56,134 nt of DNA from Gammaproteobacteria bacterium. Its GTDB lineage: Bacteria; Pseudomonadota; Gammaproteobacteria; SURF-13. Location: the NCBI GenBank assembly GCA_003599485.1, contig QZKM01000005.1, positions 1-56,134 of the forward strand, written 5' to 3'. A program made the translations under genes and the position numbers. The stretch's first letter is position 1. Every line of letters starts with the position of its first letter. Below the pieces are notes generated by a model. That model searched no databases. It was not told the origin of the DNA and saw nothing but the letters and a program-made list of their open reading frames with translations. This document shows positions 1 through 56,134 of the stretch, one piece after another.

Positions 1-1
1 G

Positions 2-217
2 GCGGTGGCGCGCGCGCGCAAGATTCAGCGCTTCCTGTCGCAGCCGTTTCATGTGGCCGAAGTGTTCACCGGCAGCCCCGGTAAATACGTCACGCTCAAG
101 GAAACCATCCGCGGCTTCAAGGGCATCGTCAGCGGCGAATACGACCACCTGCCGGAGCAGGCGTTCTACATGGTCGGCACGATTGATGAGGCGGTAGAGA
201 AGGCGAAGACTTTATAA
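2..217 (+). CDS. atpD: ATP synthase F1 beta subunit, C-terminal fragment
   Basis: This is the last 71 codons of the catalytic beta subunit of F1Fo ATP synthase, cut by the left window edge. The frame is open from base 2 to a TAA at 215-217. The sequence is the strongly conserved C-terminal helical domain of AtpD, including the segments [18 protein letters not shown] and [14 protein letters not shown], and ends in the usual AVEKAKTL-like tail. The protein works in the F1 head on the cytoplasmic face of the inner membrane. It is followed by atpC, the normal order at the end of an atp operon. The call is secure; only the length is incomplete. Confidence 0.97.
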
Positions 218-223
218 AACAGC

Positions 224-291
224 AGCGAGTGGCTAGTACCGAGTGGCGAGGAATACCGCCATTACCTAGCTACTCGTCACTCGCTACTCGG
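224..291. repeat. imperfect inverted repeat between atpD and atpC
   Basis: The 84-bp atpD-atpC gap is filled by variants of the unit CGAGTRGCGAG. The left arm CCGAGTGGCGAG (239-250) matches the complement of the right arm CTCGCTACTCGG (280-291) at 11 of 12 positions. More copies of the unit lie at 224-238 and 266-279. The right arm ends 10 bp before the atpC start, and no Shine-Dalgarno sequence is visible there. This looks like a dispersed intergenic repeat dropped into the operon. Confidence 0.6.
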
Positions 292-301
292 AACTGAATT
301 T

Positions 302-727
302 ATGGCCATGACCCTGCACGTAGACATCGTAAGCGCCGAGGCGGAGATTTTCTCCGGCACCGCGGAGCGGGTGTTCGTCCCCGGCACGATGGGCGAGCTC
401 GGCATCCTGCCGCGTCACGCCCCGCTGCTCACCACGCTGCGTCCCGGCGAAGTGCGCGTCGAGCTGCCCGGCGGAGAAGAGCAGATATTCTACGTCTCCA
501 GCGGCATGCTGGAGATACAGCCGCACGTGGTCACCATCCTTTCCGACACCGCGCTGCGCGCGCACGATCTGGACGAGGCCAAGGCCCTGGAGTCCAAGCG
601 CGCCGCGGAAGAGGCCATGAAAAACAAGACCGGCGCGATGGAAATCGCCAAGGCCCAGGCCGAACTGGCCGAGGCGGTGGCGCAACTGGAAACCATCAAG
701 CGCCTGCGCAAGCGTTCCGGGCGCTGA
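302..727 (+). CDS. atpC: ATP synthase F1 epsilon subunit
   Basis: This 141-residue protein matches the usual length of the epsilon subunit, which links the F1 rotor to the c-ring and inhibits ATP hydrolysis. The N-terminal beta-sandwich (about residues 1-87) begins [17 protein letters not shown] and contains [18 protein letters not shown], a typical epsilon signature. Residues 90-138 form the charged C-terminal helical hairpin. Two ATGs, at 302 and 308, could start the protein. Neither has a recognisable ribosome-binding site because a repeat sits directly upstream. Its place right after atpD confirms the identity. Confidence 0.96.
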
Positions 728-788
728 TATTACACAAATCCATGCGCGCCGCTTTCCCCGGCGCACTTCGTAGTTTATCCTTAAGGCC

Positions 789-2177
789 ATGAGCCTTAGC
801 GTCGTCATCCTCGCCGCCGGACAGGGCACGCGCATGTGTTCCAGCCTGCCCAAGGTATTGCATAAGCTGGCCGGGCGCACCCTGCTGGAGCACGTGACCC
901 GCACGGCGCGCGAACTCACGCAAAAGGTTGCGGTGGTGTACGGTTACGGCGGCGACGTCGTGCCCAGGGCGCTGGCGCAGCTCGGCGTGCGCTGGGTGGA
1001 ACAAACCCCGCAATTCGGCACCGGCCACGCGCTGCTCCAGGCCATGCCCCCTATTCCGGACGAGGACACCGTGCTGGTGCTCTACGGCGACGTGCCGCTG
1101 ATCAGCGCCGCCACGCTCAGCAAACTCATCGCCGCCTCGCAACACGGCAACCTCGGTTTGCTGACCGTAATCCTGAGCGATCCTTCCGGCTACGGCCGCA
1201 TCGTGCGTGACGCGCAAAATAAAGTAATGCGCATCGTGGAAGAAAAAGACGCCACCGCCGCTGAGCGCGAGATCGGGGAAATCAACACCGGCATGTTGGC
1301 GGTGAATGCCAAGCGCATGCGCGGCTGGCTCAAAGAACTGAAAAACAGCAATGCGCAGCGCGAATATTATCTCACCGATATCATCGCGCTCGCGGTACGC
1401 GACGGAGTGGCGGTAAACACGGTCTTTGCCGAAAATGAGGCGGAAGTAATGGGCGTCAACACCAAGGTGCAGCTTGCCGGACTGGAGCGCCATTATCAGC
1501 GCATGCAGGCCGAGCGCCTGATGACGCAGGGCGTCACGCTCGCCGATCCCGCGCGCTTCGACCTTCGCGGCGAACTGACGGCGGGCAGCGACGTGGAAAT
1601 AGACGCGAACGTCATCATTGAGGGCAAGGTGACGCTGGGCGAGCGCGTGCGCATCGGGCCTTATAACTTGCTGCGCAACGTGAACGTGGGCGATGATGTG
1701 AATGTCCAGTCCCACTGCGTGATTGAAGACGCCGTGATCGGCCGGCACTGCCGCATCGGACCCTACGCGCGCATCCGCCCGGGAACCATGCTCGCCGAGG
1801 GCGCGCACATCGGCAATTTTGTGGAGATAAAAAAGTCCACGGTCGGCGCTCACTCCAAGATCAATCACCTGAGCTATGTGGGCGATACCACGGTGGGGCG
1901 CGAGGTGAATATCGGCGCGGGCGCCATCACCTGCAATTATGACGGGGTGAGCAAACATCAAACCGTGATCGGCGACGGCGCCTTCATCGGCTCCGGCACG
2001 CAACTGGTGGCGCCGGTGAAGGTCGGTGACGGCGCGGTCGTCGGCGCGGGCTCCACCATCACCCAGGACGTGCCGCCGGACGTGCTGGCGCTGTCGCGCG
2101 TGAAGCAAAGCACCGTGCCGGGCTGGAAAAGGCCCGTCAAAACAGAGCAAAGGGAAAAGGGAAAAGGGAAAAGTTAA
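789..2177 (+). CDS. glmU: bifunctional N-acetylglucosamine-1-phosphate uridyltransferase / glucosamine-1-phosphate acetyltransferase
   Basis: GlmU carries out the last two cytoplasmic steps to UDP-GlcNAc: acetylation of glucosamine-1-phosphate and uridylyl transfer. The N-terminal pyrophosphorylase domain shows LAAGQGTRM with a downstream PKVLHKLAG, and LYGDVPLI. From about residue 250 a left-handed beta-helix of hexapeptide repeats follows, with the acetyltransferase segments RIRPG, KINHLSYVGD and NIGAGAITCNYDG. An AAGG ribosome-binding site precedes the ATG. The 462 residues are slightly longer than E. coli GlmU (456). The last 13 residues (VKTEQREKGKGKS) are Lys/Glu/Gly-rich and encoded by a purine-rich intergenic repeat, so the tail looks acquired. 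glmS follows. Confidence 0.98.
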   Translation: MSLSVVILAAGQGTRMCSSLPKVLHKLAGRTLLEHVTRTARELTQKVAVVYGYGGDVVPRALAQLGVRWVEQTPQFGTGHALLQAMPPIPDEDTVLVLYGDVPLISAATLSKLIAASQHGNLGLLTVILSDPSGYGRIVRDAQNKVMRIVEEKDATAAEREIGEINTGMLAVNAKRMRGWLKELKNSNAQREYYLTDIIALAVRDGVAVNTVFAENEAEVMGVNTKVQLAGLERHYQRMQAERLMTQGVTLADPARFDLRGELTAGSDVEIDANVIIEGKVTLGERVRIGPYNLLRNVNVGDDVNVQSHCVIEDAVIGRHCRIGPYARIRPGTMLAEGAHIGNFVEIKKSTVGAHSKINHLSYVGDTTVGREVNIGAGAITCNYDGVSKHQTVIGDGAFIGSGTQLVAPVKVGDGAVVGAGSTITQDVPPDVLALSRVKQSTVPGWKRPVKTEQREKGKGKS

Positions 2178-2229
2178 ATACTGCTGCGCTATGATCCTCT
2201 TCTCTTTTCTCTTGCCCCTTTCCTCTTCC
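2144..2229. repeat. purine/pyrimidine inverted repeat at the glmU-glmS junction
   Basis: A run of AAAGGG units on the plus strand (2144-2175) is answered by a pyrimidine run of CTCTTTTCTC and CCCCTTTCC type (2196-2229). The two could form a long imperfect hairpin. The left arm is inside the glmU reading frame and supplies its C-terminal residues. The right arm ends just before the glmS ribosome-binding site (GCGGAG). It may be a dispersed repeat or a weak attenuating hairpin; no clear terminator T-run follows. Confidence 0.5.
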
Positions 2230-2245
2230 GCGGAGCGGAGTTGAT

Positions 2246-4072
<1,827 letters not shown>

Positions 4073-4090
4073 CGGCACGCGCACTGAGCC

Positions 4091-4170
4091 TGTTCACACA
4101 AAATAAAGTTCTTACCTGAAAAATAAAGTTCTTTCCTGGCTATACGGAGACAGGATAGTTGTTAGCCAGC
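4091..4170 (+). mobile_element. Tn7-like transposon end downstream of glmS
   Basis: Eighteen bases after the glmS stop the sequence begins TGT, and three spaced sites resembling Tn7 TnsB-binding repeats follow. They are AAAATAAAGTTCTTACCTGA (about 4100-4119), AAATAAAGTTCTTTCCTGG (4121-4139) and GACAGGATAGTTGTTAGCC (about 4148-4166). The third is close to a published Tn7 end repeat (GACAGAATAGTTGTAAACTG). The position, just past the glmS stop, is the classic attTn7 site. No tnsABCDE genes occur in the window, and the partner end was not found with confidence. I read this as one surviving end of a Tn7-type element. Confidence 0.7.
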
Positions 4171-4220
4171 CAACACGATTTCGCCGTAGAATGCATTAAG
4201 AACGAGGAAGGAGGCAAAGA

Positions 4221-4316
4221 ATGAACCTGGCCACTGGATTGGTTCTTGGGTTGCTGATCATGGCGCTTGGTGCAGCAGCCATGACCGTGTTTGCAATGTA
4301 TTGCAGCGGCAGCTAA
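4221..4316 (+). CDS. 31-residue single-span membrane peptide
   Basis: This short gene starts at an ATG preceded by a strong AGGAGG site eight bases upstream. It encodes 31 residues: a short polar start, one hydrophobic helix (LVLGLLIMALGAAAMTVFAM) and a short polar end with one Cys. It lies just inside the Tn7-like end and is the first gene of the island. I do not recognise a family. The ribosome-binding site and clean membrane span make translation plausible. A second small frame overlaps its end in the +1 frame, so a frameshifted longer ancestor is also possible. Confidence 0.5.
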   Translation: MNLATGLVLGLLIMALGAAAMTVFAMYCSGS

Positions 4317-4422
4317 CCGTACATCTGATAAGATTGACGACGTGCTGGCATTCGTGGAGGCCAGTAACAAGCGGATCGCAGCGATGGAAGCGAAAGCCAA
4401 AAACACCGGAAGGGCGGCGTGA
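4291..4422 (+). CDS. possible small charged helical protein or frameshifted continuation
   Basis: A 43-codon frame overlaps the previous small gene by 26 bases and ends at TGA 4420-4422. After about 13 residues it reads SDKIDDVLAFVEASN and KRIAAMEAKAKNTGRAA, an amphipathic, charged helix. The only start near its beginning is a TTG at 4291 with no clear ribosome-binding site. It may therefore be read by translational coupling or frameshifting from the upstream gene, or be a relic of a longer protein with an N-terminal membrane helix. No family is recognised. Confidence 0.3.
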   Translation: MQCIAAAANRTSDKIDDVLAFVEASNKRIAAMEAKAKNTGRAA

Positions 4423-4760
4423 GCGTTTATACCAATTTATAGTGGATTTCATGTATAACCAGATATAACTAGGTATAAATAAACCATGGTATGCTTAAAA
4501 TTGTAAGTATGCTGCGAGCAAAGCATAAGCTTGCCGCCTTTATTTATGGGCATGATCGTTCCGAAACGGCGCGACTATGCCTAATAGTCGTATGTCCATT
4601 GGCAATCCGGGTAAGTATCGATTCACCTTCCGCATGGATGTACAGTCGGCTTCATGGCATATCGGCGATTTCGAAAATTGCCGTGACGGCGTTCGGTCCG
4701 CCGATGCCCCTGGCCGTCGTGCGGACTCGCGCCTTATAGCGCCCTGGTGCCAAGCCATTC
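4423..4760. other. island stretch without a supported gene
   Basis: The segment 4430-4495 is AT-rich and holds repeated GTATAA/TATAAC motifs (for example ATGTATAACC and GGTATAAATA), which could be promoter elements or further transposase-binding repeats. Beyond it, a 69-codon plus-strand frame from ATG 4577 has no recognisable domain and an unusual composition, so I do not call it a gene. The base composition near 4430-4560 is clearly lower in GC than the flanking core genes, in keeping with imported DNA. Confidence 0.4.
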
Positions 4761-4786
4761 ATGCTCAGCCGCCATTCGGAGGATGA

Positions 4787-4921
4787 TGCCGCGGGCCGTT
4801 CTGCCTCATGGCCAAAGAGGCGGTCGCGTTGCTCAACAAGAAGGGCTTCAAGGCCGCGCGCCTGGAGCTGGGCGTGGCCGAGTGGCGCGCCAGCGGCCTC
4901 CCGCTCGCCAGCAATGCCTGA
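4787..4921 (+). pseudogene. C-terminal remnant of a rhodanese-domain protein (ArsR-rhodanese type)
   Basis: A frame opening directly after a TGA at 4784-4786 reads CRGPFCLMAKEAVALL and continues through LEDG-like ARLELGVAEWRASGLPLASNA to a stop at 4919-4921. This is the end of a rhodanese domain. In ArsR-rhodanese fusions the catalytic loop reads YCRGPYC followed by a helix and the EGVxEWRxAGLPV motif. Everything before the active-site loop is missing and no start codon or ribosome-binding site serves it. It sits immediately upstream of a truncated metallo-hydrolase and an MFS transporter. This looks like the wreck of a sulfur or arsenic cassette. Confidence 0.65.
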
Positions 4922-4955
4922 ACATTTCTCAACGATTCAACACGGAGACATAAAC

Positions 4956-5069
4956 ATGTTCTTCAAACAACTGGCGTCCAAAGAATCGACGCTTTCCTAT
5001 TTCTTCGGTTGCGGCGGCAAGGGTAAGGCCGTGGCGGTGGACGTGGTGGCGGCCAACATCGCGGCCTAG
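4956..5069 (+). pseudogene. N-terminal stub of an MBL-fold (persulfide dioxygenase-like) hydrolase
   Basis: The frame starts MFFKQLASKESTLSYFFGC and goes on to GGKGKAVAVDVVA. This is the usual N-terminal strand region of glyoxalase II/ETHE1-like hydrolases (compare FRQLFEPVSSTYTYLLGC in the intact enzyme at 10027-10731). It stops after 37 codons at TAG 5067-5069, before any HxHxDH metal motif, so it cannot be an active enzyme. A GGAG site lies upstream of the ATG, so the stub may still be translated. The MFS gene starts 18 bases later, which suggests that a deletion removed the rest of the gene. Confidence 0.6.
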
Positions 5070-5087
5070 GTATCGAGCAACCGCGCG

Positions 5088-6404
5088 ATGCACGCAACCC
5101 ACCACGGCCACGCAGCGTTCGCCGCTTACCGCCACGGTATCCGCGACAACCTCACGCAATTCCTGCACCAACTGGTGCAGGTATTCCTGGTGGGCCTCAC
5201 ACTCGGCATGCTGCGCACCGTGGTGCCAGCGCTGGCCGAGAGCGAGTTCGGCGTACCCAAGGGCTCATTCCTGTTGCTCATGGCGTTCGTGGTGGCCTTC
5301 GGTTTCGTCAAGGGCACGCTCAACTTCGTCGCCGGCCGTCTGTCGGAGCGGCTCGGGCGCAAGTCCGTGCTGTTGCTCGGATGGGCTTCGGCCATGCCGA
5401 TCCCGTTTATGATCCTGTACGCGCCGAGCTGGGGCTGGATCGTCGCGGCCACCGTACTGCTCGGCGTCAACCAGGGGTTCACTTGGTCGATGACCCAGAC
5501 CGCCAAGCTCGACATCACCCGCGCCGACCAACGCGGGCTCACGATGGGGCTCAACGAGTTTTCGGGTTATGTCGGCATGGCCGTCGCCGGGATCGTCACC
5601 GGCTATCTCGCCACCGCGCTTGGCCCACGGCACGGCCTGTTCGTGTTCGGTGCGGTGGTGATCGTGCTCGCGTTGGTATTGACCGCCTTGTGGGTCAAGG
5701 AAACGCTCGCTTGGGCGCACGCGGAGGGCGCACGCCATGCGGCCGGCAAGGCGACCGGCCCGAAGCCGCGCTTCCTGAAGAACATCTCCGATCAACCCAC
5801 GACTTGGGAAGTGTTCACGCTCATGAGCTGGCACGACAAGCGCATGGCGGCCTTGAGTCAGGCCGGTCTGGTCGAGAAGTTCGTCGATGCGCTGATCTGG
5901 GTAGTGTATCCGGTGTATCTCTACGAACACGGCTTGAGCCTCGCCAACATCGGCTGGGTAGTGGGCGTGTACGGCTTCGTGTGGGGCGGCTCGCAGTTCT
6001 TCACCGGCCGGCTCTCCGACCGCATCGGCCGCCAGAAGCCGATCGTGTGGGGCATGTGGATCTGCGGCGCCGGCGTTGGGCTGATGCTGCTCGGTGAACA
6101 TGTCGCCTGGTGGTCGTTCTCCGCAGCCCTGACCGGCTTCGGCATGGCGCTGCTCTATCCGAATCTCTCAGCGGCGGTCGCCGACATCGCGCACCCCAAC
6201 TGGCGCGGTTCGGCGATCGGCATCTACCGCTTTTGGCGCGACCTCGGCTACGGCATCGGCGCGCTGCTGCTCGGACTCATCGCGCACCTGAGCGGCGGGC
6301 TCGAATCGGGGCTGTGGTTCGTCGCGATTGCGATGGCGTTGTCCGGGCTCGTCGTGCAGCTTTGGAGCGAGGAAACACATCCGCGGCTCAATCCGGCCAA
6401 CTGA
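5088..6404 (+). CDS. MFS transporter
   Basis: This is a 438-residue major facilitator superfamily protein of the inner membrane with about 12 predicted spans in two halves. MFS signature loops are visible: GRLSERLGRKSVLL after span 2 (about residue 85) and GRLSDRIGRQKPIVWG in the second half (about residue 307). The N-terminus is His-rich (MHATHHGHAAF). The substrate is unknown. Its neighbours, broken rhodanese and metallo-hydrolase genes and downstream SHOCT and metal-domain-like genes, suggest efflux of a metal, metalloid or sulfur compound. The gene appears intact and is the main surviving cargo of the island at the glmS 3' end. Confidence 0.85.
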   Translation: MHATHHGHAAFAAYRHGIRDNLTQFLHQLVQVFLVGLTLGMLRTVVPALAESEFGVPKGSFLLLMAFVVAFGFVKGTLNFVAGRLSERLGRKSVLLLGWASAMPIPFMILYAPSWGWIVAATVLLGVNQGFTWSMTQTAKLDITRADQRGLTMGLNEFSGYVGMAVAGIVTGYLATALGPRHGLFVFGAVVIVLALVLTALWVKETLAWAHAEGARHAAGKATGPKPRFLKNISDQPTTWEVFTLMSWHDKRMAALSQAGLVEKFVDALIWVVYPVYLYEHGLSLANIGWVVGVYGFVWGGSQFFTGRLSDRIGRQKPIVWGMWICGAGVGLMLLGEHVAWWSFSAALTGFGMALLYPNLSAAVADIAHPNWRGSAIGIYRFWRDLGYGIGALLLGLIAHLSGGLESGLWFVAIAMALSGLVVQLWSEETHPRLNPAN

Positions 6405-6410
6405 CTGTTC

Positions 6411-6622
6411 CTAGCAGGTTGTTGAAAAAGGCCATCCATGGCCTTTTTCAACCTGGCCGCTCCTGCGCATCCCTGCGCTCGCGGCATTGGGGCATCCTGC
6501 CCGGCACAAAGCAAAAAATGTCATTTTTGCTTTGCTCCATTTTTCAAGCACCTACACCGTGCTTGAAAAATGGCGGCGCGTCCGTGCGCCGTACGCAGGC
6601 TGTTTTTTCAACAGCCTGCTAG
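6411..6622. repeat. four-hairpin repeat with terminal inverted repeats (copy A)
   Basis: This 212-bp non-coding unit is bounded by near-perfect 19-bp inverted repeats (CTAGCAGGTTGTTGAAAAA at 6411-6429 and its complement at 6604-6622, one mismatch). Inside are four hairpins. Stem 1 (6421-6452) has 15-bp arms around a CC centre in ATCCAT. Stem 2 lies at 6507-6534. Stem 3 (6537-6573) has perfect 15-bp arms, and stem 4 is GC-rich (6575-6590). Copy B at 7319-7437 repeats the same order with different stem sequences. It may be MITE-like and could also act as the MFS gene's terminator. Confidence 0.7.
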
Positions 6623-6673
6623 TTGAGACCGTCTCGATGGACACTGTGCGGAACTGAATGAGGGGGACGAACG

Positions 6674-6904
6674 ATGATGGGCGACATGGGCAGTTTCGGA
6701 TGGTTCGGACCGGGGTTCGGCGGGTTCTTCATGATCCTAGTCTGGGTGCTCGTTATTGCCGGGGTCGCGGCGCTCATCAAGTGGTTGGCATCGTCTTCGA
6801 CCCAGCGCGGCGAAACGCCGCTCGAGATTCTCAAGGCCCGCTATGCGCGCGGGGAAATCAGCAAGGAGGAGTACGAACGGATGCGGCGAGAGCTGCAGGA
6901 GTAG
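6674..6904 (+). CDS. SHOCT domain small membrane protein
   Basis: This 76-residue protein has a Gly/Phe-rich N-terminus, one membrane helix (about residues 18-40, FFMILVWVLVIAGVAALIKWL) and a C-terminal SHOCT motif. The SHOCT part reads TPLEILKARYARGEISKEEY and then ERMRREL. SHOCT (short C-terminal) domains are common in small bacterial membrane proteins found in metal-resistance and mobile gene clusters; their molecular role is poorly known. The start at 6674 (MMGDMGSFGW) is chosen for the family-like N-terminus, and a purine-rich GGGGGACGA site lies upstream. It sits between a repeat and a small metal-domain-like gene. Confidence 0.85.
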   Translation: MMGDMGSFGWFGPGFGGFFMILVWVLVIAGVAALIKWLASSSTQRGETPLEILKARYARGEISKEEYERMRRELQE

Positions 6905-6963
6905 CTCCATCGCACCCCGAGGCATACGCGACGTGGACGAACCATTATGGCAGGAGGGTCATC

Positions 6964-7299
6964 ATGGACATTGCAGACATCATGCTTCACGTTCCGGCCA
7001 ATCTATCGGCCAATGACCACGCCAACATCGAGCGCGACATTCAGGGATGCGACGGCATGGTTTCGGTGCACTTCAGCACGAAGTACCCGCACATGCTGGA
7101 AGTCGCCTACGGCCCGCTTGCCTTGGCGGATACCAACATGCTGGTTATTGCGGTGGCGCCCAACAACGACCTGCTGGAAAAGTTCAAATCAAACCTGCAA
7201 GAGCTGCGCGCGCGGTGGGAAACTGATCGTGTTCGCCGATGCCAGGGCACGGACGTGGGCAAGCCACGCAACCTCGCCAAATCGGTTACCGTGGAGTAA
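6964..7299 (+). pseudogene. small metal-domain-like protein fused to a glmS 3' remnant
   Basis: A strong AGGAGG site precedes ATG 6964. The first 49 residues (MDIADIMLHVPANLSANDHA, then DGMVSVHFSTKYPHMLEVAY) resemble small HMA-like proteins of metal-resistance clusters, without the CxxC motif. From 7111 on, the frame is glmS-derived: GPLALADTNMLVIAVAPNND aligns with [20 protein letters not shown] of GlmS. A one-base deletion near 7214 shifts the frame, about 120 bp of glmS are missing, and the frame is restored so that both end in [12 protein letters not shown]. The chimera has 111 codons. The head may be functional; the tail is junk by origin. Confidence 0.65.
7111..7299 (+). pseudogene. glmS: second, diverged glmS 3'-end remnant
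   Basis: These bases align with the 3' end of the intact glmS at 3752-4072, with roughly 70-85% identity by eye and one internal deletion. The last 54 bases, which encode [17 protein letters not shown] in the intact gene, are nearly the same. The divergence is too large for a recent tandem duplication, so the piece probably came from another species' glmS and marks the far border of an island inserted at the glmS end. Just after the stop, AACTTTATTT resembles the complement of the Tn7-like repeats at 4100-4139. Confidence 0.7.
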
Positions 7300-7318
7300 C
7301 TTTATTTGGCTTAAGAAA

Positions 7319-7437
7319 CCTTGAAAAAGTCGTCCATGACATTTTTCAGAGACGAAAAACGAAAAATGTGATTTTCGTTTTTCTTCATTATTCAATCGCC
7401 TGATGCGATTGAATAATGGCAATACATTCCTGTATTC
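7319..7437. repeat. four-hairpin repeat (copy B)
   Basis: Four hairpins follow in the same order as copy A (6411-6622). Stem 1 is TTGAAAAAGTC around GTCCATGAC (7319-7349). Stem 2 is GAAAAACGAAAA with its complement (7354-7383). Stem 3 has perfect 14-bp arms with CATTATTCAATCGC on the left (7386-7418), and stem 4 is AATACA/TGTATT (7421-7436). The stem sequences differ from copy A but pairing is kept, so the folded structure rather than the sequence seems to be conserved. It lies between the island and the convergent sulfur operon and may terminate both. Confidence 0.65.
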
Positions 7438-7455
7438 AGGAACCTCCCGGCCTAA

Positions 7456-7896
7456 TCAGAGTTTCTCTAGGCGGCGTGCGGTAAGCCATGCGTCGTTCCA
7501 TTTGAACAGAAGCATCCCGGCGAGCATGGAGACGGCGAACACGACCGTGTTCGGAGCTAGGCCGGACAGCGCGACCAGCGCGGGGCCGGGGCAGTAACCG
7601 CTCAAACCCCAGCCGATACCGAACAGCATGCTGCCCGCAAGCAGGCGCGCGTCTATATGTTTGGCGGCGGGCAGTGCAAATTTTTCCGCTAAAATCGGCG
7701 CGCGGCGTCGGGTGATCCAGCGGTATGATAGAAAATACACCAGCGTGGCGCTCGCCATCACCAAAAGCAAGCTGGGATCCCAGTCGCCCGTTACATCCAG
7801 AAAGGCGATGATTTTTGCAGGCTGCGTCATGCCCGCGATGCCCAGCCCCAGGGCGAAGAGGAGACCCAAAAAGAATGCCGCGAGCGCCTGTTTCAT
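7456..7896 (-). CDS. YeeE/YedE family transporter, second half
   Basis: This 146-residue membrane protein of the YeeE/YedE (sulfur transport) family begins [19 protein letters not shown]. It carries the family signature [16 protein letters not shown] (about residues 95-110), where a conserved Cys is thought to handle thiosulfate or a persulfide. Four or five membrane helices are apparent. The start at 7896 overlaps the stop of the preceding gene by ATGA, so translation is probably coupled. Full-length YeeE is about 350 residues; here, as in the PmpA/PmpB type, two short proteins share the job. It is the last gene of the sulfur operon running from 10731. Confidence 0.85.
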
Positions 7897-8312
7897 AACA
7901 CGTGGCGGACGACAAATACCGTGACGAGGGCGCTCACCATGAATGTCGCCACGGCGGCGAGCGAACGCGGAGACAGACGGGCGATGCCGCACACGCCGTG
8001 TCCGCTGGTGCAGCCGCTGCCGAGACGCGTGCCGTAGCCCACCAGCAGTCCGGCGATGGCATAGGTGGCGAATGAATAGTCAGGCGGAAGCGCGAGCGCC
8101 TGCGGATAAAACCACAACAATAGTAACCCGCCTGCGATCAGTCCGGCGATAAACGCGCCGCGCCATGACACATCGCCGCGCGGCAGATCGAGCAGTCCGC
8201 CCAAAATGCCGCTGATGCCCGCGATGCGTCCATTGAACAATAACAGCCCGGCCGCCGCCAGGCCGATCAGCAGTCCTCCAAGCGTCGCGCTGATGGGCGT
8301 GAAATGCTCCAT
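7893..8312 (-). CDS. YeeE/YedE family transporter, first half
   Basis: This is a 139-residue membrane protein with about four helices and the YeeE/YedE signature [20 protein letters not shown] (about residues 93-112), which includes the conserved Cys pair. Family members bring thiosulfate-type sulfur across the inner membrane. It is paired with the gene at 7456-7896 by a 4-base overlap and likely forms a two-part transporter with it. Upstream in the same operon are a Met-rich periplasmic protein, DUF302, a TauE/SafE exporter and a persulfide dioxygenase. Confidence 0.87.
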
Positions 8313-8399
8313 TTAAAATCTCCAGCGCAGCATGCTGTGCCGGTAAAGCGCGGGCCGCCCGCGATCAGGGTTTGATAAAATTTGCATGGACTACCTCCG

Positions 8400-8831
8400 C
8401 TATTCCGTTGCCCGATCACGGGCTGCGCTTTGATGTTTCAACATTTCCTCCATCATCATCTGCATCATGTCCATGCGACGCTCCATTCTGTCATTGTCCA
8501 TCGCGCCTCCCATCACCCCGCCGTCTTCCTCGGCGCCGCTTCTCATGCCGCGCATCATTTTCATCCCCTCGTGCATACTTTGCATGTGCTCCTGTAAAAA
8601 TTTCTGGCGCTCCTTCGGATCTTTCGCTTGGTGGACCTTTTGCATTTGAGCCTGCATTTTCTTCATCTGCTCCTGCATCTGATCCATGCGGTTGCCCATG
8701 TCCACATTAAGCTTGCCCTCGGCAGTTGGCGAACCGCCCTCTTTACCCGGGTGATGCGCATCATCGGTAAAAGCGGTGGACGCGAACATGCTAACAACCA
8801 TTGCGGCAGCATATAATCTCAGCCTATTCAT
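8400..8831 (-). CDS. Met-rich periplasmic protein (short paralogue without Spy-like domain)
   Basis: The 143-residue product starts with a signal peptide (MNRLRLYAAAMVVSMFASTA, likely cleaved near residue 22) and an HHPGKEG motif. A long amphipathic helix follows that is very rich in Met, Gln and Lys (MDQMQEQMKKMQAQMQKVHQ), then a second Met-rich tail (MERRMDMMQMMMEEMLKHQ). Met-rich periplasmic helices often bind Cu(I) or Ag(I), but that is inference here. It is a paralogue of the 272-residue protein at 53556-54374. The two match at both ends, while this one lacks the central Spy/CpxP-like domain. A DUF302 gene precedes it in both places. Confidence 0.75.
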   Translation of the reverse strand: MNRLRLYAAAMVVSMFASTAFTDDAHHPGKEGGSPTAEGKLNVDMGNRMDQMQEQMKKMQAQMQKVHQAKDPKERQKFLQEHMQSMHEGMKMMRGMRSGAEEDGGVMGGAMDNDRMERRMDMMQMMMEEMLKHQSAARDRATE

Positions 8832-8855
8832 AACACTTTCCTCTCAGGTACAGCA

Positions 8856-9260
8856 TCAAGATTTAAGACTGTCACGCACGCGCTCCAGGCGTGCCTTGAC
8901 CTCTTTGCCTACGATATGCAAATCCGGGTTGTCTGACAGTTTTAATACCGCGGCCGGGTCCATGAAGGCCACGGTGATTTTTTGGTCACTTTCTTCTCGC
9001 ACGACCACATTGCATGGCAACAGCAGTCCCACATCGGGGTCGGACTCCAGGGCGCGATGCGCAAGCGGCGGATTGCAGGCGCCGAGAATGCGGTACGGCC
9101 GCCGCTCCACGTTGAGTTTGGCCTTCAACGTGGCCTGCACATCAATGTCGGTGAGCACGCCGAAGCCCTCCTTTTTCAGGGCCTCGGTGACCTTTTCGAC
9201 CGCTTTGTCAAACGGCAGATTGAGATCTGTGCTAAAGCCGTACATGCAATGAGATATCAT
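8856..9260 (-). CDS. DUF302 domain protein
   Basis: This is a 134-residue DUF302 protein. The family core is clear: [38 protein letters not shown] and [13 protein letters not shown], with two conserved Cys in the ACNPP and LPCNV motifs. DUF302 proteins are small soluble alpha/beta proteins without a proven function, often near metal or sulfur genes. It is about 80% identical to the DUF302 protein at 54399-54788, and both precede a Met-rich protein. The start at 9260 (MISHCMYGF) is favoured by a GGAG site; MYGF at 9245 is the alternative and matches the paralogue's start. Confidence 0.88.
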
Positions 9261-9279
9261 TTCCGTTCTCCGTCACATT

Positions 9280-10023
9280 CTAGGAAGTAGGCAGTTGCCG
9301 GTATACCAGCCAGGCGGCTACCACCAGTATGAACCAGGCAAACCCCTTTGTCAGGCGCTCCAGCGCTATGCGTTGTGAGAGCACGTGGCCGAGAAACGTG
9401 CCCGCGATGGCGAACAGCGTAACCAGGCCAGCGAGCGCGTAATCAATTTGAATATGCGCGCTGTGGCCGGCGAGGCCCGCCAGGGCATTGAGCATGATGA
9501 CCAGCAGCGAAGTGCCGATCGCCTCGCGCAGGGGTATGCCGCTCAGCAGCACCAGGGCGGGCACGACCAAAAAACCGCCGCCCGCGCCCACCAGTCCGGT
9601 GAGCGCGCCTATCAAGAGTCCCTGTGCCGGGAGTTGCGCGGGCTTGACCGCGCGCGCGGTGCGCGCGATTTCAGCGCCGCGCGGGCGCAGCATCATGACG
9701 GCGCTCACAACCATTACCGCGGCGAGCAGCGACAGCAACAGCGTGGCCGGAATGAATCCGGCGGCGAATCCGCCCGCGTAGGCGCCCAGCATGCCGCCGC
9801 CGGCGAACAGCGCGCCCACGCGCCAGCGCACGTGACCGGCGCGCGCATGTTGAATGAGCGCCGCGCCCGCAGTGAGCGCCACCACGAACAGCGAGGTGCC
9901 GATCGCCGCCTGCGCGCCGATGTCCTCGTAGACGAACAGCGCCACGGTGAGCAGCGAGCCGCCGCCGCCGAACACGCCCAGCGACAGGCCGATCAGCAAG
10001 GCGAAGAACGCGGTGAGCAGCAC
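9280..10023 (-). CDS. TauE/SafE (TSUP) family sulfite/organosulfur exporter
   Basis: The 247-residue integral membrane protein has about eight helices in two related halves. Each half holds a TSUP-type glycine-rich motif (GVFGGGGSLLTVALFVY near residue 17 and GLVGAGGGFLVVPALVLL near residue 140). TauE/SafE proteins export sulfite, sulfoacetate or related anions. It lies only 3 bp after the persulfide dioxygenase gene, whose reaction yields sulfite, so export of that sulfite is the natural reading. It is the second gene of the operon that starts at 10731. Confidence 0.9.
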   Translation of the reverse strand: MLLTAFFALLIGLSLGVFGGGGSLLTVALFVYEDIGAQAAIGTSLFVVALTAGAALIQHARAGHVRWRVGALFAGGGMLGAYAGGFAAGFIPATLLLSLLAAVMVVSAVMMLRPRGAEIARTARAVKPAQLPAQGLLIGALTGLVGAGGGFLVVPALVLLSGIPLREAIGTSLLVIMLNALAGLAGHSAHIQIDYALAGLVTLFAIAGTFLGHVLSQRIALERLTKGFAWFILVVAAWLVYRQLPTS

Positions 10024-10026
10024 GCC

Positions 10027-10731
10027 TTATCCTTGCACCGCGATTTGCTCGCTGCCGCAGGCCAGGTTGGCGGGCAGCGCGCGGTCTATCTGTTTCGGAT
10101 AGGGCAGTTTCAGGTCGCGCATGATCTGAATAAACTCCACGCGCGTCTTGCCGCCCCCCAGGCGCGCATTTTTCGCCATCTCCTGCTTGATGGTGGATAC
10201 GGTGTTGCCGTTGTAGTCGTGCGCCGGGTACACCAGCGTGTCGGGCGGCAGGGTGAATAACTTTTTGTGGACGCTGTCGTATAGCCGCCCCGCGTCGCCG
10301 TGTTGAAAGTCGGTGCGGCCACAGCCGCCGATGAGCAGCGCGTCGCCGGTGAACACCCGGTCGTCCACGACGTAGGAAACGTCGGCGTTGGTGTGGCCGG
10401 GGGTGTGACGCACTTCGATGCGGATATCGCCCGCCTGCAACGTGTCGCCGTCGGATACCGGCACGTCGGCGCAGCGTGCGCCCGCGTCACGGTGCACCAC
10501 GCTTTTGCTGCCCAGCTTGTCCCGCAATGCCGCCGCGCCGGTGACGTGGTCGGCGTGCACGTGTGTTTCCAGGGTATAGACGAGCTTTAATTGTAAATCC
10601 TTGAGGAGTTGAATATAGGCGTCCGCCTCTTCCGCCACCGGGTCTATGAGCACCGCCTCGCGCGTGCGCTCGCAGCCCAGCAGATAGGTATAAGTCGAGC
10701 TGACCGGCTCGAATAATTGGCGGAAGATCAT
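10027..10731 (-). CDS. persulfide dioxygenase (ETHE1-like MBL-fold enzyme)
   Basis: This 234-residue metallo-beta-lactamase-fold enzyme probably oxidises glutathione persulfide to sulfite and glutathione. The metal motif THVHADH (His57, His59, Asp61, His62) is intact, followed by RHTPGHT, FTGDALLIGGCGRTDFQ and YPAHDY, which set ETHE1/PDO apart from glyoxalase II. The ATG at 10731 (MIFRQLFEP) matches family starts; an upstream extension is AT-rich and not protein-like. It heads the sulfur operon and is divergent from a PAS-AAA-Fis regulator, an arrangement known for sulfane-sulfur-inducible pdo genes (FisR type). Confidence 0.9.
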   Translation of the reverse strand: MIFRQLFEPVSSTYTYLLGCERTREAVLIDPVAEEADAYIQLLKDLQLKLVYTLETHVHADHVTGAAALRDKLGSKSVVHRDAGARCADVPVSDGDTLQAGDIRIEVRHTPGHTNADVSYVVDDRVFTGDALLIGGCGRTDFQHGDAGRLYDSVHKKLFTLPPDTLVYPAHDYNGNTVSTIKQEMAKNARLGGGKTRVEFIQIMRDLKLPYPKQIDRALPANLACGSEQIAVQG

Positions 10732-10895
10732 GCTTATAAAGTAGTAGGTTATCCGGGCCTTTTCAAGACATAATAGCGGCATTTATGATATATAAATAAG
10801 TAATTGTTTTAATTAAATTTTAATAATTTTATCCGATAAAGACGTTTCTGATATGTTTAATATTGATACAAAATAATGTATATTTAAGAAACATT
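10732..10895. promoter_or_regulatory. AT-rich divergent promoter region of the sulfur operon and its regulator
   Basis: This 164-bp gap between divergent genes is strikingly AT-rich against a GC-rich background. A partial palindrome, TACA-N6-TGTA (10867-10880), lies within a longer inverted repeat running from ATGTTT (10853-10858) to AAACAT (10889-10894), 38 bp before and overlapping the regulator start. It could be an operator. I found no convincing sigma-54 element (GG-N10-GC) in either direction. Confidence 0.4.
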
Positions 10896-12287
10896 ATGAA
10901 ACATATTGTGAAACCGGCTGAACAGCCCACTCCAAGGTTGAAGCGCTGGTTGCGCGCGGTGGGCGCCGAGGGCGTCATCGCCGGTGTCGCGCGGCTGTTG
11001 CCGGATGCCGCGCTGTTTGTGGTGGACAAGGAACGCACCGTCCTGCTGTGGAATGACGCCGCGGAGCGGTTGCTGGGCTTCAAGCGCGCCGAGGTGCTGG
11101 GCCAGCATTGTCTCAAGGCCAACCGCTGCGAGAGTTGCATGACAGGCTGCGGCATCGCCGAGCATGGCCGCCTGGAGGACGTGCCGCTTACCCTGTTCAA
11201 CGCCGATGGCGTGCCGGTGAAGGTGCGCAAATACGCGCAGGCGTTTTTCGACAGCCAGGGCGCGTTCGCGGGCGGGATCGAAATCCTGTTCCTGGACGAG
11301 CGCCCGGCGCAGGCTCCGGTTCCCCGGAAAACACCTGCACTGGACGCGGTGCAGTTTCACGGCATACTGAGCCGCGAGCCGGCCATGCTGCAAGTATTCG
11401 AGATTATCCGCAACGTGGCGAAGAGCGACGCCACGGTATTGCTGCGCGGCGAGTCCGGCGCCGGCAAGGAGCTGGCGGCGCGCGCGCTGCATGACGAAAG
11501 CCATCGCAGAAACGGCCCCTTCCTGATGCTGAATTGCGCCACGCTTGCGCCCAATCTGCTGGAAGACGAATTGTTCGGCCACATGCGCGGCGCATTCCCC
11601 GGCGCGATCAAGGATCAAGCCGGGGTGTTCGAGCGTGCCCACGGCGGCACCTTGCTCCTGGACGACGTGGCGGAATTGCCGCCGGAGCTGCAAGCCAAGC
11701 TGCTGCGCGTGCTGGAAGAGCGCAAGGTCACGCGCGCGGGCGGCAACAACCCGATCAGCGTGGACGTGCGCGTCGTTGCGGCCACGCATCGCTCGCTGCG
11801 CGAGCAGGTGCGGCTGGGGCGCTTCCGCGAAGACCTATTGTACCGCTTGCGCGTGGTGCCGGTGTATCTGCCGCCGCTGCGCGAGCGGCGCGGCGACGTG
11901 CCGCTGCTGCTGTGGCACTTTATCGAGCAGCGCAACGCGCGCGAGACGAGGCGCATCGAGCGCATTGCGCCGGAGGCGATGCGCGTGCTGCTGGACTATC
12001 ACTGGCCCGGCAACGTGCGCGAATTGCAAAACGTGCTGGAGTATGCCTTTGCCGTGGGACGCGGCAGCGAACTGGTGTTGCACGACCTGCCGCCGGAATT
12101 CCGTGAGACGGGCGAGGGCGCTCCGGCAATAACCGGTGAGCGCTCCCTGTTGCTGGATGAAGCGCAACGCATACGTATCGCACTGCGCGACACCCGAGGC
12201 CACACCGGTAAGGCCGCAGGCCTCCTCGGCATGAGCCGCGCCACCCTGTGGCGCAAACGCAAACAGTACGGGATTGATAACGTGTGA
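10896..12287 (+). CDS. PAS-AAA+-Fis transcriptional regulator (sigma-54 activator family, atypical GAFPGA loop)
   Basis: The 463-residue regulator has three parts. An N-terminal PAS domain (about residues 30-135) carries a Cys cluster C72-x5-C78-x2-C81-x3-C85. A AAA+ domain (about 155-390) has Walker A GESGAGKE and Walker [11 protein letters not shown] Fis-type helix-turn-helix (about 420-462) includes [20 protein letters not shown]. The sigma-54-contacting loop reads GAFPGA instead of GAFTGA, an unusual change at the critical Thr. ATG 10896 is preferred over a TTG 33 bases upstream. Divergent from the persulfide dioxygenase operon, it probably senses sulfane sulfur or redox state, in the manner of FisR. 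Confidence 0.85.
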
Positions 12288-12307
12288 GGGGGCGGGAACG
12301 CTGGAAA

Positions 12308-12383
12308 TGGTGGGCCGTGTGCGAATCGAACGCACGACCAACGGATTAAAAGTCCGCTGCTCTACCGGCTGAGCTAACGGCCC
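12308..12383 (-). tRNA. tRNA-Lys (anticodon TTT), CCA encoded
   Basis: On the minus strand the 76-nt gene folds as a full cloverleaf. It has acceptor GGGCCGT, D-arm GCTCAGCCGGTAGAGC, anticodon stem-loop CGGACTTTTAATCCG with TTT at the centre, T-arm GTGCGTTCGATTCGCAC, and an encoded CCA at 12310-12308. It lies just downstream of queC, a neighbour seen in many gammaproteobacteria. The next 150 bp toward queC hold only a G/A-rich stretch and no gene. Confidence 0.97.
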
Positions 12384-12536
12384 GGGTAATATAAGGCGCG
12401 CGCAGCGCCTCGGCTCGTTCCTTGGCCCCTCGCTTCGCTCTCCCCCAGGGAGAGGGGATGGGGATGAGGGCAACTTTCTATTTTAATGCGTATAGCCAAG
12501 GAACACCAATTTAATTACAGTTCCGGCGTGTGAAGG

Positions 12537-13238
12537 CTATTGATAACGGGTAGGGTCGGCGATGGCGGCGGCCTTGAAGCCCGCGGCGCGCAGGCGGCAG
12601 GCGTCGCACTTGCCGCAGGCACGGCCTTGCGCATCGGCGGTGTAGCAGGAGACGGTGAGCGAAAAATCCACGCCCAGCCGCGCGCCTTCCTTGATGATCT
12701 CCGCCTTGCTCAGGTGTATCAGCGGCGTGTGCAGGGTGAAGCGCGCGCCTTCCACGCCCGCCTTGGTGGCGACATTGGCGAGCTTGGCGAAGGCTTCGAT
12801 AAACTGCGGACGGCAGTCGGGGTAGCCGGAATAATCCACCGCATTCACGCCGATGAAGATGTCAAAGGCGTGCAGCACCTCAGCCCAGGCCAGGGCGAGG
12901 GCGAGGAACACCGTGTTGCGCGCGGGAACGTAGGTCACCGGGATGCCCGCGCCCGCCTGTTGCGGTACGCCGATGGCGCGGTCGGTGAGCGCCGAGCCGC
13001 CGATGGCGGCAAGGTCAATTTTGACGACTTTGTGTTCCAGCGCGCTGAGCTGTTTTGAAATCCGCGCGGCGGCGTTCAACTCGGCTCGGTGGCGTTGACC
13101 ATAGTCAAACGCCAGCGTGTAACACTGAAAGCCCGCCTCGCGCGCGATGGCCAGAGTGGTGGCCGAGTCCATGCCGCCGGACAGCAGCACCACCGCCTTG
13201 GTGTGCTGCGCGGTGAAGGGAATGACGGCGGCGCTCAT
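12537..13238 (-). CDS. queC: 7-cyano-7-deazaguanine synthase
   Basis: QueC converts 7-carboxy-7-deazaguanine to preQ0, using ammonia and ATP, in queuosine synthesis. The 233-residue protein shows the PP-loop motif [15 protein letters not shown] (about residues 16-30) and the C-terminal zinc site [14 protein letters not shown] with an upstream SCY. The start overlaps the queE stop (TAATG), so translation is coupled. It ends the long yebC-to-queC minus-strand block. No oddities are seen. Confidence 0.97.
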
Positions 13239-13924
13239 TATTTACCGGGCACGTCGCCCCACAGGTATTTATGCAACTGGATTTGCAGGCGCACAGGGAG
13301 GCGGTCCTGCAATATCCAGTCGGCCAGTCCGGTGGCGCTCAACTGCCGGTGGCTGGGTGAAAACAGAATCTCGCACGGAAATGAATGGCGTTTGAGCAGG
13401 TCCTTCGCCCATTCGTAATCCGCGCGGTCGCAGATCACGAATTTCACCTCGTCGCGCGGCGTCAGGTGCGCGATGTTGGAGTAAAGATTTTTGTCCGCTT
13501 CTCCGGAGCCCGGCGTCTTGATATCCAGCACCTTGACCACGCGCGCATCCACCTGCGACACATCCAGCGCGCCGCCGGTTTCCAGCGAGACCTCGTAACC
13601 TTGATCGCACAGCGCGTTCAATAAACCTAAACAGGGCTTTTGCGCCAGCGGCTCGCCTCCGGTGACGGTGACGTAACGGGGGGCATACTCCGCCACGCGC
13701 GCCAGGATTTGATCCAGACCCATCCATTCGCCGCCGTGAAACGCATACGCCGTGTCGCAATAGCCGCAGCGCAGCGGGCAGCCGGTGAGGCGCACGAACA
13801 CGGTGGGCAGGCCCGCGGTGCGTGTCTCGCCTTGCAGGGAATAAAAGATTTCCGTGACGCGCAGACGTGATTGCGCAGCGTCCACGGGTTTGGAAACCGG
13901 GTGGTCGAGCAGGGCTTCGGGCAT
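13238..13924 (-). CDS. queE: 7-carboxy-7-deazaguanine synthase
   Basis: This radical SAM enzyme contracts 6-carboxytetrahydropterin to 7-carboxy-7-deazaguanine, the step before QueC. The 228-residue protein has FYSLQGE at the start of the core and the cluster motif CPLRCGYC (Cx3Cx2C, about residues 50-57). It also has [11 protein letters not shown] for SAM binding and [11 protein letters not shown] near the end. The length matches the E. coli type (223). It follows cpoB in the tol-pal locus and overlaps queC by one base. Confidence 0.95.
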
Positions 13925-13953
13925 GCGGGTATTTTACACCCGCCGGACGTGGT

Positions 13954-14757
13954 CTAACGCCCTTCCTTTTTCATTCTTTGCAGGCGGCTGCCGGCCAATT
14001 GGGCGACCTGTGTGCCGGGGTAATTTTTTATCACTTCATTGAGCGCATTACGCGCCTCGTTCCATGCGCCGGTTTCGTAATGCACAAATCCGATCTTGAG
14101 CGCGGCATCGGGCCGCTTGGCGCTGCCGGGATGGTTTTCCAAAACGGCCTGAAACGCCTGCAAGGCCTCCTTGAAGCGGCGCGTGACGTAATAGGTTTCA
14201 CCCAGCCAGTATTGCGCCTTGTCGGCATTCGCGCCGTTCGGATAACGGTTTAAATAATCCTTGAACGCCGCAATCGCCTTGTCGTAGCGCGCTTCCTTGA
14301 GCAGCGTAAAGGCTTGGCTGTAGGCGGCTTCCTGTTCCGCGCCCGCGACAGGCTTGGCGCCGGATTTTTCCGCGGGAACGGGTGGCGCCGGCCCGGGTTG
14401 CAAGTCCGCCGTCTCCGGTAAACTGCCGGACTCCGCTCCGCTCACAGGAGGAGAGGCCGCGAGCTGCTTTTCGATCCCGGACAGCCTGCGGTCGAAATCG
14501 CGCAAGGCATTGAGTTGCCCTTGCTTTAGTTCGCCGAGGCCATGACCCTGCTCCTCAAGCCCGCCTCGCAGGCGTTGCAATTCCCGCTGCATGGCGTCCA
14601 GGCGCGAGATGATCTCGCCCTGGTTTTCCAGCATACGTTCCAGGCGCGCGATGCGCTCTTCCGGCGTAAGCGGTTTGCGCCCCTCCTCCGCGCCGGCAAT
14701 CAGCACGGGGAGGAGTAGCGCAAAGAAACAAAGCGCGCGGGAGCGCGGCATCATCAA
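13954..14757 (-). CDS. cpoB: Tol-Pal system coordinator CpoB (YbgF)
   Basis: This 267-residue periplasmic protein has a signal peptide (about residues 1-23), an N-terminal coiled coil (about 35-95, rich in Glu, Arg and Leu) that trimerises in E. coli CpoB, a Pro/Ala linker, and C-terminal TPR repeats from about 142. The TPR part includes AAYSQAFTLLKEARYDKAIA and AQYWLGETYYV. CpoB couples outer-membrane constriction by Tol-Pal with septal peptidoglycan synthesis. Its start overlaps the pal stop by ATGA. Confidence 0.94.
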   Translation of the reverse strand: MMMPRSRALCFFALLLPVLIAGAEEGRKPLTPEERIARLERMLENQGEIISRLDAMQRELQRLRGGLEEQGHGLGELKQGQLNALRDFDRRLSGIEKQLAASPPVSGAESGSLPETADLQPGPAPPVPAEKSGAKPVAGAEQEAAYSQAFTLLKEARYDKAIAAFKDYLNRYPNGANADKAQYWLGETYYVTRRFKEALQAFQAVLENHPGSAKRPDAALKIGFVHYETGAWNEARNALNEVIKNYPGTQVAQLAGSRLQRMKKEGR

Positions 14758-15281
14758 CGTCTGGTGTAGACGATCTCGACGCGCCGGTTCTGACTCCAGG
14801 CGGTTTCATCGTGACCGTCCGCCACCGGCTTCTCTTCGCCGTAGCTTACGGTTTGAATCTGCGCGCTGGCCGCGCCTTCCGCGAGTAACAGGGAGCGCAC
14901 CGCGTTGGCGCGCCGCTCTCCCAGCGCCAGGTTGTATTCGCGCGAGCCACGCTCATCGGCGTGGCCTTCCAGGGTGACGGCGGCCTCCGGGTTTTGCGAC
15001 AGGTAGCGCGCGTGCGCGGAAACGGTGAAGCGGAACTCGCTTCTCACCTCGCTGCTGTCGAATTCAAAGTAAATGAGACGCTTGGCGAGGGGACTGCTGG
15101 GATCATCCAACTCGGTGCCGGCAAACGTCCCGTCTCCGCCCGCGCCTTGCGTGACGCCCCCTTCCAGGCCGGCGCCGCGCTCTTCAACCGCTACCCCCTC
15201 CTGTTTGACCGGCTTGGCTGGGCAGCCGAACAGCAAAGCGGCGGGCAGCACGATAAGCAATAACTGATTGATGCGTTTCAT
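14754..15281 (-). CDS. pal: peptidoglycan-associated lipoprotein Pal
   Basis: Pal is an outer-membrane lipoprotein that binds peptidoglycan through an OmpA-like domain and TolB on its other face. The 175-residue precursor has a lipoprotein signal ending LLFGC (lipidated Cys20) and a flexible linker. The OmpA domain (about 65-175) has YFEFDSSEVR, VTLEGHADERGSREYNLALG and RRANAVRSLL. Context: downstream of tolB, upstream of cpoB. Confidence 0.97.
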   Translation of the reverse strand: MKRINQLLLIVLPAALLFGCPAKPVKQEGVAVEERGAGLEGGVTQGAGGDGTFAGTELDDPSSPLAKRLIYFEFDSSEVRSEFRFTVSAHARYLSQNPEAAVTLEGHADERGSREYNLALGERRANAVRSLLLAEGAASAQIQTVSYGEEKPVADGHDETAWSQNRRVEIVYTRR

Positions 15282-15302
15282 CTCATCACTCCTTGGTTGT
15301 GG

Positions 15303-16619
15303 TTACTGTTGAAGAATCAAACGGCGGCCGAACGGCGACCAGGCGGCCTCGCGCACATCCCCCTCTTGCAGCAGCAGGCGTTGCTGCACGCGTCCATCCA
15401 CCGACACCGCCGCGAGCACGCCCTTTTTGCCGTCATGGGTGGCGTAAATAATCATGGCGCCGTTAGGCGCAAAGCTCGGCGACTCGTCCAGCGTGCGGTC
15501 GGTAAGCACGCGCAGCGCCCTGGTTTCCAGGTCCAGCAGCGCGATGCGGTATTGGCCGCGCGCGCCGTGCACCATGGCGAGTAGTTTACCATCCGGCGAG
15601 TAGCGCCCGCGTGCATTATAATCGCCTTCAAAGGTGATGCGCTGCGCATTGCCGCCGCCGGCGGGCATGACGTATAGCTGCGGCTTGCCGCCGCGGTCGG
15701 AAGTGAACACGATGCGCTGGCCGTCCGGCGACCAGGCCGCTTCGGTGTCTATCGCGGGGTTGCTGGTGAGCCGCTCCAGAATCTTGCTCGCCAGGTTCAT
15801 CACGTAAATCTCCGGGTTTCCGTCCTTGGACAGCGTGAGCGCGAGCCGCGTTCCGTCCGGCGACCAGGCGGGCGCGCCGTTCAGGCCCGGAAACGAGGCG
15901 AGCAACTCGCGCTTGCCGCTGGCGACCTCCTGGATGTAAATCTGGGCGCGCTTGTTTTCAAACGACAAATAGGCAAGCCGCGTTCCGTCCGGCGACCAGG
16001 CGGGCGACAGCAGCGGCTGTTTGGAGGTGAGGATGGTCTGCGGATTGTAGCCGTCGGCGTCCGCCACTTGCAGCGCGTAGCTCTGCTGTTTCGGAGCGAC
16101 GTTGGATACGGTTACATAGGCGATGCGTGTGTTGAATGCACCGGGCTGGCCGGTGAGTTTCTCATAAATGATGTCGCTGATCTGGTGCGCGGCGCGGCGC
16201 AATTCCTGCGCCCCGGCCGGAATGCTGTAACCGGTGATGCGCGCGCCGCGAAACACGTCGAACAATTCGAATTGCACGTTGTATTGTCCGCCGGCCGTGG
16301 CGCGCACCTTGCCCACTACCAGGTAGTCGGAACCGAGCGCGCGCCAGTCGCGGAAGTTGACTTCACTGCCTTGATGCGGGCGCGCGAGCAAATCCTTCTC
16401 CGGCAGCGGGGCGAAGCGCCCGCTGCGTTTGAGATTGTTCGTCACGATGGCGCTCACGTTCTCCGGCGGCAGTCCCTGGCCCTCCACGCCAAACGGCACG
16501 ATGGCGATCGGCAGCGCGCCTTCCGCGCCGCCGGTGATTTCAATGGTCAGCGCGGCCTGCGCGCGCGGTAACAGAGCAAGCAGGGCCGCGGCCAGTAATG
16601 TATGCAATATGCGTTTCAA
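15303..16619 (-). CDS. tolB: Tol-Pal translocation protein TolB
   Basis: TolB is a periplasmic protein that shuttles between TolA and Pal. The 438-residue precursor has a signal peptide (about 1-22) followed by an N-terminal alpha/beta domain ([17 protein letters not shown], residues 29-45). A C-terminal beta-propeller carries repeated [19 protein letters not shown] motifs (from about residue 205). The length is typical (E. coli 430). It lies between tolA and pal. Confidence 0.97.
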
Positions 16620-16631
16620 GTCGCCCTTCCT

Positions 16632-17507
16632 TTAGGGTTTAAATACAAAATCCAATTCACGAAAATAGTCGAACAACGACGCATCAGGCGGCAGCGGCAA
16701 GGGGCTGGCCTTGTGCACCGCGGTTTCCACCGAACGGTCGAATAATTCATCGCCACTGCTCACCACCACGCGCGCGTCGCTCACCACCCCGCCCGGTATC
16801 AGGCGCACGCGCACGGTGCAGGACATGTCCGCCGTGGCGCTGGCGGGCTTGAGCCAATTGCGCCGCACCTTTTGTTCGATGAGCCGGGTGTACTCCGCGA
16901 TGGCGCTCTGCGCCTGCGCCTTGCGCGCCTGTTCCGCGGCGGCCCGCTCCTCTGTTTCAAGCTGCTCCTTTAATTGCTGCTCCGCGCGCTTTTTCTCTTC
17001 TTCTATTTTACGTTTCGCCTCACGTTCGGCCAAGCGTTTTTGTTCATCTTTTTTGGCCTTTTCCTGCGCGAGGCGCTGCTGCTCAGCCTGCTGTTGACGC
17101 AATTTCTCCAGGCGCTCCGCCTCCGCCTTGCGTTGCGTCTCCAGTTCGGCGAGACGCTGTTGCTCCTGTTCCCGCTCGCGCCTGGCCTTCTCCGCTTCCT
17201 GCTCCAACCGCTTGAGACGCTGCTGTTCCTGTTCGCGCGCCTGCTTCGCCTGTTCCGCCTCCTGTTCCAGTTTTTGGAGGCGCCGCTGCTCTTCCTCCTG
17301 CTTCTTGCGCTCCGCTTCCTTGAGCTTTTCCTGTTCGGCCCTGACCCTGGTTTCGTCCACCACCGCGGCCTGCACCGTTTCCACCTGGGTAGCAGGCGCG
17401 GGTTTGCGCGTCCAGTCGAGGCTTATCACCAGTGCGGCGATGAGCGCGACGTGCACCGCCACGGCGAGCGCCAGGGCCCGCGGATTATTGCGCAACTCTT
17501 TTAACAT
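16632..17507 (-). CDS. tolA: TolA, inner-membrane spanning Tol-Pal protein
   Basis: This 291-residue TolA has one N-terminal membrane helix (about residues 13-31) and a long charged coiled coil of Lys/Glu/Gln/Ala (about 55-195). A C-terminal globular domain follows, with RRNWLKPASATADMSCTVRV and GDELFDRSVETAVHKASPL. It transmits TolQ-TolR proton-motive energy to the outer membrane. The coiled coil is shorter than in E. coli TolA (421 residues), as in many other gammaproteobacteria. tolR ends only 1 bp upstream. Confidence 0.94.
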   Translation of the reverse strand: MLKELRNNPRALALAVAVHVALIAALVISLDWTRKPAPATQVETVQAAVVDETRVRAEQEKLKEAERKKQEEEQRRLQKLEQEAEQAKQAREQEQQRLKRLEQEAEKARREREQEQQRLAELETQRKAEAERLEKLRQQQAEQQRLAQEKAKKDEQKRLAEREAKRKIEEEKKRAEQQLKEQLETEERAAAEQARKAQAQSAIAEYTRLIEQKVRRNWLKPASATADMSCTVRVRLIPGGVVSDARVVVSSGDELFDRSVETAVHKASPLPLPPDASLFDYFRELDFVFKP

Positions 17508-17508
17508 T

Positions 17509-17958
17509 TTATGACGAAGGCTTGGGCGGCGTCGTAGCGGACGATTCGGTGACCAGCCCCACGTTGGGTGCGCCCGCGCTTTGCAACAGCGTCATGGCGC
17601 GCACCACGCGCCCGTAATTCACGTTCTTGTCGCCCCGCACCAGCACCGGCGTGCCGGGCTGGTTGCGCAACACCGCCGCCACGCGCTGTACCAGCGTAGT
17701 TTCGTCCACGGGCTTTTCATGGTTCTCGCCCACGTTCAGAAAATAATTGCCCGCGGCATCCACGCTCACCACCAGCGGCTCCTTGCTCTCACGCTCGATT
17801 GGATTGGCGGCGGCCTGCGGAAGTTCCACTTTGACGCCGGTGGCGAGCAGCGGGGCGGTAATCATGAAGATCACCAGCAGCACCAGCATCACATCTATAT
17901 AGGGCACCACGTTGATCTCGGCCATTGGCCTGCGGCGGGTGCGTTGCTTGACGGCCAT
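17509..17958 (-). CDS. tolR: TolR, ExbD-family subunit of the Tol motor
   Basis: TolR (149 residues) has an N-terminal cytoplasmic stretch RRRPMAEINVVPYIDVMLVL leading into a single membrane helix (about residues 20-42). The helix carries the conserved proton-handling Asp in YIDVMLVLL, and a periplasmic domain follows with RGDKNVNYGRVV. It forms the stator with TolQ. Unusually, a 145-bp inverted-repeat element separates it from tolQ, so the transcript must pass through a hairpin and translational coupling is lost. Confidence 0.96.
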   Translation of the reverse strand: MAVKQRTRRRPMAEINVVPYIDVMLVLLVIFMITAPLLATGVKVELPQAAANPIERESKEPLVVSVDAAGNYFLNVGENHEKPVDETTLVQRVAAVLRNQPGTPVLVRGDKNVNYGRVVRAMTLLQSAGAPNVGLVTESSATTPPKPSS

Positions 17959-17963
17959 TTAGC

Positions 17964-18102
17964 GCGCCTCTAAAAAATAGTGGATTTTGTCTTTAGGCAA
18001 GGCGGAATTCTGCGAGGAAGCGCAGTGTACACGCCAGTACATGAGCATTCCGAGCGGAATTCCAACGCCGCATAAAGACAAAAGATGCATTTTTAGAGGC
18101 GC
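17964..18102. mobile_element. MITE-like element inserted between tolR and tolQ
   Basis: The tolQ-tolR gap, usually a few bases, holds a 139-bp unit with long terminal inverted repeats. GCGCCTCTAAAAAATAG...TTTTGTCTTTA on the left (17964-17994) pairs with the complement of TAAAGACAAAAGATGCATTTTTAGAGGCGC on the right (18073-18102). The hexamer TTTAGC occurs at both sides (17958-17963 and 18105-18110) and may be a target duplication. There is no reading frame inside. Because tol genes are co-transcribed, it may alter the tolQ:tolR expression ratio. Confidence 0.7.
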
Positions 18103-18105
18103 CCT

Positions 18106-18777
18106 TTAGCTGTGCGCCTGCCGTTGCAGGATGGTGGAGAACTCTTCCAGGAAGGCGTCGTAGCGGTTGTGCAGACGCTCGACGTCGTTGGCGAAGCCGT
18201 TATAGGCGATCACCGCGGGGATGGCCGCAAACAAACCCATGGCGGTGGCGATCAGCGCCTCGGCGATGCCGGGCGCAACCATGGCGAGCGTGGCCTGGTG
18301 CACGTTGCCCAGGCTGCGGAACGAGTTCATGATGCCCCACACCGTGCCGAACAGTCCGACGTAAGGGCTGGTGGAGCCCACCGTGGCGAGAAACGAAAGA
18401 TGCACCTCGAGCGCGTCCACTTCGCGCCCCAGCGCCACGCGCATGCTGCGCTGCGCACCCTCCAGCACCGCCATCGGTTCCGCGCCGCTTTGCTTGCGCA
18501 GGCGCACGAACTCCTTGAACCCAGCCTCGAAGATCGCCTCCAGGCCGGACATCTCCTGCCGGCGCGTGACCTGGTTATAAAGCGCGGTTAAATCATTGCC
18601 CGACCAGAAGCGCTGCTCGAACTCGTCCGCGGAGCGGCGTGCGCCCTTCAACGCGCTGCGTTTCAGGAAAATCATGGTCCATGACGCCAGGGAGACGGCG
18701 AGCAGCAACAACATGACGAGTTGCACCGGGATGCTCGCATCGAGCACCAATTGCAGCACAGAGAGATCAGTGGTCAT
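18106..18777 (-). CDS. tolQ: TolQ, ExbB/MotA-family subunit of the Tol motor
   Basis: TolQ (223 residues) is the three-helix inner-membrane proton-channel subunit. The first helix lies at about residues 15-37 (IPVQLVMLLLLAVSLASWTM). The large cytoplasmic loop follows, and the helix pair around residues 127-190 contains LATVGSTSPYVGLFGTVWG and VAPGIAEALIATAMGL, the classic ExbB/TolQ signatures. Its start overlaps the ybgC stop by ATGA. Downstream a MITE-like element separates it from tolR. Confidence 0.97.
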   Translation of the reverse strand: MTTDLSVLQLVLDASIPVQLVMLLLLAVSLASWTMIFLKRSALKGARRSADEFEQRFWSGNDLTALYNQVTRRQEMSGLEAIFEAGFKEFVRLRKQSGAEPMAVLEGAQRSMRVALGREVDALEVHLSFLATVGSTSPYVGLFGTVWGIMNSFRSLGNVHQATLAMVAPGIAEALIATAMGLFAAIPAVIAYNGFANDVERLHNRYDAFLEEFSTILQRQAHS

Positions 18778-19181
18778 GAGGAAAGTTGGGCAAGCAAATG
18801 TTTGGGAATGGGGTGGGCCTTGAGCGTGGCGGCGTCAAGACAGGCGATATTCACCCGGCCGCTGCACAGCAACTCGTTATTGTGACGTATGTGCTGCTCA
18901 AAACTCAAGCTCGCCTTGCCGCATGCGCCGATCCTGGCGCTGACCTCCAGCAGCTGATTAAATCGCGCGGGCCTGCGGAAGTCCACGCTGATGGCGCGCA
19001 CCGCGAAGATAATCCCCGATTCGTTTTTGAGCGCGTCCTGCTCAAAACCCAGGCTGCGCAGCCACTCGCTGCGCGCCCGCTCCATGAACTTCAGATAATT
19101 GGCATGATACACCACGCCGCCGCTGTCCGTGTCCTCATAATAGACTCGCACTGGCCAGATGAATTCACCCATGTATTCCAC
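18774..19181 (-). CDS. ybgC: acyl-CoA thioesterase YbgC
   Basis: This 135-residue hotdog-fold thioesterase is typical of the tol-pal locus. The family motif YYEDTDSGGVVYHANYLKFM (about residues 14-33) includes the catalytic Asp (DTDSGG) and the following H-A-N-Y-L segment. RMFG-type downstream residues are RARSEWLRSLGF. It probably hydrolyses short acyl-CoA or acyl-ACP and is linked to phospholipid metabolism at the envelope. Translation is coupled to tolQ. Confidence 0.95.
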   Translation of the reverse strand: MEYMGEFIWPVRVYYEDTDSGGVVYHANYLKFMERARSEWLRSLGFEQDALKNESGIIFAVRAISVDFRRPARFNQLLEVSARIGACGKASLSFEQHIRHNNELLCSGRVNIACLDAATLKAHPIPKHLLAQLSS

Positions 19182-19195
19182 CCAGCCTGCATTCG

Positions 19196-20239
19196 CTAGG
19201 CTTCACGAAACAAATCCGGCATGGCGTTTTGCGCGGCTTGCGGCGCGCTCAGGCCGAAGTGCAAATAGGCGGCGCGGGTGGCCATGCGGCCGCGCGGGGT
19301 GCGCATGAGGTAGCCTTGTTGAATCAGGAACGGTTCCAGCACGTCTTCGATGGTGTCGCGTTCTTCGCCCAGCGCGGCGGCAAGGTTGTCGAGGCCCACC
19401 GGGCCGCCGCCGAATTTTTCGATGATGGCGAGCAGGAGTTTGCGGTCCATCATGTCGAAGCCGTTGTGGTCCACGTTGAGCAGGGTGAGCGCCTGGTCGG
19501 CGACTTCCTGCGTGATGTGGCCGTCGGCCTTGACCTCGGCGAAGTCGCGCACGCGGCGCAGCAGGCGATTGGCGATGCGCGGCGTGCCGCGCGAGCGGCC
19601 GGCGATTTGTTGTGCGCCGTTGAGATCGAGCACCACGCTGAGTATCTGCGCGGAGCGCTGCACGATGCGGGTCAGGTCCTCGGTGCTGTAAAACTCCAGG
19701 CGCTGCACGATGCCGAAGCGGTCGCGCAGGGGCGAGGTGAGCAGTCCGGCGCGGGTGGTGGCGCCGACCAGCGTGAACGGCGGCAGATTGAGTTTGATGG
19801 AGCGCGCCGCCGGGCCTTCGCCGATCATGATGTCGAGCTGATAATCTTCCAGCGCCGGGTACAGAATTTCTTCCACCACCGGACTCAAGCGGTGGATTTC
19901 ATCCACGAACAGCACGTCGTGCGCTTCGAGATTGGTGAGGATGGCGGCGAGATCGCCAGGGCGTTCCAGCACCGGGCCGGAGGTGTGCTTGAGGTTCACG
20001 CCCAACTCGTTGGCGATGATGTGCGCGAGCGTGGTTTTGCCGAGGCCGGGCGGGCCGAAGATCAAAACATGATCGAGCGCCTCGGCGCGGTTCTTCGCCG
20101 CGCTGATGAATATTTCCATCTGTTCGCGCACCGCGGGCTGGCCCACGTAATCGGCCAGGCGCCTGGGGCGGATGGCGCGATCCAGTTCTTCCTCGCGCGC
20201 CTTGACTTCGGGGGCGATCAGGCGGTCGGTTTCAATCAT
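19196..20239 (-). CDS. ruvB: Holliday junction branch-migration ATPase RuvB
   Basis: RuvB (347 residues) is the hexameric AAA+ motor that drives Holliday-junction branch migration on RuvA. It has the N-terminal [11 protein letters not shown] motif, Walker [13 protein letters not shown] (about residues 63-74), Walker [13 protein letters not shown], sensor 1 [18 protein letters not shown] and a C-terminal winged helix with [18 protein letters not shown]. Length and order (ruvC-ruvA-ruvB) are standard. Confidence 0.98.
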
Positions 20240-20243
20240 GAGG

Positions 20244-20843
20244 TCATGCCTTGGCCAGCGCCTGCAGCGCGCGGCGGATGAGTTCCTCGCGGCTGAGGCC
20301 CGCGCCGTCTATACCTTGCAGCATGCGGCTGGCTTCGTGCGGCTTGTAACCGAGCGAGACCAGCGCGCTCAGGGCATCGTGCATGGCGTCGCCCGGAGAG
20401 GCGCTGACCGGAGCCGCGCCGCGCACGGCGCTTTCTTCCCAGCCGCTCAGCTTGTCGCGCATTTCCAGCAGCAGGCGCTCGGCGGTTTTCTTGCCGATGC
20501 CGGGCAGCCGGGTGAGGCTGGCGCTGTCGTTGTTCTGCACGCAGCGCACGAAGCCTTGCGCGGAGACACCGGATAAAATGCTCAGCGCGAGGCGGGCGCC
20601 AACGCCGTTGACTTTCAACAGGGTGCGGAACAGCGTGCGTTCCTGCGCGTTGGCGAAACCAAATAACAGGTGGGCGTCTTCACGCACCACGAGGTGCGTA
20701 TATAAGGTGATTTCACTGCCCGGCGCGGGCAGGTCGTAAAACGTGGACAGCGGCGCCTCGATCTCGTAACCCACGCCGTGCGCGTCGAGCAGCAAATGGG
20801 GCGGCTCCTTGCTCAGCAGTATGCCGCGCAACTGGCCGATCAT
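20244..20843 (-). CDS. ruvA: Holliday junction-binding protein RuvA
   Basis: RuvA (199 residues) is the tetrameric junction-binding partner of RuvB. The N-terminal OB domain begins [10 protein letters not shown]. Two helix-hairpin-helix motifs follow ([16 protein letters not shown] and [16 protein letters not shown]), and a C-terminal domain III (about residues 150-199) contacts RuvB. The start at 20843 is fixed by the family N-terminus and overlaps the ruvC stop by ATGA. Confidence 0.97.
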
Positions 20844-21355
20844 CGCGCGCGCCCCCGCCTGAGGCTCTGCGCGCCGGGGATACGGGCCAGCGCCTGGCGC
20901 GCATAGGCGTGGCACAAGGCGACCGCAAGCGCATCGGCGGCGTCGGCCTGCGGCGCGGCAGGCAGGCGCAGCAGGGCGCGCACCATGTGCTGGATTTGTT
21001 CCTTGCCGGCGTTGCCTTTGCCCACGACGGTTTGTTTGACCGCCGCCGGGGTATATTCATGCACCGGCAGCGCGTGCAGCACGGCGGCGCAAATCGCTGC
21101 GCCGCGCGCCTCGCCCAGCTTCAGCGCGGAGGAGACGTTGCGGTGCATGAACACCCGCTCGATGGCGATTTCATCCGGCTGATAGTTCGCGCTCAATTCC
21201 ACGACACCGTCGAAGATGGTTTTTAATCTCTCCGGCTGCGCGCCCGGCGCAATGCGCACGCAGCCGCTGGCGATGTAACTGGTTTTTCCCTGCGCCACGT
21301 CTATCACCCCAAATCCGGTAATGAGCGAGCCTGGGTCTATGCCGAGTATGCGCAA
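20840..21355 (-). CDS. ruvC: Holliday junction resolvase RuvC
   Basis: RuvC (171 residues) is the dimeric endonuclease that cuts Holliday junctions. It starts MRILGIDPGSLITGFGVI, with the first catalytic Asp in IDPG. EIAIERVFMHRNVSSALKLG provides the second acidic residue. The C-terminal catalytic acidic pair lies in ADAADALAVALCHA. Its length fits the family. It overlaps ruvA. Confidence 0.97.
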   Translation of the reverse strand: MRILGIDPGSLITGFGVIDVAQGKTSYIASGCVRIAPGAQPERLKTIFDGVVELSANYQPDEIAIERVFMHRNVSSALKLGEARGAAICAAVLHALPVHEYTPAAVKQTVVGKGNAGKEQIQHMVRALLRLPAAPQADAADALAVALCHAYARQALARIPGAQSLRRGRAR

Positions 21356-21380
21356 CGGGGCAGGCTCATGAGGGATTTTA

Positions 21381-22121
21381 TCACGCCGTCACGGCGGATT
21401 CGGGCAGATCGGCGTTGGAGTAGACGTTTTGCACGTCATCCAGGTCTTCCAGCATATCCAGCAGTTTGGCCATCTTCTGAGCGTCCTCGCCGCTCAGTTC
21501 GGCGCTGGTGGAGGCGCGCATCGTAACTTCGGCGTGCGCGGGCGCGAGCTGCGCCTCGGTCATCGCCTGTTTAACCTGTTCAAAGGCATTTGGCGCGGTG
21601 ATCACCTCGATGGAGCCGTCGTCGTTGGTAATGATGTCCTCCGCGCCCGCCTCCAGCGCGGCGGTCATGATGCGGTCTTCATCCGAACCCGGCGCATAAC
21701 TCAGCACGCCATTTTTGCTGAACAGATAGCTTACCGAGCCGTCGGTGCCGAGGTTGCCGCCGCACTTGGTGAAGGCGTGACGCACGTCGGCCACGGTGCG
21801 CACGCGGTTGTCGGTCATGCAGTCCACCATCACCGCCGCGCCGCCGGGGCCGTAGCCTTCGTAACGCACTTCTTCGTAGTGCACGCCTTCCAGCGTGCCC
21901 GCGCCGCGCTTCGCCGCGCGTTCGATGGTGTCGCGCGTCATGTTCTGCGCCAGCGCCTTGTCTATGGCGTGGCGCAGGCGCGGATTTGTGGCCGCGTCGC
22001 CTCCGCCCAGGCGCGCCGCGACCGTGATTTCACGGATCAGCTTGGTGAAAATCTTGCCGCGCTTGGCGTCCTGCGCGTTCTTACGATGCTGGATGTTGGC
22101 CCACTTGCTGTGCCCCGCCAT
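21381..22121 (-). CDS. yebC: YebC/PmpR family regulator (TACO1 family)
   Basis: This 246-residue protein begins [20 protein letters not shown], the invariant YebC/TACO1 N-terminus, and has [20 protein letters not shown] in domain 2 and FSKNGVLSY. Family members act as DNA-binding regulators or as aids to ribosomal translation of difficult motifs, so the exact role is uncertain. It leads the ruvCAB block, as in many gammaproteobacteria. Downstream of its start lies an insertion scar. Confidence 0.95.
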
Positions 22122-22199
22122 AGACTTAATTCCGGCTGAAAACCCGGTGATTAGTATAGCACCCGCCTACGCCGGGCAAAGAGACGGGGAGCCGCTGCC

Positions 22200-22262
22200 T
22201 CAGCCCAGCGTTGCCTTCTCCAGATAATCCGGCGCACGCGCCCGCCGAGGCGCTTTTTGAGA
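22200..22262 (-). pseudogene. 3'-end remnant of a beta-CASP nuclease gene
   Basis: Read on the minus strand, this short segment ends in RARAPDYLEKATLG and a TGA (22202-22200). It matches the last residues of the intact beta-CASP nuclease at 23560 (VCVPDYLEKVVLK). At the DNA level TCCAGATAATCCGG is shared with 23580-23593. No start or upstream domain remains. The remnant and the intact gene flank the IS3 relic and orphan membrane gene, as if the inserted DNA came in with, or split, a homologous gene end. The match is short, so confidence is moderate. Confidence 0.45.
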
Positions 22263-22316
22263 TTGTTGTCAGAGGACAGCAGGGAGAGCCGGCCCCGGAA
22301 ATTTGAATAGGCCGAT

Positions 22317-22977
22317 AAGTGGAGACTCTGCTACCTTTGACGGCCCGAGAAGGCCTGGATATGGAGCAAGAGATGGCAAGAAGAGCGAGGCGGACACACT
22401 CAGCCGTGTTCAAGGCCAAAGTGGCGCTGGCGGCCATGGCCGGGGACAAGACCTATATCCCGATGGCCAGAGGCTTCGTCTACCTCACGGCGGTGATGGA
22501 CTGGAGGAGCCGCAAGGTACTGGCAGCGAAGATCGCCATCACGCTGGAAGCCTGTCATGCCGTGGATGTGCTCGCCGAGGCGCTCAACCGCTATGGCCGC
22601 CCCGAGATTGTCAACACCGACCAAGGCAGCCAGTTTACCGCGCAGGCGTTTGTGCAGGCCGTCAAAGAGTGCGGCGGCAAGCTCTCTATGGACGGGCGCG
22701 GGGCCCGGCGGGACAATGTGTTCGTGGAGCGTCTGTGGAAATCGGTGAAGTACGAGCGGGTATCCCTGCACGCCTATGACTCGGTCACCGAGGCCCAGAC
22801 CTCGATTCAGCACTACCTCGACTGGTACAATCGCTTCAGACCGCATTCCAGTCTGGGCAAGCAAACACCCGATGAAGCTTATGCCGTGATGCTGCCGACG
22901 GTGGAACTGGCAGCGTGAAAATAGCAGGGAATCCACTTAAAAAACTCAGACTGCTGTTCAAACGAGTGGGGCCACTT
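22317..22977 (+). mobile_element. internally deleted IS3-family element
   Basis: The borders are tentative. AAGTGG at 22317-22322 on the left faces CCACTT at 22972-22977 on the right, and the right border sequence (GTTCAAACGAGTGGGGCCACTT) is typical of some IS3-family ends. Inside, the two normally separate genes orfA and orfB have collapsed into a single short frame through a large internal deletion. No intact transposase remains, so it could move only with help from a full copy elsewhere. Confidence 0.65.
22361..22918 (+). pseudogene. IS3 transposase relic, in-frame OrfA-OrfB fusion
   Basis: The first part, MARRARRTHSAVFKAKVALA up to GDKT, is the start of IS3 OrfA, a helix-turn-helix protein. 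It then joins directly to YIPMARGFVYLTAVMDWRS, which is OrfB from just before the first DDE Asp region onward. The rest of the rve core is present: NTDQGSQFTAQAF with the second Asp, and RRDNVFVERLWKSVKYE with the Glu. It ends HSSLGKQTPDEAYAVML. About 90 residues of OrfA and 130 of OrfB are lost at the joint, though the frame is kept. It is almost surely inactive. Confidence 0.8.
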
Positions 22978-23031
22978 CTTAGCTACCACAGCCTCTACTA
23001 TCCCCAGCCGCCCATAGTTAGGTTTGAAATT

Positions 23032-23454
23032 ATGAACGAGTTCCTGAAAAGAATTTCTTCTGGGGAAGTATTATTTGTTGATCTACTCCTATACTCGATT
23101 TTAATCCTGTATTTTGCCTGGATATGTAGGCGAGAAACCCTAGCTAAGATGAAATGGGGATTTATATTAGTTGGCACAGGGTGTCTATTTGGCTCCGCTG
23201 CACTGTATTTTGTGCAGTTTGATCTACTTCGGGGAATAAACTCGTCTGGACAGATAAAATGGCTTTCAGTATTCGCACTCGCTTTTGTAGCATTGGGCGG
23301 AGCCTTTTTTGCCTGGGAATTTATTTCAAAAAAGGCGTCTAGTCCTCCGTTACGTGAGTTACTTACATCCGTCGAGAAAAGAAAATTCTGGATAGAGCTG
23401 ACAATTGGTTTTGTTTTGGCGGCGTTACTGATTCTGCGAAGAAAATTCTGGTAG
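23032..23454 (+). CDS. orphan membrane protein of unknown family
   Basis: The 140-residue product starts MNEFLKRISSGEVLFVDLLL. It has about four hydrophobic segments: residues 14-34, 43-62, 74-98 and 117-135. Short charged loops and a Lys/Arg-rich end (LRRKFW) follow. I do not recognise a family. ATG 23032 is preferred because the frame upstream runs back into the IS3 end and reads like non-coding DNA. Base composition is clearly AT-richer than neighbouring genes, and it sits directly beside an IS relic, so it was probably imported. The following 100 bp hold no gene. Confidence 0.55.
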   Translation: MNEFLKRISSGEVLFVDLLLYSILILYFAWICRRETLAKMKWGFILVGTGCLFGSAALYFVQFDLLRGINSSGQIKWLSVFALAFVALGGAFFAWEFISKKASSPPLRELLTSVEKRKFWIELTIGFVLAALLILRRKFW

Positions 23455-23559
23455 ATTTGATAGCTCCTGTATGTAAGTGCCGAACGGATAGATAGAATTA
23501 TTGATCTAGCCAGAATCTTATCCTGTCTCTTTGGTAAGAGGACATCAACGCTGGATACA

Positions 23560-24915
23560 CTATTTCAGCACCACTTTTTCCAGATAATCCGGCACGCACA
23601 CGCGCCAGCCGAAACGTTCCTCGATGTGATGGCGCAGGGCGTCGGCGGCGGCGGGTTCGCCGTGGGTGATGAAGGTGGTGCGTGGCGCGCGCTCGAAGTG
23701 TTCCAGCCAGTCGAGGATTTCCTCATAATCGGCGTGCGCGGAGAGGTTGTCGAGCAACACCACTTCGGCGCGCACCGGGACGTACTCGCCGAAAATCTTG
23801 ATGCTCTCGGCGCCGTTCAACATCGCCGCGCCGCGCGTGCCGCCGGCCTGGAAGCCGGCGAACAAAATGGTGTTGCGCGCATCCGGCGCGAAGGTTTTGA
23901 GGTGATGCAGCACGCGCCCGCCGGTGGCCATGCCGCTGGCGGAGATGATAATCATCGGCCCGTGGCGCCGATCCAGCGCCTTGGACTCCTCCGGACTGTT
24001 GACGATGTGCGCCGCGCGGCACATGGCGTCGCATTGCGCGTCGCTAAGCCGGTGCAGCGCGCGGTGTTCGTGAAAGATACGCGTGGCGTCCGCCGCCATG
24101 GGGCTGTCCAGAAACACCGGAATGTCGGGGATGGCCTGGGTCGCCTTGAGCAGGTGTATGTAATACAGCAAGGTCTGCGCGCGCCCCACGGCGAAGGAGG
24201 GAATCACCATCACGCCGTGGCGCGCGACGGTGCGATGAATGATCTCGGCCAGTGCGATCTGCGGGTCGGAGGGATCGTGGCGGCGGTTGCCGTAGGTGGA
24301 CTCCATCACCAGGTAATCCGCGCGCTGCACGGCGGCGGGTTCGTGCAGGATGAGGTCGTTGGGGCGGCCGAGGTCGCCGGAAAACAGCAGTGAGGTATGG
24401 TGATCCTTTAAAAGCGCACAACCCGAACCCAGCATGTGGCCGTTGGGGATCAGGCGCGCGCTGACGCCGCCCAGGGCAACTTCCTTGTTGAATGCAACAG
24501 GCGTGAATTGTTGCAGCGCGCGTTGCGCGTCATCGAGCGTATACAGCGGCAGCGCCGGACGGTGTTTGGACGAGCCGCGCTTGTTGGCGTAACGCGCCTC
24601 TTCCTCCTGCAGATGTCCGCTGTCCGGCAGCAGGATGGCGCAGAGGTCGCGGGTCGCCGCGCTGCAATATATTTTGCCGGAAAAGCCGTTTTTAACCAGC
24701 AGCGGCAGATAACCGCTGTGGTCTATGTGCGCGTGGGTGAGCACCACCGCGTCAATCTCTTTGGGGTCTGCGGAAAACGGCGCGCGATTTCTCAGGCGCA
24801 GATGCTTGTAACCCTGAAACAGGCCGCAGTCCACCAGAATCCGGCTCTTGCCGGAGCCGACGAGGTACTTGGAACCGGTCACCGTGCCGGTGGCGCCTAA
24901 AAATGTGATGTCCAT
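23560..24915 (-). CDS. MBL-fold beta-CASP exonuclease-like protein
   Basis: This 451-residue metallo-beta-lactamase/beta-CASP protein is related to Ysh1/CPSF73 nucleases and likely acts on RNA. Metal motifs are THAHIDHSGYLP (about residues 55-66), SGDLG (motif 3) and THGE near the end. The beta-CASP cap carries SFAVGRAQTLLYY, and FLDSPMA and SASGMATGGRVLHH follow. ATG 24915 (MDITFLGATGTVTGS) is chosen over 24927 because the family starts there and a predicted FNR-dependent -10 (24926-24931) overlaps the longer start. Transcription would then begin about 4 nt before the ATG. A PDYLEK-containing copy of its 3' end lies at 22200. Confidence 0.9.
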   Translation of the reverse strand: MDITFLGATGTVTGSKYLVGSGKSRILVDCGLFQGYKHLRLRNRAPFSADPKEIDAVVLTHAHIDHSGYLPLLVKNGFSGKIYCSAATRDLCAILLPDSGHLQEEEARYANKRGSSKHRPALPLYTLDDAQRALQQFTPVAFNKEVALGGVSARLIPNGHMLGSGCALLKDHHTSLLFSGDLGRPNDLILHEPAAVQRADYLVMESTYGNRRHDPSDPQIALAEIIHRTVARHGVMVIPSFAVGRAQTLLYYIHLLKATQAIPDIPVFLDSPMAADATRIFHEHRALHRLSDAQCDAMCRAAHIVNSPEESKALDRRHGPMIIISASGMATGGRVLHHLKTFAPDARNTILFAGFQAGGTRGAAMLNGAESIKIFGEYVPVRAEVVLLDNLSAHADYEEILDWLEHFERAPRTTFITHGEPAAADALRHHIEERFGWRVCVPDYLEKVVLK

Positions 24916-24925
24916 GCGTGAGGTC

Positions 24926-24966
24926 ATTCTATAGCGCGCGGCATGAAAAAGCTTGATCTACATCAA
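24926..24966. promoter_or_regulatory. FNR/ANR box with -10, beta-CASP nuclease and hydrolase promoters
   Basis: TTGATCTACATCAA (24953-24966) is a perfect FNR-type palindrome. On the minus strand a TAGAAT hexamer (24931-24926) begins 28.5 bp from the box centre, which is class II geometry, and predicts an almost leaderless nuclease mRNA. In the other direction TATCGT (24989-24994) is a weaker -10 for the hydrolase at 25041. Confidence 0.75.
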
Positions 24967-25040
24967 GGGCCTGTTGCGGTAGTTGGCTTATCGTTATTTA
25001 CAAGCGATGACGCTGTTTGGTGCAGGCGAGAGGTGATGCG

Positions 25041-25748
25041 ATGAAGAATGAACCGGGAACAACCGTTCACTATCCGAGACTGGACGAGCCTGAGGAATAT
25101 CTGGTGCGCATACCGGCGGGCGAGGTCACGCTGGAAGGCAATCTGCATTTAACTCCGGACGCGGGCGGCATCGTGGTGTTCGCGCACGGCAGCGGCAGCA
25201 GCCGCCACAGCCCGCGCAACCGTTTCGTGGCGCGGCATCTGCAAGAGGTGGGGCTGGCCACGCTGCTGTTTGATCTTCTGACCAGCGACGAGGAGTTCGC
25301 CGAGCGCGCTACCGGGCACTTGCGCTTTGACATCAAGCTGCTCGCTAGGCGGCTCGCGCAAGTGACCGATTGGCTGCGGCAGCAGCCACAGACGCGCGCG
25401 CTCAAGACCGGCTATTTCGGCGCCAGCACCGGCGCCGCCGCGGCCCTGGTGGCGGCGGCGGAACATCCGCGCGGCGTGAGCGCCATCGTGTCGCGCGGCG
25501 GACGGCCCGACCTGGCCGGCGCAGCACTGGCGCGGGTCAAGGCGCCGACGTTGCTCCTGGTGGGTGGGGAGGACGCCGTGGTGATTGATCTCAACAAAGA
25601 GGCGTTTGAGCAATTGCAGGTGGAGAAAAAGCTGCAAATCATCCCCGGCGCCACGCATTTGTTTGAGGAGCCGGGTGCGCTGGAGGAGGTGGCGGACTTG
25701 GCGCGGCAGTGGTTCGAACACCATCTGGCGCCTGCATGGCGAAGTTGA
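25041..25748 (+). CDS. alpha/beta hydrolase, dienelactone-hydrolase-like
   Basis: The 235-residue cytoplasmic protein has an alpha/beta-hydrolase fold: VVFAHGSGSSRHSPRN forms the oxyanion loop (about residues 51-66), GYFGASTGAAAAL the nucleophile elbow with Ser (G-x-S-x-G, about 134-146), VGGEDAVV the acid strand, and GATHLF the catalytic His. The substrate is unknown; it resembles small hydrolases often located next to phosphoribosyltransferase or stress genes. The start ATG 25041 has an AGAGG site. A perfect FNR box lies about 80 bp upstream, so induction at low oxygen is likely. Confidence 0.82.
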   Translation: MKNEPGTTVHYPRLDEPEEYLVRIPAGEVTLEGNLHLTPDAGGIVVFAHGSGSSRHSPRNRFVARHLQEVGLATLLFDLLTSDEEFAERATGHLRFDIKLLARRLAQVTDWLRQQPQTRALKTGYFGASTGAAAALVAAAEHPRGVSAIVSRGGRPDLAGAALARVKAPTLLLVGGEDAVVIDLNKEAFEQLQVEKKLQIIPGATHLFEEPGALEEVADLARQWFEHHLAPAWRS

Positions 25749-25779
25749 CGGACAATACACGTTGAAAGAGGGAGTGACG

Positions 25780-26208
25780 ATGGAAACGACATGGATATTG
25801 GTGGCGGACCGCAGCAAGGCAAAACTGTTTGAAAGCAAGGAACCGGGCAAGCCCCTGCAGCACGTGCAGGACATCCTGCACCCGGAGGGTCATCTGCACA
25901 GTCAGGACATCGTCTCCGACAAGCCGGGACGCATCTTCACCAGCTTCGGAGAGCGGCACGGCTTCAGCGGGCATCATGAGCCCACCGAAAACGTCACGCG
26001 TCAGTTCACCCTGCACCTTGCGGATTTTCTCAACGACGGGCGCAACGCTCATTCCTACGAGAAACTGGTGCTGGTGGCGGAACCGGGTTTTCTGGGCGAA
26101 CTGCTGAACGCCCTGAACGGCGAGACCTCGAAACTGGTGAGCAAGACCATCAAGAAAGACCTGATGCACCTGAAGACGGGCGATTTACAGCAGTACGTTG
26201 CGGGCTAG
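25780..26208 (+). CDS. host-attachment family protein (PF10116 type)
   Basis: This is a 142-residue protein: METTWILVADRSKAKLFESK, then PEGHLHSQDIVSDKPGRIFT, TRQFTLHLADFLNDG, and LVLVAEPGFLGELLNAL. These are the features of the host-attachment protein family, first linked to Agrobacterium attachment but widespread in non-pathogens and resembling release-factor/eRF1-type folds. The role is uncertain. It starts 31 bp after the hydrolase, with a GAGGGAG site, so both probably share the FNR-controlled transcript. Confidence 0.85.
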   Translation: METTWILVADRSKAKLFESKEPGKPLQHVQDILHPEGHLHSQDIVSDKPGRIFTSFGERHGFSGHHEPTENVTRQFTLHLADFLNDGRNAHSYEKLVLVAEPGFLGELLNALNGETSKLVSKTIKKDLMHLKTGDLQQYVAG

Positions 26209-26224
26209 GCAATCCCTGGCCAGT

Positions 26225-27817
26225 TTACAGCCTGCCGGAGCGGGTGATGCCGCGCACCAGGCGGAAGGTAAACCACAGGGCGAGCACATAGCCCAGCAGG
26301 GCGAACAGCGGCATGCCGGCGAGACGCGGCCCGGCGCTGTTCTGCATGAGCAGCGAGGCGGCGATGTACAGGCCCAGGGTGACGAGGGCGAGCGCCATGC
26401 GGTTGCTGCTGCGGTCAATGTGGCCCTCCAGGTCTTCCAGGCCGTGATGGTGCAGACGAAACTGCAACCCTTCGCTGCGCAAGCGCCGCACCAGCGCGCC
26501 TAGCGACGCCGGCAACTCCTGAACCGCCAGCGCGGTTTCGTATCGCAAGCGGGCGGTCGTCTGCTCGACGCCGGCTTCGCGCGCGGACGCCTTGAGCACC
26601 TGCTCCGCCTTGCCCACCAGGCCGTCCATCAGGTTGAACTGCGGATTGAGGCAGCGCACCGTGTTTTCCATCAGAAACAGCGCGCGCATCAGCACCAGCA
26701 GATTGTGCGGAATGCGGATATTCTGGCCGCGCCCGATGCGGGCGATGCGCATGAAGGCCTCGGCGAAGGACCAATCCTTGAGCGGCAGCGTGGCGTAATC
26801 CGCGATCAGCTCATCCAGCCCGTGCTGGAACTCCGCGCGGTTGAGCGTCCCGCCCAGCACGCCCAGGTCCAGATAACTGTCCAGCATCCAGGCGCTGTCC
26901 TGGCGGATGAAGGCCTGCATGAAGGCGGCGAGATTCCTGCTCGTCGCGTTATCCAGAAAACCGACCAGGCCAAAATCGTGAAAACAGATGCGCCCGTCGT
27001 TCATGATGAACAGGTTGCCGGGATGCGGGTCGCCGTGAAACGCGCCCAGCACGAAAAACTGGTGCAGATAGGCGTCCACGAAGGCCTCGGCCAGCGGCGG
27101 CCCCTTTTCGGCAAAGCCGAGATCGCACACGCGCAGGCCGCCGCTCATCTCCTGCACCAGCACCGATTCCGTGTAGAGTTCGTCCACGGCGGCCGGAACG
27201 TGCACGGTGGCGGAGCCTTTGAATCCTTCCACGAAGCGCCCGATGTTGCGCGCCTCCTGGCGGAAGTCGGTTTCCTTGCGCAGGTTGGTCCAGATTTCCT
27301 GGATGATTTCCAGCGGCTCGTATTGCTGCAGGCCGGGCATTAACACCAGCAGCACGCGCACCAGCGCCTTCAACATGCGCATGTCCCGGTCTATCTGAAG
27401 CTTGATGCCGGGGCGGCGCACCTTGACCACCACCTGCCGCCCGTCGCGCATGCGCGCCTTGTGCACCTGCGCGATGGAGCCGGCGGCGAACGCCTGCGCG
27501 TCAAATTCGGAAAACAACTCGTTGACGGGCCTGCCCAGCGCGCCTTCTATTTCGCGCACCGCCAGCGCACCGGGAAAGGGCGCTACTTTATCCTGTAAAT
27601 CCCGCAGGGCGGCGAGATAATCCTCCGGCAGCAAGTCATGGCGCAGGCTCAACCCCTGGCCGAGCTTGACGAACGTCGCCCCCAGACCTTCCAGCGTGCC
27701 GCGCAATTTCTGCGCGGGCGATGACTGGCTGCGCCACAGCCGCAGCGCTATCAGCCCGCGCCACAGGAGATGGCCTGCCAGCGCCGCGGTGATTTGCGCA
27801 AATCTGCCTGAATACAA
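26225..27817 (-). CDS. ABC1/UbiB-family atypical kinase, membrane anchored
   Basis: This is a 530-residue ABC1 (AarF/UbiB/ADCK) protein. The family motifs are clear: GATFVKLGQGLSLRHDLLPE (KxGQ), FAAGSIAQVHKA (Ala/Ser-rich loop), VVVKVRRPGI (Lys), FHGDPHPGNLFI (catalytic) and HDFGLVGFL (DFG). Two membrane helices lie at the C-terminus. UbiB relatives support ubiquinone synthesis; this one is not beside ubi genes. I choose TTG 27817 with a GGGAG site (27824-27828). A longer ATG start at 27925 would put the coding region across a perfect TATAAT -10 and an FNR box, and leave 18 bp to the divergent gene. Confidence 0.85.
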   Translation of the reverse strand: MYSGRFAQITAALAGHLLWRGLIALRLWRSQSSPAQKLRGTLEGLGATFVKLGQGLSLRHDLLPEDYLAALRDLQDKVAPFPGALAVREIEGALGRPVNELFSEFDAQAFAAGSIAQVHKARMRDGRQVVVKVRRPGIKLQIDRDMRMLKALVRVLLVLMPGLQQYEPLEIIQEIWTNLRKETDFRQEARNIGRFVEGFKGSATVHVPAAVDELYTESVLVQEMSGGLRVCDLGFAEKGPPLAEAFVDAYLHQFFVLGAFHGDPHPGNLFIMNDGRICFHDFGLVGFLDNATSRNLAAFMQAFIRQDSAWMLDSYLDLGVLGGTLNRAEFQHGLDELIADYATLPLKDWSFAEAFMRIARIGRGQNIRIPHNLLVLMRALFLMENTVRCLNPQFNLMDGLVGKAEQVLKASAREAGVEQTTARLRYETALAVQELPASLGALVRRLRSEGLQFRLHHHGLEDLEGHIDRSSNRMALALVTLGLYIAASLLMQNSAGPRLAGMPLFALLGYVLALWFTFRLVRGITRSGRL

Positions 27818-27844
27818 CGCACGCTCCCGTAACCCTTTGAGGCA

Positions 27845-27912
27845 ATTATAGTTGGCGAATCTCTGGATTCCTTGACGAAGATCAAGGTCTCTGGCCCGGC
27901 CCAGCGTTATTT
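27845..27912. promoter_or_regulatory. FNR/ANR-like box with divergent -10 elements, ABC1 kinase and zinc ribbon genes
   Basis: TTGACGAAGATCAA (27872-27885) differs from the FNR consensus at one base. On the minus strand a consensus TATAAT (27850-27845) begins exactly 28.5 bp from the centre and serves the ABC1 kinase. On the plus strand TTATTT (27907-27912) sits at the same distance for the zinc ribbon gene. Confidence 0.75.
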
Positions 27913-27943
27913 TACGCATGAACAATCAAGACGCGGAGTATTT

Positions 27944-28474
27944 ATGAATACGCAAACTACGCCGAGCGAATCCCCCGATCAGAAAAAAGAACTGGACGCC
28001 TATGAAAAGCTGCGCATCGAGGTGAAAAAGATTCTGGGCCAGGCGCTCGATGCGGTGAGCGCGGACAACATCAAAAGCGCGCTGGAGAGCGCCACCAAAC
28101 GCCTTAAAGAGGCGGGTGAATACACCGGCGAAACGGTGAGCAAGGTCAGCGCGGCGCTGAAGAAGGATTTGGCCAGCTCCTATCAGGCCATGAAGCCGCA
28201 GGCGCAGGCCCTGGGTGAAACGGCGGGCGGCCTGCTGGAGGCGTGGCGCGACAAGAGCGGCAAGATGCTGGCGCAGGGGGCCAAGGCGCTGGGCGAGTGG
28301 AGCAGTCAATTCGGCGCCAAGCTGGATGCGACGCTGGTCTACCACGCCGGCGACATCACCCACGGCGGCGAGTTTGTGTGCGCCCACTGCCACCACACGC
28401 TGAGCGTGCCGAAGACTGGGCACCTGCCGCCGTGTCCCGCGTGCCTGAAGACCGAGTTCCGGCGTGTTGCCTGA
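27944..28474 (+). CDS. zinc ribbon protein, YbeL/DUF1451-like
   Basis: The 176-residue soluble protein has a charged helical N-terminal part (ELDAYEKLRIEVKKILGQAL, and GEYTGETVSKVSAALKKDL) and a C-terminal zinc ribbon with two CxxC-type knuckles (CAHCHHTLSVP and CPACLKTEFRRVA). This layout matches DUF1451 proteins such as E. coli YbeL, whose function is unknown; it may be a stress protein. ATG 27944 has a GGAG site. The FNR box 60 bp upstream suggests oxygen control. It is followed 9 bp later by a PfpI-family gene. Confidence 0.8.
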   Translation: MNTQTTPSESPDQKKELDAYEKLRIEVKKILGQALDAVSADNIKSALESATKRLKEAGEYTGETVSKVSAALKKDLASSYQAMKPQAQALGETAGGLLEAWRDKSGKMLAQGAKALGEWSSQFGAKLDATLVYHAGDITHGGEFVCAHCHHTLSVPKTGHLPPCPACLKTEFRRVA

Positions 28475-28483
28475 AGCGACTCC

Positions 28484-28993
28484 ATGAAGGCGCTCATCAT
28501 CAGCGCGGATGGTTTTGAAGACTCCGAGCTGCTTGTGCCTTATTACCGGTTGAAGGAGGCGGGCGTCACGGTGGATGTCGCCTCTTTAAAAAAGGGAGCC
28601 ATCAGCGGCAAGCACGGTTACGCGATAGAGGCCAATCACACGCTGCAAGAGATCAAGCCCGGCGAGTATGATCTGCTCGTGCTGCCCGGCGGCAAGGCGC
28701 CGGAGGCGGTGCGCGCCGCCAAGGCGGCGCTGGACATCGTCAAGGCGTTTTTTCTCGACAACAAGCCCGTCGCGGCGATCTGCCACGGTCCGCAGATTCT
28801 GGTTTCGGCGGGCGTGATGCGCGGGCGGCGCGCCACCTGCTACAAAACCGTGGCCGGCGAGTTGCGCCAGGCGGGCGCGGCGTATGAAGAACGCGAGGTG
28901 GTGGTGGACGGCAATCTCATCACCTCCAGACAGCCTTCCGACCTGCCTGCGTTCATGCGCGAGATCATGAAAAAGATTTTAAGAAAGCCCTGA
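28484..28993 (+). CDS. DJ-1/PfpI family protein
   Basis: The 169-residue protein begins MKALIISADGFEDSELLVPY, the PfpI/DJ-1 start with the conserved Glu (EDSE). It has LLVLPGGKAPEAVR and the nucleophile elbow VAAICHGPQIL (Cys near residue 104, followed by His), then SRQPSDLPAFMREI. Family members act as glyoxalases, deglycases or stress chaperones. No signal peptide is seen. It is probably co-transcribed with the zinc ribbon gene and ends just before a hairpin repeat. Confidence 0.9.
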   Translation: MKALIISADGFEDSELLVPYYRLKEAGVTVDVASLKKGAISGKHGYAIEANHTLQEIKPGEYDLLVLPGGKAPEAVRAAKAALDIVKAFFLDNKPVAAICHGPQILVSAGVMRGRRATCYKTVAGELRQAGAAYEEREVVVDGNLITSRQPSDLPAFMREIMKKILRKP

Positions 28994-29049
28994 ATAATTC
29001 CATCCATGGAATTATTCAGAACGGAAGCTCTGAATAAATCAGAGCTTCC
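28990..29049. repeat. two-hairpin repeat (copy C), likely terminator
   Basis: Two perfect hairpins follow the PfpI gene. The first is CTGAATAATTCCAT (28990-29003), CC, and its complement to 29019. The second is GGAAGCTCTGA (29023-29033), ATAAA, and its complement to 29049. The first keeps the CCATCCATGG centre seen in copy A at 6411. Together they may terminate transcription and shield the CBS gene. Confidence 0.65.
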
Positions 29050-29069
29050 TTCCACAAGGAGGAGGCGTT

Positions 29070-29519
29070 ATGCCCATAGGCGAGCTTTGCAGCAGAGAGG
29101 TGGTGTTTGTCACGCGCGGCGAGTCCATACGCGCCGCCGCGCAAATCATGCGTCAGCATCATGTGGGTGACGTCGTGGTGGTGGAGGAAAAACCCGCGCA
29201 GCGCGAGCCGGTGGGCATCGTTACCGACCGTGACATCGTGATCGAGGTGATCGCCAAGGATTTGGACCTCGACTCGGTGACCGTGGGCGACATCATGAGC
29301 TTTAATCTGGTCACCGCGCGCGAGACCGACGGCGTCTACGAGACCATCCAGTTCATGCGCACCAAGGGCGTGCGCCGGCTGCCGGTGGTGAACAGCAAAG
29401 GCGGCCTGGCCGGCATCCTCACGGTGGACGACATCATCGGGCTGTTGTCGGAAGAGATGACGGAGCTGGCCAAATTGATCTCGCGCGAGCAAGCTCTGGA
29501 AAAAAAGAAGAAACGCTAG
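29070..29519 (+). CDS. CBS-domain pair protein
   Basis: The 149-residue protein consists of two tandem CBS domains (about residues 5-60 and 70-125), with VTRGESIRAAAQIMRQHHVG, VGIVTDRDIVIEV, ETDGVYETIQFMRTKGVRRL and ILTVDDIIGLLSEEM. CBS pairs bind adenosine nucleotides and regulate other proteins; stand-alone ones of this size are typical of stress and low-oxygen regulons. The GGAGG site at 29058-29063 is strong. A Lys-rich tail (EKKKKR) ends the protein. Its partner is unknown. Confidence 0.88.
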   Translation: MPIGELCSREVVFVTRGESIRAAAQIMRQHHVGDVVVVEEKPAQREPVGIVTDRDIVIEVIAKDLDLDSVTVGDIMSFNLVTARETDGVYETIQFMRTKGVRRLPVVNSKGGLAGILTVDDIIGLLSEEMTELAKLISREQALEKKKKR

Positions 29520-29527
29520 GCGGCCGA

Positions 29528-31309
29528 ATGCGCGTCCGGCGCGCCACACCACCACCGCACACGCCGCGCGACGTGAAGCGCGTGCTGCCGGTGCATAATG
29601 CCGACGTGGCCACGGTATTCGAGGAAATCGCCGATCTGCTGGAGATCGAAAACGCCAATCCGTTCCGCGTGCGCGCCTACCGCAACGCCGCGCGCCTGAT
29701 CGGCGACCTGAATCGCGAACTGAGCGACATGCTCGCCGGGGGCGCTGATCTCACCGAGTTGCCGGGCATCGGCGCGGACCTGGCGGGCAAGATTCAGGAG
29801 ATCGTGACCACCGGCAAGAGCGCCATGCTGGTGAAGCTGCGCAAACGCACCCCGCCCGCGCTCATCGAACTGTTAAAACTCCCCGGCCTCGGCCCAAAAA
29901 AGGTCAAAACGCTTTATCAAGAGCTTGATATCCACAGTATCGAACAGCTCGCGCGCGCCGCGCGCGACGGGCGTATCCGGAATGTGCACGGCTTCGGCGC
30001 CAGGAGCGAGGCGAAGATACTGGAGGCCGTCGCCGCGCAGGCCGGCTCCGCCGGACGCTTCAAGCTCGCCGCCGCCGCGCAGTACGCCGAGCGCCTGGTG
30101 GCGTATCTCAAGGCTGCTCCGGGCGTGAGCCGCGTCATCGTGGCGGGAAGTTTCCGGCGCTGCAAGGAAACGGTGGGCGATCTCGATATCCTGGTGACTG
30201 CGAAGCGCGCCGCTCCGGTGATGGAGCGCTTCGTGAGTTATGACGAAGTCGCCGAGATCCTGGCGCAGGGTACGACGCGCGCCACGGTGTTGTTGCGCTC
30301 CAAGTTACAAGTGGACGTGCGCGTGGTGGCGGAGGAATCCTACGGTGCGGCCTTGCATTATTTCACCGGCAGCAAGTCGCACAACATCGCGCTGCGGAAA
30401 ATGGGCCAGGAGATGGGCCTCAAGATCAATGAGTACGGCGTGTTTCGCGGCAAACGGCGCATCGCGGGCGCAACCGAGGAGTCGGTGTACGCCTCCGTCG
30501 GCCTGCCCTACATCGAGCCGGAACTGCGCGAGAACCGCGGCGAGATCGAGGCCGCGCGCGGCGGCAGGCTGCCCAAGCTGGTTGAGTTCGGCGATTTGCG
30601 CGGCGACCTGCACGCGCACACCCGCGCCACCGACGGGCGCAACACCGTGCGCGAGATGGCCGAGGCCGCAAAGGCGCGCGGCCTTGAATACCTGGCCATC
30701 ACCGAGCATTCGCGCCGCCTTACCGTAGCGCGCGGACTTACGCCGCAGCGTCTGCTGGCGCAGATGGACGAGATTGACCGTCTGAACGCGGAGTTAAAAG
30801 GCGTCACGCTGCTCAAGGGCATCGAGGTGGATATTCTCGAAGACGGCGCGCTCGATCTGCCCGATGATCTGCTGGGCAGGCTCGATGTCGTGGTCGCCGC
30901 CGTGCACAGCCGCTTTGATCTGTCGCGCGACAAACAGACCGCGCGCATTCTAAAGGCCATGGATCACCCGCACTTCTCCATCCTCGCCCATCCCAGCGGA
31001 CGCCTGATCGAGCAGCGCGAGCCGTATGACGTGGACATGCCGCGCCTCATCCGCCACGCGCGCGAGCGCGGCTGTTTTCTGGAAATCAACGCTCAGCCGG
31101 ATCGGCTCGATCTGCTCGATATCTACATCCAGATGGCCAAGGAAGAAGGCGTGCTGCTGGCGGTCAGCTCGGATGCGCACAGCGTGCAACAGTTTGATTA
31201 CCTGCGTTTCGGCATAGGCCAGGCGCGGCGCGGCTGGCTGGAAAAGGACGATGTCGTGAACACGCGTCCGCTCAAAGAGTTGCGCGCCTTGCTGTCACGC
31301 ACCCTGTAA
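29528..31309 (+). CDS. polX: bacterial X-family DNA polymerase/3'-5' exonuclease PolX
   Basis: PolX-type proteins fill gaps in base-excision repair. The 593-residue protein has a helix-hairpin-helix 8-kDa-like domain (about residues 24-130, LTELPGIGADLAGKI and LLKLPGLGPKKVKTLY). The polymerase palm has FRRCKETVGDLDILV with the catalytic Asp pair. A C-terminal PHP exonuclease domain (about 355-590) carries GDLHAHTRATDGRNT, and HSRF, ILAHPSGR and SSDAHS follow. The stop overlaps the next start (TAATG). ATG 29528 gives a short N-terminal extension; a later start (around residue 23) would fit the family equally well. Confidence 0.93.
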   Translation: MRVRRATPPPHTPRDVKRVLPVHNADVATVFEEIADLLEIENANPFRVRAYRNAARLIGDLNRELSDMLAGGADLTELPGIGADLAGKIQEIVTTGKSAMLVKLRKRTPPALIELLKLPGLGPKKVKTLYQELDIHSIEQLARAARDGRIRNVHGFGARSEAKILEAVAAQAGSAGRFKLAAAAQYAERLVAYLKAAPGVSRVIVAGSFRRCKETVGDLDILVTAKRAAPVMERFVSYDEVAEILAQGTTRATVLLRSKLQVDVRVVAEESYGAALHYFTGSKSHNIALRKMGQEMGLKINEYGVFRGKRRIAGATEESVYASVGLPYIEPELRENRGEIEAARGGRLPKLVEFGDLRGDLHAHTRATDGRNTVREMAEAAKARGLEYLAITEHSRRLTVARGLTPQRLLAQMDEIDRLNAELKGVTLLKGIEVDILEDGALDLPDDLLGRLDVVVAAVHSRFDLSRDKQTARILKAMDHPHFSILAHPSGRLIEQREPYDVDMPRLIRHARERGCFLEINAQPDRLDLLDIYIQMAKEEGVLLAVSSDAHSVQQFDYLRFGIGQARRGWLEKDDVVNTRPLKELRALLSRTL

Positions 31310-32028
31310 TGCCGGAACTGCGCATCGGCAGTTCCGGCTGGCACTATGCTCATTGGCGCGGCGTCTTTTATCCCGCTGAGATGCGTCCGCAACAGATGCT
31401 TGCGTTTTATGCGCGCCATTTCAATACCGTTGAGGTCAATAACACCTTCTACCGCCTGCCCGCGGTAAGTACCGTGCAGGGGTGGCATGACAACACGCCG
31501 CCGGCATTTTGCTTCGCGGTCAAGGCCAGCCGCTATATCACGCACATGAAAAAGCTGAAACAGCCCCGCGCGGGGCTCATGCGCATGATGCCGGTGCTGG
31601 AGGCGCTAAAGGAGAAGCGCGGGCCGGTGCTGTTTCAGCTTCCGCCGCGCTGGAAGAAAAACACTCAACGCATCGAGCAATTTCTCGCGGCGTTGCCCGA
31701 AGATCTTTCCTGCGCCTTTGAGTTTCGTGACCCTTCATGGCATCACCCGGAAGTGTATGCCGCGTTGCAGGAACACAACGCCGCGTTTTGCATCTTTGAT
31801 CTGGCGGGTTTTTGCGCGCCGCTCGAAATCACCGCCGATTTTGCCTACGTGCGCCTGCACGGGCCGGACGGCGCTTATGCGGGCTGTTATTCCAAACGGG
31901 CGCTGCGCGGCTGGGCGGAACGTATTCGCGGCTGGTCTCATTTAAAACAAGTCTATGTCTATTTCGACAATGACGAAGCGGGCTATGCAGTGCGCAACGC
32001 GCTTGAGTTAAAGGAATTGCTGGCTTGA
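31309..32028 (+). CDS. DUF72 family protein
   Basis: The 239-residue TIM-barrel-like DUF72 protein begins MPELRIGSSGWHYAHWRGVF and has FNTVEVNNTFYRLPA, FCFAVKASRYITHMKKL, GPVLFQLPP, AFEFRDPSWH and YVRLHGP, which are all family signatures. The function is unknown; a nuclease or sugar-metabolic role has been suggested by fold. It is translationally coupled to polX by a TAATG overlap, a hint at DNA-related work. Confidence 0.92.
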   Translation: MPELRIGSSGWHYAHWRGVFYPAEMRPQQMLAFYARHFNTVEVNNTFYRLPAVSTVQGWHDNTPPAFCFAVKASRYITHMKKLKQPRAGLMRMMPVLEALKEKRGPVLFQLPPRWKKNTQRIEQFLAALPEDLSCAFEFRDPSWHHPEVYAALQEHNAAFCIFDLAGFCAPLEITADFAYVRLHGPDGAYAGCYSKRALRGWAERIRGWSHLKQVYVYFDNDEAGYAVRNALELKELLA

Positions 32029-32106
32029 GATTTACCCCTTGAGAGGAACAGAGGTGGACCCCATTTTATTTGAATATTGATTTGATTTTCCCGCATGCGC
32101 CTCATG

Positions 32107-32913
32107 TCTGATATTCGCCTGCCCGCCGTTGCGGGCCGCTTTTATCCCGCCGAACCCGCGCGCCTGGCGCGCGAGGTGGATGATTTGCTGCGCGCCGCGG
32201 TTGCAGCCGAGGAGCCTGTGCCCAAGGTGTTATTGGCGCCTCACGCGGGTTATGTGTACTCCGGCCCTGTCGCGGCGAGCGCCTATGCGCGCATCAAGTC
32301 CGCCGCCGCGCGCGTCAAGCGCGTAGTGCTGTTCGGCCCCGCGCACCGCGTCCCGGTGCGCGGACTTGCCTTGCCCGAGACCGCGGCCTTCGCCACGCCG
32401 TTGGGGGCCGTTGCCGTGGAACAGGAAGCGCTGCGGGCGATTGCCGGTCTTCCGCAAGTGAGCGTGAGCGCAGCGGCGCACGCCTGGGAGCACGCGCTGG
32501 AGGTGCAATTGCCTTTCCTGCAACGCGTTCTGACTGATTTCAGCATCGTGCCGCTGGCCGTGGGCGAGGCCTCGCCGGACGAGGTGGCGCAGGTGCTTGA
32601 ATGCTTATGGGGCGGTGCGGAGACGCTGATCGTCATCAGCTCCGATTTGTCGCACTACCTGCCGTATTCCATTGCCCGGCAAACGGATCAAAGCACCGCC
32701 GCGCAAATACTGGCGCTTGAGCCGAAGCCGCTCAGCCATGAACAAGCCTGTGGCGCGACTCCGCTCAACGGTTTATTACAAATCGCGCGCGCGCGAGGGC
32801 TGCGTGCGCAGTTGCTCGACTTGCGCAACTCCGGCGACACCGCCGGGCCGCGCGATCAGGTGGTCGGCTACAGCGCGTTTGCGTTTTATGAGGGTGACGG
32901 CCGTGTCCAGTGA
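32107..32913 (+). CDS. amrB: AmmeMemoRadiSam system protein B (MEMO1 family)
   Basis: This 268-residue protein belongs to the MEMO1 family, which has a dioxygenase-like fold. SDIRLPAVAGRFYPAEP opens it, LLAPHAGYVYSGPVAASAY carries the conserved His, and FGPAHRVPVRGLALPE, EHALEVQLPFLQRVL and SSDLSHYLPY follow. Its place before the AMMECR1 and radical SAM genes makes it part of the AmmeMemoRadiSam system, conserved in bacteria, archaea and eukaryotes, with an uncertain reaction. An upstream ATG at 32095 would add four residues. The 66 bp before it hold nothing notable. Confidence 0.9.
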   Translation, partial: SDIRLPAVAGRFYPAEPARLAREVDDLLRAAVAAEEPVPKVLLAPHAGYVYSGPVAASAYARIKSAAARVKRVVLFGPAHRVPVRGLALPETAAFATPLGAVAVEQEALRAIAGLPQVSVSAAAHAWEHALEVQLPFLQRVLTDFSIVPLAVGEASPDEVAQVLECLWGGAETLIVISSDLSHYLPYSIARQTDQSTAAQILALEPKPLSHEQACGATPLNGLLQIARARGLRAQLLDLRNSGDTAGPRDQVVGYSAFAFYEGDGRVQ

Positions 32914-33463
32914 CCGCGGTCCGGTGTTATTGAAGCTGGCGCGCGCGAGCCTGCGCGAAGCGCTGGGTGAAATGCCCGCCGCCGTATCCACGGAAGACTG
33001 GCTGCGTGAACACGGCGCCTGTTTTGTCACCCTTACTCAATATGGAAAGCTGCGCGGCTGCATCGGCACGCTGGAGGCGCATCGTCCGCTGATCGAGGAC
33101 GTGCGCGCCAACGCGCGCGCCGCGGCGTTGCATGATCCGCGCTTTGCGCCGCTTGCGCCTTATGAGTTGACGCACACGCGCATTGAGGTGTCGCTGCTGT
33201 CGGACATGGAGCCGGTAGTGTGCGAAGACCAGGCCGATCTCTGCGCGCAGTTGCGGCCGCACCTGGATGGCGTGGCGCTGCGTTACGGCGCGCTGCGCGG
33301 CACGTTTCTGCCGCAGGTGTGGCAACACCTGCCTGAACCCGAAGATTTTGTGCGCGAGCTTAAACACAAGGCCGGGCTTGCGCCAGGCTTCTGGAGCGAT
33401 GAGATCAAGGTGTACCGCTACAGCGTAACCAAGTGGCGTGAAATCGAGGCGTCTCTGCATTGA
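32888..33463 (+). CDS. amrA: AmmeMemoRadiSam system protein A (AMMECR1 family)
   Basis: The 191-residue AMMECR1-domain protein has ACFVTLTQYGKLRGCIGTLE, the signature motif with RGCIG, followed by RPLIEDVRANARAAALHDPR and ELTHTRIEVSLLS, then GTFLPQVWQHLPEPEDFVRE. The start ATG 32888 lies inside the end of amrB (26-base overlap); a GTG at 32903 is an alternative. The gap to the radical SAM gene is one base. Function is unknown, though all three proteins co-occur widely. Confidence 0.9.
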   Translation: MRVTAVSSDRGPVLLKLARASLREALGEMPAAVSTEDWLREHGACFVTLTQYGKLRGCIGTLEAHRPLIEDVRANARAAALHDPRFAPLAPYELTHTRIEVSLLSDMEPVVCEDQADLCAQLRPHLDGVALRYGALRGTFLPQVWQHLPEPEDFVRELKHKAGLAPGFWSDEIKVYRYSVTKWREIEASLH

Positions 33464-33464
33464 T

Positions 33465-34544
33465 ATGAGCGAAGTAAATTATCCCGCCCGTTACTGGCAT
33501 ACACTGGAAGACGGCCGCATCCAGTGCGACCTGTGCCCGCGCGACTGCAAACTGCACGAAGGCCAGCGCGGCGCGTGCTTCGTGCGCAAGATGGAAGGCG
33601 GCGGGATGATTCTCACCACCTACGGGCGCAGCTCCGGCTTCTGCGTGGACCCCATCGAGAAGAAGCCGCTGAGCCATTTCTATCCCGGCACCAGCGTGCT
33701 GTCGTTCGGCACCGCGGGCTGCAATCTCGCCTGCAAGTTCTGCCAGAACTGGGACATCTCCAAGTCGCGCGAGTTTGACCGGTTGACCGATGAGGCCAGC
33801 CCGGAGGACATCGCGCGCGCCGCCGGGCAATACGGCTGCAAGAGCGTGGCGTTCACCTACAACGACCCGGTGATCTTCGCCGAGTACGCGATGGACGTGG
33901 CGGACGCCTGCCACGCGCGCGGCATCCAGGCCGTGGCGGTGACGGCGGGCTACATGCACGACGCGGCGCGACGCGATTTCTACGCCAGGATGGACGCAGC
34001 CAACGTGGACTTGAAGGCGTTCACGGATGAGTTTTACTACAAAGTCACCGGCGCCCGCCTGCAGCCGGTGCTGGAGACGCTCCGGTATTTAAAGCACGAA
34101 ACACAAACGTGGTTCGAAATCACCACCTTGCTCATCCCCGGCTATAACGACTCCGACGCCGAGCTTGGCAAGCTGTGCGAGTGGATCATGGAAAATCTGG
34201 GCCCCGATGTACCGCTGCACTTTTCCGCCTTTCATCCCGATTACAAGATGCTCGACGTGCCGCCCACGCCCGCCGCGACGTTGAAACGCGCGCGCCGTAT
34301 CGCCCTGAACACCGGCCTGCATTATGTCTACACCGGCAACGTGCACGACCGTGAGGGGGACACCACGTTCTGCCACGCCTGTCACGCCCCGCTCATCGTG
34401 CGCGACTGGTACGAGATTCTGGAATACCGCTTGACGCCGGACGGCCGTTGCCCGCAATGTTACACCCCGCTTGCGGGAAGGTTCGAGACGCAAGCGGGGC
34501 ACTTCGGCAGGCAGCGCATACCCGTAGTCTTGCGCCGCGCGTAA
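33465..34544 (+). CDS. amrS: AmmeMemoRadiSam system radical SAM enzyme
   Basis: The 359-residue radical SAM enzyme is third in the AmmeMemoRadiSam set. An N-terminal Cys-rich region has CDLCPRDCKLHEGQRGACF (about residues 22-40). The cluster motif GCNLACKFCQNW (Cx3Cx2C, about 86-97) follows. A C-terminal zinc-ribbon-like pair of CxxC (CHACHAPL, CPQCYTPL) lies after residue 305. Related to pyruvate-formate-lyase activating enzymes, its substrate is unknown. It starts one base after amrA ends. Confidence 0.92.
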   Translation: MSEVNYPARYWHTLEDGRIQCDLCPRDCKLHEGQRGACFVRKMEGGGMILTTYGRSSGFCVDPIEKKPLSHFYPGTSVLSFGTAGCNLACKFCQNWDISKSREFDRLTDEASPEDIARAAGQYGCKSVAFTYNDPVIFAEYAMDVADACHARGIQAVAVTAGYMHDAARRDFYARMDAANVDLKAFTDEFYYKVTGARLQPVLETLRYLKHETQTWFEITTLLIPGYNDSDAELGKLCEWIMENLGPDVPLHFSAFHPDYKMLDVPPTPAATLKRARRIALNTGLHYVYTGNVHDREGDTTFCHACHAPLIVRDWYEILEYRLTPDGRCPQCYTPLAGRFETQAGHFGRQRIPVVLRRA

Positions 34545-34550
34545 AATTAT

Positions 34551-37235
34551 TCAGAGGCGCGTCAGGGCGCTGACGGCGTCATGCAGGGCGCTGGTGATGC
34601 GGCCGGCCGGATCGGAACCCGCGCCGCGCGCGGCAAGTTCCATCGGGTCGAGCGCCTTGCCGAACGTCACCGTGATGCGCCGCAGGCGCGGCCAGGCGCG
34701 GCTTACCGGCAGCGCCTCAAAGGCGCCGTGGATGCAGACCGGGACTACGGGCGCGGGAAAACGCTTGAGCAGCATGCCGATGCCCGGGCGGAACGGTTTA
34801 AGCTCGCCGCTCGCGGAGCGCTCCCCTTCGGGGAACCACACCAGGTTGTGGCCGCGCTGCAATGCCGCCGCGCCGAAAGCGAGACTGGAGAGCGCGCCGC
34901 GCTCCGGCTCCACCGGCAGCACGCGGGCGAGGCGCGAAAAGGCGCGCATCAGCGGGTTGGTGAACATGACACCGGTCCAGCCGCCCCAGTCGGTGCGGCG
35001 CACCAGCCGCCAGGGCAGCGCCGCCCCCACCACCAGCGGGTCGAGATAGCTCACATGGTTGGGGGTGAGCACGAACTGGCCCGCCGGCAGCCGCTCAAGC
35101 CCCTCCACCCTGAGCCGGAACAGCAGGCGAAACACAAGCCGGATGAGCAGAAAAAGAGTAAACGAGACGGCCGAAAGCGCCGCGCCCGGAGGTTCAAGCC
35201 AGCGCATCTGTTCCGCGCTCAGGACCTGTTCCGGTTCCTCCCAGGAGACCGGTGCGCCGGATGCCGCGGGCGCTTGTTGCGCCTCCTTGAGCAGGTCGCG
35301 CACCGTCTCGATGCGCCCGATGGCGTCCTCGGTCAGCTCCACGCCGCCGTGACTCTGAATTTCCAGCGCCAGCTCGATCCAGCCCAGCGAATCCACGCCC
35401 AGATCAAGGCGCAGGCTGGTGTCCGGCGTCAGGCGCCGCTCCGGATAGCGCGCGCAGAGCCCGTCCCACACCTGGCGCGCGACGGGGTTTTCCAGCAGCA
35501 GCCGGTCCTGCGCGGCCATTTTCTCCAGCGGCAGGGCTCCGGCGGCTTCGCCCCGGTGTTCCCCGGCCTTGGCCTGCTCGAAAAAATGCGGCAGCAAATG
35601 GCGCTGCAACTTGTCCAGACGGGTGCGCGGCAGCGGGTCGCGGGTGACGGCGAAGTCGGTGACGCGCTGATAAGAGGGCAGGGTCTTGCTGACGTCGTTG
35701 ACCGCCTCGCGGATCGCCGCTGCGATTTCGGTGTAGCCGCGGCGGCGGATCTCGCCCGGCTCCGGCAGCACCAGTCCCGCCAGATTTCCCTGATATTCCA
35801 GCAAGGCGAATTCACGGATGAAAGGATGCGCGGCGTAGGCGTTTTCCACTCCTTCCGGCTGGATGTTTTCACCGCCGGCGGTGACGATCAGTTCCTTCAC
35901 CCGGCCGGTGATGTGCAAATACCCCTCACTGTCGAATTGTCCCAGGTCGCCGGTGCGAAACCAGCCGTCGCCGGTGAACGCGGCGCGGGTTTGCTCAGGC
36001 AGGTTGCGGTAGCCGCGAAACACGTTGGGCCCGCGCGCGAGGATTTCACCTTGGCCCGGCGGCAGACCGCGCTCCAGGTGCTCCACGCGCACCGCGGTGT
36101 CAATCTTGATCTCCACTCCCGGCACCGGCCGCCCGACGCTGTTAAGCCTCGGCGAGGGGGGCAGATTCAGGCTGAGCAGCGGCGCGGTTTCGGTGAGGCC
36201 GTAGCCGATGGCGAGCCGCCAGCCCAATCCTTCCAGACGCCAGGCGAGCTCCGCATCCAGCGCCGCCCCGCCGCAGGCGAGCAGGCGCAGGTGCGGGGCG
36301 ATTTGCTTATGCAGACTCCCGAACAGCCGCCTTCCCAGGTGGATGCCAAACCCCCGGCGCAGCCAGACCAAAACGGCGAGCATGGCGCGAAACAATGCCG
36401 CCACGAGACGGCCGCGCGCCCGCACCCGCGCGAGGATGCCGTCAAACATGGCGCTGTACAGGCGCGGCACGCCGATCATGACGGTGGCCTCCCCTTCGCG
36501 CAGCGCGCGCACGATCTGCGGTCCGGTGAGCGCCTGCGGGATGATGAGCGGAAGCCCCAGCGCGAGCGGAGTGAGTACGCCCAGCACAAAGGGATAGACA
36601 TGGTGCAGCGGCAGAGGCAGCGCCACCCGGTCCTCTGCGCCGACTAATCCGGTGGCGAGGATGGCGTTGATCTGGAACGCGAGCTGGGCGTGGGTGAGCG
36701 GCACGCCCTTGGGCATGCCCGTGGTGCCGGAGGTGTAGAACAGCGCCGCGACGTCATCCGGTGCGGCCTGCGCTAATTCGCGCGGGGTGCTTGCAAAAAG
36801 TTTGCGCCAACTGCGCGCGTCATGCTCATTGGCGTCGAGCAGCACCGGGGTGATCCCGCCCGCCGTGTCCGCGCGCGCCAGCCGCTCCGCCTTGTCGGCG
36901 GTGGTGAACACCAGGCGTGCGTCGCTGTCCGCAAGCACGTGGCGCAGCACGTCCTCGGTGAGCTGTACGTCCAGCGGCAGCACCGCTGCCCCGGCGCGCA
37001 GCGCCGCGAGCGCCGCCGCGATCCACTCCGGCCGGTCGGCGGCGAAAATCGCCACCGCTTCTCCGCGCTCGACCCGTCCAGAGAGGCCGCGCGCCAGAGG
37101 CAGCACATACTCCACCAGTCCGGCGTACGTCCATGTCTGCGCACCCTCCTCATGCAGGGCGATGAGCGCCGGCATGTCACCGCGCTCAGTGAGACGGTCA
37201 ATGACCGCGATGAGGGTGGTGAGGCTGCCATTCAT
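34551..37235 (-). CDS. acyl-CoA/acyl-ACP synthetase - ACP - acyltransferase fusion
   Basis: The 894-residue protein has three modules. The first (about 1-555) is an AMP-forming acyl ligase with FYTSGTTGMPKGVPLTH, YGLTETAPLLSLN and WFRTGDLGQFDSEG. The second (about 600-665) is an acyl-carrier domain with LDLGVDSLGWIEL (phosphopantetheine Ser). The third (about 700-894) is a PlsC-type acyltransferase with NHVSYLD (HX4D) and FPEGERS, preceded by a hydrophobic helix pair. It resembles Aas, which recycles lysophospholipids, but with the module order reversed and a built-in ACP. It starts 52 bp after ackA and may be read with it. Confidence 0.88.
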   Translation of the reverse strand: MNGSLTTLIAVIDRLTERGDMPALIALHEEGAQTWTYAGLVEYVLPLARGLSGRVERGEAVAIFAADRPEWIAAALAALRAGAAVLPLDVQLTEDVLRHVLADSDARLVFTTADKAERLARADTAGGITPVLLDANEHDARSWRKLFASTPRELAQAAPDDVAALFYTSGTTGMPKGVPLTHAQLAFQINAILATGLVGAEDRVALPLPLHHVYPFVLGVLTPLALGLPLIIPQALTGPQIVRALREGEATVMIGVPRLYSAMFDGILARVRARGRLVAALFRAMLAVLVWLRRGFGIHLGRRLFGSLHKQIAPHLRLLACGGAALDAELAWRLEGLGWRLAIGYGLTETAPLLSLNLPPSPRLNSVGRPVPGVEIKIDTAVRVEHLERGLPPGQGEILARGPNVFRGYRNLPEQTRAAFTGDGWFRTGDLGQFDSEGYLHITGRVKELIVTAGGENIQPEGVENAYAAHPFIREFALLEYQGNLAGLVLPEPGEIRRRGYTEIAAAIREAVNDVSKTLPSYQRVTDFAVTRDPLPRTRLDKLQRHLLPHFFEQAKAGEHRGEAAGALPLEKMAAQDRLLLENPVARQVWDGLCARYPERRLTPDTSLRLDLGVDSLGWIELALEIQSHGGVELTEDAIGRIETVRDLLKEAQQAPAASGAPVSWEEPEQVLSAEQMRWLEPPGAALSAVSFTLFLLIRLVFRLLFRLRVEGLERLPAGQFVLTPNHVSYLDPLVVGAALPWRLVRRTDWGGWTGVMFTNPLMRAFSRLARVLPVEPERGALSSLAFGAAALQRGHNLVWFPEGERSASGELKPFRPGIGMLLKRFPAPVVPVCIHGAFEALPVSRAWPRLRRITVTFGKALDPMELAARGAGSDPAGRITSALHDAVSALTRL

Positions 37236-37286
37236 GCGCGTGGTGCGGATTCATTTTGTCTGACGCGGACGGGACCGCCTCGCGGA

Positions 37287-38429
37287 TTATGAAGCCGCCG
37301 CACCGCCTGCCGCAAGCTGATCGCGCACTTCGCGCGCGATCAGTAATTCTTCGTTCACCGGGATAACGTAGATATCCGCTGCGGAATGGTGCGCGCCGAT
37401 GCGCCGTTCGACGCCCAGCGCCGCTGCATTGGCCGCGTCATCTAGCGCCAACCCGCACCACTCCATGCCGGATAAAATGCGCGCGCGGATTTGCGGCGCG
37501 TGTTCGCCGATGCCGCCGCCGAACAGAATTGCGTCCGTCCCGCCCAGGAGCGCGAGATAGGCGCCGAGGTATTTTCGCGCGCGCCGGCAGAAGGCGCCTA
37601 TCGCAAGCGCAGCGCCGGCGTGACCTTGCGCTTCGAGCTTCAGCAACTCGCGCATGTCGCCGCTGACTCCGGACAGCCCCAGCAGTCCGGAGCGCGTGTT
37701 CAACCCACGATCCAATTCATCCACACTGATGCCTGCGCGCAGCAGGTGCAGCAGCGCGCCCGGGTCCACGTCGCCGGGGCGCGTGGCCATGATGAGTCCT
37801 TCCAGCGGCGTGAAACCCATGCTGGTATCCACCGGCTTGCCGTTGCGTAGCGCGCTCATGGAGCAACCCTGGCCGAGTTGCAGGGTGATGACGCGCCCGG
37901 CGTGTTTTCCGGTCAACTCCGCGTAGCGCTCATATAAATAACGGTGCGCGATGCCGTGAAAGCCGTAGCGCCGGATGGAGTAATCACGCGCCCAGGCGGC
38001 GGGCAGCGCATAGTGTTTCGCTTCATCCGGCAAGTCGTGATAAAACGCGGTATCAAACACCGCGTATATGGGTACGCTGTCGCCCAGCTTTTCGCGCGCC
38101 GCGCGGATCACCTCCAGCGCCGGAGGGTTGTGCAGCGGCGCAAGCGCGTTCAACGACTCGATCTCGCGCAACACCTGCGGGGTGATGCGCGCCGGCGTAA
38201 CGAAACGCCCGCCGCCGTGCACAATGCGATGTGCCACGGCGGTTAATGATTCAGCCCACGTCTCACCTGCAACACGGCTTAACTGCGCAAATGCGTTCAG
38301 CGTGGCCTGGGCGTAATTGCCGCCGGCCTCGATGACGCCATGCGCCAGAGAACGGAGTCCGGCGCTGTTTGATTCAAACAACTGAAACTTGAGCGTCGCG
38401 CTGCCGCAGTTGAGCACCAGGATGCGCAT
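37287..38429 (-). CDS. ackA: acetate kinase
   Basis: Acetate kinase converts acetyl phosphate and ADP to acetate and ATP. The 380-residue protein begins MRILVLNCGSATLKFQLFE, with Ala where most have Ser in CGSSSLK. It has HRIVHGGGRFV, VFDTAFYHDLPDEA, RRYGFHGIAHRYLYE, LQLGQGCSMSALRNGKPVDT, PLEGLIMATRPGDVDPG and LFGGGIGEHAPQIR. There is no adjacent pta; acetyl phosphate would come from the phosphoketolase divergently encoded nearby. The start at 38429 follows family N-termini. It lies 12 bp after glgP. Confidence 0.95.
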   Translation of the reverse strand: MRILVLNCGSATLKFQLFESNSAGLRSLAHGVIEAGGNYAQATLNAFAQLSRVAGETWAESLTAVAHRIVHGGGRFVTPARITPQVLREIESLNALAPLHNPPALEVIRAAREKLGDSVPIYAVFDTAFYHDLPDEAKHYALPAAWARDYSIRRYGFHGIAHRYLYERYAELTGKHAGRVITLQLGQGCSMSALRNGKPVDTSMGFTPLEGLIMATRPGDVDPGALLHLLRAGISVDELDRGLNTRSGLLGLSGVSGDMRELLKLEAQGHAGAALAIGAFCRRARKYLGAYLALLGGTDAILFGGGIGEHAPQIRARILSGMEWCGLALDDAANAAALGVERRIGAHHSAADIYVIPVNEELLIAREVRDQLAAGGAAAS

Positions 38430-38441
38430 CACACGCCGCAC

Positions 38442-40133
38442 TCAGCGCAGGTAGGCTTCGGTCGCGTAGCGGCGCATCATGCGGTGGCTGTTGAAGTAGC
38501 AGGCGTTCTTGCAGATTGCACCCTTCATCATGCCGATCCAGCCCGCGCGGTTGCCGTAGTAAAGAGGCAGCACTGCCTGTTCCAGTTTTTGATAAAGCTC
38601 GCGGCCGTCGGCGCCGTTTGGCGCTTCCTTGGTGTCGCCTATCGCCCAGCCGGTAACGCCTTCGATGCAACCCTCGATCCACCAGCCGTCCAGCACGGAG
38701 AGTTGCGGCACGCCATTGAGCGCCGCCTTCATGCCGCTGGTGCCGGAGGCCTCCAGGGGACGCAGCGGCGTGTTGAGCCACACGTCCACCCCGGCGGTCA
38801 TGGCCTGCGCAATCTGTAAATCGTAGTTCGGCAAATAGGCGATGGTGATGTCGGCGGCGAGTTCGCGCATGTGCGCGTGCAGCGTTTCAATCAGCCGCTT
38901 GCCGCCGTCGTCGCGCGGATGCGCCTTGCCGGCCAGCACCAGTTGCAACGGCCGCTCCCTGGCGATGCTCTTCAGGCGCGCAAGATCGGAAAACAACAGG
39001 TCGGGGCGCTTGTAGGCCGTCATGCGCCGGGCAAAACCGAGGGTGAGCACGTGCAGATTCAGGTTCACCTGGGTGAGCGCCTTGACCTTTTCGATCAGCG
39101 CGCGCTTGGCCTCCTGGTGAGCATTCCACAGCGCCTCGTCGGGGATGCGGTCGGCGCGCGACAGCACCTCCGGCTCGTGGCACCAGCCTGGCAGATAGGC
39201 GTCATAGAGCTTGACGAAGCCGGGAAAGGTCCAGGTGTAAGGATGCACGCCGTTGGTGATGGCGTGCACGCTGTAGCCTGGAAAGAGCTTGCGCGAGACC
39301 TCGGCGTGGCGCTTGGCGACGCCGTTCACGTATTGGCTCAGATTCAGCGCCAGGCGCGTCATGTTGAGCCGGTCGTCGCCCGCCAGCGTCTTCAGCGTGG
39401 GCAGGTCAATGAAGTTTCGCAACACATTCTGCACCAGGTCATAGGGAAATTGATCGTGTCCGGCCTCCACCGGAGTGTGGGTGGTGAAGCTGCACATATC
39501 GCGCACCCAGGGCACGTTGTAAGGCGATTCGCCTGCGCGCAGGTCTTCGGGCGGATAGGCGTAGCGGCGCAGCAATTCCAGCGCCAACAGCGCGGAGTGG
39601 CCTTCGTTCATATGATACTGGCGCACGCGGAAGCCCAGCGCCTGCAACATGCGCACGCCGCCGACGCCAAGCACGATCTCCTGCTTCAGCCGGTAAGCGG
39701 CGTCGCCGCCGTAGAGGTGATGCGTGAGTTGCCGGTCGTCCGGATGATTTTCGGCCAGATCGGTGTCCAGCAATATCACCGGCACGCGCCCGTTCATGTG
39801 GCCCTGCAACACGTACAGCCAGCCGAACACCCACACGTCGCGTCCTTCAATCTGTACCGCCACCGCAGCGGTGAGACGCGACGCGAAACGGCCCGGCTCC
39901 CACTCATCGGGGTGTTCGATCTGCCGTCCCTGCGCGTCTATCTCCTGGCGGAAATAACCCCTGCGGCTGACCAGGCTCACCGCCACCAGCGGCAGCTCCA
40001 GGTCGGCGGCGGAATGCACCGTGTCGCCCGCCAGCACGCCCAGGCCCCCGCTGTAGGTGGGAATTTCATTGTGCAGCGCGATCTCCATGGAAAAATAAGC
40101 GACGCGCGGCACGTGCAGAAACTCCATTAACAC
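38442..40133 (-). CDS. glgP: alpha-glucan (glycogen) phosphorylase, short type
   Basis: GlgP releases glucose-1-phosphate from glycogen. The 563-residue protein is of the short "alpha-glucan family phosphorylase" type: YFSMEIALHNEIPTYSGGLG near the N-terminus, HMNEGHSALL, FTTHTPVEAGHDQF, ITNGVHPYTW, FARRMTAYKRPDLL and LEASGTSGMKAALNGV (C-terminal part that binds pyridoxal phosphate). Of possible starts, GTG 40133 has a GGGAG site (40142-40146) eight bases upstream. ATG 40127 or TTG 40139 are alternatives. It heads an operon with ackA and is divergent from the phosphoketolase, with one FNR box between. Confidence 0.92.
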   Translation of the reverse strand: MLMEFLHVPRVAYFSMEIALHNEIPTYSGGLGVLAGDTVHSAADLELPLVAVSLVSRRGYFRQEIDAQGRQIEHPDEWEPGRFASRLTAAVAVQIEGRDVWVFGWLYVLQGHMNGRVPVILLDTDLAENHPDDRQLTHHLYGGDAAYRLKQEIVLGVGGVRMLQALGFRVRQYHMNEGHSALLALELLRRYAYPPEDLRAGESPYNVPWVRDMCSFTTHTPVEAGHDQFPYDLVQNVLRNFIDLPTLKTLAGDDRLNMTRLALNLSQYVNGVAKRHAEVSRKLFPGYSVHAITNGVHPYTWTFPGFVKLYDAYLPGWCHEPEVLSRADRIPDEALWNAHQEAKRALIEKVKALTQVNLNLHVLTLGFARRMTAYKRPDLLFSDLARLKSIARERPLQLVLAGKAHPRDDGGKRLIETLHAHMRELAADITIAYLPNYDLQIAQAMTAGVDVWLNTPLRPLEASGTSGMKAALNGVPQLSVLDGWWIEGCIEGVTGWAIGDTKEAPNGADGRELYQKLEQAVLPLYYGNRAGWIGMMKGAICKNACYFNSHRMMRRYATEAYLR

Positions 40134-40168
40134 GCTCAATCTCCCATGCTCATTGAAAATATAACTGC

Positions 40169-40236
40169 ATCATAAGCCTTTTACGCAATGGTTTATTGAT
40201 GCAAATCAAATACCCGATTTTTCCGCGTCCTAGAAT
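40169..40236. promoter_or_regulatory. FNR/ANR box with divergent class II promoters, glgP and phosphoketolase
   Basis: TTGATGCAAATCAA (40196-40209) is a perfect FNR palindrome. A TAGAAT hexamer (40231-40236) on the plus strand and a TATGAT hexamer (40174-40169) on the minus strand both begin exactly 28.5 bp from its centre. One dimer could therefore activate both promoters, with starts near 40243 and 40162. Confidence 0.85.
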
Positions 40237-40280
40237 GGAGTCGCGCTCCGCCGCTTGCGCTTGAAAATAACGTGAGGATC

Positions 40281-42659
40281 ATGAATACAACGTCTGGTTT
40301 GGATGCGAAGGACAGGCTCGCGCTGGAGCGCTACCGGCGCGCGGTGAATTATCTTGCCGCGGCGCAGATTTATCTCCTGGACAATCCCCTGCTGGAGCAG
40401 CCGCTCAAACCGGAGCACATCAAGCCGCGCCTGCTCGGCCACTGGGGCACGGCGCCGGGTATCAATCTGATTTACGCGCATCTCAACCGGTTAATCCTGT
40501 GCAGCGGCGCGGATATCCTGCTCATCACCGGCCCCGGCCACGGCGCGGCGGCCAATCTCGCCAACCTGTATCTCGAAGGCACGCTCACGGAATTTTTCCC
40601 GCGGCTTACCCAGGACAAGGACGGCCTCAAGGAATTTTTGAAATCCTTTTCCTGGCCCGACGCGTTCCCCAGTCACCTGAGCCCGAATTATCCAGGCGTG
40701 ATCCACGAAGGCGGCGAGCTGGGCTACGCGCTCGGCACCGCGTTCGGCGCGGTGCTGGACCATCCTGACCTCATCGTCGCCTGCATCGTCGGCGACGGCG
40801 AGGCGGAGACCGGCCCCACCGCCGGCGCCTGGCATGGCAACAAGTTTCTGAATCCCGCCACCGACGGCGCGGTGCTGCCGATACTGCATCTCAATCAATT
40901 CAAGATCGCCAATCCGACGATCTTCGGCACCATGACGGACGAAGAGTTGCGCGCGTTGTTCATCGGTTATGGTTATGCGGTGCGGATCGTGGACTTGAGC
41001 GATCACATTGACGGTGATATGAGCGCGGCGCTGAGCTGGGCCTATGAGGACATCCGCGCCCTGCAACGGCGCGCGCGTTCCGGCGAGATCATCGAGCGCC
41101 CGCGCTGGCCCCTGTTGATCCTGCGCACGCCCAAGGGCTGGACCGGGCCGAAGGAAATTGACGGCAAGAAGATCGAAGGCTCGTTTCTGTCGCATCAAGT
41201 GCCGGCCAATGACGCCAAGACCCATCCCGCACACCTCAAAATCGTTGAACAATGGCTGCGCTCTTACCGTCCGCAAGAATTATTTGATGAAAACGGCCGT
41301 CCCGCCGAAGACATCCGCGCGCTGTGTCCCCGGGGTGGCAAGCGCATGGCCATGAATCCGCACGGCTTCGGCGGCGTGCGCCGCAAGCCGCTCGCGCTGC
41401 CGCCGCTTGAATCCTACGAAGTAGAGGTCACGTCACGCGGGTGCTGCATGGTGAGCAGCGTGGAGCAGTTCGCCGGGTATCTGCGCGACGTAATAAAACT
41501 CAACCGGACAGAACGCAATTTCCGCATCGTGTGTCCAGACGAGCTGGAGTCGAACAAGCTGGGCGCAGTGCTGGAAGTGACGTCGCGCCAGTATGTCTGG
41601 CCGCTGCCGGAAAACACGGAACATACCGCGCGCGACGGGCGCGTGCTGGAGGTACTGTCCGAGCACAACTGCCAGGGTTGGCTGCAGGGCTATCTTCTCA
41701 CCGGGCGGCACGGCCTGTTCCCGTGTTACGAGGCGTTTCTGCCCATCGTGGACGGCATGATGAATCAGTACGCCAAGTTCCTCAAATCCTCGCTGGAGGT
41801 GCCGTGGCGCAAACCGATTTCATCGCTCAATTATCTGCTCACCTCGGAGGCCTGGCGTCAGGAGCACAACGGCTACTCGCACCAGGGCCCCGGTTTCATC
41901 AACAATCTGCTCACCAAGAAGGGCCACACCTACCGCATCTATTTTCCGCCCGACGCCAATTGCCTGCTGTACACCATGGACGAGTGCCTGCGCGTCACCA
42001 ACTACATCAACCTGGTGATCGCGGGCAAACAGCCCATGCCGCAATGGCTGTCGCTGGACGAGGCGCGCGAACACTGCCGCGTGGGTGCATCGGTGTGGCG
42101 CTGGGCGAGCAGCCACGACGGCGAAGACCCGCACATCGTGCTCGCCTGCTGCGGCGACAACCTCACCCTGGAGACCCTGGCCGCGGCGGACGCGCTGCGG
42201 CGCGCCACGCCGGTGTGGCGCGTGCGCGTGGTGAACGTCACCGACTTGCTGGTGCTCGGCATTCCGCAAAAATATCCGCACGGCCTCGATGAGGAGCGGT
42301 TCCAGAGAATATTTCCGCTCAACTGTCCGGTGATTTTCAATTTCCACGGCTACACCGCGGCGATCAAGCAACTGTGCTGGGAGCGGCCCGGCAGCGAGCG
42401 CTTCGACATCAACGGCTACCGCGAGGAGGGCACCACCACCACGCCGTTCGACATGCACATCCGCAACCGCACCAGCCGCTACCACCTGATGATCCAGGCG
42501 GCGCAAAAGATGGCCGCCCGCCATCGCGATGCTTCGACGCAGGCCAGGGCGCTGATCGGGGAATATGAACGCAAGCTCGCCGAGCATCGCGCCTACATCC
42601 GCCGCGAAGGCCTCGACCCGCCGGAGATCAATGGCTGGCGCTGGCGGGCTGGCCCTTGA
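40281..42659 (+). CDS. xfp: phosphoketolase (xylulose-5-P/fructose-6-P)
   Basis: The thiamine-diphosphate enzyme cleaves xylulose-5-phosphate or fructose-6-phosphate to acetyl phosphate plus a triose or tetrose phosphate. The 792-residue protein has LLGHWGTAPGINLIYAHLNR and GPGHGAAANLANLYLEG (N-terminal). The ThDP motif is GDGEAETGPTAGAWHGNKFL, and SYEVEVTSRGCCMVSSVEQ, EAFLPIVDGMMNQYAKF, HQGPGFINNL and GYREEGTTTTPFDMH also occur. These fit XfpA-type phosphoketolases. ATG 40281 has a GAGG site. It is FNR-controlled by the sequence upstream, divergent from glgP-ackA, and followed 78 bp later by groEL. Confidence 0.95.
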   Translation: MNTTSGLDAKDRLALERYRRAVNYLAAAQIYLLDNPLLEQPLKPEHIKPRLLGHWGTAPGINLIYAHLNRLILCSGADILLITGPGHGAAANLANLYLEGTLTEFFPRLTQDKDGLKEFLKSFSWPDAFPSHLSPNYPGVIHEGGELGYALGTAFGAVLDHPDLIVACIVGDGEAETGPTAGAWHGNKFLNPATDGAVLPILHLNQFKIANPTIFGTMTDEELRALFIGYGYAVRIVDLSDHIDGDMSAALSWAYEDIRALQRRARSGEIIERPRWPLLILRTPKGWTGPKEIDGKKIEGSFLSHQVPANDAKTHPAHLKIVEQWLRSYRPQELFDENGRPAEDIRALCPRGGKRMAMNPHGFGGVRRKPLALPPLESYEVEVTSRGCCMVSSVEQFAGYLRDVIKLNRTERNFRIVCPDELESNKLGAVLEVTSRQYVWPLPENTEHTARDGRVLEVLSEHNCQGWLQGYLLTGRHGLFPCYEAFLPIVDGMMNQYAKFLKSSLEVPWRKPISSLNYLLTSEAWRQEHNGYSHQGPGFINNLLTKKGHTYRIYFPPDANCLLYTMDECLRVTNYINLVIAGKQPMPQWLSLDEAREHCRVGASVWRWASSHDGEDPHIVLACCGDNLTLETLAAADALRRATPVWRVRVVNVTDLLVLGIPQKYPHGLDEERFQRIFPLNCPVIFNFHGYTAAIKQLCWERPGSERFDINGYREEGTTTTPFDMHIRNRTSRYHLMIQAAQKMAARHRDASTQARALIGEYERKLAEHRAYIRREGLDPPEINGWRWRAGP

Positions 42660-42688
42660 CCGGAATCGGCAGCCCCGGAGAACGCCGT

Positions 42689-42730
42689 TTGATCTATGTC
42701 AATGCCTCCGGCCGGCGTGTGTTCTAGCTT
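42689..42730 (+). promoter_or_regulatory. FNR-like box and -10 upstream of groEL
   Basis: TTGATCTATGTCAA (42689-42702) has one mismatch to the FNR consensus. A weak -10, TAGCTT (42725-42730), lies at about the class II distance. Transcription would start at about 42737, one base before the groEL ATG, and no ribosome-binding site is visible there. A leaderless mRNA is predicted. Confidence 0.6.
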
Positions 42731-42737
42731 ATAGCCC

Positions 42738-44354
<1,617 letters not shown>

Positions 44355-44377
44355 AGACACAGTACGGCTTAAAAGCC

Positions 44378-44412
44378 CTGAATAAGTCCGACTTGGACTT
44401 CTGCGTTATCAG
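44378..44412. repeat. hairpin between convergent groEL and tag (copy D)
   Basis: CTGAATAAGTCC (44378-44389) pairs with GGACTT (44395-44400) and, after a five-base bulge, with TTATCAG (44406-44412). The unit CTGAATAAGTCC is the same as that in copy C type repeats. It lies in the gap between two convergent genes, overlapping the tag stop, and could end both transcripts. Confidence 0.5.
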
Positions 44413-45017
44413 CCTAGCCGTCTGAAATTCTTGCGCTCGTGCTCGACTTTGGCTCTGATTACGCATCCCCCGACATGATCGTTAATCAGCCCCATCGCCT
44501 GCATGAAGGCATACACCGTGGTAGGTCCGACGAATTTCCAGCCCAGCTTCTTCAGGTCTTTCGAGAGGGCAATCGCCTCCGCCGATGTCGATATGGTTTG
44601 TGGTTTCGCGAGTTGTTTCGAGTCCGGTTCGTAGCGCCAGACGAAGGCCGCCAGCGAGCCTTCCCGTTTGACGAGTTCCCGGGCCTGCCGGGCATTATTG
44701 ACGACAGCCTCGATCTTGCCGCGGTGGCGGATGATCCCCTCGTCCTTGAGCAGGCGCCCGATATCGCGCTCGGTGAAGCGCGCTATCCTGTCGAAGTCGA
44801 AATCATGGAACGCAGCGCGGAAGTTCTCGCGCTTGGCGAGGATGGTGCGCCAGCTCAATCCGGATTGAAAACCCTCCAGACTCAATTTCTCGAACAGACG
44901 ATGATCGTCGCTGACCGGGAAGCCCCACTCGGTGTCGTGATAAGCCAGAAACTCCGGCGCGGCACCGCACCAGCGGCAACGTAATTTCCCGTCGGGCCCC
45001 GCTATCGTCGCGCTCAT
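44409..45017 (-). CDS. tag: DNA-3-methyladenine glycosylase I
   Basis: Tag removes 3-methyladenine from DNA. The 202-residue protein has the zinc motif start RCRWCGAAPEFLAYHDTEWG, then LFEKLSLEGFQSGLSWRTIL, VGPTTVYAFMQAMGLINDH and a late His/Cys pair (HVGGC). Length and motifs fit the Tag family (about 190). The start overlaps the upstream YciI-like gene by ATGA. It is the end of the NemA-type operon, so alkylation repair may be co-induced with electrophile detoxification. Confidence 0.95.
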   Translation of the reverse strand: MSATIAGPDGKLRCRWCGAAPEFLAYHDTEWGFPVSDDHRLFEKLSLEGFQSGLSWRTILAKRENFRAAFHDFDFDRIARFTERDIGRLLKDEGIIRHRGKIEAVVNNARQARELVKREGSLAAFVWRYEPDSKQLAKPQTISTSAEAIALSKDLKKLGWKFVGPTTVYAFMQAMGLINDHVGGCVIRAKVEHERKNFRRLG

Positions 45018-45307
45018 AGCAAAAAATTCAGCCGTGCATCGGCCATTGATGGGGCGATTTCCAGAACTTCCGCTTTCACCACCTTTTCAGCCACAAACGG
45101 ATCGGTATTCACTCTGCTTTGCAGGTCCGACAGTGAGGTATTGTGTGCCACGATCCCACCGCCCAAATTGGGCTGAAGACTGCCGACCAACAAAAACACG
45201 CCTTCATCAAAACCGCGCTTGATCCATGCTTTGTGGCCTTCCATGAACTGGCTGGCTTTGCCTTTGTTATCTGAAAACTTGAGAAGTACGATGAACATCG
45301 GATTCAT
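45014..45307 (-). CDS. YciI-like domain protein
   Basis: The 97-residue protein is of the YciI-like (YCII, ferredoxin-like fold) family: MNPMFIVLLKFSDNKGKASQ at the start, GHKAWIKRGFDEGVFLLVGS with the conserved His, and NTDPFVAEKVVKAEVLEIAP. YciI domains often accompany enzymes of halogenated or aromatic compound degradation; function is usually unknown. It is coupled to tag by a 4-base overlap and lies 27 bp after the TetR-type regulator gene. Confidence 0.82.
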   Translation of the reverse strand: MNPMFIVLLKFSDNKGKASQFMEGHKAWIKRGFDEGVFLLVGSLQPNLGGGIVAHNTSLSDLQSRVNTDPFVAEKVVKAEVLEIAPSMADARLNFLL

Positions 45308-45334
45308 TCTCCTATCACATTGCTGCCCGGCTAC

Positions 45335-45922
45335 TCAGCCTGTCTTGCGCGTAGCGCTTTTCGTGCGCGATCTCAGCCAGTCGTAGAGATGCCGGACTTC
45401 CTGCTTGATGAATTTTTCATCGTGAAAAGCACTTGCCAGCGTGGCGATACCTTGGCTGCGGGCGAGCAGATGCAGCGCTAGCGCATCGGCGTTGGTCTTG
45501 CGGCCGAGCAGTTCGAATTGCCGACGCAGCCAGGTCCGAAACAGCGTAAACAGCCTGTTTGCCTCGCCCTGCGAGGGATGATTCAGCTTCGCCAGCTCTG
45601 TGCACAGCGTGCCCACCGGGCAGCCGTAACGTTTTATGTCGGCCCGGTTTGCGATCAGAATGCCGATAAAGCTCCGGATGCGATCTACGGGTTGTTTCCC
45701 TTCGATTTCCCACTGCTCCAGCATCTTCCGGGTATTAGCCAGACGCGCCTCGATCACGGCATCCAGAATTTCGTCCTTGGATTTGAAGTGATAGTAAAAA
45801 TTGCCGCGCGAAATCTGCACCGCATCCGCAATGTCCGAGAACGAGGTGTGCTCGTAACCTCGCCGATAGAACAACTGATCAGCAGCTTCAACGATGTGAT
45901 CGCGGGTTGTCTTGTCGCTCAT
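45335..45922 (-). CDS. NemR-like TetR-family repressor
   Basis: The 195-residue TetR-family protein has an N-terminal helix-turn-helix (about residues 8-55, AADQLFYRRGYEHTSFSDIA and ISRGNFYYHFKSKDEI). The motif YGCPVGTLCTELAKL (about residues 98-112) corresponds to the region of E. coli NemR whose Cys106 senses electrophiles and hypochlorous acid. It lies between an Old Yellow Enzyme gene and a YciI-like gene. Two TAGGAC-N4-GTCCTA palindromes upstream of the enzyme are its likely operators. Confidence 0.85.
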   Translation of the reverse strand: MSDKTTRDHIVEAADQLFYRRGYEHTSFSDIADAVQISRGNFYYHFKSKDEILDAVIEARLANTRKMLEQWEIEGKQPVDRIRSFIGILIANRADIKRYGCPVGTLCTELAKLNHPSQGEANRLFTLFRTWLRRQFELLGRKTNADALALHLLARSQGIATLASAFHDEKFIKQEVRHLYDWLRSRTKSATRKTG

Positions 45923-45956
45923 AAAAATGCCTTCAGGGTCAACCGCGCCTCAAGGG

Positions 45957-47048
45957 TCAGACTGCTTGAGTTTCCTCGCCACGGTAAAAGGGATAGTCGG
46001 TGTAGCCTGCTTCGGTTCCGCCGTAGAAAGTGGATGGATCGGCCGCGTTTAACGGCAGGTTCTCCCGATAACGGCGCACCAGGTCCGGATTGGCCAGGAA
46101 CGGAATTCCAAACGCAATCAGGTCCGCCGCGCCGCTACGTACCGCCGTTTGGGCGCGCGCGAGGTCATAGCCGTTGTTGGCGACATACGGGCCTGAAAAC
46201 CTCGAACGCAGGGCACGATAATCCACCGTGCTGGCCTTCGTCAGCATGTCGCCTTCGAGCACGTGCACATAGGCTAGGCCGCGCGAACTCAATTGCCCCA
46301 TGAAATAGCCGAAGTGCGCCTCCGGGTCGGAATCCGACATCGAGTTGAAACTGTTCTCGGGGCTCAGGCGCACCCCCACGCGCCGTGCCGGCCACACCGC
46401 GCACACGGCGTCGAGGATTTCGTTCAGAAGGCGCATGCGGTTCTGCACGCTGCCTCCATACGCGTCGGTGCGTCGGTTGCTGCCGTCGCGCAGAAACTGG
46501 TCGACGATATAGCCGTTGGCGCCGTGCACTTCCACGCCGTCGAAGCCCGCGCGCTTGGCCATCTCGGCAGCGTGCTTGAACTGCGCCACGATGCCGGGAA
46601 TCTCGCGGGTCTCGAGCGCACGCGGCGTCACGAAATCCTGCATGCCGCCGTAGGTGACGGCCTGGCCCGCCGGCCGCAGCGCCGACGGGGCCACCGGCGT
46701 GGCGTTGTTCGGTAGCAGGCTCGGGTGGGAAATGCGCCCGCAATGCTGCAACTGGACGAAGACGTGGCCGCCGGCCGCGTGTACCGCGTCGGTCACGCCG
46801 CGCCAGCTCGCCGCGTGGGCCTCCGTGTGAATCCCCGGGGTGGCTGGATAGCCCACGCCCTCGGGAGAGACTGGGGTGGACTCGGTGATGATCAGCCCGG
46901 CGCTGGCGCGTTGCCGATAATAGGTCACCATCATGGGCGGCACGATGCCATTTTCAGCAGCACGATTGCGCGTCATGGGCGCCATGACCATCCGGTTGGC
47001 GAGTGTCAGGTCACCTAACTGGAACGGCTCGAACAAATCTATAGTCAT
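45957..47048 (-). CDS. Old Yellow Enzyme family flavin reductase (NemA-like)
   Basis: The 363-residue FMN-dependent ene-reductase begins MTIDLFEPFQLGDLTLANRM and has MAPMTRNRA, VFVQLQHCGRISHPSLLP, FDGVEVHGANGYIVDQFLRD, NRRTDAYGGSVQNRMRLLNE and a C-terminal FGIPFLANPDLVRR. It reduces activated alkenes or N-ethylmaleimide-like electrophiles. ATG 47048 fits the family, and two palindromic operators lie 31-78 bp upstream. The next genes are its likely repressor, a YciI-like protein and tag. Confidence 0.92.
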   Translation of the reverse strand: MTIDLFEPFQLGDLTLANRMVMAPMTRNRAAENGIVPPMMVTYYRQRASAGLIITESTPVSPEGVGYPATPGIHTEAHAASWRGVTDAVHAAGGHVFVQLQHCGRISHPSLLPNNATPVAPSALRPAGQAVTYGGMQDFVTPRALETREIPGIVAQFKHAAEMAKRAGFDGVEVHGANGYIVDQFLRDGSNRRTDAYGGSVQNRMRLLNEILDAVCAVWPARRVGVRLSPENSFNSMSDSDPEAHFGYFMGQLSSRGLAYVHVLEGDMLTKASTVDYRALRSRFSGPYVANNGYDLARAQTAVRSGAADLIAFGIPFLANPDLVRRYRENLPLNAADPSTFYGGTEAGYTDYPFYRGEETQAV

Positions 47049-47078
47049 GATGATCTCCGGCGGTCTGACACAGCGTAG

Positions 47079-47126
47079 TAGGACGTGTGTCCTATCCCCG
47101 GATGCAAGATAGGACAATCGTCCTAT
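47079..47126 (-). promoter_or_regulatory. twin palindromic operators of the NemR-like regulator
   Basis: TAGGACGTGTGTCCTA (47079-47094) and ATAGGACAATCGTCCTAT (47109-47126) share the core TAGGAC-N4-GTCCTA, close to the known NemR operator TAGACC-N4-GGTCTA. Their centres are 31 bp apart, about three helical turns, so both face the same side of the helix. They lie directly upstream of the nemA-like gene. Confidence 0.8.
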
Positions 47127-47295
47127 TCTGTCAAGGGCAAACTACAGGCTCATTCGTCTATCGGGACATCAGGAAATGAAATGATGCGCGTGCGCAAATA
47201 TTTTGATTGGCCTTGCCGTTATTGCCCAATCTAACATACAGGTGAGTTTACCTGATTTATCTTCCCAGCTTTTTTACGCAGCTTGTCATCGAACG

Positions 47296-48129
47296 TTACA
47301 AAGCCGGGTTTCCTACGTAGCGATCGAGAAAGTCGGCCAGCTCACGGGCCCAAGACTCGCGGCTGAACAGGAAGCTGTCGTTGTGGCCGCCGCGCATCTC
47401 CAGAAAAGTCTTGGGTTCGCGCGCCGCCTCGAACAGCGCGCGGCCGTGGCGGTAGGGGATGACTTCGTCTTCGCGGCTGTGGGCGATGAGCAGCGGGGCG
47501 TGCACGTCCTTGAGGTAGGCGCGGGTGTTGTAATCGTAGCGCGACAGCAGCCGCACCGGGAGGAACGGATAAACCTCGGCCCCCAGGTCCGGCACGGAGG
47601 TGAAGACCGAGGCCAGCACCAGCGCCCCGGGCCGTTGGCGTGACGCGAGCCACGCCGCCACCGCGCCGCCGAGGGATTCTCCCAAGAGCGCGATGCGTCG
47701 AGGCTCGATGTTCCGGGTCACGGTGAGGTAACGCCACGCCGCTTCCGCATCGCGATAGGTTCCCGGTTCGCTGGGTTTGCCGCTGCTTTTGCCGTAGCCG
47801 CGGTAGTCGAAGATGAAGCTGGAATAGCCCAGCCGGTGCAGCATGAGCAGGTATTCAATGCGGTGGGCGATGTTGCCGGCGTTGCCGTGGAACAGCAGCA
47901 CGGTTCCCCGGTCATGCTCCGCGGGGACGAACCAGGCGTGCAGGCTTTCCCCGTCGGCGGTGTTGAGCCGCACTTCTTCGTAGTCGAGGCCCGCGTCGCG
48001 CGGCGTGGCGACGAACTCGCGTCCTATGTCGGGAAAATAGACCAGCCGCGACTGAAACAAAAACACGCCGGCGAGCAGCGCCGTATAGACAGCCGCCAGG
48101 ATTCCTAAAATGTTCCACACCATGCGCAC
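47296..48129 (-). CDS. membrane-anchored alpha/beta hydrolase (BEM46/YfhR type)
   Basis: The 277-residue protein has an N-terminal membrane anchor (residues about 4-28) and an alpha/beta-hydrolase domain with LLFHGNAGNIAHRIEYLLML (oxyanion loop), GYSSFIFDYRGYGKSSGKP, the nucleophile elbow LLGESLGGAVAAWLA (Ser about residue 151), SREDEVIPY (acid) and GGHNDSF (His). It resembles the BEM46/YfhR group, whose substrates are unknown. The gap to the upstream gene (47049-47295) holds the NemR-type operators and a short AT-rich stretch but no gene. Confidence 0.87.
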   Translation of the reverse strand: MRMVWNILGILAAVYTALLAGVFLFQSRLVYFPDIGREFVATPRDAGLDYEEVRLNTADGESLHAWFVPAEHDRGTVLLFHGNAGNIAHRIEYLLMLHRLGYSSFIFDYRGYGKSSGKPSEPGTYRDAEAAWRYLTVTRNIEPRRIALLGESLGGAVAAWLASRQRPGALVLASVFTSVPDLGAEVYPFLPVRLLSRYDYNTRAYLKDVHAPLLIAHSREDEVIPYRHGRALFEAAREPKTFLEMRGGHNDSFLFSRESWARELADFLDRYVGNPAL

Positions 48130-48159
48130 GACGGCCTTGGCGAGAGTATCCCGAAAAAA

Positions 48160-48172
48160 TGGACTTATTCAG
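48160..48172. repeat. half copy of the CTGAATAAGTCC repeat
   Basis: TGGACTTATTCAG is the complement of CTGAATAAGTCCA, the arm of the hairpin repeats at 28990 and 44378. Only one arm is kept here, in the gap between the hydrolase and the AI-2E family gene. Confidence 0.4.
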
Positions 48173-48217
48173 AGCTTCACAAGGGTGAACCGCGAAACGG
48201 CATCGCCGGAGGAGTGG

Positions 48218-49312
48218 CTATTCCCGGCCTTGCCCCGGTGGTGGCTGAGCGGCCGTTTGCGCCTGCGTTTCCTCCAGCCACTCGCGCCACACCGCGACCA
48301 GCACGGCGAGGATCACCGGGCCGAGGAACAGCCCAACCAGGCCGAAGGCCGCGAGACCGCCAAGCACGCCGAACATGACCAGTAGGAAAGGGACACGGGT
48401 GGCGCTGCTGATCACCAGCGGGCGCACCAGGTTGTCCACCCAGCTCACCACCAGCGCGCCCCAGAGCAATAGGCCGGCGCCGGCGGCCACCTGGCCATTG
48501 AGCAACAGCCACACGCCAATCGAGCCCCAGACGAAAGGCGTGCCGAAGGGAATCAGCGCGATCAGCACGGTCAACGCGGCCAGCAGCACCGGCGCCTCGA
48601 GTCCTGCGGCCCAGTAGCCCAGGCCGGCGAGCACCCCCTGCGCCAGCGCCGTCAGCACCAGGCCGTAGACCACGGCTTGGGTCATGGCGCCGGCGGCGGC
48701 GAGGTAAGCGTCTACGCGCACGCCGAGGAAGCGATGCAACACGCGCCGCGCCTGACTGAGCAGCTTTTCGCCGTCGCGGTAGAGGAAGAACACCGCGATC
48801 AGGGCGAGGCCGAGCTTGGCCGCGTTGCGCCCCACGCCGCCCAGAAGGTCCAGAATCTCGCCGGTGCGCTGCTCGACCCAATGCCCGACTCGCTCCCGCG
48901 TCGCCGCCGGATCCGCGGCGAGTTGATCGAGCAACTCCTGCAGCCGCTCGCCCAGCCAGGGAATGCCGGCGATGAACTCCGGCAGCGGGCGCGGCCCCTG
49001 CGCCAGATAGGCCGCCACTGCTGCGTAGGCGGCGCCCAACTCATCGCGCAGCAGGGCGATCAGCCACAGCAGCGGCAGCACGAACGCCGCCGTGAGCAGC
49101 AGCGTCATGATGAGCGCGCTACCCGTGGCGTTGCCGCGCAGCGCCCGGCGCAGCCGCGCGTACAGCGGCCAGGTGGCATAGGCGAGAATGCCGGCCCAGG
49201 CCAACGGCGCCAGAAACAGGTGCAACACCGCGTAGGTGAGAATTAACAGGCCGCCCAGCAACAGGCCGAGGATGATGCGGCGCGTCAGGGTCGAGGCGAC
49301 GTGATCACTCAC
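48218..49312 (-). CDS. AI-2E family transporter
   Basis: The 364-residue inner-membrane protein of the AI-2E/PerM (TqsA, YdiK) family has about eight helices. HLFLAPLAWAGILAYATWPL is in the first pair, a soluble loop of about 90 residues follows, and then GVLAGLGYWAAGLEAPVLLA and FGTPFVWGSIGVWLL, with a conserved ending PFLLVMFGVLGGLAAFGLVGLFLGP. Members export AI-2 or small ions; the substrate here is unknown. It overlaps the downstream-read carboxymuconolactone decarboxylase-like gene by 4 bases and belongs to the copper operon. Confidence 0.88.
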   Translation of the reverse strand: MSDHVASTLTRRIILGLLLGGLLILTYAVLHLFLAPLAWAGILAYATWPLYARLRRALRGNATGSALIMTLLLTAAFVLPLLWLIALLRDELGAAYAAVAAYLAQGPRPLPEFIAGIPWLGERLQELLDQLAADPAATRERVGHWVEQRTGEILDLLGGVGRNAAKLGLALIAVFFLYRDGEKLLSQARRVLHRFLGVRVDAYLAAAGAMTQAVVYGLVLTALAQGVLAGLGYWAAGLEAPVLLAALTVLIALIPFGTPFVWGSIGVWLLLNGQVAAGAGLLLWGALVVSWVDNLVRPLVISSATRVPFLLVMFGVLGGLAAFGLVGLFLGPVILAVLVAVWREWLEETQAQTAAQPPPGQGRE

Positions 49313-49899
49313 CGGCGGCTTTCTCCGCTCGCGTCGCCTTGCGCCCCGGGCTGCGGCGCCGCGTGGCAGAAGCCCTGTGGCTCGACGCCCAAGGCCGCGT
49401 TGAACTTGCTCGACAGGTTTTGAAATGCAATGAGCGCGGTGAGCTCGATGACGGCGTCGTCGTCGAAGTGACGCCGCAGCCGCTCGATGTGTCCGGCCGT
49501 CACCCGGCGCTCCGAATGGGTAATCGCCTCGGCATAGGCGAGCGCCGCCTTCTCGCGCTCGCTGAAGTGCGCGCTTTCCTCAAAGCGCTCGAGCGCGGCG
49601 AGCCGTTCAAGGCCGCCGCCGCGCTTGAGCGCCAGCGCCGAGTTGATGTCCACGCAAAAGCGACACCAGTTGATCTGCGACACACGCACGGTGATGAGCG
49701 AGCGCAGCACCGGTTCGATGGGCGAGGAGCGCCGGTCGAGCGCGCCGTAGAGCGTGGCCACGCCGAGGAATACCCGCGGGCTGCGCCCCCACAGGCGCGC
49801 GGGTTCGAGCACCGCGCCGTACTTGCGGCGCTGGTTCCAGAAGAACAGGCGCACGTACCAGGGAAAACGGTGTTGCACAGGCGTGGTGATGAAGGGCAT
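49309..49899 (-). CDS. carboxymuconolactone decarboxylase/AhpD-like protein
   Basis: The 196-residue protein begins MPFITTPVQHRFPWYVRLFF and contains the CMD/AhpD-like core with INWCRFCVDINSALALKRGG (CxxC, about residues 81-84). A helix-rich stretch AALAYAEAITHSERRVTAGH and LIAFQNLSSKFNAALGVEP follows. The CxxC motif resembles AhpD-like thiol oxidoreductases. ATG 49899 is chosen because the frame further upstream overlaps the next gene and is Arg-rich noise. Context: copper operon; a redox role is possible. Confidence 0.8.
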   Translation of the reverse strand: MPFITTPVQHRFPWYVRLFFWNQRRKYGAVLEPARLWGRSPRVFLGVATLYGALDRRSSPIEPVLRSLITVRVSQINWCRFCVDINSALALKRGGGLERLAALERFEESAHFSEREKAALAYAEAITHSERRVTAGHIERLRRHFDDDAVIELTALIAFQNLSSKFNAALGVEPQGFCHAAPQPGAQGDASGESRR

Positions 49900-49910
49900 G
49901 ATTGTACCTC

Positions 49911-50558
49911 TCAAGGTTCCCGGTGACGCAGCCGTGCAAGACGCGGAATAAACGCCGGCGTGCGCGCTGCGTAGCGCGTGTAGGTTTCTCCGAACCGGGC
50001 GGCGATTTCGCGCTCCTCGCGCCGCGCCAGGCGCACGTACATATAGGTGAGCACCGGGAACATGGCAAGCGTAAGCAGCGTCGGCCACTGCAACAGAAAG
50101 CCGAACAGGATGAGCACGAATGCAACATACTGCGGATGGCGGATGTGCGCGTAAGGCCCTGCGGTGGCGAGCGCGTGCGCCTGTTGCGCCGCGTACAGCA
50201 CCTTCCAGGCCGCGGCCAGCAGCCAGAAGCCGCCGCCGATGGAGGCGAAACTCAACAAATGAAACGGCCCGAAGTGTGGATTGGCGCGCCAGCCGAACAG
50301 CATCTCCAGCAGATGTCCCGCGTCGTGCGCGAACCAGTCCACGCCGGGATAGCGGCTTTGCAGCCAGCCGGACAGCAGGTACAGCGTGAGCGGAAAGCCG
50401 TACATCTCGGTGAACAGCGCGATGAGGAAGGCGGACGCTGCTCCGAACGAGCGCCAGTCGCGTTTGGTGCGCGGCTTGCTGAAGCTGTAGAGAAAGATCA
50501 GGAACACGAGCGAGTTGATAATCACCAGCGGCCACAAACCATAGGCGGGCGCGTTCAC
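49911..50558 (-). CDS. isoprenylcysteine methyltransferase-like membrane protein
   Basis: The 215-residue membrane protein has six or seven helices. Its C-terminal segment has the ICMT/PEMT-like motif GPYAHIRHPQYVAFVLILFG (about residues 134-153), then LARREEREIAARFGETYTRY (EE motif) and TPAFIPR. In bacteria such proteins methylate lipids or unknown small molecules; the substrate is unknown. I choose GTG 50558, which has a perfect GGAGG at seven bases and overlaps the stop of the DUF2933 gene by 4 bases. It sits in a copper-ATPase operon. Confidence 0.82.
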   Translation of the reverse strand: MNAPAYGLWPLVIINSLVFLIFLYSFSKPRTKRDWRSFGAASAFLIALFTEMYGFPLTLYLLSGWLQSRYPGVDWFAHDAGHLLEMLFGWRANPHFGPFHLLSFASIGGGFWLLAAAWKVLYAAQQAHALATAGPYAHIRHPQYVAFVLILFGFLLQWPTLLTLAMFPVLTYMYVRLARREEREIAARFGETYTRYAARTPAFIPRLARLRHREP

Positions 50559-50779
50559 GGTTTTTCCTCCGGGCCGCGGCGGTGGCCGCCATGACCGAAC
50601 AGGTGCAGCAGCGGGCACAGGAGCAGCAGAATCAGCGGCAGCGCGCCCAGTACGTGCGCCCGATGCTCGGTGATGAGAAAGAACGCCGCAATCGCCAGGA
50701 AACCCGGGAATACAAGGCCAGTGCGGGTTTTCCGCCACGGCGGCGATGGCGTTGAATGGTTCGGCGCATGCCCGCGCAT
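50555..50779 (-). CDS. DUF2933 small membrane protein
   Basis: The 74-residue protein has a basic N-terminus, hydrophobic helices at about residues 23-38 and 44-62, and a His-rich end (LLHLFGHGGHRRGPEEKP). DUF2933 proteins are small, found near copper or metal exporters, and their role is unknown; the HxxGHGGH stretch may bind metal. It lies 1 bp after the P-type ATPase stop and overlaps the next gene by 4 bases, so it is a tightly coupled operon member. Confidence 0.85.
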   Translation of the reverse strand: MRGHAPNHSTPSPPWRKTRTGLVFPGFLAIAAFFLITEHRAHVLGALPLILLLLCPLLHLFGHGGHRRGPEEKP

Positions 50780-50780
50780 G

Positions 50781-53081
50781 TCAGACCTGTGAAAGCTTCA
50801 CGCGCTTGAGCAGCGCCGAGTTGACGATCACCGAGAGCGAACTTAAGGCCATCGCCGCGGCGGCGATGATGGGGTTTAAAAATCCCAGCGCCGCAACGGG
50901 TATGCTCACCGTGTTGTAGATGAACGCCCAGAACAGATTTTGCTTGATCTTCCTGAGCGTGGCGCGTGACAGGCGGATGCTCGCCACCACGTCGCGCACG
51001 TCGTTTTTCACCAGGATGATGCCGCCGGTTTCCTTGGCCACGTCGGAGCCGGAGCCGATGGCGACGCCGATGTCCGCGGTGGCCAGCGCGGGGGCATCGT
51101 TCACGCCGTCGCCCACCATCGCCACCACCTTGCCCTGCGCTTGCAGATCGCGGATCACCTGCGCCTTGTCGCCGGGCAGCACTTCGGCGATGACGCGCTC
51201 GATGCCGAGCTCGCGCGCAATGGCGTTGGCGGTGCGCGGATTGTCGCCGGTGAGCAGCGTCACCTCGATGCCTTCCCGTATCAGGCTTTGCACCGCCTCG
51301 CGCGCTTCGGGTTTGAGCGTGTCCGCCACCGCGATTACGCCCAGCAATGCGCCGTCGTAAGCCAGCAGCATGGCGGTTTTGCCCTGCGCCTCGAGCCGGG
51401 TCATGGTGTCTTCGGCCTGGGTGATGGTGATGCCCGCCTGTTGCAGCAGGCGCCGGTTGCCGAGCAGCGCGGGCTTGCCGTCGAGCAGCGCGCGCGCGCC
51501 GTGCCCCGCAATCGCGCTGAAATCACCGGCTTGTGGCAAGGCGAGGTTGCGGTGTTTCCCCGCGCGCACGATGGCGGCGCCGAGCGGATGTTCTGATCCC
51601 TGTTCCACGGCGGCGGCAAGCCGCAACAACTCTTCCTCGGAGTGGTGCGCGACGGGAACAACGTCCGTGACGTTGGGTTCGCCGCGCGTGAGCGTGCCGG
51701 TTTTGTCGAATACCACGGTGGTAAGCTGGCGTGCGCGCTCCAGCACTTCGGCGCCGCGGATCAATATCCCCGCCTCCGCGCCCTTGCCCACGCCCACCAT
51801 GAGCGCGGCCGGCGTGGCGATGCCGAGCGCGCACGGGCAGGAGATGATAAGCACCGCGATGAAGGACAGCAGCCCCTGCGGGAAATCGCCGGCCAGCCAC
51901 CAGCCGCCAAACGATAAAAACGCCACCACCACTACCGCGGGGACGAAATAGCCGGTCACCTGATCGGCGATGCGCTGGATGGGCGCGCTGGAAGCCTGCG
52001 CCTCCTCCACCAGCTTGATGATCTGCGCCAGCGCGGTTTGCGCGCCAACGCGCGTGGCCTTGAAACGCAGTAGGCCCTCCTGGTTGAGCGTGCCGCCGAT
52101 GACTTGCGCGCCGGGTGTTTTTTCCACTGGCATCGCCTCGCCGGTGAGCATGGCCTCGTTCACGCTGGAGGCGCCTTCCAGCACCACGCCGTCGGCGGGA
52201 ATCTTTTCGCCGGGGCGCACGATGACGATTTCGTCCACCATCACGCTTTCCGCGGACACGTCCATCTCGGCGCCGTTGCGTATCACGTGCGCCTGCGCGG
52301 GCCGCAAGTCCATGAGCTTGCGCACCGCCGCGGAGGAGCGTTTTTTAATGATTTCCTCCATGTATTTGCCGAGCAATACGAAGGCGATGATGACGGCCGA
52401 GACTTCAAAATAAACGGCGCGCTCCTCCACCTTCACCGGCAGCACCTCGGGGAAGAAGATCACCGCCACGCTGTAAAAATACGCCACCGAGGTGCCGAGC
52501 GCGATCAGCGTGTCCATGTTGATGGTGCGCGCCTTGATCGCGTTCCAGGCGCCCACATAGAAGCTCCAACCGCCGATGAACTGCACCGGGGTGACCAGGA
52601 TGAACAGCCACATGCCCCAGGTGAACCAGGGCAGTTGCGGGATCGGCGCCCAGGTTACGATGGTCGCGCCGGTGGCGAGCCCGATGAACGCCGCCGCGCG
52701 CAGGATCGCGAGCGCGAGCACGCCGGTGAGCGCAATCGCCACCCGCGTGCGCATGGACTTGAGCTCCTGTTCGGGTGAGTCGAAGGTGAGCTTGCAACCG
52801 GTGGAGCAAAAATAATAGGTGCGGCCGGCGCGCTCGGAGGTGAGCGCCCCGGCCTTGTCTATCACCATGCCGCAAATCGGGTCTTTGGCCTTGCCTTCAA
52901 CAACGGGGCCCGCGGCGTGGACGTGCGGCTTCACGCCGCCCTGAACGAATTTTTCCGGCGCGGCCTGGAACTCGCGCAGGCAGTGCGTTGAGCAAAAGTG
53001 ATAGCTTTGGTTTTGATAAACGAAGCGGCCCGCCGCCGTTTTTTCATCCACGGTCATCCCGCAGACGGGATCAATTGCCAT
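50781..53081 (-). CDS. copA: copper-translocating P1B-type ATPase with two YHS domains
   Basis: The 766-residue heavy-metal ATPase exports Cu(I) or a similar ion. Two N-terminal YHS-type domains replace the usual HMA domain: [20 protein letters not shown] (residues 4-23) with [10 protein letters not shown], and [15 protein letters not shown] with [11 protein letters not shown]. The core has the CPC motif ([15 protein letters not shown]), phosphorylation site [21 protein letters not shown] and [20 protein letters not shown], and HP in [10 protein letters not shown]. The C-terminal helices carry [11 protein letters not shown] and [17 protein letters not shown], typical of Cu(I) pumps. It is read with DUF5676, Met-rich and DUF302 genes. 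Confidence 0.93.
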
Positions 53082-53233
53082 GAGGTCTCCGGGGCATAGT
53101 CCATTGCTGCGCCCGCCTGCATCTTATCTCAAAATGCCGGCCCAGGATATGAAAGGGGCAGGCTGCGGAAAAACGCGCGATCTGGAGGAGGCCAAACACG
53201 CCGTAGGAGCCTGGAAAGCGATGGGCACGGCCG
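53082..53233 (-). other. short gap between P-type ATPase and DUF5676 genes
   Basis: This 152-bp stretch has no supported gene. A GGTCTCCGGGG run precedes the ATPase start, so a ribosome-binding site may lie within it. Neither a terminator nor a clear metal-regulator operator was recognised. Confidence 0.4.
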
Positions 53234-53533
53234 CTACTTTCCTTTGCCGCCCATGACGCCGTTCAGCCAATTGTATAACAGGGCAAACACCACGCCCGCC
53301 ACATAGGCCGTGATCAAAATACCGATCAAGCCGTAGAAATAGCCATTCAGGGTAACCGCGCGTCCTCCCTCGGGCTGCAACAGCCGCAGGTCCATGCCGT
53401 GAAACCATGCGTTAAAGAAGGCAAAGGCGGTTTCCGGCCACAATGCGAAGGCCGCGGCGCAGATCGAATACAGCACGCCGAACGTGAGCGCCAGGGAAAC
53501 GCCCAGCACACTGGGGTTGATGGTCTTGCTCAT
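53234..53533 (-). CDS. DUF5676 family membrane protein
   Basis: The 99-residue protein begins MSKTINPSVLGVSLALTFGV and has two membrane helices (about residues 9-31 and 64-88) joined by a loop with WFHGMDLRLLQPEGG. This matches the DUF5676 family, membrane proteins found beside metal exporters and heavy-metal sensors; function unknown. A strong GGAGGACAAATT site precedes the ATG. It lies between the Met-rich protein and the copper ATPase in the same operon. Confidence 0.82.
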   Translation of the reverse strand: MSKTINPSVLGVSLALTFGVLYSICAAAFALWPETAFAFFNAWFHGMDLRLLQPEGGRAVTLNGYFYGLIGILITAYVAGVVFALLYNWLNGVMGGKGK

Positions 53534-53555
53534 AATTTGTCCTCCTTTGTGAATG

Positions 53556-54374
53556 TTACCTGCCTTGCGCGGCCGCCTGATGTTCCAGCATCTGTTCCAT
53601 CATCTCCTCCATCATCTCCATTCGTTGCGCCATGCCGTCCCCGCCCATCATCATGCCGGGCCCCATCCCGCCGCGGCGCTGTTGCTTGAACTGCTCCCGC
53701 TGCTCCTTGGTCAGCGCCGCGCGCGCCTTGTTGCGCGCCTCGATGCCCGTGACGATGATCTCGCGCTTGAGGTCGAAGATCCTGTCGTATATTGCGCCGA
53801 TCTTGTTCGCGTCAGGCACGTCGGCGCCGTACAGCTCGCGCAGCTTCGCCGACTCATCCATGATCTTGCCCGTCAGTCCCCAGGTCTTTTTGCGCTGCTC
53901 GTCCTCGATCTTGCGCAGCGTGGCCCGCTGCTCGTCGCTGAGATTGAGCCTGCTGAACGGGGCCATGCCGTCCTTGCCCATCATGTCCATCATGCCGCCG
54001 CCCATCATCCCGTCCCCGCCCATCATCATGCCGGGACCCATGCCCATCCCGCCTGCTTGGAGTGTTCCGCCCTGCATCATGGAACCTCTCATGCCGCGCA
54101 TCATTTTCATGGCTTCACGCATGCTCTGCATGTGCTCCCGTAAAAGTTTTTGCCGTTCCTTCGGCTGTTTCGCCTCGTGGACTTTTTGCATCTGAGCGCG
54201 CATGGTTTTCATGAGATCCTGCATCTGCTCCATGCGCTTGTTCATTTCGCCGTCTGTTCTGCCCTCGGCGGCGGGAGCGCTTTCTTTCTCAGGATGATGC
54301 GCATCCTCGGCAAAAGCGGTAAATACGGGCATCGCAACGGCGATGAGTGCGGCGCATAATTTCAGTTTATTCAT
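53556..54374 (-). CDS. Met-rich periplasmic protein with Spy/CpxP-like domain
   Basis: The 272-residue precursor has a signal peptide (MNKLKLCAALIAVAMPVFTA), an HHPEKES motif, an N-terminal Met/Gln-rich helix and a region of GMMMGGDGMMGGGMMDM type. A Spy/CpxP-like domain follows (about residues 130-225), with FSRLNLSDEQRATLRKIEDE and the LTxxQ-type ALTKEQREQFKQQ. A second Met-rich tail ends the protein. The 143-residue paralogue at 8400-8831 has the two Met-rich ends joined directly. A copper-binding or envelope-chaperone role is likely but not shown. Confidence 0.8.
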   Translation of the reverse strand: MNKLKLCAALIAVAMPVFTAFAEDAHHPEKESAPAAEGRTDGEMNKRMEQMQDLMKTMRAQMQKVHEAKQPKERQKLLREHMQSMREAMKMMRGMRGSMMQGGTLQAGGMGMGPGMMMGGDGMMGGGMMDMMGKDGMAPFSRLNLSDEQRATLRKIEDEQRKKTWGLTGKIMDESAKLRELYGADVPDANKIGAIYDRIFDLKREIIVTGIEARNKARAALTKEQREQFKQQRRGGMGPGMMMGGDGMAQRMEMMEEMMEQMLEHQAAAQGR

Positions 54375-54398
54375 AACATTCTCCTCGCGAGTGCGGTA

Positions 54399-54788
54399 TC
54401 AAGACTCAAGGCCGCTGCGTACGCGTTGCAAACGGTCTTTCACCTCTTTGCCGAGAGCAAGCAGCTCCGGGTTGTTGGAGAGTTGCAGCACGGCAGCCGG
54501 GTCCATGAAGGCCACGGTGATTTTATTATTCTCCTCTTCCCTTACAACGACATTACAGGGCAGCAACAACCCGACATCCGGATCGGCCTCCAACGCCCGG
54601 TGCGCGAGCGGAGGATTGCAGGCGCCGAGTATGCGATAAGGCCGCCGCTCCACGTTGAGCTTGGCTTTCAGCGTGGCCTGCACGTCAATGTCGGTGAGTA
54701 CGCCGAAACCTTCTTTCTTCAAGGCCTCGGTCACTTTCGCCACCGCCGCGTTGAACGGCATATCGAGTTGTGTGCTGAAACCATACAT
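54399..54788 (-). CDS. DUF302 domain protein
   Basis: The 129-residue DUF302 protein begins [20 protein letters not shown] and shows [35 protein letters not shown] and [15 protein letters not shown], with conserved Cys residues in ACNPP and LPCNV. It is about 80% identical to the copy at 8856-9260, and here too it precedes a Met-rich protein. It has a GAGGGG site. It heads the copper operon. Upstream are a palindrome, ATTGG-GCG-CCAAT (54818-54830), and the FNR box of ppsA. Confidence 0.9.
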
Positions 54789-54886
54789 GGATTAAAGACC
54801 CCTCTGTCTATATGGAGATTGGGCGCCAATTCGTTCTTGAGAAAATCTCTGAGCTGAAAACATAAGCGGGGAGGGCGCATTTTTCC

Positions 54887-54926
54887 TTGATCTATATCAA
54901 GCCCGGCCCGGGGAGCCTGCTATACT
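54887..54926 (+). promoter_or_regulatory. FNR/ANR box and -10 upstream of ppsA
   Basis: TTGATCTATATCAA (54887-54900) is a perfect FNR palindrome. TATACT (54921-54926) lies at 27.5 bp from its centre, giving a start near 54933 and a 47-base leader for ppsA. In the other direction TATGTT (54864-54859) is a weaker candidate -10 for the DUF302 operon. Confidence 0.75.
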
Positions 54927-54979
54927 GTTTTACAACGCGTTCCCCATCGCTTGTACTACAAGTATTTTGCGGATACACG

Positions 54980-56134
54980 ATGCCGTCCTACATTCTCTGG
55001 TTTGATCAAATTACGCTGCAAGACCTGCCGCACGTGGGCGGCAAGAACGCCTCGCTGGGCGAGATGTATCGTGTGCTGGTTCCGCAAGGCGTGAAGATAC
55101 CCAATGGCTTCGCCATCAGCGCAGAAGCCTATTGGCACGTGCTGGACAGCGCGGGGATACGCGCCGAGTTGCAGCGCCTCATGAACGGGCTGAACAAGCA
55201 GGATGTCGCGGAGCTGGCGCGGCGCGGTGAGCTGGCGCGTGATCTGATCCGCGGCGCGGGCATACCGGAGGATTTATGGGTGGAGATCGCGCAGGCTTAT
55301 GATGATTTATGCGCGCAATACGGCGCGCGCACCGACGTGGCGGTGCGCTCCTCGGCCACCGCGGAGGACTTGCCCACCGCTTCGTTCGCCGGCCAGCAGG
55401 AGAGCTATCTCAACATCCGCGGCCATGCGGCGCTGCGCGAAGCGGTGGCCAAGTGCTTCGCCAGCCTGTTTACCGACCGCGCCATTTCCTATCGCATGGA
55501 TCAGGGTTTCGACCACTTTCAAGTGGCGCTCTCCATCGGCGTGCAGAAGATGGTGCGCTCCGATCTCGCGGCAAGCGGCGTGACCTTCACGCTCGATACC
55601 GAGACCGGCTTTTGCGACGTGATTTTCATCACCGGCGCGTATGGGCTGGGCGAAAACATCGTGCAGGGCGCGGTGGACCCGGATGAGTTTTATGTATTCA
55701 AGCCCGCGTTGCGCGCCGGGTATCGCACCGTGCTGCGCCGGCGTCTGGGCGCGAAGCAGCTGCGCATGGTGTACGAAGAAGGCGGGATGGGCGTCACCAC
55801 GCGCAATCGCGCGGTGCCGGAGGCGGAGCGCAAACGCTACTGCATCAGCGACGACGAGGCGCTCACACTGGCCGATTACGCGTTGAAGATTGAGGATCAT
55901 TATAGCGCGCGCGCCGGACACTGGCAGCCGATGGACATCGAGTGGGCCAAGGACGGCGTCACGGGCGAACTGTTCGTGGTGCAGGCGCGGCCGGAGACCG
56001 TGCAGTCGCAGCGCCGGGGCGACGTGCTGGAGACGTATATATTGGAAGAGCGCGCCACGCCGGTACTGCAAGGCAAGAGCGTGGGCCAGAAGATCGGCGT
56101 GGGCAGCGCGCGCGTCATCACCAGCCTGGAACAT
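54980..56134 (+). CDS. ppsA: phosphoenolpyruvate synthase, N-terminal part
   Basis: PpsA makes phosphoenolpyruvate from pyruvate and ATP. The frame is open from ATG 54980 to the window end (385 codons, no stop), about half of the usual 790 residues. MPSYILWFDQITLQDLPHVG is the typical start, followed by GGKNASLGEMYR and VKIPNGFAISAEAYW. The ATP-grasp part has VAVRSSATAEDLPTASFAGQ, QQESYLNIRG, VQKMVRSDLAASGVTFTLD and YGLGENIVQGAVDPDEF, then MDIEWAKDG and VVQARPETVQ. It appears to be FNR-regulated. The swivelling and C-terminal domains lie outside the window. Confidence 0.95.
   Translation, partial: MPSYILWFDQITLQDLPHVGGKNASLGEMYRVLVPQGVKIPNGFAISAEAYWHVLDSAGIRAELQRLMNGLNKQDVAELARRGELARDLIRGAGIPEDLWVEIAQAYDDLCAQYGARTDVAVRSSATAEDLPTASFAGQQESYLNIRGHAALREAVAKCFASLFTDRAISYRMDQGFDHFQVALSIGVQKMVRSDLAASGVTFTLDTETGFCDVIFITGAYGLGENIVQGAVDPDEFYVFKPALRAGYRTVLRRRLGAKQLRMVYEEGGMGVTTRNRAVPEAERKRYCISDDEALTLADYALKIEDHYSARAGHWQPMDIEWAKDGVTGELFVVQARPETVQSQRRGDVLETYILEERATPVLQGKSVGQKIGVGSARVITSLEH

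Follow-up and report, generated by a model that had tools for sequence, protein, structure and literature searches.

Can one FNR dimer, bound once between two divergent operons, act as a class II activator for both? This question is raised by the region between xfp and glgP in a gammaproteobacterial MAG, at 40169–40236 of the window (the whole stretch of 56,134 nt that was analysed). A sequence-only reading of this DNA had noted a single FNR box with a good -10 hexamer at the same distance on each side, and had proposed that the box is a class II site shared by the two promoters, that such an arrangement is unusual, and that it could impose strict co-regulation on glycogen breakdown and the phosphoketolase shunt, with the operons competing for RNA polymerase or being co-occupied by it. 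Here, we examine this proposal against the genes, the regulator, chance expectation, relatives of the host, and known systems.

The intergenic region and its genes

On the plus strand, xfp (40281–42659) encodes a phosphoketolase of 792 aa, with matches above cut-off to XFP_N, XFP, XFP_C and NF003619, and is followed by a GroEL gene. On the minus strand lies a gene for a glgP-type alpha-glucan phosphorylase (38442–40133; TIGR02094 at 556 bits, cut-off 192), whose GTG start at 40133 lines up with the ATG of three relatives. It is followed without a gap by ackA (37287–38441), an acetate kinase gene by matches above cut-off to TIGR00016 and PF00871, and then by a gene for an acyl-CoA ligase/acyltransferase fusion. 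The profile matches agree with the identities first given to the two flanking genes. Phosphoketolase produces acetyl phosphate, which acetate kinase converts to ATP and acetate, and the two operons therefore hold successive steps; in many other bacteria, xfp and ackA adjoin on one strand. The phosphoketolase shares 70–76% identity with proteins from Nitrospira moscoviensis, Acidobacteria and other phyla and only about 50% with most gammaproteobacterial ones, a pattern of identity which suggests that the gene may have been transferred between phyla.

Between xfp and glgP there is one FNR site, even with up to 2 mismatches allowed. This is the box TTGATGCAAATCAA (40196–40209, no strand), a perfect match to TTGATNNNNATCAA in both half-sites, centred at 40202.5 and common to both predicted promoters. 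The class II promoter predicted for xfp has the -10 hexamer TAGAAT (40231–40236, plus strand), and the one predicted for glgP-ackA has TATGAT (40169–40174, minus strand). Both lie 21 nt from the box, which places the start of each hexamer 28.5 bp from the box centre, and both match TATAAT in 5 of 6 positions, A2 and T6 included; box position and spacing are as the sequence-only reading gave them. If the hexamers are taken to be -12 to -7, the box centre would be at -40.5 for both promoters and transcription would start at 40243 (plus) and 40162 (minus), 81 bp apart. Class II activation by FNR goes with a box centred around -41.5 (± 4) relative to the transcription start (PMC3688515). At spacings of 15–19 bp, the best -35 match to TTGACA is only 2/6 on the xfp side and 3/6 on the glgP side, and a generic sigma-70 scan of 39700–40700 found no promoter, as would be expected for activator-dependent promoters.

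The regulator

The host genome, which is 96% complete, has one PF13545 match to a CRP/FNR-type HTH, in a protein of 244 residues (L082, 1492–2226); other cNMP-binding domains are present, but a search for a second CRP/FNR regulator found no other HTH match. Aligned with Aliivibrio FNR, the protein has the CxxCx5C motif, the further cysteine and an ETVSR recognition helix and, judged by these residues, is a canonical [4Fe-4S] FNR. Its orthologues in three relatives (G003, G004 and G005) are 64–69% identical; in G005 the gene is some 3 kb away from xfp, and in G004 some 2 kb away from glgP.

Chance expectation

By pattern search of the 1.69-Mb host genome (96% complete), the exact box occurs at 13 places and a reversed control pattern at none. 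Across 54 distinct perfect boxes from six genomes of the host's family, the density of -10 hexamers is 0.037 per position at 20–23 nt from the box vs 0.0036 elsewhere, and this roughly tenfold enrichment indicates that the class II geometry is real and a local rule in the family. At the xfp/glgP box itself, 20,000 dinucleotide shuffles of the flanks, scored for a 5/6 hexamer (A2 and T6 included) at 20–23 nt, yielded one on the xfp side in 1.2%, on the glgP side in 4.1% and on both together in 0.05%. A strong hexamer on both sides is found at just one of the 54 family boxes, that at 40196–40209. Since about 15% of the box sides in the family bear a strong hexamer, however, independent combination would give about 1.2 such doubles, and the symmetry itself needs no selection for symmetry.

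Conservation in relatives

The divergent xfp/glgP pair was found only in the host genome (G000) and in G005 (L002), and none of the other phosphoketolase loci examined has a divergent adjacent glgP. The G005 box is again perfect (it reads TTGATATGGATCAA on the xfp strand), and TAAAAT at 22 nt preserves the xfp arm; on the glgP side the box stays but the hexamer is absent, its place reading TGCGCG. In G003, where xfp is no longer adjacent and the divergent neighbour of glgP is an HlyD-like secretion gene (by our own ORF reading), the box upstream of glgP is likewise perfect, and TATGAT, its flanks matching too, lies at 22 nt. The glgP box of G004 differs at one position, with no hexamer at 21–22 nt from it. 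All four genomes in which the region upstream of glgP is readable thus retain the box. As read from these sequences, the box is steady and each arm independently supported (xfp in G005, glgP in G003), with the two-sided state in one genome only.

The sequence-only reading had proposed comparing box and -10 spacing in orthologous regions, and had held that loss of one hexamer in close relatives, with expression kept, would speak against it. The comparison comes out in its favour for the xfp arm in G005 and the glgP arm in G003, but against it for the glgP arm in G005 and G004; the sequence half of the adverse case, a glgP hexamer gone while the box is kept, is what G005 presents.

Other phosphoketolase genes were seen in G003: a close xfp orthologue (L101, 1306–1734), lying among transporter genes, of which a large internal deletion, in frame, has left about 142 codons, with no comparable promoter region at this remnant, and a distant xfp, about 50% identical, elsewhere in the genome. 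G001, of the same genus as the host and 76% complete, was set aside as a test because no xfp was seen in it and its glgP consists of 32 residues at a contig end.

Other FNR boxes in the host and its family

A perfect FNR box at 24953–24966 lies between a minus-strand metallo-beta-lactamase/beta-CASP gene and a plus-strand alpha/beta hydrolase gene, with TAGAAT at 21 nt on the beta-CASP side and TATCGT at 22 nt on the hydrolase side. In G001 (L172), a box with TAGAAT at 21 nt stands ahead of a gene equal in length to the beta-CASP gene. Another perfect box, at 54887–54900, lies between a DUF302 gene (minus strand) and a pyruvate phosphate dikinase-domain gene (plus strand); its hexamers are TATGTT at 22 nt (DUF302) and TATACT at 20 nt (dikinase), the latter being the better, which makes this box a second, weaker two-sided candidate within the window. 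Just upstream of the GroEL gene that follows xfp, a one-mismatch FNR box, TTGATCTATGTCAA (42689–42702), lies 36 bp from the ATG, where a -10 would leave hardly any leader. Two more perfect boxes in the host genome lie near Hsp20 genes (L152 and L154, on contigs C4 and C5). Together, the Hsp20, GroEL and beta-CASP boxes hint that FNR may control a group of stress or dormancy genes.

Occurrence beyond the family

A search of 369 gammaproteobacterial genomes for symmetric boxes, using a loose TANNNT hexamer and 22/22 spacing only, found 14 two-sided sites in 13 genomes; a 29/22 spacing control gave 6 sites over two orientations, or about 3 each. Two of the 14 belong to the host's family, one being the box upstream of glgP in G003 and the other that at 54887 in the window. 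Several of the 14 lie between divergent genes: hemerythrin and DUF488 genes (L205), genes for a DsbD-like protein and Usp (L207), a tetrapyrrole methylase gene and one for a cytochrome cd1 protein (L206), and the ubiT- and ubiU-like genes of L210, described below.

The partner genes xfp and ackA also share boxes elsewhere. At five alphaproteobacterial loci (L020, L026, L032, L033 and L044), a single FNR/FixK-type box, perfect or with one mismatch, lies between divergent xfp and ackA, and overall such boxes occur in 8 of 76 xfp upstream regions vs 1 of 76 control stretches. Since no E. coli-like -10 is readable on either side at the five loci, we claim only the shared box for them. These observations suggest that a shared box between xfp/ackA partner genes arose more than once, the alphaproteobacterial case being apparently independent.

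Proposed role of the shared box

We propose, with a probability of roughly 0.6, that under low oxygen one FNR dimer activates both divergent promoters at class II distance. The dimer at 40196–40209 would act on two separate sigma-70 promoters from a centre at about -40.5, the FNR subunit closer to the -10 on each side compensating for the absent -35. The outcome would be an anaerobic route with glgP and ackA on one strand and xfp on the other, by which glycogen would yield acetate and ATP, with sugar phosphates and acetyl phosphate as intermediates. FNR binding, the start sites, the activation of both genes and this pathway are what we infer from features read in the DNA (box, hexamers, spacing, genes, FNR protein and the separate conservation of the two arms), and on these features the finding is real and probably functional.

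A class II site for both genes is the best reading because the sole CRP/FNR-type HTH found belongs to a canonical FNR, because class II spacing is the rule at the family's boxes, and because each -10 is kept in one relative. We also count in its favour the perfect box flanked by mirror-image hexamers that have no good -35, the successive enzymes of the two operons, the reporter results from Dinoroseobacter shibae (described below) and the alphaproteobacterial xfp/ackA boxes. Counted against it are the occurrence of the both-sided state in a single genome, the lack, in G005 and G004, of a glgP hexamer at the class II spacing, and the expectation of about one double per 54 boxes without selection for symmetry. 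The original proposal of a class II site for both genes is supported in part: it stands as to box, spacing, regulator and the conservation of each arm once, but not as to the glgP hexamer in G005.

The main rival to two-sided activation is possible but unlikely: FNR would drive xfp, the glgP-side TATGAT would be weak or idle, and glgP-ackA would be transcribed from another promoter or respond weakly to FNR. It would explain why G005 keeps the xfp hexamer and not the glgP one, and why G004 also has no glgP hexamer, and it accords with E. coli, where a factor bound between divergent genes generally works in one direction (PMC3105977). It does not sit easily with G003, whose TATGAT and matching flanks were kept although xfp is no longer the neighbour, nor with the box being retained upstream of glgP wherever that region is readable, and the scan of 39700–40700 offers no other sigma-70 promoter near glgP.

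A second alternative, which we regard as distinctly unlikely, is that both sides respond to FNR but polymerase at one promoter hampers the other, so that activation is shared or alternating and not simultaneous. The short distance between the predicted starts (81 bp) speaks for it, as does the geometry, by which an alpha-CTD serving one promoter from upstream of FNR would sit in the spacer of the other, making simultaneous full occupancy doubtful. At bidirectional promoters that share a -10, moreover, activation from -40.5 suppressed the opposite transcript through polymerase competition (PMC12825309). Those promoters differ from the present ones, whose -10 hexamers (40169–40174 and 40231–40236) are separate and 57 bp apart, and in D. 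shibae the two directions were assayed in fusions one at a time. In its strict form, with polymerase held by one FNR subunit blocking the mirror promoter, glgP/ackA and xfp would be linked by competition instead of simple co-induction, which we find improbable to the same degree.

Finally, it is very improbable that the box has some role other than FNR activation or none, or that one hexamer matches by chance because the intergenic DNA is AT-rich: the AT-rich glgP-side flank does yield a hexamer in some shuffles (4.1%), and a second reverse-strand hexamer, TATATT, lies 32 nt from the box, but both hexamers seldom arise jointly (0.05%), the box pattern stands at 13 against 0 for its reversed control, and the box is kept in relatives.

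Comparison with known systems

If both promoters are activated as proposed, the locus offers a small natural system in which to ask whether two polymerases can be served simultaneously by a single activator dimer, as has already been asked of CRP and of bidirectional promoters. It would also mean that, in an uncultured lineage, an oxygen sensor controls a route made up of glycogen, phosphoketolase and acetate kinase steps. El-Robh and Busby, in 2002, reportedly described a model system for one CRP-type dimer controlling two divergent promoters. In E. coli, 11 divergent pairs have a single CRP site (PMC3105977). The likeness lies in one dimer of the CRP/FNR family serving two divergent promoters; the E. 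coli pairs differ in using CRP instead of FNR and in site positions that vary among pairs.

The divergent ubiUV and ubiT operons of E. coli are both activated by FNR without oxygen from two separate FNR sites (PMC10470549), that is, one site per promoter, whereas here one site would serve both. One symmetric box, as opposed to the two FNR sites of E. coli, was also observed at L210 (around 1529), between an SCP2 (ubiT-like) gene and a U32 peptidase-family (ubiU-like) gene. The promoters of Warman, Grainger and colleagues (PMC12825309) resemble ours in that opposite promoters are near enough for polymerase competition. In theirs, both directions share or overlap one -10, whereas here the -10s are separate and the common element is the activator site; hence those promoters are only a guide.

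In D. shibae, a single Fnr/Dnr site lies at -39.5 of nirS and -41.5 of nosR2, with starts known from RNA sequencing; both reporter directions need DnrD and partly FnrL, altering the site abolishes nirS expression, and a second such single site lies between hemA3 and dnrE (PMC5398030). As is predicted for xfp/glgP, one palindromic Fnr/Dnr site serves anaerobic genes that diverge from it, with class II spacing in either direction. D. shibae differs in being an alphaproteobacterium with denitrification genes, several Fnr/Dnr regulators and the box TTAAC-N4-GTCAA, whereas the present locus belongs to a gammaproteobacterial MAG with one FNR and concerns glycogen and phosphoketolase genes. The arrangement, initially called unusual, is indeed rare, but it has precedents in nirS-nosR2 and hemA3-dnrE. 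Since the D. shibae precedent has been shown experimentally, the xfp/glgP box adds a good example to an arrangement that is rare but known, and is not something new.
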